Source: an uncultured Butyrivibrio sp. (GTDB lineage: Bacteria; Bacillota; Clostridia; Lachnospirales; Lachnospiraceae). From it: a DNA stretch of 64,000 nucleotides. The position numbers and the translations under genes are program-made. Of the stretch, positions 1 to 64,000 are shown piece by piece. The stretch lies in the NCBI GenBank assembly GCA_946536145.1, contig CAMNEA010000003.1, forward strand, positions 31,553 to 95,552, in the 5' to 3' direction. How positions within the stretch are numbered: the first letter of the stretch is position 1; every line of letters begins with the position of its first letter. Under the pieces are notes generated by a model, which had not been told where the DNA came from, did no database searches, and saw nothing but the letters and a program-made list of their open reading frames with translations.

Positions 1-2
1 TG

Positions 3-3000
3 GAAAAACCCTTTGCCTGTGCAGAGGTGACGGGCTGCATGGGATCTCAGAAGCTCCACTTCATAGACGGGCTCGGAGCAGACTTCAAGTACAGGATCAT
101 AGTGACCTATTCTGACCTTCGCGCCAAGGAGATCTATGAGGACTATAAGTTTTATGACCGCAATGTCACGGTGTACCCCGCCAAAGACCTTATCTTTTAC
201 CAGGCAGACGTACACAGCAACGAGATAGTAAGACAGAGGATAAGGTGCCTTCGAAGACTCCTCGAGGGGAGACCCGTAACGGTAGTCACGACCTTTGCTG
301 CTCTCATGTCGCCGCAGATAAAGCCCGAGGTTATTAAGAACAATATTCTTGCCATCGACAGGCACAGCAGGATCGATGAGACAGAGATTGCCAAAAGGCT
401 TGTCGCAATGGGATATATGCGCAACTATCAGGTGGAAGGCCCCGGGGATTTCTCTGTGAGAGGTGACATCGTGGATGTCTTTGACCTTACGGAGGAGAAT
501 CCCTACAGAATCGAACTGTGGGGCGACGAGATACAGTCGATAAGAAGCTTTGACATCCTGTCTCAGAGGTCACTGGAGAAGCTTGAATCGATTGAGGTCT
601 ATCCCGCATCTGAGATAATCCTTGACGATGAGAGCTTAAGAAACGGCATGGACAGGATACAGGAGGATACAGACAGGTGCGTGGAACAACTCAGAAAAGA
701 GTTTAAGACCAAGGAGGCGCACCAGCTAAAGACAGCTGCCAACGAGCTGAGAGAACAGCTCTTTGAGCTTAAATCTCTGGTAAATCTGGAGAGCTACATC
801 CGATATTTTTATGAGGATACGGTCACTCTTCAGGAGATGTTCCCCAAGGGCAGGAGCTGTATTTTTATTGACGAGCCCGCAAGAGTCATAGAGCACGCCA
901 TGGCAATCGAGACTGAGTTCAGGGAGAGTATGAAGAACAGGGCTGCAAAGGGCTTTGTTCTCCCGGGACAGATGGACGTCCTCTATTCTGTTGACAACTG
1001 CATCGCGAGGATGGGAAATGGAAGAAGAGTTCTGATATCGACGCTTCAGACCCCCGCTTCACAGAATCTCTTTTCCCCGGAAAAGAGCTGGGACATAAGG
1101 GCAAGGAGCATCGCCCCCTACAACAACAGTTTTGATTCCCTGGTAAAGGATCTAAAGAGCTATGTAAAGCAGGGCTACAGAGTACTTATACTCTCAGGCT
1201 CAAGGACAAGGGCAAAGAGGATAGTTGAGGACCTAAGGGACAATCTGGTAACGGCTTTTTACAGCGAGGATCCGGGGCGCGTACTTCACAGCGGCGAGAT
1301 CATGACCTACTACGGCAAGATCCTCGGAGGCTTTGAGTATCCCGATATCAGGTTTGCCGTGATAGCCGAGAGCGACATCTTCACTGAGCATGTCAAAAAG
1401 AAGAGAAAGAAAAAAAGTGCCTATAAAGGTGAGAAGATCGAAGGATTTTCCGAGCTTAAGATAGGTGATTATGTTGTGCATGAGGATCACGGACTCGGAA
1501 TATACCGGGGAATAGAGAAAATAGAGACTGATCACGTGGTCAAGGACTATATAAAGATAGAGTATGGCGACGGAGGCAACCTGTATGTACTGGCGACCGG
1601 CCTCAATGTCATCCAGAAATATGCCTCGGGCGGAGGCGACGATGAGAAGACAAGAAAGCCAAAGCTCAACAGGCTCGGTGGAAGCGACTGGAACCACACC
1701 AAGGCTAAGGTGAAGGCTGCGGTAGAAGAGGTTGCGCAGGATCTGGTGGAGCTCTATGCAAAGCGCCAGGAGGCAAAAGGTTTTGTCTTTGGCAGTGACA
1801 CCGTGTGGCAGCAGGAGTTTGAGGACGCGTTTCCTTACCAGGAGACCGATGACCAGCTTACCGCGATAGAGGATACCAAGAGAGACATGGAGTCTTCCAG
1901 GATAATGGACAGGCTCATCTGCGGAGATGTAGGCTTTGGCAAGACCGAGATAGCGATAAGGGCAGCGTTCAAGGCGGTGCAGGACGGCAAGCAGGTTGCG
2001 GTCCTTGTTCCGACAACGATCCTCGCCCAGCAGCACTACAATACTTTTTCAGAGAGAATGCGTGACTTCCCTGTGAGGATAGACCTTTTGTCAAGGTTTC
2101 GAACCGCGGCGGAGCAGAAAAAGACACTCACTGATCTCAGGAAGGGACTTGTGGATATCGTGGTCGGAACCCACAGACTTCTCTCCAAAGACGTCTCCTA
2201 CAAGGATCTTGGACTTCTTATAGTCGATGAGGAGCAGCGCTTTGGCGTTACGCACAAGGAAAAGCTCAAGACACTCAAGGAGAACATTGACGTTCTGACA
2301 CTGTCTGCGACACCTATTCCAAGGACGCTTCACATGTCTTTGGTCGGTATCAGGGAGATGAGCGTCCTCGAGGAGGCTCCGGGTGACAGGATGCCGATCC
2401 AGACCTATGTAATGGAATACAACGATGAACTTGTAAGAGAAGCCATAGTAAGAGAACTTGCAAGGGGCGGACAGGTTTACTATGTATACAACAGGGTAAA
2501 CACGATAGCAGATGTCGCGGCGCAGATCGGGAAACTCGTGCCGGAAGCAAATGTTGCCTTTGCCCACGGGCAGATGAAGGAATCTGAGCTTGAGCGCATT
2601 ATGTACGACTTCATCGACGGCACGATAGATGTTCTTGTTTCGACTACTATTATAGAGACCGGACTTGACATTCCAAATGTAAATACAATGATCATCCATG
2701 ACTCTGACAAGATGGGGCTTTCGCAGCTGTATCAGCTCAGGGGGAGAGTCGGAAGATCAAACCGCACGGCCTATGCGTTCCTCATGTATAAGAGGGATAA
2801 GATGCTCAAAGAGGTGGCGGAAAAGAGACTTTCTGCCATTCGTGAGTTTACTGACCTCGGATCCGGCTTCAAGATCGCGATGAGGGATCTTGAGATCAGA
2901 GGTGCCGGAAGCCTTCTTGGGAAAAAACAGAGCGGCCATATGCAGGCGGTCGGCTACGATCTGTACTGCAAGATGCTTGGAGAGGCCGTCAGATACAAAA

Positions 3001-3503
3001 AGGGTGAGAGCACGGAGGATGCTGTGCTGGGTTCAATATCAACCAGCATAGATCTCGATGTGGACGCATATATACCAAACGAGTATATTCTGAACGAGGA
3101 TCAGAAGCTGGAGATATATAAGAGAATTGCCAGCATTGAGAGCAGGCAGGAGTGCGACGATATGAGGGATGAGCTTATCGACAGGTTCGGTGAGGTGCCG
3201 ACAGCGGCAGACAACCTTCTGCGCATATCTCTTGTCCGCTCTAAGGCGCATGCTCTTTATATTCCCGAGATCAAGGGAGGGCATGGAGAGATTGAGATAA
3301 AAGTAAACCCGAATGCCAGGATAGACGCGGGTAAGATCCCCGGCTTTATTGCGTCCTACAAGGGGGCAATGGCCTTCCACAGCGCCGGGATCCCGGTCTT
3401 TGTGTTTAAATATAAGAAGGATTCAAACCCCGAGAAGGCAGGACAGAAACTTCTTGAGGATACCGAGAACATTGTGGACAGAATGCAGGGTCTTGTCCTA
3501 TGA
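3..3503 (+). CDS. mfd: Transcription-repair coupling factor Mfd, 5' end cut by window edge
   Basis: Frame stays open to base 3 ([24 protein letters not shown]); CarD/RID region ([18 protein letters not shown]), helicase motifs [29 protein letters not shown] motif region and C-terminal domain. Confidence 0.96.
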
Positions 3504-3531
3504 TAATGTGGTCAGAGAAAAGGAGGAGTAT

Positions 3532-4722
3532 ATGATTAACAGACAGTACAAAGAAATGCTTGGAGCCAAATCGGTTATAAGAGAGCTCTCGGAATATGCT
3601 ACAGCCCGTGGGAAAGAGATCGGCTATGAGAACGTCTTTGATTTCAGCCTTGGAAATCCAAGCGTTGAAGTGCCGGGGGAATTTACCGACGAGATGATAA
3701 GACTTCTTAATGAAGAGGACACAATGACTCTCCATGGATATACACCGAGTCTTGGCAATCCGTTGTATAAGGAAGAAATCGCGAAGTCACTTAACGAGCG
3801 TTTTGGCATGAACTACAAGGCTGAACACATTTTTCCCACGACCGGGGCAGCGGGAGCAATAGCCCATGCCGTCAGGGCGGTCACAGAGCCCGGCGATGAG
3901 GTTATAGTGTTTGCGCCGTTTTTCCCGGAGTACAGACCATACATAACAGGTGCAGGTCTTAAGCTGACGGTTGTACCTGCGGATACGGATTCTTTCCAGA
4001 TCAACTTTGATGCGTTTTTGGAGTGTTTGAATGAAAAGGTTATGGCGGTACTTATCAATACGCCAAATAATCCTTCCGGAATAGCTTATTCCACGGACAC
4101 ACTTAACAGACTTTCTTCTATATTAAAAGAGAAGTCCGCAGAGTACGGACATACGATTTTCCTTATATCCGATGAGCCCTACAGAGAGATCGTATTTAAA
4201 GGCGCGGATTCGCCTTATGTATCAGGCTTTTATGACAATACTTTAAGCTGTTATTCCTTCTCAAAATCTCTTTCGCTTCCGGGTGAGAGGATCGGATATG
4301 TCGCTGTCAATCCGGCATGTGAAGGCGCGGATCTCATTGTTCCTATGTGCGGCCAGATCTCAAGAGGAACGGGACATAACTGTCCTCCTTCAATCATACA
4401 GCAGGCTGTAGCGAAGGTGTGCTCTCTTACGGCTGATTTGTCAGTGTATGAGACCAATATGAACATCATTTATGACACCCTCACAGAACTGGGCTTTAGC
4501 GTTATAAAACCCGGAGGAACCTTCTATATCATGCCTAAGGCTCTTGAGGAGAGCAGTATTGAGTTCTGCAAGAAGGCAAAGGAATACGACCTGATCTTTG
4601 TGCCGGCTGACGGCTTTGGAGCTCCGGGGTACTTCAGGATGGCGTACTGCATAGATACGGAAAAAGTAGAAAGAGCCATGGAGAGACTTCGCAAATTTGT
4701 GAGCGAAGTATATGGCAGATGA
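3532..4722 (+). CDS. Pyridoxal-phosphate aminotransferase class I/II
   Basis: ATG at 3532 after an AGGAGG-like RBS; SFSKSLSLPGERIGY PLP-lysine motif and NTPNNPSG motif. The track start at 3349 overlaps mfd and is unlikely. Confidence 0.9.
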   Translation: MINRQYKEMLGAKSVIRELSEYATARGKEIGYENVFDFSLGNPSVEVPGEFTDEMIRLLNEEDTMTLHGYTPSLGNPLYKEEIAKSLNERFGMNYKAEHIFPTTGAAGAIAHAVRAVTEPGDEVIVFAPFFPEYRPYITGAGLKLTVVPADTDSFQINFDAFLECLNEKVMAVLINTPNNPSGIAYSTDTLNRLSSILKEKSAEYGHTIFLISDEPYREIVFKGADSPYVSGFYDNTLSCYSFSKSLSLPGERIGYVAVNPACEGADLIVPMCGQISRGTGHNCPPSIIQQAVAKVCSLTADLSVYETNMNIIYDTLTELGFSVIKPGGTFYIMPKALEESSIEFCKKAKEYDLIFVPADGFGAPGYFRMAYCIDTEKVERAMERLRKFVSEVYGR

Positions 4723-4753
4723 AAAAGAGCAATCAGAAAAAGGAGCTTGAAAA

Positions 4754-5404
4754 TTGAATACAAGTAGAACAGATTACAGGAAACCTTTTATTCTTCTTTT
4801 GGTGACAGCGATATTTTCAGTTCTGGCAACAGTTCTGGACAGGCAGAGCATAGGTCTTGAGGGAACATCTGTTGGATTTGCCACGTTAAACGGCGCTTTT
4901 GCTTCGCGATTTGGCTATAATCCGGCAATGGATCTTGTGTCGGATATCATGATGTACATTGCCTTTGTTGTGGTCATCAGTTTTGCGGTAATGGGGCTTT
5001 TGAGGCTCTTAAGAACAAAGAGCATATCCGGGGTTGGTAAGGTGCTGATCGGACTGGGAATCCTTTACGCGGTGGTAGCGGTTATATATGTGGCCTTCGG
5101 GAAGATTCCCATTAACTACAGACCGGTCATTAAACCTGATGAGACTGAACTTGAGACTTCATTTCCATCGACTCACACCCTGGTCATCTGCAGCGTTATG
5201 GGCAGTGCGATACTTGCCTGGGACAGGCTTATTTCCGACAGGAGGCTTGTGAATGTGCTGAGAATACTGGCACTTGTCGTAATGGTGGTCGGAGTATGCG
5301 CAAGAGCACTGGCGGGAGTTCACTGGCTGTCCGACATAGCCGCAGGAATACTGTTCTCGCTGACTCTCATATCGTTTTATGCTGCATGGAGCTTGGAAGA
5401 ATAA
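4754..5404 (+). CDS. PAP2-family phosphatase, membrane
   Basis: Multiple TM segments; SFPSTHT and GVHWLSDIAAG motifs of PAP2 proteins. Confidence 0.85.
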   Translation: MNTSRTDYRKPFILLLVTAIFSVLATVLDRQSIGLEGTSVGFATLNGAFASRFGYNPAMDLVSDIMMYIAFVVVISFAVMGLLRLLRTKSISGVGKVLIGLGILYAVVAVIYVAFGKIPINYRPVIKPDETELETSFPSTHTLVICSVMGSAILAWDRLISDRRLVNVLRILALVVMVVGVCARALAGVHWLSDIAAGILFSLTLISFYAAWSLEE

Positions 5405-5426
5405 GATATATTATCAAGAGAATGCG

Positions 5427-5455
5427 TTGACAATGCGAAATAACGGGTGTAAACT
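5427..5455 (+). promoter_or_regulatory. Sigma-A-like promoter for the DUF6465 gene
   Basis: TTGACA (5427-5432), 17-nt spacer, TAAACT (5450-5455). Confidence 0.55.
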
Positions 5456-5526
5456 CTATTTCGTAATCGCATGACCAATTTACCGAGACACATAAATCAT
5501 GTATGATTTTGAGGAGGAAAGAAAAA

Positions 5527-6033
5527 ATGGCAGAGACTAAGAAGACAGATGCAGCTGTTAAGACTGCTGCAACTATCAAGGCTGCTGCAGCTGAGGTTAA
5601 GGAAGCAGCTCCTGCAAAGGCAGAAGAGAAGAAGACAGTAGCTAAGAAGGCAACAGCCAAGAAGGCAGAGCCTGCTAAGAAGGCAGCAGCCAAGAAGGCA
5701 GAGCCTGTTAAAGAAGAGCCCAAGAAGGAAGAAGTAAAGGCTGAGGAGAAGCCTGCAAAGAAGGCAGCAGTTAAGAAGACAGCAGCCAAGAAGGCAGAAC
5801 CTGCCAAGAAGGCAGCAGCTACAGAGGATGAAGCTAAGGTTAATATCGTTCTTCAGTATGGCGACAAGAATGTTACATATGATACACTGGTACAGAACTC
5901 CAAGAACAACTACCAGTACGAGATGGGCGGTAACGTTGATGATATCAATAAGCTCAGCGTTTATGTAAAGCCTGAGGAAGATGCAGCTTACTACGTTGTC
6001 AATGACAAGGTTCAGGGACGCATCGGACTTTGA
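5527..6033 (+). CDS. DUF6465-family protein with Lys/Ala-rich (histone H1-like) N-terminal tail
   Basis: Repeated KKAEPAKKAAAKK motifs, then compact C-terminal domain VNIVLQYGDKNVTYDTLVQ...YYVVNDKVQGRIGL; RBS GAGGAGG upstream of ATG 5527. Confidence 0.8.
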   Translation: MAETKKTDAAVKTAATIKAAAAEVKEAAPAKAEEKKTVAKKATAKKAEPAKKAAAKKAEPVKEEPKKEEVKAEEKPAKKAAVKKTAAKKAEPAKKAAATEDEAKVNIVLQYGDKNVTYDTLVQNSKNNYQYEMGGNVDDINKLSVYVKPEEDAAYYVVNDKVQGRIGL

Positions 6034-6056
6034 TCCTTACAAAAAGAATTCACCTG

Positions 6057-6091
6057 AAAGCAGATCTTTAACGGTCTGCTTTCTTTTTTTA
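6057..6091 (+). terminator. Rho-independent terminator
   Basis: AAAGCAGA / TCTGCTTT stem followed by a T-rich tract. Confidence 0.8.
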
Positions 6092-6113
6092 TCCATATTT
6101 TATAATTGGGGAG

Positions 6114-6142
6114 TTGACAATAATATTGCAGAGTGATATTTT
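6114..6142 (+). promoter_or_regulatory. Sigma-A-like promoter of the hrcA operon
   Basis: TTGACA (6114-6119), 17-nt spacer, TATTTT (6137-6142), just upstream of CIRCE. Confidence 0.65.
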
Positions 6143-6157
6143 ATGTTAAAGAAGATG

Positions 6158-6184
6158 TTAGCACTCGAATGAGGTGAGTGCTAA
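6158..6184. promoter_or_regulatory. CIRCE element (HrcA operator)
   Basis: TTAGCACTC-N9-GAGTGCTAA, exact consensus inverted repeat upstream of hrcA. Confidence 0.98.
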
Positions 6185-6243
6185 CACTCCAAAAAAGAAA
6201 CCGTTCCGATGATTAAATTTATTGCATTAAGAAGAGGTGCAGA

Positions 6244-7275
6244 TTGGAACTTGATGAGAGAAAGAGAAAAATACTTCATGCGATAGTCAGGAACTATCTG
6301 GAGACCGGAGAGCCGGTGGGGAGCAGGACTATTGCCAAGGACACTGACCTCAATCTCAGTTCCGCTACGATAAGGAACGAGATGGCAGACCTTGTTGAGA
6401 TGGGGCTCATACTTCAGCCGCACACTTCTGCAGGCCGTATTCCTTCAGACCAGGGCTACAGAGTCTATGTAGATGAGATGCTCAGGGAGAAGGAGAAGGA
6501 AGTTGAGAACATGAAAGACATGCTTCTCGACAAGGAGGAGAAGCTTGAGAATCTCCTCAAGCAGGTTGCCAGGACTCTTGCAGTCGATACCAATTATGCA
6601 ACGATGATATCGGCGCCGCAGATCCGGAAGAACAAACTGAAGTTTATCCAGATCTCCAAGGTGGACAGTGAGCATTTGCTCGCAACCATCGTCATTGAGG
6701 GCAATGTTATCAAGAACAAGATCATTACCGTTGAAGAGACCCTCGATGATGCCACGATGCTCAAGCTCAATATCCTGATGAATACAAGACTTGACGGACT
6801 TGCTGTAGAGGATATCAACCTCGGACTTATTGCTTCTGTCAAGCAGGAAGCCGGAATACACAGTGAGATTATCGGGAACGTGATCGACGCCGCGGCTGAA
6901 TCAATCACGGCAGATGAGGATCTTCAGATATATACAAGCGGTACGATGAACATCTTAAAGTATCCGGAGCTTACAGATTCTTCCAAGGCCAGTGAGCTCA
7001 TCTCGACCTTTGAAGATACCAAGGATCTGTCGAGTATAGTCGAGGATACGCTTTCTTCTGAAGATCAGGAGACAGGAATACAGGTGTACATCGGAAGTGA
7101 AAGTCCCGTTCAGGCCATGAAGGACTGCAGCGTGGTGACTGCCACCTATGAACTTGGAGATGGCATGAAGGGAACGGTTGGAATAATAGGACCAAAGCGA
7201 ATGGATTATGACAAGGTCATCACTACTTTGAAGAACATGCGGCACGCTCTGGATGACCTGTATAAGAAAGGATAG
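6244..7275 (+). CDS. hrcA: Heat-inducible transcription repressor HrcA
   Basis: N-terminal ERKRKILHAIVRNYLETGEPVGSRTIAK and HrcA-typical C-terminus; preceded by CIRCE; TTG start. Confidence 0.97.
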   Translation: MELDERKRKILHAIVRNYLETGEPVGSRTIAKDTDLNLSSATIRNEMADLVEMGLILQPHTSAGRIPSDQGYRVYVDEMLREKEKEVENMKDMLLDKEEKLENLLKQVARTLAVDTNYATMISAPQIRKNKLKFIQISKVDSEHLLATIVIEGNVIKNKIITVEETLDDATMLKLNILMNTRLDGLAVEDINLGLIASVKQEAGIHSEIIGNVIDAAAESITADEDLQIYTSGTMNILKYPELTDSSKASELISTFEDTKDLSSIVEDTLSSEDQETGIQVYIGSESPVQAMKDCSVVTATYELGDGMKGTVGIIGPKRMDYDKVITTLKNMRHALDDLYKKG

Positions 7276-7292
7276 CGAGGAGGCAGTATAAA

Positions 7293-8009
7293 TTGAGTGA
7301 GACTAAGAAAAACACAAAGGGCGCATCAGGCAGCACCATGAGTGAGAAGGATAAGGAAGCTGCTCTTGAGAATATCATGGAGGAGCTTGAACAGGAGGCC
7401 GAGGAGAGAGCTGAAGAGGCTGAGGAGAAGGCAGAAGAAAAAGAGCCGGATACTGAAGAGCCAAAAGAAGGTCAGGCTGAGCCTGATAGCGGTGATGGCG
7501 GCAGCGAAAAAGAAACTGAGAAGAAAGCTGCAGAGGGTAAGAAAAAGCTCTTTTCCAAGAAAGAAAAAAAGGATCCCTTAAAGGAGAAGGTTGACGAGCT
7601 GAATGACCGGGTGATGAGGCAGATGGCTGAGTTTGACAACTTCAGAAAGAGAACCGAGAAGGAGAAGGCGCAGATGTTTGAGCAGGGACAGGGAAATGTC
7701 CTTGAGAAACTTCTTCCGGTTATAGATAACTTTGAGAGAGGCCTTGCTGCTGTTCCCGAAGCTGAGAAAGACGGAGCTTTTGCAGATGGTATGAACAAGA
7801 TTTACAAGCAGCTGATGACAGAGCTTGAGAATCTTGGGGTAAAGCCGATAGAGGCGCTTGGCAAGGAATTTGATCCAAACCTTCACAACGCAGTGATGCA
7901 GGTTGAATCTGAGGAGTATGAATCGGGCGTCGTTGCCCAGGAACTTCAGAAGGGATATATGTTCCATGACACCGTGCTAAGACACAGCATGGTCGGTGTT
8001 ACACAATAA
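7293..8009 (+). CDS. grpE: Nucleotide exchange factor GrpE
   Basis: FDNFRKRTEKEK and NLHNAVMQVESEEYESGVVAQELQKGYMFHDTVLRHSMVGV signature; operon position. Confidence 0.97.
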   Translation: MSETKKNTKGASGSTMSEKDKEAALENIMEELEQEAEERAEEAEEKAEEKEPDTEEPKEGQAEPDSGDGGSEKETEKKAAEGKKKLFSKKEKKDPLKEKVDELNDRVMRQMAEFDNFRKRTEKEKAQMFEQGQGNVLEKLLPVIDNFERGLAAVPEAEKDGAFADGMNKIYKQLMTELENLGVKPIEALGKEFDPNLHNAVMQVESEEYESGVVAQELQKGYMFHDTVLRHSMVGVTQ

Positions 8010-8026
8010 TGTACAATAAACAATAG

Positions 8027-9931
<1,905 letters not shown>

Positions 9932-10005
9932 TATTAATGGAGCAAGCTGAATGCGAATAAGCAGCAACAGTTTGACAACGAAGCAATTTGAAATATAATA
10001 TACTG

Positions 10006-10035
10006 ATAGCCAGACGAAGAGATTCGTCTGGCTAT
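10006..10035 (+). other. Intergenic hairpin between dnaK and dnaJ
   Basis: 13-bp perfect stem ATAGCCAGACGAA-GAGA-TTCGTCTGGCTAT, no strong T tract. Confidence 0.75.
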
Positions 10036-10073
10036 TAAGAGCATTTAAGGTATCAAATACGGTGGAATAAAAT

Positions 10074-11252
10074 ATGGCAGAACAAAAGCGCGACTATTAT
10101 GAGGTCCTTGGCGTAGGTAAGAACGCCTCAGACGATGAAATAAAGAAAGCATACAGAGTCCTCGCCAAGAAGTATCATCCTGATATGAATCCGGGGGATG
10201 CTACTGCTGCGGACAAGTTTAAGGAAGCTTCAGAGGCTTATGCGGTACTTAGCGATCCTGAGAAGAGGCGCCAGTATGACCAGTTCGGACATGCAGCCTT
10301 TGAGGGCGGCGGCAATCCCTTCAGCGGTGGATTTGACTTTAACGGTGCTGATTTTGGAGATATTTTTGGCGATATATTCGGAGATTTCTTTGGTGGCGGA
10401 AGGAGCAGAGGTGCTTCAAGAAGCGGCCCTTCGAAGGGTGCCAATCTAAGGGCGAGTGTAAGGATTACTTTCCTTGAGGCTGTTTTTGGATGCGAGAAGG
10501 AGCTTGAACTTACCATCAAGGATCCGTGCCCTACATGTCACGGAACCGGAGCAAAGCCGGGCACAGCGGCCCAGACCTGTTCGAAGTGCGGAGGTAAGGG
10601 ACAGATTGTCTATACCCAGCAGTCATTCTTCGGAACGGTCAGAAATGTTCAGACATGTCCGGACTGTGGAGGAACAGGTAAGGTAATAAAGGATAAGTGC
10701 GGCGACTGCCATGGCAGTGGATATATAGCAAGCCGCAAGAAGATAAAAGTCAGCATACCGGCAGGAATTGACAATGGTCAGAGCGTAAGGATCAGGGAGA
10801 AGGGTGAACCCGGTGTAAACGGAGGACCAAGGGGAGACCTTCTGGTTGAAGTTGTTGTATCAGATCATCCTATTTTCCAGAGAGAGGGCTACAACATCTA
10901 TTCAATGGTTCCTGTATCTTTTGCAGTGGCAGCTCTTGGCGGAACTGTTCTTATCGATACAGTTGACGGCAAGGTCGCTTATGATGTCAAGGCAGGCACA
11001 CAGACAGACACAAGGGTAAGGCTTCGCGGCAAGGGAGTACCGTCTCTTCGCGACAAGGAACAAAGGGGAGACCACTATGTCACTTTGGTTGTACAGGTGC
11101 CCGAGAAACTGTCCAGGGAAGCCAGGGACCTTCTTAAGAAATTTGATGAAAAGACCGGTGATTCCCTCACAGCTGCTGAGAGAATGATGGGAAATGATGA
11201 TGGAAACGGCCCTTCCGGCGGTAAAAAGAAAAAGAAATTCTGGGAAACTTAA
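10074..11252 (+). CDS. dnaJ: Chaperone DnaJ
   Basis: J domain with HPD ([10 protein letters not shown]), Gly/Phe region, four CxxCxGxG-type zinc motifs. Confidence 0.98.
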
Positions 11253-11287
11253 GAGAACACTGATCAGATCAGCGTTTTTCGTAAATT

Positions 11288-11315
11288 AAGCGCCTGATTC
11301 TCCAGGCGCTTTTCG
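11288..11315 (+). terminator. Terminator-like hairpin after dnaJ
   Basis: AAGCGCCTG-ATTCTC-CAGGCGCTT followed by TT. Confidence 0.55.
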
Positions 11316-11334
11316 TCTTGTAAAGGAGTTTTTT

Positions 11335-12372
11335 ATGAAGTGGATGCGCTTTCGCATAAGAACCAATGAGGAGTCTGAAGACATTATTGTGAGCTGCCTT
11401 GAGGATATTGGACTTGAGGGAGCGCAGATAGAGGATAATGCTCCTCTTTCCGCCTCTGACAAGGAGCAGATGTTTATTGATGCTCCGGAGCTTGAACCTG
11501 ATGAGAAGGACACAGGGATTGAGGTGGGAACCGCTTTCCTTAGCTTTTTTGTGGAGATTGATGACGAGGATATGCTCACTGTGCAGATCCCCGATGATGA
11601 AGGGCAATACACGTCTCTTAAGATGACTCCGGATGAAATGAAAAAAGCCATCAAAGATAAACTCGATGAACTTAAGCAGTTCTCGGACATAGGTGACTGC
11701 AGCATATCTGTGGATGTCACTGAGGATATAGACTGGATCAACAACTGGAAGCAGTACTTCCATAAATTCTATATAGATGATATACTTGTGATTCCTACAT
11801 GGGAGAGCACGGAAGATGAGGATGTCGACAAGGCATCCATGGTTCTCCACATTGACCCGGGAACCGCCTTTGGAACAGGGATGCACGAGACGACTCAGCT
11901 GTGCATAAGGATGCTCAGGAAGTATATGACGCCCGGCGCGCAGGTGCTTGATGTCGGAACGGGGAGCGGAGTACTTTCAATCCTCTCGCTGATGTTCGGA
12001 GCAGGCCACTGTGTGGGGACCGATCTTGATAAGTGCGCGGTTCCGGCCGTTGCCGATAACATGGAAAAGAACGGAATAACTGACGATAAGTTTGACATGA
12101 TGATAGGAAACATCATAGATGACAAAGAGATCCGGGACAAGGTCGGCTACGATAAGTACGACATTGTGGTAGCCAATATCCTTGCCGGAGTCCTGGTTCC
12201 GCTCACCCCTGTGGTGGTGGATCACTTAAAGAGCGGAGGTATCTATATAACCTCAGGTATCATAGACAGCAGGGAAGATGAGGTCAAAAAGGCCCATACT
12301 GACGCGGGTCTTGAGGTTCTGGAGATACATCATCAGGGTGACTGGGTTTCCATCACATCGAGGAAAAATTAA
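11335..12372 (+). CDS. prmA: Ribosomal protein L11 methyltransferase
   Basis: GTAFGTGMHETTQLC, LDVGTGSGVLSI, VANILAGVL motifs. Confidence 0.93.
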   Translation: MKWMRFRIRTNEESEDIIVSCLEDIGLEGAQIEDNAPLSASDKEQMFIDAPELEPDEKDTGIEVGTAFLSFFVEIDDEDMLTVQIPDDEGQYTSLKMTPDEMKKAIKDKLDELKQFSDIGDCSISVDVTEDIDWINNWKQYFHKFYIDDILVIPTWESTEDEDVDKASMVLHIDPGTAFGTGMHETTQLCIRMLRKYMTPGAQVLDVGTGSGVLSILSLMFGAGHCVGTDLDKCAVPAVADNMEKNGITDDKFDMMIGNIIDDKEIRDKVGYDKYDIVVANILAGVLVPLTPVVVDHLKSGGIYITSGIIDSREDEVKKAHTDAGLEVLEIHHQGDWVSITSRKN

Positions 12373-13130
12373 TGTATCACTTTTTTGTTGAAGGCTCTCA
12401 GGTTACACCTGACCTTAAAAAGGTCGAGATAACAGGAAGCGACTACAATCATATAGCTAATGTGCTCAGAATGAGGATCGGAGAGCAGTTCTCTATCAGC
12501 ATACGCGGAGAGGATAAGGCGCGGGAGATCTTTTACGAAATAGAAGAGATCACATCTGATCATGTTCTGGGCAATCTGTGCTTTGTCGAAGAGGTCGGAA
12601 ATGAGCTGCCCTCTAAGATATATCTTTTCCAGGGACTGCCCAAAGTTGACAAGATGGAGCTTATAATACAGAAGGCTGTTGAGCTTGGGGCTTATAAGAT
12701 CATCCCGATAACAACAAATAGATGTATCGTCAGACTTGATGAAAAAAAGTCTTCCTCCAAACAAAAAAGGTGGCAGGCGATATCGGAGGCTGCGGCCAAA
12801 CAGAGTAAGAGGGCGCTGATCCCCGAGGTCACACTTCCTGTCACCATGAAACAGGCCATGAACATCTGCCGGGAAGAGGCGATCGATGTAAGGCTTATTC
12901 CTTATGAGATGGCTGAGGATATAGATGCCACAAGGAATATTATAGACGGGATAAGCCCCGGTGAGAGCGTTGCTGTCTTTATAGGTCCCGAGGGAGGATT
13001 CTCGGAGGATGAGATCGCCATGGCAATGGAAAACGGCATTAAACCCATAACGCTCGGAAAGAGGATCCTAAGAACTGAAACTGCAGGTTTCACAGCTATT
13101 TCATGGCTGATGTACCATCTTGAAAGTTGA
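12372..13130 (+). CDS. rsmE: 16S rRNA (uracil1498-N3)-methyltransferase RsmE
   Basis: FIGPEGGFSEDEI and LGKRILRTETA motifs; follows prmA. Confidence 0.93.
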   Translation: MYHFFVEGSQVTPDLKKVEITGSDYNHIANVLRMRIGEQFSISIRGEDKAREIFYEIEEITSDHVLGNLCFVEEVGNELPSKIYLFQGLPKVDKMELIIQKAVELGAYKIIPITTNRCIVRLDEKKSSSKQKRWQAISEAAAKQSKRALIPEVTLPVTMKQAMNICREEAIDVRLIPYEMAEDIDATRNIIDGISPGESVAVFIGPEGGFSEDEIAMAMENGIKPITLGKRILRTETAGFTAISWLMYHLES

Positions 13131-13138
13131 GAAATAAT

Positions 13139-14296
13139 ATGCGTGCTTACTTAGATAATTCGGCTACTACGAGGGCTTTTGATGAAGTTGCCTCTCTTGT
13201 TGCCAACATAATGACAGAAGAATATGGCAATTCCTCCAGTGTCCATCACATGGGCGCGATCGCGGAAAAGAGAGTTACACAGGCGCGGGAGATGATAGCT
13301 TCCACTCTTAAGGCTGATCCAAGTGAGATTGTCTTTACCTCCGGAGGAACGGAGTCGGACAATATGTCCATACTTGGAGCTGCGAAGGCAAACTTAAGGA
13401 GAGGAAAGCATATCATCACTACGGCCATTGAACATGCGGCGGTTTCTGAGGCGTGCGCGGAGCTTTCAAAAGAGGGGTTTGAGATAACCTATCTTAAAGT
13501 GAACGAGCTTGGGATAATTGATATCAATGAGCTGAAGGCTGCGCTTCGCACGGATACTATACTGGTATCCGTTATGCTTGTTAATAATGAGATTGGTTCG
13601 GTGCAGCCGGTTGCGGAGGCCGGAAGGATAATCAGGGAATTTGACGAAAGGATAATCTTTCACGTCGATGCGGTTCAGGGCTATGGCAAGATACTTATAA
13701 GACCAAAGTCCATGAACATCGATCTTTTGTCCGTGAGCGGTCATAAGATACACGGTCCCAAGGGAATAGGTTTTTTGTACATTAAGAAGGGAACGAGGAT
13801 CGTTCCCATATGCTACGGAGGCGGACAGCAGAAGGGCATGCGCTCCGGGACTGAGAATGTACCGGGAATAGCAGGTATGGCTCTTGCTGCAAAAATGTGC
13901 TACGACGGATTTGATGAAAAGATCAGGCGCCTTTATGAGCTGAAAAGCTACCTGGCGGACTCCCTTATGGAGAAACTTACGGATATTCAGATCAACGGCC
14001 CGCAGGATGATAATGGAGCGCCCCACATCCTGAGCCTCTCCATCAGAGGGCTCAGGGCAGAGACAGTGCTCAATATGCTGAGCAGCAAAGAGATATATGT
14101 GTCTGCGGGAAGCGCCTGCACTTCCAACAACCCGCATGTATCGGGGACGTTAAAGGCTATCGGCCTTGACAAAGAGCTTCTTGAGTCTACCATAAGGATC
14201 AGCATGTCTGTGCTGACTACCAGGGAAGAACTGGATTATCTTGTTGAGACTCTTTGCTCACAGGTAGAGAACATGAGAAGGTTTTACAGACGCTGA
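13139..14296 (+). CDS. Cysteine desulfurase (NifS/IscS-like)
   Basis: YLDNSATT, GGTESDN, SGHKIHGPKG (PLP Lys), SAGSACTS (catalytic Cys). Confidence 0.93.
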   Translation: MRAYLDNSATTRAFDEVASLVANIMTEEYGNSSSVHHMGAIAEKRVTQAREMIASTLKADPSEIVFTSGGTESDNMSILGAAKANLRRGKHIITTAIEHAAVSEACAELSKEGFEITYLKVNELGIIDINELKAALRTDTILVSVMLVNNEIGSVQPVAEAGRIIREFDERIIFHVDAVQGYGKILIRPKSMNIDLLSVSGHKIHGPKGIGFLYIKKGTRIVPICYGGGQQKGMRSGTENVPGIAGMALAAKMCYDGFDEKIRRLYELKSYLADSLMEKLTDIQINGPQDDNGAPHILSLSIRGLRAETVLNMLSSKEIYVSAGSACTSNNPHVSGTLKAIGLDKELLESTIRISMSVLTTREELDYLVETLCSQVENMRRFYRR

Positions 14297-14307
14297 GGGA
14301 GATAAAT

Positions 14308-15504
14308 ATGCAGTATCATGCTTTTGTAATCAAATATGCGGAAATAGGTGTTAAGGGCAAAAACAGGTATATCTTCGAGGATGCCCTTGTTGGCCAGATC
14401 AAGAGGGTTCTGGCAAAATGCGACGGAAAGTTTTCGATTTCCAAGGTTGCCGGAAGAATATATGTATCTGCGGATGGCTTTGATTTTGATGAGACTGTCG
14501 GAGCGCTTCAGACAGTGTTCGGCATAACCGGAATATGTCCGGCTGTAGCCATCGCAAGGGATGGAGAGAACAGGCTTCCCAACGTGGATGCGCTCTGCAA
14601 CGAGGTCATAGCTTTTGTCGACGGCGTCTATCCTGACAAAAACAAAACCTTCAAGGTTAAGGTCAGAAGAGTAGATAAGAGCTACCCTATGGATTCTATG
14701 GAACTTGCTGCTGAAATAGGAGCCAGGATCCTGGATGCATACGATGAGATGAGGGTTGATGTTCATGATCCTCAGATTCTTATAAATGTGGAAGTCAGGG
14801 AGCAGATAAACATTTTCTCCAAGGTCATCCCGGGACCGGGCGGCATGCCGATCGGCACTGCAGGAAAGGCTATGCTTCTTTTGTCAGGCGGGATAGACTC
14901 TCCTGTTGCGGGCTACATGATCGCAAAGAGGGGCGTGGATCTCGAGGCTGTATATTTCAATGCTCCGCCCTATACCAGCGAGAAAGCCAGGCAGAAGGTC
15001 GTGGATCTTGCGTCGGTAATAGCTAAATACACCGGCAGGATCAGGCTTCATGTCATCAACTTTACTGATATTCAGATGTACATATATGAGAAGTGCCCGC
15101 ACGATGAGCTCACGATCATTATGAGAAGATACATGATGAAGATAGCTGACATTCTGGCCGGAGAATCTGGATGCATGGGACTTATTACCGGCGAGAGCAT
15201 AGGACAGGTTGCGTCGCAGACAATGCAGAGCCTTATGTGCACCGGAGAAGTGGTGAGAGATATGCCTGTGTACAGACCTCTTATCGCATTTGACAAGCAG
15301 GACATTGTAGACATATCGCTTAAGATAGGAGCCTATGAGACATCAATCCTGCCCTATGAGGACTGCTGCACCATATTTGTAGCAAAGCACCCCGTTACAA
15401 AACCCAGGCTTGATATAATAGAAAAGCATGAAGAGAGTCTTGCTGAAAAGATCGATGAACTCGTTAAGACAGCCATTGAGACTGATGAAGTCATTGAGCT
15501 CTGA
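14308..15504 (+). CDS. thiI: tRNA 4-thiouridine synthetase ThiI (short form, no rhodanese domain)
   Basis: THUMP domain followed by LLSGGIDSPVAGYMIAKRG PP-loop; ends without a C-terminal rhodanese domain. Confidence 0.94.
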   Translation: MQYHAFVIKYAEIGVKGKNRYIFEDALVGQIKRVLAKCDGKFSISKVAGRIYVSADGFDFDETVGALQTVFGITGICPAVAIARDGENRLPNVDALCNEVIAFVDGVYPDKNKTFKVKVRRVDKSYPMDSMELAAEIGARILDAYDEMRVDVHDPQILINVEVREQINIFSKVIPGPGGMPIGTAGKAMLLLSGGIDSPVAGYMIAKRGVDLEAVYFNAPPYTSEKARQKVVDLASVIAKYTGRIRLHVINFTDIQMYIYEKCPHDELTIIMRRYMMKIADILAGESGCMGLITGESIGQVASQTMQSLMCTGEVVRDMPVYRPLIAFDKQDIVDISLKIGAYETSILPYEDCCTIFVAKHPVTKPRLDIIEKHEESLAEKIDELVKTAIETDEVIEL

Positions 15505-15522
15505 TCTTTTGACAAAGAAAAA

Positions 15523-15548
15523 AGACCATCTTGAAATCAAGATGGTCT
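15523..15548. terminator. Terminator hairpin shared by thiI (+) and the HPr-like gene (-)
   Basis: AGACCATCTTGA-AA-TCAAGATGGTCT; minus-strand exit runs into a T6 tract. Confidence 0.75.
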
Positions 15549-15583
15549 GAAATATCTCTTTTGGAGATCTGATCAGTTAATGA

Positions 15584-15814
15584 TCAGACCATGTAAGGTT
15601 TCAGAACTTCGAGAACCTCATCTGCGCCGTCTTCTGCATGGATGTTGAGATCGATTGGCTTTGAAAGGTCAAGTGAGAAAATACCCATGATAGACTTGGC
15701 ATCGATAACGTATCTTCCTGAAACAAGATCGAAGTCATAATCAAACTTCGTAATATCGTTTACAAAAGACTTAACCTTATCGATAGAATTTAATGAAATT
15801 TTTACGGTTTTCAT
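15584..15814 (-). CDS. HPr-family protein lacking the phosphocarrier histidine (Crh-like)
   Basis: DAKSIMGIFSLDLSKPIDL matches the HPr Ser46 loop (KSIMGVMSLG); no GIHARPA motif at the His15 position. Confidence 0.85.
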   Translation of the reverse strand: MKTVKISLNSIDKVKSFVNDITKFDYDFDLVSGRYVIDAKSIMGIFSLDLSKPIDLNIHAEDGADEVLEVLKPYMV

Positions 15815-15868
15815 TGCGCAAATACCTCCTTTTCTATCTTAATATAAACGCATGAATACCAAAAGTCA

Positions 15869-17260
15869 ATGAGAATTAAAAATATGCTGAATAACGTTAG
15901 AGGACTTAAGGTTGCGCTGCACAACCTTGGATGTAAAGTAAATAGTTATGAGATGGATGTGATGAAGCAGAAACTTGCGGAAGCCGGCTGTGAGATCGTT
16001 TCTTTCGATGAAAAGGCTGACGTATACATCATTAATACCTGCACTGTCACCAATATTGCCGACAGGAAGTCAAGGCAGATGCTTCACAGATCCAAGAAAG
16101 AGAACCCGAAGGCGATAGTTGTTGCTGTGGGCTGCTATGTAGAGACGGGAATGGACGGTGTAAAGAAGGATCCGGGAATAGATCTTGCCATTGGAAATAA
16201 CAAAAAGTCCGAGGTGGCAGAGATACTCGATGAGTTCATCGGCATCAGGAACGCTTCCGCTTTCGAAGCATCCGGCTGTGACATCGACAAGACTCTTGGC
16301 GGAAGCACGGTGATCGACATAAATCATACGGGCGAGTTTGAGGACATGAAACTTGAGGAACTTCCGGAGCACACCAGGGCCTATATCAAGATCCAGGATG
16401 GCTGCAATCAGTTCTGCACCTACTGTGTCATCCCCTATGCAAGAGGCAGAGTAAGGAGCAGGAATGAGGAGGATATACTGGATGAAGTGAGGACACTTGC
16501 CGAAAAGGGCTGCAAAGAGATCGTCCTTACAGGTATCCATGTCGGTTCCTACGGAATTGACAAGGGAGGAACTTCACTCGTTGATCTTATCGAAGAGATT
16601 GACAAAGTCGATGGGATAGAGAGGATCCGCCTCAGTTCGGTTGAACCAAGGATCATGGATGAAGCAAATGTAAAGAAACTCTCCGCTATAAAGAAATTGT
16701 GCCCTCATTTCCATCTGTCGCTGCAGAGCGGCTGCAACAGCGTCCTTAAGAGGATGAACCGCCACTATAGTGCTGAGGAATTCAAAAGAAGCGTGGAGCT
16801 TTTAAGGAAGTATTTTGACAGACCGGCAATAACGACGGATGTGATAGTGGGATTTCCGGGAGAGACAAAGGAAGAATTTGAAGAATGCAGAAAGTTTGTG
16901 GAGGATATTGCCTTCTATGAGATGCATGTCTTTAAGTATTCCCCAAGAAAAGGAACTGTCGCAGCCGGCATGAGCGACCAGCTGACTGACAGGGAAAAGT
17001 CCTTAAGAAGCGATGTGCTCCTTGAGCTGACAAGGAGGGACTCAGTAGAGTACAGAAAAAGCTTTATTGGACTTGATGCCGAGGTGCTCTGGGAGGATGA
17101 GGAGTGCCACGGCGGGGAGATGTACATGGTCGGTCATACTGACAGATATGTCAGAGTTGCTGCAAAGAAAGATCCCTCATTGCACAAAGATATTGCTTCC
17201 GGAGAGGTTACGACGGTCAGACCCTCAGGATTCTTGGATGAGGATACATTGCTTATTTAA
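15869..17260 (+). CDS. mtaB: tRNA t6A37 methylthiotransferase MtaB
   Basis: UPF0004 Cys motifs (LGCKVNSYEMD), radical SAM IQDGCNQFCTYCVIPYARG, TRAM-like C-terminus. Start may be 15869 or 15884. Confidence 0.93.
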   Translation: MRIKNMLNNVRGLKVALHNLGCKVNSYEMDVMKQKLAEAGCEIVSFDEKADVYIINTCTVTNIADRKSRQMLHRSKKENPKAIVVAVGCYVETGMDGVKKDPGIDLAIGNNKKSEVAEILDEFIGIRNASAFEASGCDIDKTLGGSTVIDINHTGEFEDMKLEELPEHTRAYIKIQDGCNQFCTYCVIPYARGRVRSRNEEDILDEVRTLAEKGCKEIVLTGIHVGSYGIDKGGTSLVDLIEEIDKVDGIERIRLSSVEPRIMDEANVKKLSAIKKLCPHFHLSLQSGCNSVLKRMNRHYSAEEFKRSVELLRKYFDRPAITTDVIVGFPGETKEEFEECRKFVEDIAFYEMHVFKYSPRKGTVAAGMSDQLTDREKSLRSDVLLELTRRDSVEYRKSFIGLDAEVLWEDEECHGGEMYMVGHTDRYVRVAAKKDPSLHKDIASGEVTTVRPSGFLDEDTLLI

Positions 17261-17322
17261 AATGGCTGATGTAAAATGTTAATTAATACTTACAAAATAC
17301 TTTTGAATGGAGAGAAGGATCT

Positions 17323-17598
17323 ATGGGAGATCAGGATTTAGGAAATACCCAATACTTTAAGGTTGAAGTCGAGCCTGAGACCGGAGTTAAGAAAGTACTT
17401 TCTGTTGTATATGATGCTCTTTTGGAAAAGGGTTATAATCCGGTGAATCAGATCGTGGGATACATCATGTCAGGCGATCCTACTTATATCACAAGCCACA
17501 AGGGAGCCAGAAGCCTTATCATGAAGGTGGAGAGAGATGAACTTGTGGAAGAGATGCTCACTGAGTATATCAAGAGCAACGACTGGGCTAGAAGGTAA
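17323..17598 (+). CDS. IreB-family regulatory phosphoprotein (UPF0297)
   Basis: [35 protein letters not shown] signature; next to ruvX. Confidence 0.94.
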
Positions 17599-17631
17599 TA
17601 CCGAAGCTTATTAAGATCGCGGAGAACGTAT

Positions 17632-18066
17632 ATGAGGATTATGGGCCTTGATTACGGCTCCAAGACCGTGGGAGTTGCCATAAGCGATGAACTTATGCTC
17701 ACCTCCCAGGGAAAAGAGATTATCCGTAGAAAAGAAGAGAATAAACTTAGAAGAACGCTGGCGCGCATTGAAGAGCTGATCCAGGAGTACGGGGTGGAGA
17801 AAATCGTATTGGGACTTCCCCTGAATATGGATGGTTCTGTCTCTGAGCGCTCAGAGTTATGCCTTGAATTTAAGGATAAAATAGAAAGAAGAACGGGAAT
17901 TCCTGTAATTATGCAGGATGAGCGCCTTACGACGGTTGAGGCGGACGAGATAATGGACGAAGTCGGTATCAGGGACAGGAAAGAGCGCAAGGGCTATGTA
18001 GATATGATAGCTGCGCAGATCATACTTCAGGATTACCTGAACGACACACAGGACAAGGTGGACTGA
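17632..18066 (+). CDS. ruvX: Holliday junction resolvase RuvX/YqgF
   Basis: [38 protein letters not shown] motifs. Confidence 0.95.
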
Positions 18067-18067
18067 T

Positions 18068-18331
18068 TTGGAAAAGATTGTTTTTAGCCCGGATGGGGGC
18101 GAGGCGGTAGAGTTTTATCCGCTTGAGCAGACTGTTATAGGTGCAAAGACCTATCTTTTGGTTACGGATGAAGAAGATGGTGACGGAGATGCGCTCATTT
18201 TGCGCGACGACTCCGATATAAAAGATAAAGAGGCTGTTTACGTTATAGTGGATGATGACCGGGAGCTGGATGCAGTTGCAGGTGTATTTCGTAAGCTGCT
18301 TTCTGAGGATGGAATAGATCTTGATATTTAA
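18068..18331 (+). CDS. DUF1292-domain protein
   Basis: Short acidic protein directly after ruvX; TYLLVTDEEDGDGDALIL...VDDDRELDAVAGVFRKLL. Confidence 0.8.
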   Translation: MEKIVFSPDGGEAVEFYPLEQTVIGAKTYLLVTDEEDGDGDALILRDDSDIKDKEAVYVIVDDDRELDAVAGVFRKLLSEDGIDLDI

Positions 18332-18396
18332 CGGGCTACTGGTTTGTATCAGTTCTGTTTTTATCTGCCTTTAATTCAATAAATGGAGGATAAAGT

Positions 18397-20070
18397 TTGA
18401 GTAAAATAAAAACTGAAAACGCATCCAAGCTGCAGATCATACCCTTAGGAGGTCTTGAGCAGATTGGAATGAACATCACTGCCTTCAGATATGAGGACAG
18501 TATTATTGTAGTGGACTGCGGTCTGTCTTTTCCTGACGACGATATGCTGGGAATAGATCTGGTGATCCCGGATATTACGTATCTTCAGGAGAACGCAGAT
18601 AAGGTGAAGGGGTTCGTGATCACACACGGACATGAGGATCATATAGGCGCGCTGCCCTATGTACTTCATGAACTCAATGTGCCTGTATATGCCACGAGGC
18701 TTACGATGGGAATCATTGAGCACAAGCTTGAGGAGCACGGACTTCTTAAGAAGACCAGAAGAAAGGTCGTAAAGTTCGGGCAGTCGATAAATCTTGGCCA
18801 GTTCAGGGTGGAGTTCATAAGAACCAACCACTCCATAGTTGATGCTGCGGCGCTTGCCATCTACTCTCCTGCGGGAACGGTTGTCCATACGGGAGATTTT
18901 AAGGTGGACTATACACCTGTATTTGGTGACCCAATAGATCTGCAGAGATTTGCTGAGATCGGAAAAAAGGGAGTTCTTGCGCTCATGTGCGATTCGACCA
19001 ATGCGGAGCGCCCCGGATTTACGCCGTCGGAGAAGACTGTGGGAAGGGCGCTGGCAAGTCTTTTTGATGAGCACGAGAAATCCAGGATCATAGTTGCTAC
19101 ATTTGCTTCCAACGTCGACCGTGTCCAGCAGATCATAAACACTGCGCACAAGTGCGGCAGAAAAGTTGTGGTAGAGGGCAGGAGCATGGTCAGTATCATT
19201 GATATTGCCCAGAAACTCGAGTGCATCAAGATACCGGAGAATACCCTTGTTGATATAGATATGATCAAGAACTATCCTGAGAACAAGACTGTCATCATAA
19301 CTACAGGAAGCCAGGGTGAGAGCATGGCTGCCCTCAGCAGAATGGCAAGTGGCCAGCACAGGAAGATCTCCATAGGAGCCGGGGATACGGTAATCTTTTC
19401 ATCACATCCGATCCCGGGCAATGAGAAGGCTGTCACAAATATTATCAATGAGCTCCAGATGAAGGGCGCGGATGTTATTTTCCAGGATGTGCATGTCTCA
19501 GGACACGCGTGTCAGGAGGATATCAAGCTCATCTATACACTGGTAAAGCCAAGGTATGCGGTTCCGGTGCACGGCGAGTACAGACACCTTATAGCTCAGA
19601 GCAATATTGCAAGGGATCTTGGGATCGACAAGGATAATGTGTTTATTCTTCATTCGGGCGAGATTTTAGAGGTTTCTGAAGAAAGTGCCAAAGTTGCGGG
19701 CAAGGTACCTGTGGGAGCTATCCTTGTCGACGGTCTTGGAGTCGGCGATGTGGGGAACGTTGTACTTAGAGATAGACAGCGACTGGCAGAAGATGGTATT
19801 GTAATTGTTGTATTTGGCATAGACAGGGAAAACGGTGTGATGACTTCTGGACCGAGCATTGTCTCAAGGGGCTTTGTATATGTCCGCGAATCCGACAAGC
19901 TTATAGAGGATGCCACAGATCTCGTCTATGATGACATCACTGAGGCTCTGGACAGGGGAGTCACAGACTGGACAAGGCTCAAGAACATTGTCAAGGATAC
20001 GCTCAGTGATTATATATGGAAAAAGACAAAGAGAAGACCTATGATCATGCCGATAATCATGGACAACTAA
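18397..20070 (+). CDS. Ribonuclease J
   Basis: Metallo-beta-lactamase HGHEDHIGALPY, beta-CASP region, DVHVSGHACQEDIKL; length 557 aa. Confidence 0.95.
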   Translation: MSKIKTENASKLQIIPLGGLEQIGMNITAFRYEDSIIVVDCGLSFPDDDMLGIDLVIPDITYLQENADKVKGFVITHGHEDHIGALPYVLHELNVPVYATRLTMGIIEHKLEEHGLLKKTRRKVVKFGQSINLGQFRVEFIRTNHSIVDAAALAIYSPAGTVVHTGDFKVDYTPVFGDPIDLQRFAEIGKKGVLALMCDSTNAERPGFTPSEKTVGRALASLFDEHEKSRIIVATFASNVDRVQQIINTAHKCGRKVVVEGRSMVSIIDIAQKLECIKIPENTLVDIDMIKNYPENKTVIITTGSQGESMAALSRMASGQHRKISIGAGDTVIFSSHPIPGNEKAVTNIINELQMKGADVIFQDVHVSGHACQEDIKLIYTLVKPRYAVPVHGEYRHLIAQSNIARDLGIDKDNVFILHSGEILEVSEESAKVAGKVPVGAILVDGLGVGDVGNVVLRDRQRLAEDGIVIVVFGIDRENGVMTSGPSIVSRGFVYVRESDKLIEDATDLVYDDITEALDRGVTDWTRLKNIVKDTLSDYIWKKTKRRPMIMPIIMDN

Positions 20071-20100
20071 GAAAGAGCGCCAAGGCGCCTCTTTTCTTAG
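20069..20100 (+). terminator. Terminator hairpin after the RNase J gene
   Basis: AAGAAAGAGCGCC-AA-GGCGCCTCTTTTCTT. Confidence 0.65.
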
Positions 20101-20122
20101 AGATGGTCTTTTGGGAGAAATT

Positions 20123-20602
20123 ATGACTTTTAGAAAGTTTTTGATGGGGCTTTTGGACGCCTCGGTCAAGATTGCGTTTGTTGTTGTCGTAGTCATGCTT
20201 ATATCCAAGTATTCCAAGATTGCGTATGACTACGGCTATCATATTTTCAATCAGTCAGCGGTATCGAGCGGAACCGGCAGAAGTGTCACATTTACCGTCA
20301 GAGATGGCGATTCGGCTGATACAATAGCCGATAACATGGCCGGGGTAGGCCTTATAACTGACAAGAGGCTCTTTAAACTTCAGGAGCGGTTTTCTGAGTA
20401 TCATGGAATGGAAAAGGCCGGCACCTATGAACTCAGCACAGCCATGACTCCGGAGGAGATGCTGGCGATAATGGCCGGAGGAGATGAGGAGTCGGAAGGG
20501 GCGGATGATAAAGCCTCTGAGCCTGATTCGAACGAAGAGCAGGACCAGCCGATGCCTATTGAAGAGGAAGATGCCGGCGAAGAGGAAACAGACGGTGATT
20601 GA
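20123..20602 (+). CDS. Membrane-anchored protein with an MltG/YceG-like N-terminal (LysM-like) region and acidic tail
   Basis: One TM helix, then FTVRDGDSADTIADNMAGVGLITDKRLFK...GTYELSTAMTPEEMLAIMAGG; no transglycosylase catalytic domain follows. Confidence 0.65.
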   Translation: MTFRKFLMGLLDASVKIAFVVVVVMLISKYSKIAYDYGYHIFNQSAVSSGTGRSVTFTVRDGDSADTIADNMAGVGLITDKRLFKLQERFSEYHGMEKAGTYELSTAMTPEEMLAIMAGGDEESEGADDKASEPDSNEEQDQPMPIEEEDAGEEETDGD

Positions 20603-21236
20603 ACAGGAGAGGATCCAATCATTTATCAATTCTCTGGACAGGGGAAATCCCCCCTATCTGGATGAGCTTGAAAAGACGGCGATCGAGGGAGGCGTTCCGA
20701 TAATAAGGAAGGACACACAGGCTCTCCTTAGATTTCTGATGAATCAGATGCGCCCTGCCAATATTCTGGAGATTGGGTGTGCGGTGGGCTTTTCGGCTCT
20801 TTTGATGGGGGAGTACACAGGTGATGATACCAGGATCACTACTATAGAGAAATACGAAAAGAGAATCCCTGTTGCAAGGGACAATTTTCATAAATATGAC
20901 ACTGAAGGTAAAATCACACTTCTGGAGGGGGATGCGACAGATATATTAAAGACGCTGGATCCGGGGTATGATTTTATTTTTATGGATGCAGCCAAGGGGC
21001 AGTACATCAATTTCCTGCCGGACTGCCTCAGGATACTCCAAAAGGGAGGGATCCTTTTATCAGACAATGTGCTTCAGGACGGAGATGTGTTTGAGTCAAG
21101 ATTTGCCGTGACAAGGCGAAACCGCACCATTCATGCCAGAATGAGGGAGTATCTGTACGAACTTAAGCACAATGATATGCTTGATACTGTTATACTGACG
21201 GTCGGCGACGGTATGGCTCTCTCCGTCAGACTATGA
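20595..21236 (+). CDS. SAM-dependent O-methyltransferase
   Basis: NILEIGCAVGFSALLM, FIFMDAAKGQY, LLSDNVLQDG motifs; GTG at 20595 overlaps the previous stop (gtgattga). Confidence 0.85.
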   Translation: MIEQERIQSFINSLDRGNPPYLDELEKTAIEGGVPIIRKDTQALLRFLMNQMRPANILEIGCAVGFSALLMGEYTGDDTRITTIEKYEKRIPVARDNFHKYDTEGKITLLEGDATDILKTLDPGYDFIFMDAAKGQYINFLPDCLRILQKGGILLSDNVLQDGDVFESRFAVTRRNRTIHARMREYLYELKHNDMLDTVILTVGDGMALSVRL

Positions 21237-21240
21237 ATTA

Positions 21241-22479
21241 ATGGAGAATGAAATGAAGAAACCAGAACTACTGATTCCGGCAAGCAGCCTGGAGGTATTA
21301 AAGACAGCGGTAATGTTTGGCGCAGATGCCGTGTATATTGGAGGAGACGCTTTCGGACTAAGAGCCAAGGCCAAAAACTTCAGCCATGATGAGATGAAAG
21401 AGGGTATTGAGTTTGCACATGAGCACGGAGTGAGAGTGCATGTCACGGTAAATATCCTTGCCCATAACTACGACCTTGACGGCGTGGAGAACTATCTTCA
21501 TGAGCTAAAAGAGCTTAAGCCGGATGCGCTTATCATCGCGGATCCCGGTATCTTCATGAAGGCTAGGAGGATCTGTCCTGAGATAGATATCCATGTATCC
21601 ACCCAGGCCAACAATACCAATTATGAGACCTACAACTTCTGGCATGACCTTGGAGCAAAGAGAGTTGTCGCTGCCAGGGAGCTGTCAATGGCAGAGATAA
21701 AAGAGATAAAGAGCAGAACGCCTAAGGACCTTGAGATGGAGTGCTTTATTCACGGCGCAATGTGCATCTCTTATTCGGGAAGATGTCTTTTGTCAAATTA
21801 TTTCACCGGAAGGGATGCCAACCACGGGGCCTGCACTCACCCCTGCAGATGGAAATATGCTGTTGTTGAGGAGAAGAGGCCCGGTGAATACCTTCCTGTA
21901 TATGAGAACGAGAGGGGAACATATATCTTCAATTCAAAAGACCTGTGCATGATAGAGCATATCCCGGAGCTTGTAGATGCCGGAGTCGACAGCTGCAAGA
22001 TCGAGGGAAGGATGAAGACTGCCCTGTACGTGGCAACTGTGGCAAGAACATACAGGAAGGCAATAGATGACTTTTTTGAATCTGAGGAGAAATACAGGGA
22101 AAACATGCCCTGGTATCTCGATCAGATATCCCGCTGCACTTACAGACAGTTCACGACGGGCTTCTACTTTGGCAAACCGAGCGAAGAAGCTCAGATCTAT
22201 GACAACAATACTTATATAAATGAGTACATTTATCTCGGCATCGTCTACGACGTGGATGAGAGGGGATATGCTAGGATAGAGCAGCGCAACAAGTTCTCTG
22301 TCGGGGATGAGATTGAGATCATGAAGAGCGACGGCAGGGATATCAGGACAAAAGTTCTTGCCATGTACAGGGAGGACGGCACGAGGACTGAGTCGTGCCC
22401 GCATTCCAAGGAAATAATATACCTAGAGCTGTCTGAGCCTGCTTCAGAATATGACATCTTGAGAGTTGAATCAAAATAA
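21241..22479 (+). CDS. Peptidase U32 family protein
   Basis: PELLIPASSLEVLKTAVMFGADAVYIGG; ECFIHGAMCISYSGRCLLSNYFTGRDANHGACTHPCRW; KIEGRMK. Confidence 0.95.
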   Translation: MENEMKKPELLIPASSLEVLKTAVMFGADAVYIGGDAFGLRAKAKNFSHDEMKEGIEFAHEHGVRVHVTVNILAHNYDLDGVENYLHELKELKPDALIIADPGIFMKARRICPEIDIHVSTQANNTNYETYNFWHDLGAKRVVAARELSMAEIKEIKSRTPKDLEMECFIHGAMCISYSGRCLLSNYFTGRDANHGACTHPCRWKYAVVEEKRPGEYLPVYENERGTYIFNSKDLCMIEHIPELVDAGVDSCKIEGRMKTALYVATVARTYRKAIDDFFESEEKYRENMPWYLDQISRCTYRQFTTGFYFGKPSEEAQIYDNNTYINEYIYLGIVYDVDERGYARIEQRNKFSVGDEIEIMKSDGRDIRTKVLAMYREDGTRTESCPHSKEIIYLELSEPASEYDILRVESK

Positions 22480-22522
22480 TGTACAATCTATTGCAAATTG
22501 AAAAAGGAAAGGCACAAACAGA

Positions 22523-24634
22523 ATGAGTAGTAAGGTCAACGTGGAGGAAATATTCGGCCAGAACGTGTTCACCATCGCCAAGATGAGAGAGCGCCTGCCG
22601 AAAAACGTCTATAATGAAGTTGTAAACGTGATAGAGCACGGCGGTACTCTGTCCAAGGAGTCGGCTGATGTGGTTGCCAATGCGATGAAGAACTGGGCTG
22701 TCGAGAACGGCGCAACGCACTTTACCCACTGGTTTCAGCCTCTTACAGGCATAACTGCCGAGAAACACGATTCCTTTGTTACGAATGCGGAATCCGACGG
22801 ACACATGATCACCTCTTTTTCAGGCAAAGAGCTGATAAAAGGTGAGCCGGACGCATCATCTTTCCCTTCGGGCGGACTTCGCGCCACCTTTGAAGCCAGG
22901 GGCTATACGACCTGGGATATAACATCTCCGGCGTTTCTGAAGGAGTCCGGGGCAGGCGTTACCCTGTGTATCCCGACAGCTTTCTGCTCCTATACCGGAG
23001 AGGCTCTGGATAAAAAGACACCGCTCCTTAGATCCATGGAGGCAGTAAACAAGCAGGCGCTCAGGATCATCAGACTTTTTGGAAATGACAGATCCACAAA
23101 GGTAAATGTCTCGGTTGGACCTGAGCAGGAATACTTCCTGGTTGACTGGGACAAGTCCATGAAGAGAGAGGATCTCATTTTTACCGGAAGGACTCTCTTT
23201 GGAGCAATGCCTCCAAAAGGCCAGGAGATGGAGGATCACTACTTTGGTGTCATCCGTGAGAGAGTCGGAGAGTTCATGAAGGATCTGAATACCGAGCTCT
23301 GGAAGCTTGGGGTTCCGGATAAGACACAGCACAACGAGGTTGCTCCCGGACAGCACGAGCTGGCTCCTATCTATGAGACTGCCAATATTGCTGTAGACCA
23401 CAACCAGATAATCATGGAGACCATGAAGAGGGTGGCGGAGCATCATCACATGAGATGTCTTTTGCATGAGAAGCCGTTTGCCGGCGTCAACGGCTCGGGT
23501 AAACACGACAACTGGTCGCTTTGTACTGATGACGGGATAAACCTTCTTGACCCGGGTGATACTCCCAATAAGAATATTCAGTTTTTGTTTATATTATCCT
23601 GCATCCTTAAGGCGGTGGATACACATGCGGATCTGCTTCGTCAGAGCGCAGCCGATGTTGGCAATGACCACAGGCTTGGTGCAAATGAGGCCCCTCCTGC
23701 TATCATATCCGTATTTTTGGGAGAGCAGCTTGAAGACGTTGTAAGGCAGCTCATTGAGACGGGTGAAGCCAAGAGGAGCAAAAGAGGTGGCAAGCTCAGG
23801 ACAGGAGTGTCCACGCTTCCTCAGTTTGAGAAGGATGCGACCGACAGAAACCGCACATCTCCGTTTGCGTTTACCGGAAACAAGTTTGAGTTCAGAATGG
23901 TCGGATCTTCCGATTCGATGGCAAGCTCCAATACCACGCTGAACACTATTGTGGCAGAGGCTTTCTGTGAGGCTGCAGACGTTCTGGAAAATGCAGAGGA
24001 TTTTGATATAGCTGTCCATGACCTCATGAAGGAATATCTCACTAAACATCAGAGGATCATATTTAACGGTGACGGATATTCCGACGAATGGGTAGAAGAG
24101 GCAGCAAGGCGCGGTCTTCCAAACATCAAGTCGACGATTGAAGCTGCTGATACACTGACTACCGATAAGGCCGTTGAACTCTTTGAGACCTTTGGTGTTT
24201 ACAACAAGACAGAGCTTGAGTCGAGAAAAGAGATCATCTTCGAAAACTATGCCAAGACGATAAACATCGAGGCTCTCACGATGATAGATATGGCGTCCAA
24301 GCAGATAATACCTGCTGTTATGAAGTACGCCGGCAAGCTCGCCTCCTATGTCAATGAGATCAAGGCAGCGGGCGCGGATGAAGCTGCGCTCCTCTCAGAG
24401 CTCAAGGAGATAACCACAGAGCTTTCGGATATGAAAAATGCTCTTGATGAACTGAAAGAGGTTGAGCAGAGGGCGAGAAAGATAAAGGATGAGCGCGAGC
24501 TAGCCTATTTCTACAAGGACAGTGTAAGGCCGGTTATGGATGCGCTAAGGGCTCCGGCTGACAGACTTGAGATGCTGGTCGATAAGAATGACTGGCCATT
24601 CCCTACATATGCAGATCTGCTTTTTGAGGGTTAA
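22523..24634 (+). CDS. glnN: Type III glutamine synthetase
   Basis: FTHWFQPLTG, VGPEQEYFLVD, EVAPGQHELAPIYE, GVNGSGKHDNWSL; 703 aa. Confidence 0.96.
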   Translation: MSSKVNVEEIFGQNVFTIAKMRERLPKNVYNEVVNVIEHGGTLSKESADVVANAMKNWAVENGATHFTHWFQPLTGITAEKHDSFVTNAESDGHMITSFSGKELIKGEPDASSFPSGGLRATFEARGYTTWDITSPAFLKESGAGVTLCIPTAFCSYTGEALDKKTPLLRSMEAVNKQALRIIRLFGNDRSTKVNVSVGPEQEYFLVDWDKSMKREDLIFTGRTLFGAMPPKGQEMEDHYFGVIRERVGEFMKDLNTELWKLGVPDKTQHNEVAPGQHELAPIYETANIAVDHNQIIMETMKRVAEHHHMRCLLHEKPFAGVNGSGKHDNWSLCTDDGINLLDPGDTPNKNIQFLFILSCILKAVDTHADLLRQSAADVGNDHRLGANEAPPAIISVFLGEQLEDVVRQLIETGEAKRSKRGGKLRTGVSTLPQFEKDATDRNRTSPFAFTGNKFEFRMVGSSDSMASSNTTLNTIVAEAFCEAADVLENAEDFDIAVHDLMKEYLTKHQRIIFNGDGYSDEWVEEAARRGLPNIKSTIEAADTLTTDKAVELFETFGVYNKTELESRKEIIFENYAKTINIEALTMIDMASKQIIPAVMKYAGKLASYVNEIKAAGADEAALLSELKEITTELSDMKNALDELKEVEQRARKIKDERELAYFYKDSVRPVMDALRAPADRLEMLVDKNDWPFPTYADLLFEG

Positions 24635-24647
24635 ATATAAATATTTT

Positions 24648-24697
24648 GGGGTTTTTGAAAAAAAATCAAAAAAGTACTTGCTTTTTTCAAAAACCCC
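24648..24697. terminator. 16-bp perfect inverted repeat after glnN, overlapping the tRNA-Gln promoter
   Basis: GGGGTTTTTGAAAAAA (24648-24663) / TTTTTTCAAAAACCCC (24682-24697). Confidence 0.75.
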
Positions 24698-24706
24698 GAG
24701 TATAAT
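24678..24706 (+). promoter_or_regulatory. Promoter of tRNA-Gln
   Basis: TTGCTT, 17-nt spacer, TATAAT (24701-24706). Confidence 0.65.
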
Positions 24707-24719
24707 CATTACTTGTCGA

Positions 24720-24792
24720 TGGGCTATCGCCAAGCGGTAAGGCAACGGACTCTGACTCCGTCATTACGTAGGTTCGAATCCTACTAGCCCAG
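24720..24792 (+). tRNA. tRNA-Gln (anticodon CTG)
   Basis: Acceptor TGGGCTA/TAGCCCA, anticodon stem ACGGA/TCCGT with loop CTCTGAC, T-arm GTAGG-TTCGAAT-CCTAC; CCA not encoded. Confidence 0.95.
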
Positions 24793-24799
24793 CTTTAAC

Positions 24800-24825
24800 T
24801 CCTCAGATTTACTGAGGAGTTTTTT
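24800..24825 (+). terminator. Terminator after tRNA-Gln
   Basis: ACTCCTCAG-ATTTA-CTGAGGAGT followed by T tract. Confidence 0.85.
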
Positions 24826-24867
24826 GTTTAATAGGAAATTTCTCCGAATTTCCTATTAAACAAAAAA
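24820..24867. repeat. 21-bp perfect inverted repeat
   Basis: TTTTTTGTTTAATAGGAAATT-TCTCCG-AATTTCCTATTAAACAAAAAA. Confidence 0.9.
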
Positions 24868-24937
24868 CGCTCCGCTATAGATGCGCACTCGCGCGAGCAG
24901 CATTCTTTTAATTTATTCTGTATGGGAAACAAATGCC

Positions 24938-25672
24938 ATGTATACTTTTAATTCAAGGATAAGATATAGCGAAGTAGACAAAAATGCGGTGCTTACACTT
25001 GAATCGCTTATTGACTACTTCCAGGACTGCTCAACGTTCCATACACAGGACGGTCCTGCAAATATGGAGTTTCTCTCCGGCAAGGGTCTATCGTGGGTTC
25101 TTAATTCCTGGCAGATTGAGGTTATGAGGTATCCGAAGCTGTGCGAAGAGGTCACAATAGGGACCATACCGTATGAAATCAGGGGATATTTTGGAGTGAG
25201 AAACTTCTTTATGGAGACTAAGGACGGTGAGCGGCTCGCCGTGGCAAACTCGTTCTGGACGCTACTTGACCTTAACAAGGGACTTCCCTGCAAAGTGCTG
25301 CCTGAGATCCTTGAGGCCTATCCCGTTGAAGACAGGCTGGATATGGAGTATAAGGACAGGAAGATCAGGATCCCGTCAGGCGTTGAAGCTGTCATGGCTG
25401 AGGAGATCGTGGTGCGAAGACATCACCTCGATACCAATAATCACGTCAACAATGGCCAGTATATAAGGATGGCAATGGACTGTCTTACTGACAAAGACAG
25501 GATGGTATATTCGATGCGCGCAGAGTATAAAAAACAGGCACTGCTGGGAGATATACTCTATCCTGAGGTTTTCAAGGTGAAGGATGGCGAGCGCAGGCAG
25601 TTTGTGGTTGATCTTAAGAATGAACAAGGAAACTCGGTCTGCGTGGTGGAGCTGATGACAAAGAAGAACTGA
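24938..25672 (+). CDS. Acyl-ACP thioesterase
   Basis: YTFNSRIRYSEVDKNAVLTLESLIDYFQDCSTFH; VRRHHLDTNNHVNNGQYIRMAMD; hot-dog fold family. Confidence 0.9.
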   Translation: MYTFNSRIRYSEVDKNAVLTLESLIDYFQDCSTFHTQDGPANMEFLSGKGLSWVLNSWQIEVMRYPKLCEEVTIGTIPYEIRGYFGVRNFFMETKDGERLAVANSFWTLLDLNKGLPCKVLPEILEAYPVEDRLDMEYKDRKIRIPSGVEAVMAEEIVVRRHHLDTNNHVNNGQYIRMAMDCLTDKDRMVYSMRAEYKKQALLGDILYPEVFKVKDGERRQFVVDLKNEQGNSVCVVELMTKKN

Positions 25673-25691
25673 TGACAGAACGGAGGATATA

Positions 25692-26525
25692 GTGATAAAA
25701 CTAGGGCAGAAGCAGATACTGAAGGTTGTAAAAAAGGTGGAATTCGGCGTATACCTTTCCGAGGACGGGAGCGACAAGGACAAGGTCCTTCTCCCAAGAA
25801 AGCAGGTTCCTGAGGGAGCCGCGCAGGGATCGGAGATAGAGGTCTTTATATACAGAGACTCGGACGACAGGCTTATTGCAACTACAAGTGAGCCTAAGAT
25901 AATGCTTGGTGATGTCAGACGGCTTAAGGTAAAGGATGTTGGCAGGATCGGCGCATTCCTGGACTGGGGGCTTGAGAAGGACATTCTTCTTCCGTTCAGG
26001 GAGCAGACGAGGAAGGTCGAAAAGGGCGAGGAAGTTCTCTGTGCGCTCTATGTAGACAAGAGCAGCCGCCTCTGCGTGACTATGAATGTCTATAAATATC
26101 TTAGAAGTGACAGCCCTTACGGTAAGGACGACAGGGTTATCGGAACCGTCTACGAGATGAGTGACAACTTTGGAGCCTTTGTGGCTGTTGACGATATTTA
26201 TTCGGGGCTGATAGCCAAAAAGGAGCTTTACGGCAACATTAAGATCGGAGACAGTGTATCTGCCAGGGTAGTGTCTGTCAAGGAGGACGGAAGGCTTAAC
26301 CTTAGCCTTCGGGAAAAGGCCTATCTGCAGATGGATACGGACGCTGAAAAAGTCCTTGGGATGCTTGAAGATAGCAAAGGCGTTCTTCCGTTTACCGACA
26401 AGGCTTCTCCGGAACTCATCCGCGAAAGGACCGGGATGAGCAAGAATGAATTTAAGAGGGCTGTCGGAAGACTACTAAAGGAAAATCGGATCGAAATAAG
26501 ACCTGACTCAATCGTCAGGAAATAA
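25692..26525 (+). CDS. CvfB/YitL-like S1 RNA-binding protein
   Basis: Tandem S1-like repeats (GAFLDWGLEKDILLPFREQ; GAFVAVDDIYSGLIAKKELY) and winged-helix C-terminus. Confidence 0.88.
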   Translation: MIKLGQKQILKVVKKVEFGVYLSEDGSDKDKVLLPRKQVPEGAAQGSEIEVFIYRDSDDRLIATTSEPKIMLGDVRRLKVKDVGRIGAFLDWGLEKDILLPFREQTRKVEKGEEVLCALYVDKSSRLCVTMNVYKYLRSDSPYGKDDRVIGTVYEMSDNFGAFVAVDDIYSGLIAKKELYGNIKIGDSVSARVVSVKEDGRLNLSLREKAYLQMDTDAEKVLGMLEDSKGVLPFTDKASPELIRERTGMSKNEFKRAVGRLLKENRIEIRPDSIVRK

Positions 26526-26551
26526 CAATTAGTGTTTAGCGAGGTAAGAAT

Positions 26552-27481
26552 ATGGACTACAAGAGAGCCAACAGAGCATATCTATATATGATCCTCTCTA
26601 CGATAGCTTTTGTAATAATCTATTCGGGATGGATAATTGTTACGGGCAGCGAGATCTCCGTGATCATGAATAATGCCTTCTGCGAACTGATGATACTGAT
26701 ACCGGCACTTATCGTGGTCCTGTTCAGCGGCGACAGGCTCTCTGTGATGATACCTTTCAGGAAGATAAAGATATCATCGGTTCTTTTCACACTGCTATAT
26801 ACGGTTATGCTTTATCCGATGTCCATGCTTGCCAATGCGATCTCAATGCTGTTTGTCGAGAATCGTGTGATTGAGCTGTCAGATGATATCTTAAAGCTTC
26901 CCATGTGGCAGATGCTGCCCTCTATCGGACTGTTCGGTCCTTTTGTGGAAGAGGTTGTATTCAGGGGTGTAATGCTGCACAGCTACCAGAGATCCGGAAG
27001 GATTATCGGCTCTGTGCTGCTGTCATCTTTTCTCTTTGGTCTTATGCATCTTAATTTTAACCAGTTTTTCTACGGATTTTTGCTTGGAATCATGCTCGCG
27101 CTGCTGGTTGAGGCAACGGGGAGCGTTCTTCCGTCTTTTATTGCGCATGCTACTTTTAATTCCCTGGAAGTGATCCTTATGTATAAATCCTCCGGCTTTC
27201 TCGATGGGGCGGAGTCTATCCTGAAGGGGAAAGATCTGTTAAGCGGAGCGATTCTTCAGTCAATAGGGATTTATTTCATTATCGCGGTTATAGCAACAGC
27301 AATTGCTGTATGCATTGCCTATAAGATTTCTGAGATCGAAGGAAGGAATGAATTCTTTGCCGGGATACCACGATGCCGCAAGCAGGGATATAAACTTTTG
27401 TCCGTTTCCGTTGTGATCGCGGTAATCATAGCATTTGCGTACATGCTCTATTTCGAATTTCTTTCACGGATAACATCTTAA
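26552..27481 (+). CDS. CPBP-family intramembrane metalloprotease
   Basis: GPFVEEVVFRGVMLHSYQR (EExxxR), FGLMHLNFNQFFYGFLLG, FIAHATFN; multi-TM. Confidence 0.92.
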   Translation: MDYKRANRAYLYMILSTIAFVIIYSGWIIVTGSEISVIMNNAFCELMILIPALIVVLFSGDRLSVMIPFRKIKISSVLFTLLYTVMLYPMSMLANAISMLFVENRVIELSDDILKLPMWQMLPSIGLFGPFVEEVVFRGVMLHSYQRSGRIIGSVLLSSFLFGLMHLNFNQFFYGFLLGIMLALLVEATGSVLPSFIAHATFNSLEVILMYKSSGFLDGAESILKGKDLLSGAILQSIGIYFIIAVIATAIAVCIAYKISEIEGRNEFFAGIPRCRKQGYKLLSVSVVIAVIIAFAYMLYFEFLSRITS

Positions 27482-27584
27482 GTATTGTTATATTTAAGAA
27501 TATAATCTGGCGGAATATAGTATTGTTTATAGTAGGTGCTTATTTTTTGTGATAATTATATCTGCAGGGAGGATAGCTATTTCC

Positions 27585-28640
27585 ATGAATAATATATTTC
27601 GCAAATTTCTGATCGTGGCGTTATCGCTTGTGGCTGCAGTTGCCAGCAGCGGATACTCTGCGGTTGGGGGGACAAAAGCCGACTATACCGAAAGTGTAGT
27701 GGATTTTGAGCACAACCTCGACGATTATGTACCTGCCAAGACGAACTACAATTTTTACTTTACGTACAAGATAGTTCATCCGTGGTGGGATGCTGTTGCG
27801 CTTGGAATGGAGGATGCCCAGAGAAAATATCTTGAAAAAGGCATAGTCATTACTTATGAATATATGGCTCCGGATGCAGCTTCCTATGAAGATCAGACAA
27901 GGAGATTGCTTGAGGCCGGGGAAGGCAATTATGATGTGATCGGTGTAGATGTGGCAGACGAGGAGAAGATATCTCCTGTGCTTGATGAGATGGTAGCTTT
28001 GGGCAATAAGGTCATGACATTTTCCAGCTCTGATGCAGCTCCTGATTGCAAGAGGATTGCTTACGTGGGGAATACCCACAACTATCAGGACGGCGCCGAT
28101 CTGACAGAAGCTCTCTGTGAAAAACTTGGATACAGAGGCAAGGTCGGTATACTCGTTGGAAGTTACGGAGCTCCCTGTCATGAAGACAGAGCAAAGGGAG
28201 CTATGGATACTATCGCGAAATATAAACACATGGAGATTGCAGCAGTTGAATATGACATGGACTCCGTTGATAAGGCATACGAGCTGGCTTCAGAGATGCT
28301 TAAGGACAATCCTGATATCGCGGGTTTTGTATGCTGCAATATGAGTAATCCTGTTGGGACAGCAAGAGCAGTAACTGAGCTTGGAAGTAAGGCGGTGATC
28401 GTGGGAATGGACCATGATCAGGAAGCGCTTCATTACCTCAAGGACGGAGTTATCTATTGCCTTGGAGTGCAGGACTGCTATTCGATCGGCTTTGATACCT
28501 TGCAGGTTGCTGTGAAGATTGCAGATGGAAATCTACCCGGAGATCTTTTCCCGGACAAAACGGATGAGAGTACTACAATAATTTATCAGGAAGATGCGCA
28601 ATCAATGCTTGAAATCTTGTATGGAGATGTTTCGCAATGA
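27585..28640 (+). CDS. Periplasmic-type sugar-binding protein (RbsB/LacI-like), no transporter genes adjacent
   Basis: Signal-like N-terminus; WWDAVALGMEDAQRKY..., VGNTHNYQDGADLTEALCEKLGYRGKVGILVG, DNPDIAGFVCCNMSNPVGTARAV. Confidence 0.85.
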   Translation: MNNIFRKFLIVALSLVAAVASSGYSAVGGTKADYTESVVDFEHNLDDYVPAKTNYNFYFTYKIVHPWWDAVALGMEDAQRKYLEKGIVITYEYMAPDAASYEDQTRRLLEAGEGNYDVIGVDVADEEKISPVLDEMVALGNKVMTFSSSDAAPDCKRIAYVGNTHNYQDGADLTEALCEKLGYRGKVGILVGSYGAPCHEDRAKGAMDTIAKYKHMEIAAVEYDMDSVDKAYELASEMLKDNPDIAGFVCCNMSNPVGTARAVTELGSKAVIVGMDHDQEALHYLKDGVIYCLGVQDCYSIGFDTLQVAVKIADGNLPGDLFPDKTDESTTIIYQEDAQSMLEILYGDVSQ

Positions 28641-30151
28641 AAAGAACAAGGCTTACTGAAAAGGCAGTTGCAATAACTGCGGCGATAGGAAGCGTTCTTA
28701 TCATGGTAACGGTAATCGCCAATACTTATTGGGCCTCCAGACAGGCTGTTTCGTCTACAAATCAGGCTGTGTCGGCTGTAAGTGCTTTTTATCTTGAGTC
28801 AATGGCAGACAGACGCTCGAAGACGATCACAAACCTTATCAACAATAATTTTGATTACATGAAAAAGGCCGTAGGAGTCATCGATGAGGAAGAGATAGAA
28901 TCGCAGGAGGAACTAAGGGCGGCTATCGGAAGGATGAAGAATATCCTGTCTCTTAACCGCTTTGCCCTTGTAGATGAGGATGACATAGTTTATACGCAGT
29001 ATACCACATATACCGGTCGCAGCAGACATGCTTTCCTTTCGAAGAAGACTCTGGATGACAAGATGATAAGCACTGTTTTCCGCTACGGCTCATCCAAGGA
29101 ACTGTGTCTTGCAATCCCGATAGATATAAAGATAATGGGCAAACAGTTTAAAGCATGTTTTGTTCAGATAGATATAAACGATATAGTTGACCTGCTTGCT
29201 TTTGATGATCAGGGAAGTACACATTTTGCGCTGTATTCCGCAAATGGTGGCAACCTGTCGGAAACAGAGCTGGGCACGCTTATCGGAACCCAGAATATTT
29301 TTGATGCCACAAAGGGGAATGTTTCCGAAGAAGAATGGAATTCGTTTCGTGATGACTTTGCAAGTCAAAAAAATGGAACACTTACTTTTACGATAAATGA
29401 TGTAGTGGATACTATATGCTATCAGCCTGTGCCTGACACAGGATGGGAGCTGGTAGTAATGATCCGCGGGAGCGTTATTCAGGATCAGATCCGGGAGATC
29501 AGTGAAAAGAGCCTTGCTGCCAATCATATGCAGATAGCATTCCTGCTCGTAGTAGCCTCTCTGTTCGCGGCAATAATGTTTTACATGATAAGACGTGTCG
29601 CCAAAGAAAAACTGGATGAAGAAAAAGAAAACAGCAAAGTCTTCAAGAGTATGGCAAATACTGATTCGCTGACAGGAGTCAGAAACAAACATGCCTACAT
29701 GGAGATGGAATCCCAGATTAACACCAGGATTCGGGAAGAAAATGTTGATAAGCTGGCGCTTGTAGTATGCGATATAAACGGCCTTAAATATGTCAATGAC
29801 ACAAAGGGACATGCTGCCGGTGATAAGCTTATCAGGGATGCGAGTGCACTTATATGCGATTTTTTCAATCATGGTTCGGTTTTCAGAACCGGCGGTGATG
29901 AGTTTGTGGTTGTTTTGCAGGGAAAAGGATACGATACCAAAGATGAAGTGATTGCCGACTTTAACAGGACGGTAGAAGAAAATATCAGGAAAAATGAGGT
30001 TGTCATCTCTATCGGCTATTCAGCGATCAAGCCTGAAGATGAGCAGCTGCATGATTTATTCGAACGGGCAGATCGTATGATGTATGAACGCAAGAAGGAA
30101 TTAAAGAGCATGGGAGCCAAAACAAGAGAATTTTATGAGGCCGGATCATAA
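28637..30151 (+). CDS. Diguanylate cyclase with extracellular Cache-like sensor
   Basis: TM-flanked N-terminal sensor region, DxLTGVRNK, GHAAGDKLI, FRTGGDEFVVVLQG; ATGA overlap with upstream gene. Confidence 0.93.
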   Translation: MKRTRLTEKAVAITAAIGSVLIMVTVIANTYWASRQAVSSTNQAVSAVSAFYLESMADRRSKTITNLINNNFDYMKKAVGVIDEEEIESQEELRAAIGRMKNILSLNRFALVDEDDIVYTQYTTYTGRSRHAFLSKKTLDDKMISTVFRYGSSKELCLAIPIDIKIMGKQFKACFVQIDINDIVDLLAFDDQGSTHFALYSANGGNLSETELGTLIGTQNIFDATKGNVSEEEWNSFRDDFASQKNGTLTFTINDVVDTICYQPVPDTGWELVVMIRGSVIQDQIREISEKSLAANHMQIAFLLVVASLFAAIMFYMIRRVAKEKLDEEKENSKVFKSMANTDSLTGVRNKHAYMEMESQINTRIREENVDKLALVVCDINGLKYVNDTKGHAAGDKLIRDASALICDFFNHGSVFRTGGDEFVVVLQGKGYDTKDEVIADFNRTVEENIRKNEVVISIGYSAIKPEDEQLHDLFERADRMMYERKKELKSMGAKTREFYEAGS

Positions 30152-30155
30152 CAGT

Positions 30156-30182
30156 AAGCCCGCTGCAAAAAGCAGCGGGCTT
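30156..30182. terminator. Bidirectional terminator hairpin
   Basis: AAGCCCGCTGC-AAAAA-GCAGCGGGCTT between convergent genes. Confidence 0.85.
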
Positions 30183-30197
30183 TGATGTTGATGGCTG

Positions 30198-30392
30198 TCA
30201 GATCCTGATATCGATGTTCGAGCCAATGTCGGGATTAACTGACAATTCGGCTGAAGCGTCCAGGGTAGCTATCATGGCGGCGCCATTCTGCTCCATAGTA
30301 TCAAGGCTCTTGGAGAGCATCGCTATTCCGACATCGTTCAGTATGCGATTCTGAGATAATGCCATCGATAAAGCGGGAATATCCATAGGCAC
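30198..30392 (-). CDS. YjfB-family putative motility protein
   Basis: MDIPALSMALSQNRILNDVGIAMLSKSLDTMEQNGAAM matches the YjfB pattern. Confidence 0.8.
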   Translation of the reverse strand: MPMDIPALSMALSQNRILNDVGIAMLSKSLDTMEQNGAAMIATLDASAELSVNPDIGSNIDIRI

Positions 30393-30652
30393 CTCCTTGT
30401 GTATGAATATACTTTATCTTATCTTATATATCGGTCTGTCACCTTAAAAAGTTATAGGATTGAAAAAACTATTATGGCAAAAATAAAGCTGGCTTTTTGT
30501 TACTTTTTACTAGCAGATTTTTAAAAATATACAAAAAACACCCATGAAAAACTAGATTTTATTGTGTATATGTATTAAAATGAAAAATAAGTGTTTTGGA
30601 AACGAATACTAGAAATGTTATGCACAACACGTAGTGCAGGAAAGCGTGGAGA

Positions 30653-31735
30653 ATGATTTCAAACCAGATTTTGCAGAACACAATAGACGGGCTGAAGAAT
30701 ATTGCACATGTGGATCTGTGCGTGCTCGATATTGACGGTAAAGAGGTTGCATCCACTACCGGGGATATCGGGAATGTATCTGCTTCCGCCAGAGATTTTG
30801 TCGAGTCCCCTGCTGACTCACAGGAGATACAGGGCTATCAGTATTTCAAGATTTATGATGAGCAGCAGCTTGAGTATATTCTGATCTGCACGGGAAGCGG
30901 CGACAACGTATATATGCTTGGCAAGATGATCGCCTATCAGATCCAGAGTCTCCTTGTCGCCTACAAAGAACGCTTTGATAAGGACAACTTCATCAAGAAC
31001 CTGCTTCTTGACAATCTGCTTCTGGTGGATATATATTCCAGAGCCAAGAAACTCCATATCCAGAGTGATGCCAGGAGAGTTGCGATGATAATCGAGTGCT
31101 CGGCCAGCCGTGACAGCAACGCCCTTGAGATCACGAGGACATGTGTGGGCAACGGCCTTGATTTTGTAACTGAAGTAGATGAGGACAATGTCATTGTTGT
31201 CAAGGATGTGAGCGACATCAATAAGCCTTCAGAGATATCAAAGGCGGCAGAAGATATACTCGCAGGACTTGAGAAGGAAGGCCTTAGCGATGTCAGGATT
31301 GCCTATGGTACAGTGGTCGGCGAGATCAAGGAAGTCAGCCGGTCCTACAAAGAGGCCAAGATGGCTCTTGATGTAGGCAAGATCTTTTTTGATGAGAGGA
31401 AGGTTATCTGCTACAGCGAGCTGGGAATAGGAAGGCTTATTTATCAGCTCCCGATCCCGCTTTGCAAAATGTTTATAAAGGAGATCTTCGGAGGCAGAAA
31501 TCCTGATGAATTCGATCAGGAGACCCTCACGACAATTGATAAGTTCTTCGAAAATTCACTGAATGTATCAGAGACCTCAAGGCAGCTCTTTATCCACAGG
31601 AACACACTTGTGTACAGGCTTGACAAGCTTCAAAAGAGCACCGGTCTCGACCTGAGAGTCTTTGACGACGCAATTACTTTTAAAATTGCGCTTATGGTTG
31701 TAAGATATATGAAGTATATGGAAAGATTTGTGTGA
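30653..31735 (+). CDS. PucR/CdaR-type helix-turn-helix transcriptional regulator
   Basis: C-terminal NVSETSRQLFIHRNTLVYRLDKLQKSTGLDLRVFDDAITFKIALMV; N-terminal sugar-diacid-recognition-like domain. Confidence 0.88.
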   Translation: MISNQILQNTIDGLKNIAHVDLCVLDIDGKEVASTTGDIGNVSASARDFVESPADSQEIQGYQYFKIYDEQQLEYILICTGSGDNVYMLGKMIAYQIQSLLVAYKERFDKDNFIKNLLLDNLLLVDIYSRAKKLHIQSDARRVAMIIECSASRDSNALEITRTCVGNGLDFVTEVDEDNVIVVKDVSDINKPSEISKAAEDILAGLEKEGLSDVRIAYGTVVGEIKEVSRSYKEAKMALDVGKIFFDERKVICYSELGIGRLIYQLPIPLCKMFIKEIFGGRNPDEFDQETLTTIDKFFENSLNVSETSRQLFIHRNTLVYRLDKLQKSTGLDLRVFDDAITFKIALMVVRYMKYMERFV

Positions 31736-31739
31736 TATA

Positions 31740-31797
31740 GGTTTGCAAAGTCACAAAGTGCTGTGCTTGCACAAAGCACTTTGTGACCTTGCAAACC
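31740..31797. repeat. 58-nt near-perfect inverted repeat after the PucR-type gene
   Basis: GGTTTGCAAAGTCACAAAGTGCT / AGCACTTTGTGACCTTGCAAACC, one mismatch, inner GTGC-TT-GCAC. Confidence 0.9.
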
Positions 31798-31816
31798 GAA
31801 CAGACATGAGGAAGTA

Positions 31817-32104
31817 GCACGATAGTGCGGATTCCGAATGGATGTAGGATTGCGAGAGCGAAGCGAAGCAATCCGTATATCACACAATAAAGTAGAGAGG
31901 TGGAATACAGACGCCGCAAGGCGTCGCGGCACGATAGTGCGGATTCCGAATGGATGTAGGATTGCGAGAGCAAAGCGGAGCAATCCGTATATCACACAAA
32001 AAGTAAAGAGGTGGAATACAGACGCCGCAAGGCGTCGCAGCACGATAGTGCGGATTCCGAGTGGAAGCAGCAGAGCGTATTTCGAGTTCAATCCGTATAT
32101 CACA
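31817..32104. repeat. Tandem repeat, about 111-112-bp period, 2.6 copies
   Basis: Copies begin gCACGATAGTGCGGATTCCGA at 31817, 31929 and 32040; each ends AATCCGTATATCAC; GACGCC-GCAA-GGCGTC hairpin in the unit. Confidence 0.92.
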
Positions 32105-32134
32105 TTGATTTAGTTTTGACAATAAGGGGAGTTT

Positions 32135-32875
32135 ATGGAAAGAGGATACAGAAAAAGAAGACCGGGCAGGCAGATACCAAGTGATGAAGTTATCACGATG
32201 GAGAATGTGAGTAAGTCATACTCCACAGGTGCACCTGCCTTAAATGGTGTTAATCTCCACATTAAGAGGGGAGAATTTGTTTTTATTGTAGGCGACAGCG
32301 GATCCGGTAAGTCCACACTTATCAAGCTGCTGCTTAGGGAACTTGTTCCGACTGACGGAGAGATCACCGTACTTGGATATAATCTCAAGAAGATAAGACA
32401 CAGCAAGATCCCGAAGTTCAGAAGAAATCTTGGAATCGTGTTCCAGGATTTCAGACTTTTAAAGGACAGGAATGTCTATGAGAATGTGGCCTTTGCACAG
32501 AGGATCGTGCAGACGCCCACAAGGGAGATCAAGCGCAACGTTCCATCGATACTTGCCACCGTCAATCTGGCAGGCAAGTACAAGAATAAGATCAACCAGC
32601 TCTCAGGTGGCGAGCAGCAGAGGGTAGCCCTCGCGAGAGCGCTGGTCAACAAGCCCGCAATCCTTTTGGCAGATGAGCCTACAGGTAATCTTGATCCGAA
32701 CAATTCATGGGAGATCATGAAACTCATGGAACAGATCAATGAGAATGGAACAACGGTCATTGTGGTAACTCACAACAGAGAGATCGTTAATGCGATGAAG
32801 AAGAGAGTTATCACCATGAAAAAGGGCGTCATTATAGAGGACGAGGAAGAGGGTATGTACATCGATGAGGATTAA
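32135..32875 (+). CDS. ftsE: Cell division ATP-binding protein FtsE
   Basis: GDSGSGKSTLIKLL Walker A, LSGGEQQRVALARAL, FtsE-type; followed by ftsX. Confidence 0.96.
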   Translation: MERGYRKRRPGRQIPSDEVITMENVSKSYSTGAPALNGVNLHIKRGEFVFIVGDSGSGKSTLIKLLLRELVPTDGEITVLGYNLKKIRHSKIPKFRRNLGIVFQDFRLLKDRNVYENVAFAQRIVQTPTREIKRNVPSILATVNLAGKYKNKINQLSGGEQQRVALARALVNKPAILLADEPTGNLDPNNSWEIMKLMEQINENGTTVIVVTHNREIVNAMKKRVITMKKGVIIEDEEEGMYIDED

Positions 32876-33761
32876 TAGTTTCTTTTACACTATAGGACAG
32901 GGATTCAAGAATCTTGGCAGAAACAAGTGGTATACGCTGGCTTCAATAGCTACCATAACAGCATGTCTTTTCCTGTTCGGACTTTTTTATGCGATAATCA
33001 CCAATTTCCAGAATGTGGTCAAGACCGCCGAGGAAGGTGTATCGGTAACGGTTTTCTTTAATGAGGGGACAAGCGAGGAACAGATTCTTGCGGTTAAGAG
33101 TGATCTTGAGAAGAGATCGGAGGTCAGGGAGATTGAGTATATATCTGCTGACCAGGCATGGGAAGGCTTCAAGGAGGAGTATCTTGGAGAATATGCCGAT
33201 GGATTTACGGAGAATCCGCTGGCAGATTCTGCCAACCTTCAGATTTACTTAAATGATGTATCCATGCAGGCTGCGCTTGTAACATATATCGAGTCTGTGG
33301 ATGTTGTCAGAGAGGTCAACAGATCGGAAGTGACTGCTACTACGCTGAGCGGATTAAATCTTCTTATAGCTTACGTGTCTGCCGGAATTATCATGATCCT
33401 TTTGCTGGTATCGGTTTTCCTCATCAGCAATACGGTTACCATGGGAATCTCAGTGCGCAAGGACGAGATCAATATCATGAAATATATCGGAGCTACCGAC
33501 TTTTTTGTAAGGGCACCGTTTGTTGTGGAAGGTATTCTCATAGGCCTAATCGGATCGATAATCCCTCTGGTCATCATATACTTTGTGTATACACATGTCA
33601 TAACCTATGTGGCATCAAGGTTTACAATGCTCTCATCACTTCTCAACTTCCTTCCCGTTGAGACAATTTACAATAATCTTATCCCGATATCTCTCCTTAT
33701 CGGTATCGGAATCGGTTTCTTTGGTAGCTTTATAACTGTAAGGAAGCATCTTCACGTATAA
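32865..33761 (+). CDS. ftsX: Cell division protein FtsX
   Basis: FKNLGRNKWYTLASIATI N-terminus, FtsX C-terminal TM core; overlaps ftsE. Confidence 0.95.
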   Translation: MRINSFFYTIGQGFKNLGRNKWYTLASIATITACLFLFGLFYAIITNFQNVVKTAEEGVSVTVFFNEGTSEEQILAVKSDLEKRSEVREIEYISADQAWEGFKEEYLGEYADGFTENPLADSANLQIYLNDVSMQAALVTYIESVDVVREVNRSEVTATTLSGLNLLIAYVSAGIIMILLLVSVFLISNTVTMGISVRKDEINIMKYIGATDFFVRAPFVVEGILIGLIGSIIPLVIIYFVYTHVITYVASRFTMLSSLLNFLPVETIYNNLIPISLLIGIGIGFFGSFITVRKHLHV

Positions 33762-34985
33762 ATGAACAGACTTTTTACAAAAAAATTTAAGAGAATAGTG
33801 GGAATAGTTCTGATTATCCTGATGGTTGCGGCGCTGTTTGCTTCATGCTCTGTTACCACAGAAGCGGCTGTTACCGAGGAATCGATAAAGGCTAAGGAGA
33901 ACCAGATCAGTAAGGCCAAGAAAGAGAGGGATACTCTCTCAAGCGCCAAGACTGATCTGGAGAAGGTAAAAAAGCAGCTCGAGGCCAGCAAATCAGACCT
34001 GAATAACTACATAACCAAACTGGACGGGGAACTGACGGACATTCAGTCAAAAATTGATGAGCTTAACGATCAGATAACAGAGAAAGAACACGAGATCGAG
34101 ACTACGACGGCAGAGCTTATCGAGGCTGAAGAGATTCAGAAGGCCCAGTATGAGGCTATGAAAAAGCGTATCAAATTCATGTATGAACGTGGTGATACGC
34201 TTTATTTTGAGATGCTTTTACAATCAGGAAGCTTTTCGGACATACTCAATAAAGCCGAATACATTGAGAAGCTCTCAGGTTATGACAGGAACAAACTCAA
34301 CGAATATATCGCGACCACCGAGCTCATCAAGCTGACCAAGGAGGCTCTGGAGGAGGAAAAGAAGACTCTTGATTCCGCCAAAAAGGCCAAAGAGGAAGAG
34401 GAAAAGAATCTTCAGGCTCTGCTGTCGGAGAAGAACAGGGAGCTGACGGTTGTGGCATCCGATATCACAAACAAAGAGGCAGCAATAGCAGAGTATGAGG
34501 CAGAGATAAAGGCTGAAAACGCCGCGATCGCTGCTCTTGAAAAAGAAGTTGCTGCGGACAAGGCTGAGCTTGCAAGCAGATATGTATATGACGGCGGCAT
34601 GTTTACCTGGCCGTGTCCAAGCTATAAGAGGATCTCGGATAACTTTGGTATGAGAATGCATCCGACACTCGGGATACAGAAGATGCACAACGGGATAGAC
34701 CTTGCGGCAGCTTCGGGATCTGCCATCCTTGCAGCTTATAATGGCACAGTTGTCGCTGCTGATTACAACTCAACGATGGGCAATTATATAATGATCAACC
34801 ATGGAGGCGGACTTTACACTATTTATATGCATTGCTCGGCTATAAGCGTATCAAGGGGACAGGATGTCACTGCGGGCACCAAAATCGGCGCGGTGGGCTC
34901 TACAGGAAGATCTACGGGACCGCATCTGCACTTTGGTGTCAGACTTAACGGGAACTATGTCAGTCCCTGGAACTATCTTAAATAA
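33762..34985 (+). CDS. Coiled-coil M23 (LytM) peptidoglycan hydrolase, EnvC/PcsB-like position
   Basis: Long coiled coil; RMHPTLGIQKMHNGIDLAAASGS ... TGRSTGPHLHFGVRLNG. Confidence 0.93.
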   Translation: MNRLFTKKFKRIVGIVLIILMVAALFASCSVTTEAAVTEESIKAKENQISKAKKERDTLSSAKTDLEKVKKQLEASKSDLNNYITKLDGELTDIQSKIDELNDQITEKEHEIETTTAELIEAEEIQKAQYEAMKKRIKFMYERGDTLYFEMLLQSGSFSDILNKAEYIEKLSGYDRNKLNEYIATTELIKLTKEALEEEKKTLDSAKKAKEEEEKNLQALLSEKNRELTVVASDITNKEAAIAEYEAEIKAENAAIAALEKEVAADKAELASRYVYDGGMFTWPCPSYKRISDNFGMRMHPTLGIQKMHNGIDLAAASGSAILAAYNGTVVAADYNSTMGNYIMINHGGGLYTIYMHCSAISVSRGQDVTAGTKIGAVGSTGRSTGPHLHFGVRLNGNYVSPWNYLK

Positions 34986-34999
34986 CAAGGGAGCTAAAA

Positions 35000-36283
35000 G
35001 TGGATTACAATACAAATTTTATTGTTGACGAAGAATCTGTAAAAGAGTCGAAGCGCAAACTCCGGCAGAGATTTGTCGCGGGGATCCTCACAGGGGCGCT
35101 TATCTCTTCGTTTGTGATCATGGCGGTATTTATTTTCGCAAGGCCGGCCATGGGTCTTGCTCCGGCGCTCAACCAGGTTCAGAATTCTTCAGGGGATGAG
35201 CTTTTAAACGAAACGACTGTCAATAAGATCCATTCGCTGGAGGATGTGATCGATACATATTTCTATCAGACAGATGTGGACAAGCTCAAAGAGGCTGACG
35301 GGATCTACAGAGGACTCATGGATTCGCTCGAGGACCCATACTCGGTGTATTACACTGAGGAAGAGCTTGACGATCTGCTCAACGATACTGCCGGTATCTA
35401 TTACGGCATAGGAGCATACGTGAGTATCGACACGGAAATGAACATGCCGAGGATCTCAGGTGTAATGCCGGGAACACCCGCAGAGAGGGCGGCTCTTCAG
35501 ACCGATGACATTATTTACGAAGTAGACGGGGAGTCAACTTCAGGACTTGAGCTTGAGGAGGTTGTTTCCAAGATCAAAGGACCGGAAGGAACAACGGTTC
35601 ATATTACGATCCTCAGAGGATCAAAGCGCGAGGAGATAAGTGTCGACGTAGAGAGATCTGCAGTCGAGGTTCCTACAGTCACAACCAAGTTCCTCGGAGA
35701 CGACGAGGAGATAGGATATCTTCAGATAACAGAGTTTGACGAGATAACCACGCAGCAGTTTGAAAAGGGGATGGCGGATCTGAGGCAGAAGGATATAAAG
35801 GGACTGATCCTCGATCTTAGAAGCAATCCCGGCGGAAGCCTTCAGGCGGTTTGCGACATCGCAAGACAGCTCCTTCCGGCAGGCAATATCGTATACACAA
35901 TCGACAGAGATGGCAACAGGGAGGACTATACGTGCGATGGCAAGAATGAGATTGATATCCCTGTTGTTGTACTGGTGAACCAGTATTCGGCAAGCGCATC
36001 CGAGATTCTTTCAGGTGCTCTCAAGGACTACGGCATTGCAAAGCTTGTCGGGGTAAAGACCTACGGAAAGGGAATAGTTCAGAGAATATTTGATCTGAAG
36101 GACGGCACTGCTGTCAAACTGACCGTAAGCACATACTACACGCCAAACGGCACCAATATCCATGGAATAGGTATTGAGCCGGATGTCGAGATTGAATTCG
36201 ACGCTGACGCCTATGCGGAGGACAAGACAGACAACCAGCTTGAGAAGGCTGTGGAAGTAATGAGAGACATGCTTGACAATTAA
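35000..36283 (+). CDS. S41-family C-terminal processing peptidase with PDZ domain
   Basis: PDZ region; DLRSNPGGSLQAVCDIARQ, NQYSASASEILSGALKDYG, GKGIVQ. Confidence 0.95.
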   Translation: MDYNTNFIVDEESVKESKRKLRQRFVAGILTGALISSFVIMAVFIFARPAMGLAPALNQVQNSSGDELLNETTVNKIHSLEDVIDTYFYQTDVDKLKEADGIYRGLMDSLEDPYSVYYTEEELDDLLNDTAGIYYGIGAYVSIDTEMNMPRISGVMPGTPAERAALQTDDIIYEVDGESTSGLELEEVVSKIKGPEGTTVHITILRGSKREEISVDVERSAVEVPTVTTKFLGDDEEIGYLQITEFDEITTQQFEKGMADLRQKDIKGLILDLRSNPGGSLQAVCDIARQLLPAGNIVYTIDRDGNREDYTCDGKNEIDIPVVVLVNQYSASASEILSGALKDYGIAKLVGVKTYGKGIVQRIFDLKDGTAVKLTVSTYYTPNGTNIHGIGIEPDVEIEFDADAYAEDKTDNQLEKAVEVMRDMLDN

Positions 36284-36304
36284 ATTGTAAAAGTGTAATA
36301 TACG

Positions 36305-36340
36305 AGACTGTGTCATAAATCTGTGACACAGTCTTTTTTT
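36305..36340 (+). terminator. Rho-independent terminator
   Basis: AGACTGTGTCA / TGACACAGTCT then TTTTTT. Confidence 0.92.
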
Positions 36341-36399
36341 GTAATAATAATTCTTTTTACTATGGCCATGTTCGGCCACTTATTTCAGGAGAAAAACAA

Positions 36400-37182
36400 A
36401 TGGAAGTTAAGGCATGTATTTTTACTGACGCAGGGAAAGTGCGCAGGATCAATCAGGACGCCACTATGATAAAAGTGGCCAACACAAAGAGATACGGCAG
36501 GATTTCTTTTGCCTGCGTATGCGATGGAATGGGAGGTCTTCAAAGGGGTGAGGTTGCCAGCTGCAAAGCTGTCAGAGCTCTGGAAAACTGGTTTATGGAG
36601 GAGCTGCCGCTTATGCAGAACCTTGACGAAGAGGAGCTTTGGAAGGCAGCAGAGACATCGCTAAAGAGGCTGATGGTAAGGACAGGTGCAGAGATACGAA
36701 GGTACGGAAAGCACAGAGGAATAAGGCTTGGAACTACGGTGGCGGCTTTTTTGCAGATAGGAATGAGCTATATGACACTGAACATCGGAGATTCTAGGAT
36801 ATATCTTATTGAGAGCGACGGTGTGGTACCACTTACCAGGGATCAGAGCGTGATACAGGACAAGATTGACAAAGGACTTATTTCAAGTGAGGAAGCCCAA
36901 AAAGATCCCGAGAGGAATGTCCTTTTGCAGTGTGTCGGCATACAGCCCGGGGCAGATCCGCAGGTAGGACACGGCACACTCAAAAAGAACGCGACGGTTC
37001 TTGTCTGCAGCGACGGGTTCTGGCGAACTGTTGCCAAAGAGGAGATGCATGACAAACTCTGCCCGCAGATGTGTGTTACCAGTGACGACATGCTGGAAGA
37101 ATGCAGGAAACTGGCAATGCTTGCCTGGAAGAGAAAGGAAGAGGACAACATCTCTGTGGCTGCGATGTGTCTTGAGATGTGA
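36400..37182 (+). CDS. PP2C-family Ser/Thr phosphatase
   Basis: DAGKVRRINQDA, CDGMGGLQRGEVAS, NIGDSRIYL, VCSDGFW. Confidence 0.93.
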   Translation: MEVKACIFTDAGKVRRINQDATMIKVANTKRYGRISFACVCDGMGGLQRGEVASCKAVRALENWFMEELPLMQNLDEEELWKAAETSLKRLMVRTGAEIRRYGKHRGIRLGTTVAAFLQIGMSYMTLNIGDSRIYLIESDGVVPLTRDQSVIQDKIDKGLISSEEAQKDPERNVLLQCVGIQPGADPQVGHGTLKKNATVLVCSDGFWRTVAKEEMHDKLCPQMCVTSDDMLEECRKLAMLAWKRKEEDNISVAAMCLEM

Positions 37183-37196
37183 AAAGGACCGGTGAT

Positions 37197-38201
37197 ATGG
37201 AAAAAGTAAGAAAAGATATCATATATAAAGACAGATACAGGATCCTTAGAAAGATCGGAGAGGGCGGAGCCGGCAAAGTATATATGGCGATAGATGAATC
37301 TGACGGCAGGGCTGTTACAATAAAATTCCTTAAAGGTGACTGTCTGAGATCCTTAGGCAAACAAAGTGCCTATGGCGAAGCGGCAATACTTGAAAAGCTT
37401 GATCACATAGCCATTCCAAAGGTGATCGAGGTGTATGAGGACTGTTTCATCCTTGAATATATTCCGGGCAACTCGCTTGATAAAGTCATAAAGAACAAAG
37501 GGAAGCTTTCAGAAAAAGAAGCTGTAAGGATAGTAAAAGAAATCCTGGATATCCTGGGATATCTGCATGGACGCACAGAACCTGTAATTTACAGGGACTT
37601 AAAGCCGTCCAATATTGTATTGAAGCCTGACGGGCACGTTTCTCTGATCGATTTTGGCGCGTCAAGAGAGTACCGCCAGGGAGATGAGGCAGATACCAGC
37701 AACCTTGGAACCTTCGGATTTGCAGCTCCCGAGCAGTTTGGTAATCTGGGACAGACTGACCCGAGGACGGACATATACTGCCTTGGCAAAACTTTAGAAC
37801 AGATTATCAGGAGACGGCCAACGCCGGAGCTTGGCGTGATAATCGATAAGTGTACAAGACCTGACAGAGATGACAGATTTACATCATGCCGTGAGATAGA
37901 AGAGGCCTTGGACAATTGCCCGGCAAAGATTTTAAGGCGAAGGATAATGCACTTTATAAAGCTTTCATTCATGGCTGCGGCAGCGGCGGTATTGATCGCT
38001 TTTACTGCAAGTCACTTTGAGAGCGTAAGAAGCTATGCCGCGTACGACGCCAGAACGCGTATCCCCGCTGTAAGGACCAGGCTCGGATATGCAAGGATAC
38101 GGATAAAGGGACTTGTCATGGACAGACTGGGAATAGACATAGATGAAGAAATACCTGCAATCGAATTTTTTAGGGACGAATATATAGAGACCAAAAGGTG
38201 A
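37197..38201 (+). CDS. Ser/Thr protein kinase with C-terminal TM segment, no PASTA repeats
   Basis: IGEGGAGKVYMAIDE, YRDLKPSNIVLKPDG, LIDFGASREY; TM near residue 255. Confidence 0.92.
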   Translation: MEKVRKDIIYKDRYRILRKIGEGGAGKVYMAIDESDGRAVTIKFLKGDCLRSLGKQSAYGEAAILEKLDHIAIPKVIEVYEDCFILEYIPGNSLDKVIKNKGKLSEKEAVRIVKEILDILGYLHGRTEPVIYRDLKPSNIVLKPDGHVSLIDFGASREYRQGDEADTSNLGTFGFAAPEQFGNLGQTDPRTDIYCLGKTLEQIIRRRPTPELGVIIDKCTRPDRDDRFTSCREIEEALDNCPAKILRRRIMHFIKLSFMAAAAAVLIAFTASHFESVRSYAAYDARTRIPAVRTRLGYARIRIKGLVMDRLGIDIDEEIPAIEFFRDEYIETKR

Positions 38202-38214
38202 GGAGGCGTCTGTT

Positions 38215-38451
38215 ATGCTTATTTTTATATATACATTTGTGATTGTTTTTATTGCTCTGGTGCTGATCCTTGGGATCGGAAGCCTGATCACAGGGCTTGG
38301 TCAGAAGCAGGAAATAGTTGAGGGAGAGGCTACAGCAGCCATGTGTACCACACAGCTTCTTGACAGAAGCGGCTACGAAACTGCCTCCTGCGATGAGGAC
38401 TTTGTAATTGAGCAGGATATGGTATATACGTTTGACTCCATAAACCTATAA
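38215..38451 (+). CDS. Small membrane protein, unknown function
   Basis: One N-terminal TM; follows the kinase with a good RBS (gtgaggagg). Confidence 0.6.
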   Translation: MLIFIYTFVIVFIALVLILGIGSLITGLGQKQEIVEGEATAAMCTTQLLDRSGYETASCDEDFVIEQDMVYTFDSINL

Positions 38452-38557
38452 TAATGCATTTTACGTTATTTCGTAGTGTATAATGGATGTACCAATGTTA
38501 TTACGAATATATTCATGGCTAACTTAAGGACATCGTGGGTTAATGCATTTACAAATG

Positions 38558-38571
38558 CAAACAAATGTTCT
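38558..38571. promoter_or_regulatory. Candidate LexA (SOS) box upstream of uvrB
   Basis: CAAACAAATGTTCT vs Gram-positive consensus CGAACRNRYGTTYC (12/14). Confidence 0.5.
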
Positions 38572-38597
38572 ATCATATAGGTGGGAGATTATTTAAA

Positions 38598-40589
38598 ATG
38601 GAATTCAGATTACACTCAGATTTTAAACCTACAGGTGACCAGCCTCAGGCCATAAAAGAACTTGTGGAAGGCTTCAAAGCGGGCAACCAGTTTGAGACCC
38701 TTCTTGGTGTTACGGGTTCTGGCAAGACCTTTACCATGGCCAATATAATAGCTGCACTCAACAAGCCGACTCTTATCATTTCCCACAATAAGACTCTTGC
38801 CGGGCAGCTCTATGGCGAGTTCAAGGAGTTTTTCCCGGAGAATGCGGTTGAATATTTTGTGTCCTACTACGACTACTATCAGCCTGAGGCCTATGTGCCG
38901 CAGACTGACACATATATTGCCAAAGACTCGTCCATAAACGATGAGATCGACAAGCTTCGCCTGTCGGCGACGGCTTCCCTTGCCGAGCGAAGAGATGTCA
39001 TTGTTGTCGCCAGCGTGTCCTGTATATACGGACTTGGAAGTCCCGAGGAATTTAAGGGGATGTCGATATCGCTGCGCCCCGGCATGCAGAAAGACAGGGA
39101 TGAGATCATCAAGGAGCTCGTGGCTATACAATACACGAGAAATGACATGGAGCTTTCGAGGTGCAATTTCAGGGTGCGCGGAGATACGATAGAGATATTC
39201 CCTGCCAATGCGGATGACTATCTGATAAGGGTGGAGCTCTTTGGCGATGAGATCGACAGGATATGTGAGGTTGAGCCCGTCACAGCAAGGGTAAAGAGCG
39301 AGCTTACCCATGTCATGATCTATCCTGCGTCGCACTACGTCGTTCCGCAGGAGAAGATCAACCTTGCCTGTGACAATATAGAGAAGGAGCTCGAGGAACA
39401 GATCAAGTTCTTTAAGGGTGAGGATAAGCTCATAGAGGCACAGAGGATCTCTGAGAGGACCAACTTTGACATAGAGATGATGCGTGAGACCGGATTCTGC
39501 TCGGGAATCGAGAACTACTCAAGACATCTGAACTTTGCAAAGCCCGGTGAGCCTCCTCTTACACTTCTGGATTTCTTTGACGGGGATTTTCTGATAATAG
39601 TTGATGAGTCACATATGACCATTCCACAGGTGGGAGCCATGTATCACGGCGACAGGAGCAGGAAACTGACCCTTGTTGACTATGGCTTCAGACTCCCCTC
39701 TGCTCTTGACAACAGGCCGCTTAGCTTTAATGAGTTTGAGGATCACATAGATCAGATGTTGTTCTGCTCAGCTACACCGGGCAAGTATGAGGAAGAGCAC
39801 GAGCTTCTAAGGGCGGAACAGGTGATAAGACCTACCGGGCTTCTTGACCCTGAGGTTGACGTGCGCCCTGTGGAGGGGCAGATAGATGACCTTATCGGTG
39901 AGATCAGGAAAGAGATCGACAAAAAGAACAAGGTTCTGGTTACAACGCTCACAAAGCGCATGGCTGAGGACCTTACTGAGTATCTCGCTGAGTCGGGGAT
40001 ACGTGTCAAATATCTGCACTCCGATATTGACACCCTCGAGAGAGCAGAGATAATAAGAGATATGAGACTGGATGTCTTTGACGTGCTGGTTGGGATCAAC
40101 CTTCTGCGCGAGGGCCTCGATATTCCGGAGATATCCCTCGTGGCCATAATCGATGCTGACAAAGAGGGATTCCTAAGATCTGAGACCTCCCTCATACAGA
40201 CAATAGGAAGGGCAGCAAGGAACGCTGAGGGAAGAGTCATCATGTACGCTGATAACATGACTGATTCCATGAAGAATGCTATCGATGAGACGAAGAGGCG
40301 TCGCGCCATACAGCAGAAATACAATGAAGAGCACGGCATAACGCCGCAGACGATCAAGAAGGCTGTCAGGGATCTCATAGCCGTGACCAAAGCTGTTGCA
40401 AAAGAAGAAGTCAAATTTGAAAGGGATCCCGAGTCAATGGATGCTGCTGAACTTGAGAAGCTCATTGAACAGGTTCAGAAGAAGATGAAGAGAGCTGCGA
40501 CAGAGCTTGACTTCGAGACGGCTGCAATGCTGCGTGACCAGATGATAGATCTGAAAAAGGTCTATAATGAACTGACATCCGGCAAGTGA
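38598..40589 (+). CDS. uvrB: Excinuclease ABC subunit B
   Basis: [56 protein letters not shown] motif at C-terminus. Confidence 0.98.
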
Positions 40590-40605
40590 AATAAGGGAGA
40601 AGAAA

Positions 40606-43500
40606 ATGTCTGATAACAGCAAAATGACAAAAAAGAACACCACGACAAAGAGGATACTTCCCTCTGATATTCACGATTATATCAGGGTTCGCGGTGCTAA
40701 TGAACATAACCTGCAACATGTCAATGTCAAGATACCAAGGGAGACCCTCACAGTATTTACGGGGCTCTCGGGGTCAGGCAAGTCCTCTCTTGCCTTTGAT
40801 ACCATCTTTGCAGAGGGTCAGAGGCGCTACATGGAGTCTTTATCTTCCTATGCAAGGATGTTCCTTGGACAGATGGACAAGCCTGATGTTGAGTCCATAG
40901 AGGGACTATCGCCCACCATTTCCATCGACCAGAAATCGACCAATAAAAACCCAAGGTCAACGGTTGGAACGGTGACTGAGATATATGACCACTTCAGACT
41001 TCTGTATGCGAGGATCGGTATACCGCACTGTCCGAAATGCGGCAGGGAGATACGCCGCCAGACCGTTGATGAGATGTGCGATCAGATCATGGCTCTGGGC
41101 GATGGAGTCAAGCTCCAGATCCTTGCGCCTGTTGTAAGGGGCAAGAAGGGTGAACATGCCAAGACTCTTGACAGGGCTAAACGTGCGGGATATGTCAGGG
41201 CGAGGATTGACGGAAGCCGGTACGAGCTTACTGAAGAAGAGATCAAACTCGACAAAAACATCAAGCACAGCATCGAGATAATCGTTGACAGAATAGTGAT
41301 AAGGGACGACAACGAGAACCTCAGAAGGCGCCTTACCGATTCCATAGAGAACGCGCTGCAGCTGGCAGACGGCCTTCTTACGGTGGACGTTGTAGATGGG
41401 GAAGAGATGAATTTTTCCCAGAATTTTGCATGTCCTGACTGTGGTATAAGCATCCCGGAGATTGAACCAAGGAGCTTTTCTTTTAACAATCCTTTCGGCG
41501 CATGTCCTGACTGCCTTGGACTTGGCTACAAGATGGAGTTTGACGAGGATCTCATGATCCCGGACAAGCGCCTTTCCATCAATGACGGATGCATTGTTGT
41601 TATGGGATGGCAGTCCGCCAACAAGGATTCGAGCTTTTCAAATGCGACGCTCAGGGCCCTTGCCAAAGCCTATAAGTTCAGTCTGGATACCCCCTTTGAA
41701 GATCTCTCGGACAAGGCCAAAGAGGTGCTTATACACGGAGCTGACAAGACTGTCATGGTCCACTACAAGGGACAGAGGGGTGAGGGAGACTACCCTATAC
41801 TCTTTGACGGACTTATTAAGAATGTTGAGCAAAGGTACAAAGAGACCTTCTCAGAGTCAGCCAAGGCGGAATACGAGGAGTACATGAGGATAACGCCATG
41901 CCAGCTCTGCGGCGGACAGAGGCTCAAGAAGGAGTCGCTCGCAGTCACGATAGATGATAAGAACATCTATGAGATAACTTCGATGTCCATAGATGAACTT
42001 CAGACATATCTTGAGAACCTGAAGCTTACAAGGAGCCAGGAGATGATAGGCTCCCAGGTTTTAAAGGAGATAAGGGCAAGGGTAGGATTCCTTGTGGATG
42101 TGGGCCTTGATTATCTCTCGCTATCAAGAGCTACGGGAACCTTATCAGGCGGAGAAGCGCAGCGCATAAGACTTGCGACCCAGATAGGATCAGGACTGTG
42201 CGGAGTGTGCTACATCCTGGATGAGCCGAGTATCGGCCTTCACCAGAGGGACAATGACAAGCTCCTCAATACTCTCAAGAACCTTCGCGACCTCGGCAAT
42301 ACCCTTATTGTTGTTGAACACGATGAGGATACCATGCGGGAAGCTGACTATATAGTTGATGTGGGACCGGGAGCGGGATCTCATGGAGGCAAGATCGTGG
42401 CCTGCGGCACTGCAGAGGATATCATGAAGGTCAAGGAGTCGGTTACGGGACAGTACCTCTCAGGCAAGCTTAAGATACCGGTACCTGAGACCCGGAGAGA
42501 ACCCAAGGGGTGGCTTAAGGTTAAGGGAGCAAGGGAGAACAATCTAAAGGATATCGACATCGATGTTCCTCTTGGAGTCATGACCATAGTTACAGGTGTG
42601 TCGGGCTCCGGCAAGAGCTCTTTTGTAAACGAGATATTATACAAGCATCTTGCAAGGGACCTGAACCGGGCAAGATGTATACCCGGTAAGCACAAGGGGA
42701 TAGATGGACTTGAACAGGTGGACAAGGTGATTGCCATCGACCAGTCTCCTATCGGACGCACACCGAGATCAAATCCGGCAACCTACACGGGTGTCTTTGA
42801 CATGATAAGGGATCTCTTTGCCGGAACGCCCGATGCCAAGGCGAGGGGATACAAGAAGGGCCGCTTTTCCTTCAACGTCAAGGGTGGAAGGTGCGAAGCC
42901 TGCGGAGGCGACGGAATCATCAAGATAGAGATGCACTTTTTGCCTGACGTATATGTACCATGTGAGGTCTGCGGCGGCAAGAGGTATAACCATGAGACTC
43001 TTGAAGTAAAATACAAGGGAAAGAATATTTTTGACGTCCTCGACATGACAGTTGAGGAAGCTCTGAAGTTCTTTGAAAACGTGAAGACAATAAAGCGCAA
43101 GATACAGACGCTCTATGATGTGGGGCTTGGCTATGTGAAACTCGGACAGCCCAGCACTGAGCTCTCAGGCGGTGAAGCGCAGCGTATCAAGCTGGCTACC
43201 GAGCTCTCCAAGGTCGGAACCGGCAAGACGGTCTATATCCTTGATGAGCCGACGACCGGACTACACTTTGCGGATGTGCAGAAGCTTGTAACAATTATGC
43301 ACACCCTTGTGGAGCAGGGGAATACTGTGGTCGTAATAGAGCACAACCTCGATGTGATCAAGACAGGAGATTACATAATAGATATGGGACCTGAGGGCGG
43401 TTCAAGGGGCGGAACAGTTGTAGCCTGCGGAACTCCCGAAGAGGTCGCAAAATGCAAAAAGTCCTATACAGGAGCTTATATAAAGAAGATGCTGAAATAA
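40606..43500 (+). CDS. uvrA: Excinuclease ABC subunit A
   Basis: [35 protein letters not shown]; two ABC modules; zinc-finger motifs. Confidence 0.98.
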
Positions 43501-43502
43501 AA

Positions 43503-44393
43503 TCATAGTGCGGTTCTGTCTGCGCCCTTGGTGTAGAGCTTTCTGTACTCAGTAGGGGAGCAGCCGTTCGTGTCCTTAAAGACGCGGTTGAAGGTCGAAA
43601 GACTAAAGAATCCCGATTGGAGGGCGACATCCATGACAGTTAGACTGGTGTCGCTAAGGAGCTCCTGCGCAAGGAGGATACGGCGCTTTGTGATGTACTG
43701 ATAACATGAGATACCCATGCAGGATTTGAAGAGTCTCTCAAAGTGGAACTTGGAAAAACCTGCCATATCTGCGAGCTGGTCGACCGACATGTCCTCGCCC
43801 CTGTGGGCGTCGATGTAGTTGGTAACTTTGACCAGCTTATCTATGTTTTTGGGCTGAAGGTCTTTCTTTTTCGATATATCCGTATTATCGGCAAGGCGCA
43901 TGCTGCCAATCTGTGCAAGGATAAGCGTCACAAGAGAATAGACGGATATCTGGAGGAATTCGTCACTTGCTCCGTACAGCCTTTCTATCTCCCAGAAATA
44001 GTTCTGAAGACGCGCTGTCTCAACGGGGAACTGACTCTTTTTGACATGAACATAAGACGGAAGCGTCTTAAGGAGCGGGATCAGAGATGATACCTGTGAA
44101 TAGCTCGCGATGTCAAAAAGAAGTATAAGCTTCTCGCCTACAGGAGCAACACCCAGGTATTCATGAAGCGTTCCCGGTGCGATAAGGATAAGATCTCCGG
44201 GGGCACAGTTTACAACTGCGGTCTTGTCATTGTGAAATTTGATGGTGAAAGAACCGGATAGAGGGAGAATCAGCTCAACCTCGTTGTGCCAGTGAAGCGG
44301 ATACTTATCCAGTGTGTTGTGATAGAGAAGGACGCCCTTTAATGTGTCATAGTATATGTCCTCTCTTGCCTGGTCATTTATATCATTGATCAT
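43503..44393 (-). CDS. AraC-family transcriptional regulator, cupin N-terminus
   Basis: DQLADMAGFSKFHFERLFKSCMGISCYQYITKRRI...VALQSGFFSLSTFNRVFKDTNGCSPTEYRK. Confidence 0.93.
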   Translation of the reverse strand: MINDINDQAREDIYYDTLKGVLLYHNTLDKYPLHWHNEVELILPLSGSFTIKFHNDKTAVVNCAPGDLILIAPGTLHEYLGVAPVGEKLILLFDIASYSQVSSLIPLLKTLPSYVHVKKSQFPVETARLQNYFWEIERLYGASDEFLQISVYSLVTLILAQIGSMRLADNTDISKKKDLQPKNIDKLVKVTNYIDAHRGEDMSVDQLADMAGFSKFHFERLFKSCMGISCYQYITKRRILLAQELLSDTSLTVMDVALQSGFFSLSTFNRVFKDTNGCSPTEYRKLYTKGADRTAL

Positions 44394-44491
44394 TATATAT
44401 TATCCTTACTAATTGTATTTAAAATTACAAATCATATTTTAGCATTTTTCTTAAGATAAGTACAAATGATTGAATTGGCGGCCCCGGACAC

Positions 44492-44531
44492 AAATCCCCA
44501 TAGATGAAGAACAGCTCATCTATGGGGATTT
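44492..44531. terminator. 16-bp perfect hairpin, probable terminator
   Basis: AAATCCCCATAGATGA-AGAACAGC-TCATCTATGGGGATTT. Confidence 0.65.
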
Positions 44532-44547
44532 GAATATGTTTGTTGTA

Positions 44548-44939
44548 TTATTTTACTTTTACGGTAATTGTGACTTTCCTGGTGGCTTTGTTGTGGCTCT
44601 TGTCGCCGGCTGCTGAGACTTTGAGTTCTACGTTGTAAGTGCCCTTCTTGAGACCTCTTTTTATGGTGAGTTTGCCGTTTTTATCAACTGTAACTACTTT
44701 GGTGTTGCCTGACTTGTATGTGAGTGCTCCATCCCCAATGGTCCTGGCACCTACTTTAGTCCGTAGATGCCTGCACCGCCGGTTTCAGCGTCCTTGCCAA
44801 ATACAAAATCACCATATCCTACCGATGAACTTACAACAGCATCCGGATTACCTCCCTCATTGGCATAGGCCGTAAACGGTACTGCCAGCATAACTATCGA
44901 CAGCATGAGTGTCACTAGTTTCAGAATTTTTCTGTTCAT
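44548..44939 (-). pseudogene. Remnant of a secreted Ig-like domain protein (signal peptide joined out of frame to a C-terminal domain)
   Basis: MNRKILKLVTLMLSIVMLAVPFTAYANEGGNPDAV... stops at 44751; another frame reads ARTIGDGALTYKSGNTKVVTVDKNGKLTIKRGLKKGTYNVELKVSAAGDKSHNKATRKVTITVKVK to a stop at 44548. Confidence 0.7.
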
Positions 44940-44991
44940 CTTAACCCCTCCCCAAAATGAATTATTAAATAACTTGCAAAACAGTTTCTCC

Positions 44992-45284
44992 TTAGTGTTA
45001 GCATCGGGATATATTATCCAAGTTCCATCGGGGCATTTCAGCCAATCTGCTTAATGACCTCTTTTTCAGAGTGTATTCCTTACCGGATGCATGTCAAGGC
45101 ACGCAAGCTCTAAAGGCCTTGACATGCATCCGGCAAGGAATAATGAGCACCTAAGAGGTCAATAGCATCTAATGCTATCGCATTTGTCAAAATCAGCTGA
45201 TTTCGTATGGTCATTTCATTCCGATACTTATTGGCTAATTTATCCCGATGATATTTGGTGCTTATCGTCCGATGCCAACATTAG
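44992..45284. mobile_element. MITE-like imperfect palindromic element, no ORF
   Basis: Ends TTAGTGTTAGCATCGG / CCGATGCCAACATTAG; centre 27-bp arms 45074-45100 and 45116-45142 with one mismatch, plus TGACCTCTT/AAGAGGTCA. Confidence 0.6.
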
Positions 45285-45387
45285 TAAATTGACCATTCTC
45301 TTTTGTTTTTAAGGTCATCGTATACTCTAGTATCTATCTCATTGATGTCATTTTTCAACTGCAAAGCTTAAGTCTTCTGATATGACC

Positions 45388-45896
45388 AATAAACATGCCC
45401 AGGTTCAAAACTCTCCGTGAGCATGTATTAATAATGACTTTATAAACATGTTTTTTGAGTTTTTTTTCTTGGGCATGCTTTTGAAAACATGTTTTTTGAA
45501 ATAATTGTTCAGGGCGTGTATTTTTTAGCTTCTTAACTACACGCCCTGCAGAAGAATCATATAAAACATGCATTTTTCAGCTGCGGGTTTCGTGAGAACA
45601 TGATACAAGCATCAAACATGCCCCAGGCGATAACTGACTGAAAACATGTATGAATAAGCACTCGCTAAACATGTTTATTTTCTTTTTTCTCCCTGGCATG
45701 CTTTTGTAAACATGCTTTTTGAAATAAATGTTTTGGGCATGTACTATAGAGCTTATAAACTACACGCGCCGAGAAAAAATCGTATAAAAACATGTATTTT
45801 TCTATTTTTTTATACATGCTTAGAATAGAATTCCCCCAAAAACATGCAGTTACATTTAACGTCATACATGTTATTTGAAAAAATGATTCAGGGCAT
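45388..45896. repeat. CATG-array repeat, locus A (two diverged ~223-bp copies plus a partial third)
   Basis: 18 CATG sites from 45394 to 45893; copies 1 and 2 have CATG/CGTG cores at constant 223-bp offset for six consecutive sites. Confidence 0.88.
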
Positions 45897-45917
45897 GTAT
45901 TTTATATGGATAAAAGT

Positions 45918-46203
45918 GAAAGCGTCGTCCCAGGATTACAAAACAGCTTGGCAGGACGCCGCATAGATCTGTTTCAAGACAGTTTTAAATCAAATCGAGG
46001 CGAAAGCGTCGTCCTAGGATTACAAAACAGCTTGGCAGGACGCCGCATAGATCTGTTTCAAGACAGTTTTAAACCAAATCGAGGCGAAAGCGTCGTCCTA
46101 GGATTACAAAACAGCTTGGCAGGACGACGGATAGATCTGTCTCAAGACAGTTATAAACCAAATTGAGACGAAAGCGTCGTCCTAGGATTACAAAACGGCT
46201 TAT
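45918..46203. repeat. 84-bp tandem repeat, about 3.4 copies
   Basis: GAAAGCGTCGTCC starts at 45918, 46002, 46086 and 46170; near-identical units. Confidence 0.95.
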
Positions 46204-46239
46204 TTGCAGCATTTTGGGATTAGAAAATCCAAGAATGTA

Positions 46240-47178
46240 TCAGATATTAGAAATATGTACGTCAAGCTGCTCATAAGGAATAGTGATTCCTTCTTCTGCA
46301 AACTTCAGTCGTATGCTGCGATTAAGATCCCAACGAACCTGAAGGTAGTCCTGTCTTTCAACCACGCATCTAAGTCCAAGGATAACACTGTGAGCTCCCA
46401 GTTCATGAACAAAGAAAGCCTGCTTATCCTTCCTTATCCTCTCATCAGCATTTACTACATTTTTTATAACCTCAAGGGCGTGGTCTATATCATCGTCGTA
46501 GCCTATGCCGACATGAATTTCAAGACGTCTGCTCCTGTCTGCCATCTGATTTACTATTGTGTGATTAGTCAATGCCGAATTTGGAACACGTACTTTCTGA
46601 TTATAGACATCAATTATTGTTGTATAGTAAACGTGGATATGGTCCACAGTTCCTTCGATCCCGCTCCCCGAATCCACTATGATGTAATCGCCTTCCTTAA
46701 AAGGTTTGAGCATTATTAGCAGTAGTCCACCGGCAAAGTTACTCATGGCTCCCTGAAGCGCCAGTGAGATACCAAGTCCTATTGCCGCAATGGTTGCTGC
46801 AATTGATGCCGATTTAAGCAAATTCAGACTTAAAAGGATTCTTACAACAATATAGATCATCAGACCATACTCGATCAGCCATGCAAGTATTGCCGTAAGT
46901 GACCTGGGAACAGAACGCTTATTAAGCCTGTCTTCGACAAATCCGATCACCTTTTTAATGACTTTTCTAAGGATCAGAAACAGGATTATCAGAAGCACTG
47001 CCCTTATCATCCATATACCCGCCGATATTACAAGCTCCTCAAGTTTTTCCTTTATTTGCACCAGATATTGTCCGGTCTCCTGGATGGTTGCCGAAGGATC
47101 CTTCGAAGCCAGCTCTTTTATCTGATCCAGTTCATCCATATTCATCATGATTTTTATCCTTTCAACATATATGAGCAA
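46240..47178 (-). CDS. MscS-family mechanosensitive channel
   Basis: TM region, IAAIGLGISLALQGAMSNFAGGLLLIMLKPFKEGDYI, YNQKVRVPNSALTNHTIVN. True start possibly 47148. Confidence 0.92.
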   Translation of the reverse strand: MLIYVERIKIMMNMDELDQIKELASKDPSATIQETGQYLVQIKEKLEELVISAGIWMIRAVLLIILFLILRKVIKKVIGFVEDRLNKRSVPRSLTAILAWLIEYGLMIYIVVRILLSLNLLKSASIAATIAAIGLGISLALQGAMSNFAGGLLLIMLKPFKEGDYIIVDSGSGIEGTVDHIHVYYTTIIDVYNQKVRVPNSALTNHTIVNQMADRSRRLEIHVGIGYDDDIDHALEVIKNVVNADERIRKDKQAFFVHELGAHSVILGLRCVVERQDYLQVRWDLNRSIRLKFAEEGITIPYEQLDVHISNI

Positions 47179-47430
47179 TATTAAAATATTCTAACATAAT
47201 GAGAAGATGGTCAAAAGTCCGACATCATCATTATCTATAGTAAACGTCATACATATCTGCCGCTTACTATAGCACCTCAGGCGGATGCGCACTGATTCTT
47301 CACAGAAAAATTCATGCATATTTTCGAAAACGTTTGAAATCTTATTCTTTTTTAATAGCTTTATGAGTATCACATAATATATTATATTTTGTAAATTTTT
47401 ATTTATGCAAAAGATGAGGAGGAGAGAAGA

Positions 47431-48048
47431 ATGAGAATCATTCCGTATATTACAGGTGATTACTTATGTAGGAAGACCAGACGGATGACTGCAGCAGTGC
47501 TGGTGTCTGTTATGCTGTTACAGCTGTCTGACTGCGCAGGATCAGATACCCAGGGTGGTCTTGCAGATGAGCCGGGACATGGCAAATGGATTGACTCTGA
47601 TCTGATCGGCAGTGTGAAGGCAGATGATGTGATCAGGCTGCAGGATGATTTTGCAGCAGCCGCAAATCAGGAGATCATTACATCTCTAAACCTGGATCCT
47701 GACAAGAAGGGCTGGAGCAGCCCCGATGGTGTGGGTGAACTTGTGCAGGCCAGTTAACGGGAGGTTCTTAGAGATGAGAGCATAACGGGTGCCAATGCAG
47801 ATGTGCTGAGGACTTTTGAGGATCTGGTCCTTAACTGGGACAAAAGAAATGAGCAGTGCATTGAACCTACGCGCAAGTATATAGATGATATTCAGAGCAT
47901 CTCGTCAATCGAGGATATGACAGATTACCAGGCTAGTCTTGAGAGAAATCCATTTAACCTTGGACTCATAGTTCCTACGGAGGTTATTCCTCAGATCATT
48001 CAGGTAAATAAGCATGGCAACTCAGATCGTAGCAGGAACAAATTATAA
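47431..48048 (+). pseudogene. Remnant of M13-family (neprilysin-like) metallopeptidase lipoprotein
   Basis: Lipobox-like LQLSDCAG, WIDSDLIGSVKADDVIRLQDDFAAAANQEI; in-frame TAA at 47755-47757; same frame resumes with ITGANADVLRTFEDLVLNWDKRNEQCIEPTRKYIDDIQSISSIEDM, then ends before the HExxH region. Confidence 0.65.
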
Positions 48049-48195
48049 AGCGCTCTGCACAGGCAGTGACGGGAATCTCTATGTGGTGACCTGGTACGGG
48101 ATCTTAGTGGCAATTCAAGCCTGACATCAGCAGAATGTGTCAATATCGGAGCGTATTCCGGGCGCTGATAGCTGACAATACAAGAATGATTGCAA

Positions 48196-48237
48196 AAAAA
48201 AGATAATTCATAGTGAAAATTATGAATTATCTTTTTT
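48196..48237. terminator. Bidirectional terminator
   Basis: AAAAAAGATAATTCATA / TATGAATTATCTTTTTT, 17-bp stem. Confidence 0.8.
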
Positions 48238-48259
48238 GTTCGAAATTGTAAAAAGAACC

Positions 48260-48904
48260 TTAAGAAATATCGCCTGCGATATCAATATTTTCGCCTGTGA
48301 TGCCAACCCATGCTCCGTCGGAAGCTTCCTTGGCCTCAGCGTGAGCAAGGAGCCACTTGTTGGTTGCTGTCAGCATGCGGTCTTCCTGGTTGCGTGCTTC
48401 GAACTCAGGTTTTCCGACATTTGTTCCCTTGGGAAGTCCAACGAGAACCTGGAAGCCCGAGTCTTTGTGAGCCTGGCAGGGAGCATAGTGAAGAGCGGTT
48501 GCGAATACCTCTATCATGGTGCCTGCAGGACACAGGAATGCCTTTACCTTAGATGAGTCAATCTTGTAATCTTCGATCTCTTCTCTCTTTGCAAGAAGCA
48601 GGATAAAGTCTGTCGGTCCAAGGTTGATCTCTGATGAACGGTGATATTCAAGGCAGTTGAGCTTGGTGTTGTGACCGTTGCACCATCCAAACTGCATATC
48701 TGATCCGCCAAACAGAGAATTTGCGATAGCTTTTGCAGCCGGAAGAGACTGAAGAGCAGGCTCCTCAGCAACATAGTCCGTTCCCTCCGGGATGGGAGTT
48801 GATGCCTTCAGCGCTTCTGCAATAGCTTTTTTCTCTTCTTCGTACCCCTCGATGACCCTGCCGTAGTCGTTGAACTCAGGGTCGTTTACACTATATATTT
48901 TCAT
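48260..48904 (-). CDS. DUF4867-family protein
   Basis: MKIYSVNDPEFNDYGRVIEGY; NGHNTKLNCLEYHRSSEINLGPTDFILLLAKREEI; cupin-like. Confidence 0.8.
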   Translation of the reverse strand: MKIYSVNDPEFNDYGRVIEGYEEEKKAIAEALKASTPIPEGTDYVAEEPALQSLPAAKAIANSLFGGSDMQFGWCNGHNTKLNCLEYHRSSEINLGPTDFILLLAKREEIEDYKIDSSKVKAFLCPAGTMIEVFATALHYAPCQAHKDSGFQVLVGLPKGTNVGKPEFEARNQEDRMLTATNKWLLAHAEAKEASDGAWVGITGENIDIAGDIS

Positions 48905-49125
48905 AGCCTTCTCCTTTCGATAAATTTTTTGCTGGAAAATATTATAATGCTAAAGAGGAAACAATTCCTATCATTTTATAACTATTTCTTTTCAAATGTT
49001 GCTTTTTCGATACTGTTCACCCGCTTGCACTTGAAACAGAATATTCCTGTCCTTATAATTTAAAAGAAAGCGCAGCTTATCAGTAAAACATGGTGCCCTG
49101 AAAGACACTTAGGGCACATTAAGAT

Positions 49126-50034
49126 ATGGGGAGAAAACTAGTGAGAGATTATGAACTTAGAGCCGTTGATCTGAAGAGGGTCTTTCGGCAGTTTAAAAAG
49201 AGATTATGGATGGTAGCCGCTGCCGCTTTGATAGGTGCGGTTTTGGGCTTTGCCTTATATACGCTCTACAGTGCGATAAAGAGTGGCAATACGGTCTACC
49301 GCATAAGGAATGACTACTACATTATTTTTAATTATAAGGACTTCCCCGAGGGCGTGGATTTTTACAACGCCTACACCTGGGACGGAATCCTGAGGGATGA
49401 CCCTATTGTGAACGTGGCGCTGGAGAACCTTCAGGGAGTAGAAAAGCAGCAGATAATTGACAGCGTGACCGGGGAGATACTTGGAGACTACCGCATACTC
49501 ACCGTGGTGGTTACGGGTACTGACAAGGAGCTGATCCAGAAGATAGCTGACGCGTATAGGATCGCACTTCCCTCCTTTGCGGACAGGATCGAGATGCTCA
49601 CAAGGATAGAGCCGTGGACCGACTCGCAGATTGAAGTTTACGATGCATATACCAGGGAGGGGAATGCGGCGTTTCTTGGAGGTTTTATAGGACTTCTTGT
49701 AAGTCTTTTTGCTATTCTGCTCTATGGCATATTTGACGATGCGATCTACACCGAGAGGGACTGGATCATGAGATATCCTGACGTGCCCTACCTCGGGAAA
49801 AGAGATACCGACGAGTATAACGCAAACAGATCATATCTTCTGAGAGCAGATGGCAGCTATATTGAGCTTGCGGCTTCAGAATTTAAGTATGACATCGACG
49901 AATTTGAGAGGATGAGGAAATCCGACGGAGTGATAATAAGGCTCTCAGCCGGTAAAGACAGGACAGATGACATGGACAAGGTCGTCTATACTCTTAAGAA
50001 GCAGGACATCAATATTGCGGGGGTAGTGGAGTAA
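49126..50034 (+). CDS. Wzz/YveK-like polysaccharide chain-length-determinant membrane protein
   Basis: TM near residues 30-50 and 185-205 flanking an extracellular domain; followed by EpsG-like polymerase. Confidence 0.7.
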   Translation: MGRKLVRDYELRAVDLKRVFRQFKKRLWMVAAAALIGAVLGFALYTLYSAIKSGNTVYRIRNDYYIIFNYKDFPEGVDFYNAYTWDGILRDDPIVNVALENLQGVEKQQIIDSVTGEILGDYRILTVVVTGTDKELIQKIADAYRIALPSFADRIEMLTRIEPWTDSQIEVYDAYTREGNAAFLGGFIGLLVSLFAILLYGIFDDAIYTERDWIMRYPDVPYLGKRDTDEYNANRSYLLRADGSYIELAASEFKYDIDEFERMRKSDGVIIRLSAGKDRTDDMDKVVYTLKKQDINIAGVVE

Positions 50035-51224
50035 TGCTGCTGTATACATTTGTGGCCGTACTTACCATACTGCTGGCGTGCCGGGTCAGGACGGCCGGAC
50101 GATCTGAATATGACAGGGCTTTTTCTGAGGCTGACAAAGGTAGCGGATATTCCTGCAAAAGAGTTTATTATGGGCTGTGCACGAGAAGAGATGCCGTGAA
50201 TTTTGTTATGGTCGCAGCTATCTTTGTTGTGCTCACAGCTCTTGCGGCCTTTCGCATAGAGGTGGGCAACGACTACGGCGCATATGTTGTGACGAGCCAT
50301 GAGATTTTCCAGCGGGGCTATGTTGTAACTGAGCCCGGGTTTAACCTGGTAGTAAGGATACTCTATACCCTGTCGGGCAAAGAGGACTACATACTCATGT
50401 TTGCGGTCTTTGGCGCTGCGATAGTAGCAATCTTCCTGAAAGTTTTGTTGGAGCAGTCAGACAGCTTTGCGATTTCTTTCTTTATTTTTATGACGATGGG
50501 CTTTTATTTAAAGAGCTTTAATACGATGAGGTATTATTTTGTTCTGGCTATCGCGACTTTTGCGCTTAGGTATCTTATGGATATCACCCCGCAGGGGATG
50601 ATAAAGTTCTTTTCCCTGATATTCTTTGCAGCCCTGTTCCATAAGAGCGTGCTGATAGTGATTCCGATGTATTTTATTGCGAGGATAAAGTGGAACAGAT
50701 GGTATCTTGTGGCCCTTGGAGCACTTGGAGTCGTGGCAGCTTTACTCCATGAGCAGATAATGAAGATAGCGCTTAGGCTTTATCCCACCTATAATGATAC
50801 CGTCTACATCGAGCAGAGCCACACCATAATAGAAAATGCAGCCCCGATATTTGGCTGCATCTTCGTGATAGCGCTGAGCATTATCTGTTATAAAGAGGCG
50901 GTTGAAGAAAGGCGCGACAATCGCATGTATCTTAATATGAATGTAATGGCGGTTGCCCTCTACCTTAGCTGCTACTGGATGCCTCTGGTCACAAGATTTG
51001 CGTACTACCTTACAACTTCCCAGATACTTCTTTTTACCAATATCATCTGCAGTATCCGGGATGGCAGGAAAAAGAAGATTATAACCTGGGCGGTCATAAT
51101 CTTCTGCATCGTGAACTTCATATATTTCCTGATGCAGGCAGACCGCGTCGGCATAAGAGTCCTGCCCTACAAGAGCTGGCTCTTCTATGAGCGCAGATGG
51201 CTCAACCAGACTGATACGAACTAG
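50034..51224 (+). CDS. EpsG-family membrane protein (polysaccharide polymerase-like)
   Basis: Multi-TM; EVGNDYGAYVVTSHEIFQRGYVVTEPGFNLVVRILY pattern typical of EpsG; 1-base overlap with previous gene. Confidence 0.8.
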   Translation: MLLYTFVAVLTILLACRVRTAGRSEYDRAFSEADKGSGYSCKRVYYGLCTRRDAVNFVMVAAIFVVLTALAAFRIEVGNDYGAYVVTSHEIFQRGYVVTEPGFNLVVRILYTLSGKEDYILMFAVFGAAIVAIFLKVLLEQSDSFAISFFIFMTMGFYLKSFNTMRYYFVLAIATFALRYLMDITPQGMIKFFSLIFFAALFHKSVLIVIPMYFIARIKWNRWYLVALGALGVVAALLHEQIMKIALRLYPTYNDTVYIEQSHTIIENAAPIFGCIFVIALSIICYKEAVEERRDNRMYLNMNVMAVALYLSCYWMPLVTRFAYYLTTSQILLFTNIICSIRDGRKKKIITWAVIIFCIVNFIYFLMQADRVGIRVLPYKSWLFYERRWLNQTDTN

Positions 51225-51249
51225 GCAGGCCGGACTTTTGACATGAAGC

Positions 51250-53007
51250 TTATCTAAGCTCGTATACATAGATCGTGTAAGGGCTTGAAGGATCGGTGTA
51301 AGTACCAATAAGTTCAAGGCCTATTTCTGAGGCGTTCGATATGTCGATCCTTGAGAAGATAAACCTGCAGTCAAGGCTCTTCAGTTCGTCCATGTTGGCG
51401 ACAAGGCGCTTGTCCTGCGGATCCATGACGCGAAGGGGAGCGTAGGTGTTCTCGTCTGATGCGGATATGAGGTTTACTCTTGCGCCCCAGCCAAGGAAGT
51501 AGGCGGAAATGGATGGGGAGCCCTCAAATGCCGGCTCTATGACCCTGGTCCACTTGTCCTTGTACTCCTGGGCGTACATCCCAAGGTACCCGTCCACGGA
51601 GGCGATGCCGTTGTAGTTTAATATCGCCGGGTGGAAGCCGTAGCTTGCAGACCACTCGCCATTATATCCTATATCACTTTTGATCTTTTTAAAGAGATCA
51701 GCTGAGTAGAACTCATTGTAGTTCACTGTGCTGGTCTCTTTCTGCTTTATGACCTTGTACGCCTGGTTGTAACAGGTGTAATAGAAGTCGTTGTAGACCT
51801 GAGGGACAAACATTACGACGAGGACGGCAAGTGCTGCAACCATATTGGCAAGGAGCCTGTAACTGTTTTTTCCAAGGTCATAGAGCCTTATAAGAACAAG
51901 GAGGAGCTCTGCGTACCAGAGGAATGTGTTGAAGTAGGCCGTTCTTGCAAACTCAAAGCCTGTGAGAGGCGGAACCAGCATCTCGAAAAGGTGTCTGAAG
52001 GGAGCGAACTGGTAGAGCCCGAAGATCAGGACGTTGAAGATGATAAAGAGCATGATGAGGTTCACAGGCTCTGTCAGCAACCTCCCTGCTTCGCCTTTTT
52101 TAATCAGACCCGCATTTATAAGGACGAGACCTGTGAGCACAACACCAAGGACTATGTAGGTGTGGGAGTCCTCCGAGTGGAAGGATGCATTTACAAACTC
52201 ATCTAAGGCCGTCTTCATGGCCTGGGCAAAGGTGAGATTGCCGTGGTCCATTGTGGTCCTTATGGTGACGGTGTCACTTCCGAGCATCGCGCCGAACAGT
52301 CTGTACTCAAAGATAATGTATCCTGCAGACAGGATAACTATTGACGTAAAGGTGCTAAGTGGGAACTTTTTATCCCTTATCCACAGGATTATCACCGCAC
52401 ATACCATGTAGCACAGGATAAAGAAGCCGTGGTATGAAAAATACGACAGGAGCGGGTAAAAGAAAACTGCCAGATACCAGGGGAGCCTCTCCTTGAAGCT
52501 GCCGGCAAAATAGAGCCTTCGCAAAATAAAGATTATAAGCGGGACAGAAGTAAAGGCAATCCCGTAGGTCGGAAATACCGGGATTAGCCCGAAGGCCGTG
52601 GCAACCATAATGACCAGCGGCTTGTATGTTTCATAGCGCTCTTTAAAGACATCCTTTGCAAGGATTACAAAGGAGAAAATCCCGATGGCGATCTTTGCGG
52701 CGTACCCTGCAAGGTATGCCCAGTAAGAGGGCAGCAGGATGTAAAAGAGATTGTAGAGATTAAACTCTGAACCGAAAAGATCCCTTGGAACTCCGTGAAG
52801 GATCGGAGCGTTCACGCCGTGGGCAAACCACAGACCTCCCTTTTTGAGCATCTCGTAGTGCCCCATAAAGAGGTCAAGATTGTCGTGGATCTGGAAGTAG
52901 CTGTTTCCGCGATACACAAGGAACACTGCTGCCTGTAACAGCAGCAGTGCCCCGACAAAATACTTATACCAGTTTTTCAAAGGTTTATGATTCATAGTCC
53001 TCACCAA
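51250..53007 (-). CDS. DUF6044-type multi-TM membrane protein (YfhO-like)
   Basis: NSYFQIHDNLDLFMGHYEMLKKGGLWFAHGVNAPILHGVPRDLFGSEFNLYNLFYILLPSYWAYL; ~585 aa, many TM. Confidence 0.7.
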   Translation of the reverse strand: MVRTMNHKPLKNWYKYFVGALLLLQAAVFLVYRGNSYFQIHDNLDLFMGHYEMLKKGGLWFAHGVNAPILHGVPRDLFGSEFNLYNLFYILLPSYWAYLAGYAAKIAIGIFSFVILAKDVFKERYETYKPLVIMVATAFGLIPVFPTYGIAFTSVPLIIFILRRLYFAGSFKERLPWYLAVFFYPLLSYFSYHGFFILCYMVCAVIILWIRDKKFPLSTFTSIVILSAGYIIFEYRLFGAMLGSDTVTIRTTMDHGNLTFAQAMKTALDEFVNASFHSEDSHTYIVLGVVLTGLVLINAGLIKKGEAGRLLTEPVNLIMLFIIFNVLIFGLYQFAPFRHLFEMLVPPLTGFEFARTAYFNTFLWYAELLLVLIRLYDLGKNSYRLLANMVAALAVLVVMFVPQVYNDFYYTCYNQAYKVIKQKETSTVNYNEFYSADLFKKIKSDIGYNGEWSASYGFHPAILNYNGIASVDGYLGMYAQEYKDKWTRVIEPAFEGSPSISAYFLGWGARVNLISASDENTYAPLRVMDPQDKRLVANMDELKSLDCRFIFSRIDISNASEIGLELIGTYTDPSSPYTIYVYELR

Positions 53008-54130
53008 CTGTGAACTTAGGAGTCCACTTTCCGTCTACCTTTTCAAACAGATCTGTGTTGACATATCTGTCAACAACCTCCCAGAACTCTTCCTTGGTGA
53101 TGGACAGATATTTGCAGGCCTTCTCGATGTACTGCTCTCCGCACAGGCCGTCGTATTCTTTAACGTACCACTTGCCCTCCTCGCGGCCAAACCTGCCCTC
53201 TCTTATGTCGTAGCAGATCTCATCTGTGGCGTAGCCAAAGCCGAACTTGAGGTACTTGATCATCTGGTTGGGGATCTGAAGGTCGCAGTCAAGGGCGGTG
53301 TACCTTCTGTACCTTCCAAGGTCGTGGAGGTCATCGCTCCTGCCGGTGAGTCCCCTTGCTATGGCAAAGTCAGCGTTGTATACCTGTGACCACTCTTTTG
53401 CATAGTACTGAAGGAAGATTGCCCTTATGCCCTTTGCCTGCATCTCTTCAACGGTAGGGATCTTATAAAGGAAAAGATCTTTCTCCGTGATGTTGTTGGA
53501 CAGGTCAACGAAGCTCTCTACGCTGGCGCCTCTTATGGTCTCAAGCTGCATTACGGAAAAGGCGTTGCCGGTTGTTTCCTGGTTTTTGGCTGTGCCGAGT
53601 GTAAGGGCTGCGTTCTCGCCCTGGATTATGAGAGGGATGTTGAACTTGACAGCCATGATGTAGGACGATGCCCACAGGCAGTACTCGGAGGCTGCTATGA
53701 TGTTGCCCCTCTCAAAGAAGGACTTCCTTGCAAGCTTCTTGGCGACAACAGGGTTTGGCCTTATTGATATGATGTCAAAGCCAAGGCTGTTCAGGTTCTC
53801 GATATTTTTGCGTCCGATCTCAGTGATCTCATCGGGCATGCAGTTTATGAGAAGGGGATTGAGCCCAAGCTTCTCCTTGGCATAAACGGCCTGGAAGGTA
53901 GAGTCCTTGCCGCCCGATACACCGATTATGCAGTCGTAGGTGTTGCCCCTTTTTTTGGCTTCTTCTTTTGCCTCGTCAGCAAAAGACTTAAGCTCTGCCT
54001 CACGGGCGGCCCAGTCTATCGTCTTCTTGGACTCCTCGTAGCGGCAGGCAAAGCATATCTGTTCATCATCAAATACGATGCCCGGCCTTGTATCAGGCTG
54101 AAGGCAGCGCTTACAGTATCTCATCTTCAT
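52985..54130 (-). CDS. N-acetyl sugar amidotransferase (WbpG/PseA family)
   Basis: MRYCKRCLQPDTRPGIVFDDEQICFACRYEE, GVSGGKDSTFQAVYAKEKLGL; PP-loop family. Confidence 0.88.
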   Translation of the reverse strand: MKMRYCKRCLQPDTRPGIVFDDEQICFACRYEESKKTIDWAAREAELKSFADEAKEEAKKRGNTYDCIIGVSGGKDSTFQAVYAKEKLGLNPLLINCMPDEITEIGRKNIENLNSLGFDIISIRPNPVVAKKLARKSFFERGNIIAASEYCLWASSYIMAVKFNIPLIIQGENAALTLGTAKNQETTGNAFSVMQLETIRGASVESFVDLSNNITEKDLFLYKIPTVEEMQAKGIRAIFLQYYAKEWSQVYNADFAIARGLTGRSDDLHDLGRYRRYTALDCDLQIPNQMIKYLKFGFGYATDEICYDIREGRFGREEGKWYVKEYDGLCGEQYIEKACKYLSITKEEFWEVVDRYVNTDLFEKVDGKWTPKFTVGEDYES

Positions 54131-54206
54131 TTTTTTTCCTCCTAATATAACTGGCTAACGCTAGTATACTACAACTTTACAGTCACTTCTATGGTATAAT
54201 TACGGC

Positions 54207-55325
54207 ATGAAAATCAGAAGAGACTATGAAAAAGACAGAGTTTATATATGCCACACCTACTATCATGCCTACATCGCAGCGGTAAAAGAGCTGGTCAAAA
54301 GGCACACAGATAAAGGGAAGGCAGACATTATACTCAGTACCATGAGCAATGACTTCGGGAGCCTTTCAGAGAGGCTTATAAGGAGCGGTATTTTTGACCG
54401 TGTATTTACATATCATGAGCAGCAGGATATCACCTCCGGGGAAGTCATGAACTATCACAGGGACAGAGGCAATATTGTGCTTAATCTCCTTCAGCGCATA
54501 ACCTACACAAGGCTCCTTGGGCAGCTTCAGGAGGACTATATCCCGACGGACCTTGCATCCTACAGGGACGTCTATGTGTTCTGCGACTCCGACCCGATCG
54601 GATATTACCTCAATTATAAAAAGATATATTACCATGCTGTTGAAGACGGCCTCAACTCAGGCAAGCTCGATGATCAGGCACGAAACGCCAACCGCGGCGC
54701 CTGGCCCCTCAAAAAGCTCATGGCCAAAATGGGGCTGATATTCATAGAGAGCGGATACAGCAGGTACTGCATCGACTATGAGGTCAACGACATAAGCGCC
54801 AACCATATGCCGCCGAAAAACACTGTTGAGGTGCCAAGGAAGGAACTTAATGACAAGCTGAGCCCGGAAGATCATGCGCATCTTGTTGACATATTCCTTG
54901 AAAACAAGGAGAATGTCATAGCACAGCTCCTTGGAAGTGATGACCCTGCAAGCGACGCAGATGGACCAAAACCTCAGGTCATGATCCTTACAGAGCCGCT
55001 CTGCGAGATGGATGTCCGCAAAAAGCTCTTTGGAGACATAATAGATATGTACAGGGGTGACAACCGCATCATCATTAAACCACACCCGAGGGACATTCTA
55101 GACTACGAGAAGGAGTTCCCTGACGTGGCGGTTATAAGGGACAAGTTCCCCATGGAGGTCCTTGGCGATATTGAGGGCTTTTGCGTCGACAAGGTAATAT
55201 CTGTCATAACCCAGATGGACAACACCTATTTTGCAAAAGAGATTGTCTATCTCGGCCTTGACTTTCTGGATAAATATGAAAATCCGGATATACACAGAAA
55301 GACAGAGAACCTGAATAAAAAGTAA
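54207..55325 (+). CDS. GT52-like (sialyltransferase-like) glycosyltransferase
   Basis: YICHTYYHAYIAAVKELVKRH, YHAVEDGLNSG, NRIIIKPHPRDILDYEKEFPDV. Confidence 0.65.
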   Translation: MKIRRDYEKDRVYICHTYYHAYIAAVKELVKRHTDKGKADIILSTMSNDFGSLSERLIRSGIFDRVFTYHEQQDITSGEVMNYHRDRGNIVLNLLQRITYTRLLGQLQEDYIPTDLASYRDVYVFCDSDPIGYYLNYKKIYYHAVEDGLNSGKLDDQARNANRGAWPLKKLMAKMGLIFIESGYSRYCIDYEVNDISANHMPPKNTVEVPRKELNDKLSPEDHAHLVDIFLENKENVIAQLLGSDDPASDADGPKPQVMILTEPLCEMDVRKKLFGDIIDMYRGDNRIIIKPHPRDILDYEKEFPDVAVIRDKFPMEVLGDIEGFCVDKVISVITQMDNTYFAKEIVYLGLDFLDKYENPDIHRKTENLNKK

Positions 55326-55348
55326 GAAGAGACATATGGAGATCAGGT

Positions 55349-55795
55349 ATGGAAATAAATATGCGAAAGGCCACGATGGAGGATGCGCTGGATATCCTCA
55401 AGTGGCGCAACGATGAAAAGAGCAGGGAAGGCTCTTTTAACAAAGAAAAGATAAATATCCCGCAGCACCTTGAATGGTACAAGAAAAAGATGTCAGATGA
55501 AAACTGCGTTATGCTCATCCTTATGGACGGTGAAGAGAAGGCGGGGCACATAAGGCTCGATATACAGGGCGATACTGCGGAGATAAGCTACATGATAGCG
55601 CCTGACCAGAGGGGGAAGGGTCTTGGAAAAGAGATCCTAAGGCTCATGGAACAGAGCGCCCCTTCGGATGTAAAGGTTCTTGTTGGATTTACACTTCCCG
55701 GCAATGAGGGATCGAGGAAGTGTTTTAAGGACAATGACTATACTGAATTTACGGCAGGTGACGTGATCTGCTATATCAAGACACTGACAAGGTAA
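55349..55795 (+). CDS. GNAT N-acetyltransferase, PseH-like
   Basis: RKATMEDALDILKWRNDEKSREGSF, MIAPDQRGKGLGKEIL, PGNEGSRKCFKDNDYTEF. Confidence 0.8.
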   Translation: MEINMRKATMEDALDILKWRNDEKSREGSFNKEKINIPQHLEWYKKKMSDENCVMLILMDGEEKAGHIRLDIQGDTAEISYMIAPDQRGKGLGKEILRLMEQSAPSDVKVLVGFTLPGNEGSRKCFKDNDYTEFTAGDVICYIKTLTR

Positions 55796-58119
55796 TGGAG
55801 AGTTTTGGGAGGATAAAAATGTGTATCAGTGAACAAAAGGCTGAAAATAGGACGAGTAAGAGGGGGCTGTTTGCCGCCGCAATAATAATGATGGTCCTCA
55901 TATTTGCGGCAATGCCGGTAAAGACTTTTGCGGCGACCGAGCAGGAAAGGTATGAAGCTGAAGTAAAGAAGATCCTTTCCGGGATGAACAAAAACTGGAA
56001 AAAGGTGGAGAAGCTCTTTTATATTCACGATTATATTGTAACGCATACTGAATATGGCGGCGGACATTTTGCATATGACGCTATATTACGTCACAAGGCG
56101 GTTTGTTCGGGATATGCCGCTGCGTTCAAGGATCTTTCGAACAGGGCGGGGATTCCTGCAGTAATCGTTGGCAGTGATACTATGAGTCACGCTTGGAACG
56201 CTGTTAAGTTAAATGGCAAGTGGTATTATATTGACTGTACCTTCGATGACCCGATTGGCCCTACAAATCCTCAGTTTTGCAAGCATGAAAATTTCCTTCG
56301 AAGCGAAGCCGGAATGCGCAAGACTAACCATCATGGTAAGTTTGATTCAATTGGGCCCAATGGAGAGCGCATAAAATGTACGGATACTACCTATGAAAAG
56401 ATGGGATGGGTAAGTGCACTGAATATTCCTGTGACCCTGCTTTCCGACGGAATAGCTTATTATGATACCGACAGCTGTAATCTCTATACATATGACTGCA
56501 GATCTAAAAAGTCAAGGAAGGTTAAAAACCTTGAGAAGGAATCAGGCAGAAAAGAATCAGGCAATGTTTATTATGGTGATAAGATAACACTTACCGGGGC
56601 CGGCAAAAATGTCTTTGTCGGTACAGGAGATGCGATTTATTATCACAAATATGGCACGTCTGTTTTTAGGAGGATATATGTACTGAGTGAGCAGGAGAGA
56701 AAACTCGGAGTCATATCTCATCTGAAAATGGTGGGAAACTCGCTCCGATATAATCTGGGAGATGAACAAAGCAGCACGGATAAGTATTTTGACAAGTCAA
56801 AAGTTCACGCGGCGGATTACATATCTGTAAAAAAAGCCGTGAAAATGACAGCGCCAAAGTTAGAAATTAAAGGCAGCGACTCTAAAACCTTAATGGTGGG
56901 GGAGAGTATAGAACTGGAAACTGACACGATCGACATAAATAATCCGGTGTGGAAAAGCGATAACCCTTCTGTGGCAACAGTAAATAATGGAAAAGTTACA
57001 GCCAAAAATCCCGGAGCATGTCTGATCACCGTAAGTGAAGGCAAAATCTGTGACTCATGTGTGATAATTGTCAAAAGCACTGAGCAGGATGTATATCAGG
57101 AGCCGGTGGATCCTATAGATGCGGCGGGGGAGAGTGACTCAGAATGGCTAAACGATTATGATTTTTACATCAGACAGTACTACAGGGAGGATCTGCTGTA
57201 TCTTGACCGGTACCATGGTGATGCGAGCAGCCTCACAGTGCCATCAACTGCGATTTACCAGGAAAAGAAATACAGGGTTGTGGTAACCTCAGGTTTTATC
57301 GGCGCGGATACTAAAGTTCAAAAGCTCAGCTTTACGAAGGGCGTTATCATTGAAACGCAGTGGAATGCTTTTCTTGCTTCCGGAAGTCAGACGCTACGAA
57401 GCATTGACCTTAGAGGCTGTGTGATGGACAGATCGGAAACTCTTTTCATCGCGAGGAATTGCCCAAAGCTGCAGTCGATAAATATGAAAGGCATGGATAT
57501 GAGCAGACTGCGTGTCTTTGTATCGGAGGGTTGTGGTGCAATAGATACTATCGTGATGCCAAAGTATGCATACATATTTTACTTTGAGAATGGCACAAGT
57601 CTTCGGATTTATGACAACGGAGAATATGGCAGCACCCCGTATGGATACCTTATTCATTCTTATCCGGTAAATAAGACGCTTAAAAAGCTGCCCAAAGTTG
57701 CGAAAAAAGGTAAGCAGTTTAGCATCAGCGGAATAACCTATAAGGTGACAAACACTTCAATGCCGAGCGTTGCGGTTGTCAAAATAAAAGGCAGCCGGGC
57801 TGATATACCGGCAATGGTGACATACAAGGGCATAAAGTACTGGGTAAGAAGCATCGGAGCCGGCGCTGCATCAGGCAATACTTCGCTTAAGCAGGTTACA
57901 ATAGGCAGTGCAGTAACAGGTATCGGATCAAAGGCGTTTTATAAATGCAAAAATCTGACAACAATAAAAGTGAAGTCGGGAGTTATCACAAAGATCAGCG
58001 CAAAAGCGCTTTCGGGAACATATAAAAAAGCTTCTGTCGACGTACCTGATGACTGCACTTCGAATTATAAAAAAATGCTGAAAAAGGCAGGCTTATCTAC
58101 AAAAGCTAAAGTAAAATGA
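55795..58119 (+). CDS. Secreted transglutaminase-like protein with Big_2 and LRR_5/BspA-like domains
   Basis: HKAVCSGYAAAFKDL...SHAWNAVKLNGKWYYIDCTFDDP catalytic triad; VWKSDNPSVATVNNGKVTAKNPGACLITV; ITGIGSKAFYKCKNLTTIKVKS-type repeats. Confidence 0.87.
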   Translation: MESFGRIKMCISEQKAENRTSKRGLFAAAIIMMVLIFAAMPVKTFAATEQERYEAEVKKILSGMNKNWKKVEKLFYIHDYIVTHTEYGGGHFAYDAILRHKAVCSGYAAAFKDLSNRAGIPAVIVGSDTMSHAWNAVKLNGKWYYIDCTFDDPIGPTNPQFCKHENFLRSEAGMRKTNHHGKFDSIGPNGERIKCTDTTYEKMGWVSALNIPVTLLSDGIAYYDTDSCNLYTYDCRSKKSRKVKNLEKESGRKESGNVYYGDKITLTGAGKNVFVGTGDAIYYHKYGTSVFRRIYVLSEQERKLGVISHLKMVGNSLRYNLGDEQSSTDKYFDKSKVHAADYISVKKAVKMTAPKLEIKGSDSKTLMVGESIELETDTIDINNPVWKSDNPSVATVNNGKVTAKNPGACLITVSEGKICDSCVIIVKSTEQDVYQEPVDPIDAAGESDSEWLNDYDFYIRQYYREDLLYLDRYHGDASSLTVPSTAIYQEKKYRVVVTSGFIGADTKVQKLSFTKGVIIETQWNAFLASGSQTLRSIDLRGCVMDRSETLFIARNCPKLQSINMKGMDMSRLRVFVSEGCGAIDTIVMPKYAYIFYFENGTSLRIYDNGEYGSTPYGYLIHSYPVNKTLKKLPKVAKKGKQFSISGITYKVTNTSMPSVAVVKIKGSRADIPAMVTYKGIKYWVRSIGAGAASGNTSLKQVTIGSAVTGIGSKAFYKCKNLTTIKVKSGVITKISAKALSGTYKKASVDVPDDCTSNYKKMLKKAGLSTKAKVK

Positions 58120-58140
58120 GACCGCCAACAGGAGAAAGAT

Positions 58141-59196
58141 ATGTTCAGTAAGACATTAAAGATAGGAAAGAGAACTGTAGGAGAGGGAGAGCCCTGCTTT
58201 ATCGTGGCTGAGCTCTCCGGCAATCACAACGGGGACTATAATAGGGCTATAGGGATAATCCACGCGGCCAAAGAGGCAGGAGCCGATGCGATAAAGCTTC
58301 AGACCTACACTGCCGATACCATAACCATAGACTGTGACAAGCCCTGGTTCATGACACCGGGGGACGGGCTCTGGGCCGGGAGGACTCTTCACGATCTCTA
58401 CGAGGAGGCCTACACTCCCTGGGAGTGGCACGAAGGCCTTATGAATGAGGCCAAAAAGCTTGGAATGGAAGCTTTCTCATCGCCCTTTGACCCGACGGCT
58501 GTTGACTACCTTGAAAATCTGAATGTCCCGGCATACAAGATTGCGAGCTTTGAGATCAATGACATTCCTCTTATCAGGAAGATAGCAAGGCTGCACAAAC
58601 CGATCATATTTGCCACAGGCATAGCTTACGAGGAGGACATCGACCTCGCCCTTGATACCTGCAGACAGGAGGGCAATGAGGATGTGATACTTCTTAAGTG
58701 CGTGAGCGCATACCCAACGCCCTACAATCTTGTGAACCTTCGTATGATTAAGGGACTTTCCGATAAATACGACTGCCTCGTGGGACTTTCGGATCACACT
58801 CCGGGAAGCGTCATACCGACGGGAAGCATACCCTTTGGAGTGAGTATGATCGAGAAGCACCTTACACTCGATCGCAGCGCGGGAGGAGTTGACGACGCAT
58901 TTTCCATGGAGCCATCTGAATTTGCGGAGATGGTCAGAAACGTGCGCATCATGGAAGAGGCTCTTGGCAGTTATGAGTATCATCTGACTGATAAACAGGT
59001 AGCTGAGAGAAAGCTCTCGAGATCATTATTTGTGGTAAAAGACATAAAGAAGGGCGAGACAATAACCGAAGAAAATGTAAGATCGATACGGCCGGGAAAC
59101 GGGATGCATACCAAACACTACGAAGAGGTGCTCGGAAGAGTTGCCGCAAAGGATCTGGAAAAGGGAACCCCCTTAAGTTTTGATCTTTTGGCATAG
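58141..59196 (+). CDS. pseI: Pseudaminic acid synthase PseI (NeuB family)
   Basis: FIVAELSGNHNGDYNRAIGIIHAAKEAGADAIKLQTYTADT; VGLSDHTPG; C-terminal SAF domain. Confidence 0.93.
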   Translation: MFSKTLKIGKRTVGEGEPCFIVAELSGNHNGDYNRAIGIIHAAKEAGADAIKLQTYTADTITIDCDKPWFMTPGDGLWAGRTLHDLYEEAYTPWEWHEGLMNEAKKLGMEAFSSPFDPTAVDYLENLNVPAYKIASFEINDIPLIRKIARLHKPIIFATGIAYEEDIDLALDTCRQEGNEDVILLKCVSAYPTPYNLVNLRMIKGLSDKYDCLVGLSDHTPGSVIPTGSIPFGVSMIEKHLTLDRSAGGVDDAFSMEPSEFAEMVRNVRIMEEALGSYEYHLTDKQVAERKLSRSLFVVKDIKKGETITEENVRSIRPGNGMHTKHYEEVLGRVAAKDLEKGTPLSFDLLA

Positions 59197-59253
59197 AGGT
59201 TTAACGTTATATGCAGGCAACTGCAAAAACACAACTTGAAAGGAAGGTGCAGG

Positions 59254-60588
59254 ATGAATACTTTATCTGATATGGCTCGGGGCGGGTCATACTTAATTGA
59301 TCTGCTGACATTCTTTTTGACTTCGGCAGGCTACTATAAGATTTTTGAGAAATGCGGCGTTAAACAGATATATGCACTGATACCCTTTGTCAGGGATTAC
59401 CAGATAGGGCGCTGCGCAGACAGGGAAGACGACGGCAAAGAGCTGGCGGTACTTGCAGCGTTTCTGGCTGTGGTATATTTTCCGATGCAGTTTTTGCAAT
59501 ACAATAATAAGCTGCTTATTATTGTGATGATCCCGTACATTGCTCTTCAGATCGCGCGTCTGATGCTGCATATAAGGGTTTATCTCGGACTGATAAAGGT
59601 CTTTGAAAAAAAGAAGCTGTGGCTCCTTGGATTTCTGTTCATCGAAGGTCCTGTATGCATCCTCTGGGGATTTTCGGATAAATTTATGCCAAACAAAAAA
59701 GTACAGAACTTTTCGGACCAGGGCGGCGCAAGGGAGACCGGTGCTGTTGTGGATACAATGGAGGACGGGCTTACTGTCAATATTGACAAGAGGACGGCAG
59801 TCGAGTTCTTCAGGAGAAAGACTCTTTTAAAGGACATACACCTGAGCATACCCAAAGGGCACATGGTGCTGCTGCTCGGTGGATCAGGCGCAGGCAAGAC
59901 AACCTTTGTGAACGCGGTTACGGGATATGAGAAAGCAGATGCCAAAATTGAGCTTGGCACACGCGATGTATATGAGGAATACGGCCAGATGATGTATGAC
60001 ATAGGTTTTGTGCCTCAGCAGGACCTGATGAGGGGCAATGACACTGTTATGCTCACGCTCTCCGATGCCGCTACACTGCGGCTTCCTTCCAGCGTCTCCT
60101 TTATTGAGAGGAAGAAGAGGATTGATGAGGTCCTTGACCAGTTCGGACTTGCCGCTGTTAAGAACAATCTGGTTGAGAAGCTCTCGGGAGGCCAGAGAAA
60201 GAGGCTTTCAATCGCGATGGAGTTCATTTCGGATCCCACACTATTTATCCTTGACGAACCGGACTCGGGACTCGACGGAGTTGTTGCCAGAGGACTCTTT
60301 GAGAAGCTGCGGGCGATCGCGGACGAAGGCAAGATCGTGGTCGTTATAACACATACTCCGGACAGGGTAATAGATCTTTTTGATGACGTTATTGTCCTGG
60401 CAAAGGATTCAACAAGGACAGGGCGTCTTGCCTACTACGGACCTGTGAGTGAGGCCTACGATTTCTTTGGCAAGAAGTCTATGGAGGAGATCCTTCTCTC
60501 CGTCAATCAGAAGGACGAGGGCGGTGAAGGAAAAGCCGATGAATTTGTTGGCAAGTACGCTGATCGCATAAATGGAAAGGTGGGCTGA
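59254..60588 (+). CDS. Fusion: N-terminal multi-TM domain plus ABCG-type ATPase
   Basis: N-terminal GGSYLIDLLTFFLTSAGYYKIFEKCGVKQIYALIPFVRDYQIGR with TM helices; GGSGAGKTTFVNAVTGYE, LSGGQRKRLSIAMEFISDPTLFILDEPDSGLD. Confidence 0.88.
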   Translation: MNTLSDMARGGSYLIDLLTFFLTSAGYYKIFEKCGVKQIYALIPFVRDYQIGRCADREDDGKELAVLAAFLAVVYFPMQFLQYNNKLLIIVMIPYIALQIARLMLHIRVYLGLIKVFEKKKLWLLGFLFIEGPVCILWGFSDKFMPNKKVQNFSDQGGARETGAVVDTMEDGLTVNIDKRTAVEFFRRKTLLKDIHLSIPKGHMVLLLGGSGAGKTTFVNAVTGYEKADAKIELGTRDVYEEYGQMMYDIGFVPQQDLMRGNDTVMLTLSDAATLRLPSSVSFIERKKRIDEVLDQFGLAAVKNNLVEKLSGGQRKRLSIAMEFISDPTLFILDEPDSGLDGVVARGLFEKLRAIADEGKIVVVITHTPDRVIDLFDDVIVLAKDSTRTGRLAYYGPVSEAYDFFGKKSMEEILLSVNQKDEGGEGKADEFVGKYADRINGKVG

Positions 60589-60592
60589 CGGC

Positions 60593-61537
60593 ATGGAAAA
60601 GACTCAGAAAATGCATAGGGGCCGATTTTCACAGGCCATAATATATCTCGGCAAACTATTTCGCATGTTCTTGTTTCAGAGCGACTGGAAGGTGCTTCCC
60701 ATGTCAGCGGTGATCGCGGGACTTGTGTGCGTGGCGGTCGGATCAAACATGTACAAGACCATGGAAGGAACTCAGATGGGGTGCTTTGCCCTTTCCTGTG
60801 TATGTATCTGGAACGGGTTCTTTAATTCAATCCAGGTCATCTGCCGAGAGAGAGCTATAGTAAAGAGGGAGCACAGATCAGGTCTTCATATTACGTCGTA
60901 TCTTGCGGCACACATGATCTACCAGGCGATGCTATGCGCTCTTCAGGTGGTGATCATGATAGTGGTGTGCCAGGCAATGAATGTCACACTGCCGTCAAAG
61001 CCGCTCGTAATACCCTGGAAGCTGGCAGATTTTGCTGTCACATTATTCCTTATCACTTACTGTGCTGATATGCTTGCGCTTTTGATCTCTTCATTTTCAA
61101 AGACAACTACGGCTGCGATGACGATAATGCCGTTTCTTCTTATTGTGCAGCTGTTGTTTTCGGGCGGATTCTTCTCGCTTCCCAAGGAGGCACAGCCATT
61201 TACTAATATGACTGCGACAAAGTGGGGACTCACAGCGTTGTGCTCAGTCGGCGACTACAATTCGCTTCCCATGGTGAGCATCTGGAACAATGCCCTCAAG
61301 ATGAAGAACGTGGAGGTCGAGGGCGAAAAGCCAATCGAAGAGGCCTTCGTTTACCTCGAAGAGAACAACATGAAGGAGCAGTTTCTCATGCAGTCCGCGC
61401 AGCATAATCAGAAACCGGAGTATAATTTTGACGACGATATTGTCTATAGCTGCTGGCTCTGGCTGCTTATGTGGACCTGTGTCTATGTGATAGCATCGGT
61501 CGTTATTCTGGAGTTTATTGACAAGGATAAGAGGTAA
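60593..61537 (+). CDS. ABC-2/ABCG-type transporter permease
   Basis: Six predicted TM; NGFFNSIQVICRERAIVKREHRSGLHITSYLAAHMIYQ as in ABCG permeases. Confidence 0.87.
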   Translation: MEKTQKMHRGRFSQAIIYLGKLFRMFLFQSDWKVLPMSAVIAGLVCVAVGSNMYKTMEGTQMGCFALSCVCIWNGFFNSIQVICRERAIVKREHRSGLHITSYLAAHMIYQAMLCALQVVIMIVVCQAMNVTLPSKPLVIPWKLADFAVTLFLITYCADMLALLISSFSKTTTAAMTIMPFLLIVQLLFSGGFFSLPKEAQPFTNMTATKWGLTALCSVGDYNSLPMVSIWNNALKMKNVEVEGEKPIEEAFVYLEENNMKEQFLMQSAQHNQKPEYNFDDDIVYSCWLWLLMWTCVYVIASVVILEFIDKDKR

Positions 61538-61549
61538 TAGTTAAGCGGT

Positions 61550-62731
61550 ATGACAGGTATACGTGCAGATGCAAACAGTATAATAGCGAGCGGTCACGTG
61601 ATGAGATGCATCACGATCGCAAGGCAGATAGTGGCACTTGGAAAAAGTGTCACTTTCTTTGTTGCGGATAATGAATCTCTGTCGCTTGTCAATGAATTTG
61701 GCGCCGATATAAGCAATATGGAGATCGTGGTTCTTGGATCTGACTGGCAGGATCTGGAAGGAGAGATCCCTCTTTTGAAAAAAGAGCTTTCTGAGAGGAG
61801 GATCAAGACTCTTCTTGTGGATTCATATAAGGTCACTAAGAATTATTTCAGGGAGCTGTCAAAGGTCTGCGAAGTTGCATATATGGATGACCTTGGCGAA
61901 GAGGCATACCCTGTGGATGTACTTATCAATTACAGCGGCTACTACGACATGATAGGCTATGAGAAACTATATGAGGGTGTTAAAAACAGGGAGGGGAATC
62001 CTGTAAAGATGCTGCTTGGCCTAATGTATGCGCCGCTTCGGGAGCAGTTCTATGGTGCGGCGTTATCAAGGGAGCAAGTAAGTAAAGACAGCGGCTCATA
62101 CGAAGCTGTATCCGGTTCCCGGGAAAAAGAGAGCAGGGGTGGTGCTTCTCACAATCTTAATATACTCCTTACGGCAGGAGGTGCTGACATGCATGGCATG
62201 CTTATTGGCGTCCTTGATGAACTGGAAAAGAGGGGAATTGTTACAGATACTAAAAGCGCTGTAACTGTTCACGTTGTCATTGGAAGCCTTGTCAGAAATG
62301 CGGATGAAATAAGGACCTTCGCCGATAAACACTCCCGCGTTTACATTCACGAAAAAGTAAAAAACATGGCGGAGCTGATGCGCTCCTGCGATCTTGCCAT
62401 TGCGGCAGCGGGTACAATGCTGACTGAGTGTGCAGCCATCCTGCTGCCTGTTATTTTCTATCAGGTTGCGGATAATCAGAAATATAATGTTAAGTTCTGG
62501 CAAAGGTGCGGCGGAATGGTCTTTGCGGGAGATGTATCATCCGGAAAAGATAGGGAAAGGCAGATGGTGATCTCAAATGTCTGTGATAAAATAAGAGATA
62601 TCGATTCAGACAGTACAATTCTTGATACCATGAAAAGAGCACTATCAGGTATCACAGACGGAAGAGGTGCTAAAAGAATTGCCACGGCACTGCTAGGCAA
62701 TACGCATGCACAGGAAACGGTCTTTAAATGA
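61550..62731 (+). CDS. pseG: PseG-like UDP-2,4-diacetamido-2,4,6-trideoxy-beta-L-altropyranose hydrolase
   Basis: RADANSIIASGHVMRCITIARQI; LLVDSYKVTKNYFRELSKVCEVAYMDDL; YAPLREQF; DLAIAAAGTMLTECAAILLPVI. Confidence 0.88.
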   Translation: MTGIRADANSIIASGHVMRCITIARQIVALGKSVTFFVADNESLSLVNEFGADISNMEIVVLGSDWQDLEGEIPLLKKELSERRIKTLLVDSYKVTKNYFRELSKVCEVAYMDDLGEEAYPVDVLINYSGYYDMIGYEKLYEGVKNREGNPVKMLLGLMYAPLREQFYGAALSREQVSKDSGSYEAVSGSREKESRGGASHNLNILLTAGGADMHGMLIGVLDELEKRGIVTDTKSAVTVHVVIGSLVRNADEIRTFADKHSRVYIHEKVKNMAELMRSCDLAIAAAGTMLTECAAILLPVIFYQVADNQKYNVKFWQRCGGMVFAGDVSSGKDRERQMVISNVCDKIRDIDSDSTILDTMKRALSGITDGRGAKRIATALLGNTHAQETVFK

Positions 62732-62771
62732 AAGTCAGAGTAATATTGACCTGTTAAGATTTATATTGATA

Positions 62772-62793
62772 GAGGCGACCGAAAGGCCGCCTC
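62772..62793. terminator. Terminator hairpin between convergent genes
   Basis: GAGGCG-A-CC-GAAA-GG-C-CGCCTC; T7 tract downstream. Confidence 0.65.
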
Positions 62794-62818
62794 AATTGAT
62801 AAAGTTTTTTTTAATATG

Positions 62819-63493
62819 TCAACTCTTTTTCGGAGTGTGGGTAAAGCCACAGTCGTAGAACATCAAAAAGGCATCGCCCGTTTTGGTATTTCTGTATTTA
62901 ATAACAAGCCTCTCGCCTTTTTTTACGCTGATCTTCCCACCGTTTTTAAAAGGTTTCAGAGTGGGATCGTGATTCCAGTCCCTGTCCTTAAACTTATATA
63001 AGTCTGTTACCCGCCAGTTTTTCTTTGTGGTGATGCTTATCTTACCGCTTAGTGCTTCACCGGATTCATGTATCCAGGCGTTTCCCTTGAAATATTGCCT
63101 GCCGTTTATCTTTATGCTGCTGACAGGACTCGTGTATGCTTTTGGCTTCATAACGATATCCGTGGTGTGCTTGGTACCGTTGATCTTCTCAGATACACGT
63201 ATGTGGGCAGGGAGCTTTTTCTTAAATCTGAAGGTGATTATATACTTGGGACGTCCCTTTATACTTTTGTTGAGAATCTTTACGTCTGCGACATTCGGCG
63301 TGAGGTTCTTTTTGAGCGTGGTAGGAAATGCAGTATAGAGACGGGCGTAGTGAGACGGCTCGTTCATCGTGCCGGTAAATCCTACCTGCTGCGTGTAGGT
63401 CCGTATCCGGACACTTGCCTGTGCGTCAACGGACATGGAAAAAACAATAAATAGTGCTGCCAATACTGAAATAAGTCTTGTAATTCTTTTCAT
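62819..63493 (-). CDS. Secreted protein of unknown function
   Basis: Signal peptide MKRITRLISVLAALFIVFSMSVDAQASV; Lys-rich beta-type sequence; good coding statistics over 224 aa. Confidence 0.65.
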   Translation of the reverse strand: MKRITRLISVLAALFIVFSMSVDAQASVRIRTYTQQVGFTGTMNEPSHYARLYTAFPTTLKKNLTPNVADVKILNKSIKGRPKYIITFRFKKKLPAHIRVSEKINGTKHTTDIVMKPKAYTSPVSSIKINGRQYFKGNAWIHESGEALSGKISITTKKNWRVTDLYKFKDRDWNHDPTLKPFKNGGKISVKKGERLVIKYRNTKTGDAFLMFYDCGFTHTPKKS

Positions 63494-63602
63494 TACTCTG
63501 ATCCCCCATCAGTAAGATTTATAATAGGCGCATTCATAACTACAACCATTCGCCTTTCATATTTGTATATAATCTCATAATCTTTGATTTCAGTAAACTA
63601 TA

Positions 63603-63634
63603 GATTATTGAATTTCCTCAGAAATTCAATAATC
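63603..63634. repeat. 14-bp perfect inverted repeat
   Basis: GATTATTGAATTTC-CTCA-GAAATTCAATAATC. Confidence 0.9.
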
Positions 63635-63715
63635 GTAGTGGACCAGATCCTCGCAAAGCTAGGAGCGTGTCCTGCCAAAGGCAGGATTCTTGAATGATAT
63701 TGCAGAGACCCGCAG

Positions 63716-63952
63716 GCTGCGGGTTTCGTGGAACATGATATGAGCATCAAACATGCCACAGGCGATAACTGACTGAAAACATGTATGAATAAGCACTCGC
63801 TAAACATGTTTATTTTCTTTTTTCTCCCTGGCATGCTTTTGTAAACATGCTTTTTGAAATAAATGTTTTGGGCATGTACTATAGAGCTTATAAACTACAC
63901 GCGCCGAGAAAAAATCGTATAAAAACATGTATTTTTCTATTTTTTCATACAT
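63716..63952. repeat. CATG-array repeat, locus B; near-identical direct copy of 45580-45817
   Basis: CATG sites at 63734, 63752, 63780, 63805, 63832, 63846, 63873 and 63926, each 18,135 bp from its counterpart in locus A. Confidence 0.95.
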
Positions 63953-63975
63953 TTTTGAATCAAAGATTCAAAAAT
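63951..63975. repeat. 11-bp perfect hairpin at end of locus B
   Basis: ATTTTTGAATC-AAA-GATTCAAAAAT. Confidence 0.9.
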
Positions 63976-64000
63976 GCCGCAAACAAGCCATCCTAATGCG

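Follow-up and report, generated by a model that had tools for sequence, protein, structure and literature searches.

Phased arrays of alternating short sites in Butyrivibrio intergenic DNA and a linked family of predicted PD-(D/E)XK nuclease-like proteins

The 64,000-nucleotide stretch of DNA analyzed here (the window), from an uncultured Butyrivibrio sp., carries an array of RCATGY sites at positions 45388–45896 that is probably a phased array of double-strand DNA binding sites, as predicted from sequence comparisons, for a dedicated protein of an unnamed family of about 270 amino acids. In the gene–array pairs of this family, the array adjoins the gene, each paralog lineage has its own site, the spacing is phased, and the sites are conserved and alternate in orientation. 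We infer that the protein binds its array, with cooperativity and autoregulation. The gene-plus-array system matches no named family that we found. An earlier reading made from the letters alone (the sequence-only reading) had known of no described element with such a layout, which agrees with our literature and database searches. Papers on repeats of Butyrivibrio or Helcococcus, on arrays of CATG and on inverted repeats located upstream yielded nothing relevant within our coverage, outside which most subscription journals fall.

Positions 45394–45894 contain 18 CATG sites within 509 bp, 17 of which extend to RCATGY. First-order Markov sequence is expected to hold 0.5–0.9 RCATGY per 509 bp, with a maximum of 5 in 5000 trials, and the densest stretch elsewhere in the window has three when the array and a copy at 63751 are left out. 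The array consists of two copies of one element, given here without strand. Copy 1 (45393–45571) has CATG at 45394, 45422, 45447, 45474, 45488 and 45567, altered sites at 45515 (CGTG) and 45540 (CACG), and a central inverted repeat GGGCGTGTA..TACACGCCC (45510–45548) that is its best-kept part apart from the CATG sites. Copy 2 (45616–45898) has CATG at 45617, 45645, 45670, 45697, 45711, 45738, 45791, 45815, 45843, 45867 and 45894. The junction between them (45572–45615) includes a 23-bp repeat (45578–45600) and the single CATG that is not RCATGY (45599). Six consecutive sites, one of them CGTG, recur between the copies at an offset of 223 bp, and the seventh at 224 bp. A third copy (63751–63930) is 98% identical to 45601–45790, with its right end shortened by another repeat. 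The sequence-only reading had arrived at the same RCATGY count and the same offset over six sites, and had placed 17 of the 18 CATG correctly, the last being at 45894 rather than 45893; its list of intervals lacked the 79 and 32/18 bp found at the copy junction. Protein coding was rejected as an explanation of the array, as the period of 52–53 bp is not a multiple of 3.

Other repeats lie around these copies. The 23-bp sequence CAGCTGCGGGTTTCGTGAGAACA at 45578–45600 recurs at about 63709–63735 and has some 40 near-identical genomic copies; it is apparently the terminus of a different scattered repeat bordering on the arrays. Two CATG arrays are shortened by a hairpin element TTTTTGAATCA..GATTCAAAAATGC, one at 63953–63985 of the window and the other at about 3015–3050 of locus L068, and at both sites the hairpin is followed by GCAAACAAGCCAT. 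Shortly 5′ of the array, at 45074–45142, is a 27-bp near-perfect inverted repeat TATTCCTTACCGGATGCATGTCAAGGC with a 15-bp loop, enclosed by an inverted 23-bp pair TAGCATCGGGATATATTATCCAA / TTGGCTAATTTATCCCGATGATA (44999–45253) that looks like a separate repeat element. Farther away, at 31731–31884, the window contains a Clostridiales-1 RNA (RF01699, score 119).

The window's own genome (G000), a 2.9-Mb assembly judged 73% complete, has about eleven CATG arrays on eight contigs, and a reversed control pattern finds zero. In a comparison with MITEs, which have terminal inverted repeats and target-site duplications, the array copies of this genome take the form of a large imperfect inverted repeat, and neither a junction nor a duplication was resolved. 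Among eight diverged copies, mean pairwise divergence is 0.047 (4.7%) in CATG columns versus 0.390 (39%) in other columns, and 83% of the site columns are invariant versus 28% of the others; the CATG sites thus do not decay as fast as the spacers, the outcome that the sequence-only reading had named as refuting its claim. An interval of 27–28 bp is fixed in these arrays, while the other interval is mostly 24–25 bp or 14 bp, one helical turn less.

Long CATG arrays with unrelated spacers occur in three more of 60 other genomes of the genus, in which the reversed control pattern exposed, by chance, GTAC arrays at 24 and 28 bp in three genomes. GTAC arrays are scattered in genomes G015, G045 and G032, and every one of these genomes also has a gene preceded by a GTAC-type array. 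Across 85,488 species, CATG arrays turned up in Butyrivibrio X503, INlla21, RGIG3377 and Tb.RUG.513, in several rumen Lachnospiraceae and Clostridiales assemblies, in one assembly labelled Bacteroidales, and at about ten loci in Helcococcus kunzii. Butyrivibrio, the other rumen MAGs and H. kunzii have in common a spacing that alternates between about 24 and 27–29 bp, with unrelated spacers, and some species carry arrays of the same spacing built of GTAC, ACGT or non-palindromic sites. X503 and INlla21 keep one interval fixed at 29 bp, and the second is almost always 23–25 or 44–46 bp, a difference of two helical turns. The arrays are intergenic and scattered, sitting between unrelated genes. 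Scattering is not universal: the GAGTGT/ACACTC family, the one tested in B. proteoclasticus (genome G060, which we take to be the B316 chromosome), turned up at its gene and nowhere else. Two further kinds of match were discounted, namely CATG repeats with period 51 in Methanosphaera and Methanobrevibacter, which resemble coding repeats, and single CATG array matches in unrelated taxa, which were taken as chance. A plasmid or phage origin was rejected, as neither of the two arrays searched had a DNA match.

When 410 ORFs around the arrays were clustered, one family stood out by position. In four species (INlla21, RGIG3377, RUG13622 and RGIG4443) its gene follows a CATG array at a distance of 62–162 bp and has the same orientation, and no other gene recurs close to CATG or GTAC arrays, be it a partner or antitoxin gene or the methyltransferase of a restriction–modification system. 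The protein, of about 270 aa, has zero Pfam or NCBIfam matches, and its C-terminus, which may cleave DNA, resembles PD-(D/E)XK nucleases. Placement in this superfamily draws on conserved acidic residues, profile matches and weak fold matches. The catalytic-type residues K177, E179, E196, D210, E225 and H226 (A1 numbering) are invariant, the C-terminal end of PADLOC PDC-S68 is matched by all 58 members and a PD-(D/E)XK model by 45, and fold searches placed R2 endonuclease, DrdV, Can2, AbaSI and Bax1 near the top, all weakly (best E 5e-3). A PDB sequence search with the family protein returned nothing. In structure models of moderate quality (pLDDT 73 and 81), the N-terminus forms a three-stranded sheet (in the stretch of residues 33–60) and then a long helix, which together are probably the DNA-reading unit.

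The family is present in 20 of the 23 genomes searched, often with 5–9 copies per Butyrivibrio genome, and extends to species without CATG or GTAC arrays. Among 150 sampled genomes of the phylum, the full-length protein was found in two Butyrivibrio only, with a match to the C-terminal domain in two more genomes. The viral and plasmid relatives are C-terminal ends of large proteins, several of which are annotated as helicases or ATPases, and a plasmid origin by way of the protein matches was rejected on this ground. Some members are decaying (L238, L240, L246): the one in G000:C26 has an in-frame TAG, that of G000:C40 survives as a remnant close to the contig's end, and H. kunzii has a disrupted copy with no array. 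In RUG14202 and RUI086 some family genes begin at contig ends, as expected if the arrays break assemblies.

At least five inverted copies of one 6-mer within 600 bp were found upstream of 52 of the 58 family genes, in comparison with 10 downstream and 7 in shuffled sequence. Neighboring sites in the upstream arrays are opposite in orientation in 84% of cases, and the last site precedes the start codon by a median of 75 bp. The sites differ among paralogs and include CATG, GTAC, ACGT, GCGTGTC, TTTCCTGA, ACAGGG, TAGTCA, ACAGCG and many more. The periods of 41 upstream arrays cluster at 51–54, 62–65, 73–75 and 84–85 bp, plus one at 93. A unit of 10.55 bp, which is one turn of the DNA helix, fits them best (R 0.84, Rayleigh p 3e-13), and a unit of 3 does not fit. 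The p-value is too favorable because the genes are related, though the four clusters are plain. Among cross-genome pairs, the site 6-mer is common to 77% at protein identities of at least 70%, 33% at 60–70% and 2% below 40%. Some pairs have the same site in array DNA that does not align, namely L236 and L260 (ACAGCG), and L232 with L234 and L268 (TAGTCA). Relative to the rest of the protein, residues 33–60 diverge more in different-site than in same-site pairs (permutation p 0.0001, on hand-chosen pairs). All of these statistics count related paralogs as independent. The sequence-only reading had proposed selection on DNA-level sites, such as a protein-binding array, and this part of its proposal gains from the helical-turn spacing, the sites kept over diverged spacers and the matching protein family adjoining the arrays.

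In the window's genome, the three other readable family genes are preceded by a 63-bp, a 54-bp and a CTACTGT-type array. A gene preceded by an RCATGY array was not found in this assembly (73% complete), and the cognate gene of the window's CATG arrays may lie in the missing quarter. The search for such a gene was also negative in X503 and H. kunzii, both of which carry scattered CATG arrays; the nearest homologue in X503 has a GCGTGTC array.

Directly adjoining the CATG array is a second one (45918–46201, no strand assigned), a three-fold tandem repeat of 84 bp with inverted GTCGTCC / GGACGCC sites. In its sites, its gap of 17 nt and its period of 84 bp it agrees with the array that precedes a family gene on another contig of the same genome (L239, G000:C105), with different spacers. 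Two arrays of the superfamily thus stand side by side in the window, and the gene on contig C105 is likely the cognate gene of the second. A BLAST search for further GTCGTCC arrays gave one weak match and missed the window's own array, because the sites are common to the two and the spacers differ. At H. kunzii locus L181, CATG arrays are flanked by TTCCTG/CAGGAA, which is the site of the resident paralog L243, so arrays of different families adjoin there too.

In the binding-array reading that we favor, each paralog would read its own short site of 6–8 bp. The sites switch orientation in turn, and their intervals add up to a whole number of helical turns (5, 6, 7 or 8), a spacing that would let the bound proteins pack with a fixed phase. 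One array occupies the promoter region of its cognate gene, whose expression would be controlled by binding there, and in some families extra copies are scattered through intergenic DNA in the way that REP/BIME elements surround RAYT genes. More speculatively, and with limited confidence, the nuclease activity might copy or spread the arrays. Equally tentative is the suggestion that the pairs could form an undescribed class of self-propagating gene–array units, in which a sequence-specific PD-(D/E)XK enzyme maintains its own helically phased arrays and spreads them across bacterial chromosomes, and paralogs diversify to many specificities in a single genome.

The arrays may instead be selfish repeats of the REP/BIME type, which the protein binds and cuts and which repair or replication slippage lengthens and scatters, an alternative that makes the spreading part of the favored reading the main function and that we regard as possible but somewhat doubtful. 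Intergenic copies scattered beside unrelated genes, two copies of 98% identity at a distance of 18 kb, sites that follow the lineage as in REP/RAYT, and the presence of R2 retrotransposon endonuclease among the nearest folds are all consistent with it. However, a comparison of the purF locus, where G015 has the array and G032 and G045 lack it, resolved no insertion junction or target duplication and offered no clean empty site, another repeat being present there in the latter two. In addition, the one B. proteoclasticus family tested is not scattered, and the strong conservation of sites in old copies points to something beyond passive debris. The other repeat in G032 and G045, in the intergenic DNA before the purF-like gene (L287, L288), is a long palindrome AAGGGCGGTTTT..AAAACCGCCCTTATAT unrelated to the GTAC array of G015. 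A Y1/RAYT transposase was rejected as the driver, as none was found in the array genomes G023, G032 and G044 and its presence is uncorrelated with arrays.

It is unlikely that the protein is a harmful or defensive nuclease held inactive by its own sites, with the arrays acting as sinks that cells preserve for this purpose. Such a role would suit the conservation of site columns over diverged spacers, the C-terminal domain in common with defence-candidate helicase-type proteins and the many paralogs of different specificity per genome, but no partner or antitoxin gene recurs beside CATG or GTAC arrays, and arrays remain in genomes that yielded no cognate gene.

The arrays could also be chromosome-organizing or partition sites for a nucleoid protein, the family gene being nearby by accident, and their length, phasing and spread around the chromosome would suit this. 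Such a role is very improbable, given that the array is immediately upstream in 52 of 58 family genes, that the sites follow the protein lineage and that the CATG family is missing from most species of the genus. The sequence-only reading had also named an iteron or partition element, which does not agree with arrays lying beside unrelated genes or a nuclease-like family, with no rep or par gene. We give still less weight to a structured RNA, also raised in that reading, in which a transcript of the array would form hairpins in a row: folding is far superior to that of shuffled sequence for both strands (z −5.8 and −6.2) and the G000 copies keep a central hairpin, but any row of inverted sites would fold well, the two ends of a unit are no more complementary to each other than to the ends of other units, no Rfam family matches the array, and the periods follow the B-DNA helical turn.

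Several known systems resemble the binding arrays in part. Iteron and partition arrays (plasmid Rep, ParB/ParR) likewise consist of repeated sites in phase that adjoin the gene for their binding protein, whereas the family gene here is neither a replication nor a partition gene and the arrays are chromosomal, at many loci, with alternating rather than direct sites. CRISPR arrays, with identical direct repeats of 21–40 bp and unique spacers, were rejected, as the arrays here have short inverted sites and related, diverged spacers. PDC-S68 and helicase-type proteins (PADLOC) have a homologous C-terminal PD-(D/E)XK-like domain but are 1000–1200 aa long, unlike the family here with its about 270 aa, own N-terminal domain and upstream array. 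The nearest solved folds, weak matches to the endonuclease domains of the R2 retrotransposon and DrdV, belong to systems with a reverse transcriptase or methylase, neither of which is present here. CGTC-tagged REPs are 20–40-bp hairpins for which no flanked dedicated enzyme gene was found (PMC3733652), and are similar in being scattered palindromic repeats that lacked a known dedicated enzyme.

By analogy, the closest system in layout is REP/BIME with RAYT, in which short alternating sites are regularly spaced and scattered in intergenic DNA, with the cognate enzyme gene beside one copy (PMC2817692); the sites are lineage-specific in both. In contrast to RAYT, a Y1/HUH transposase, the enzyme here is PD-(D/E)XK-like, and while REPs are hairpins with a GTAG foot, the arrays here are spaced in helical turns of double-strand DNA. 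A REP-type hairpin unit was rejected, as there is no pairing excess at the level of the unit and the cores are CATG, GTAC, ACGT or others depending on the paralog. The arrays also precede the gene and do not flank it on both sides, and many paralogs with different sites share one genome. Unnamed phased intergenic arrays are thereby linked to an unannotated nuclease-like family, whose dozens of natural protein–site pairs, readable from upstream DNA, would be a resource on how small domains read DNA and offer a testable route to the long-standing question of what keeps and spreads scattered bacterial repeats beyond the RAYT case.
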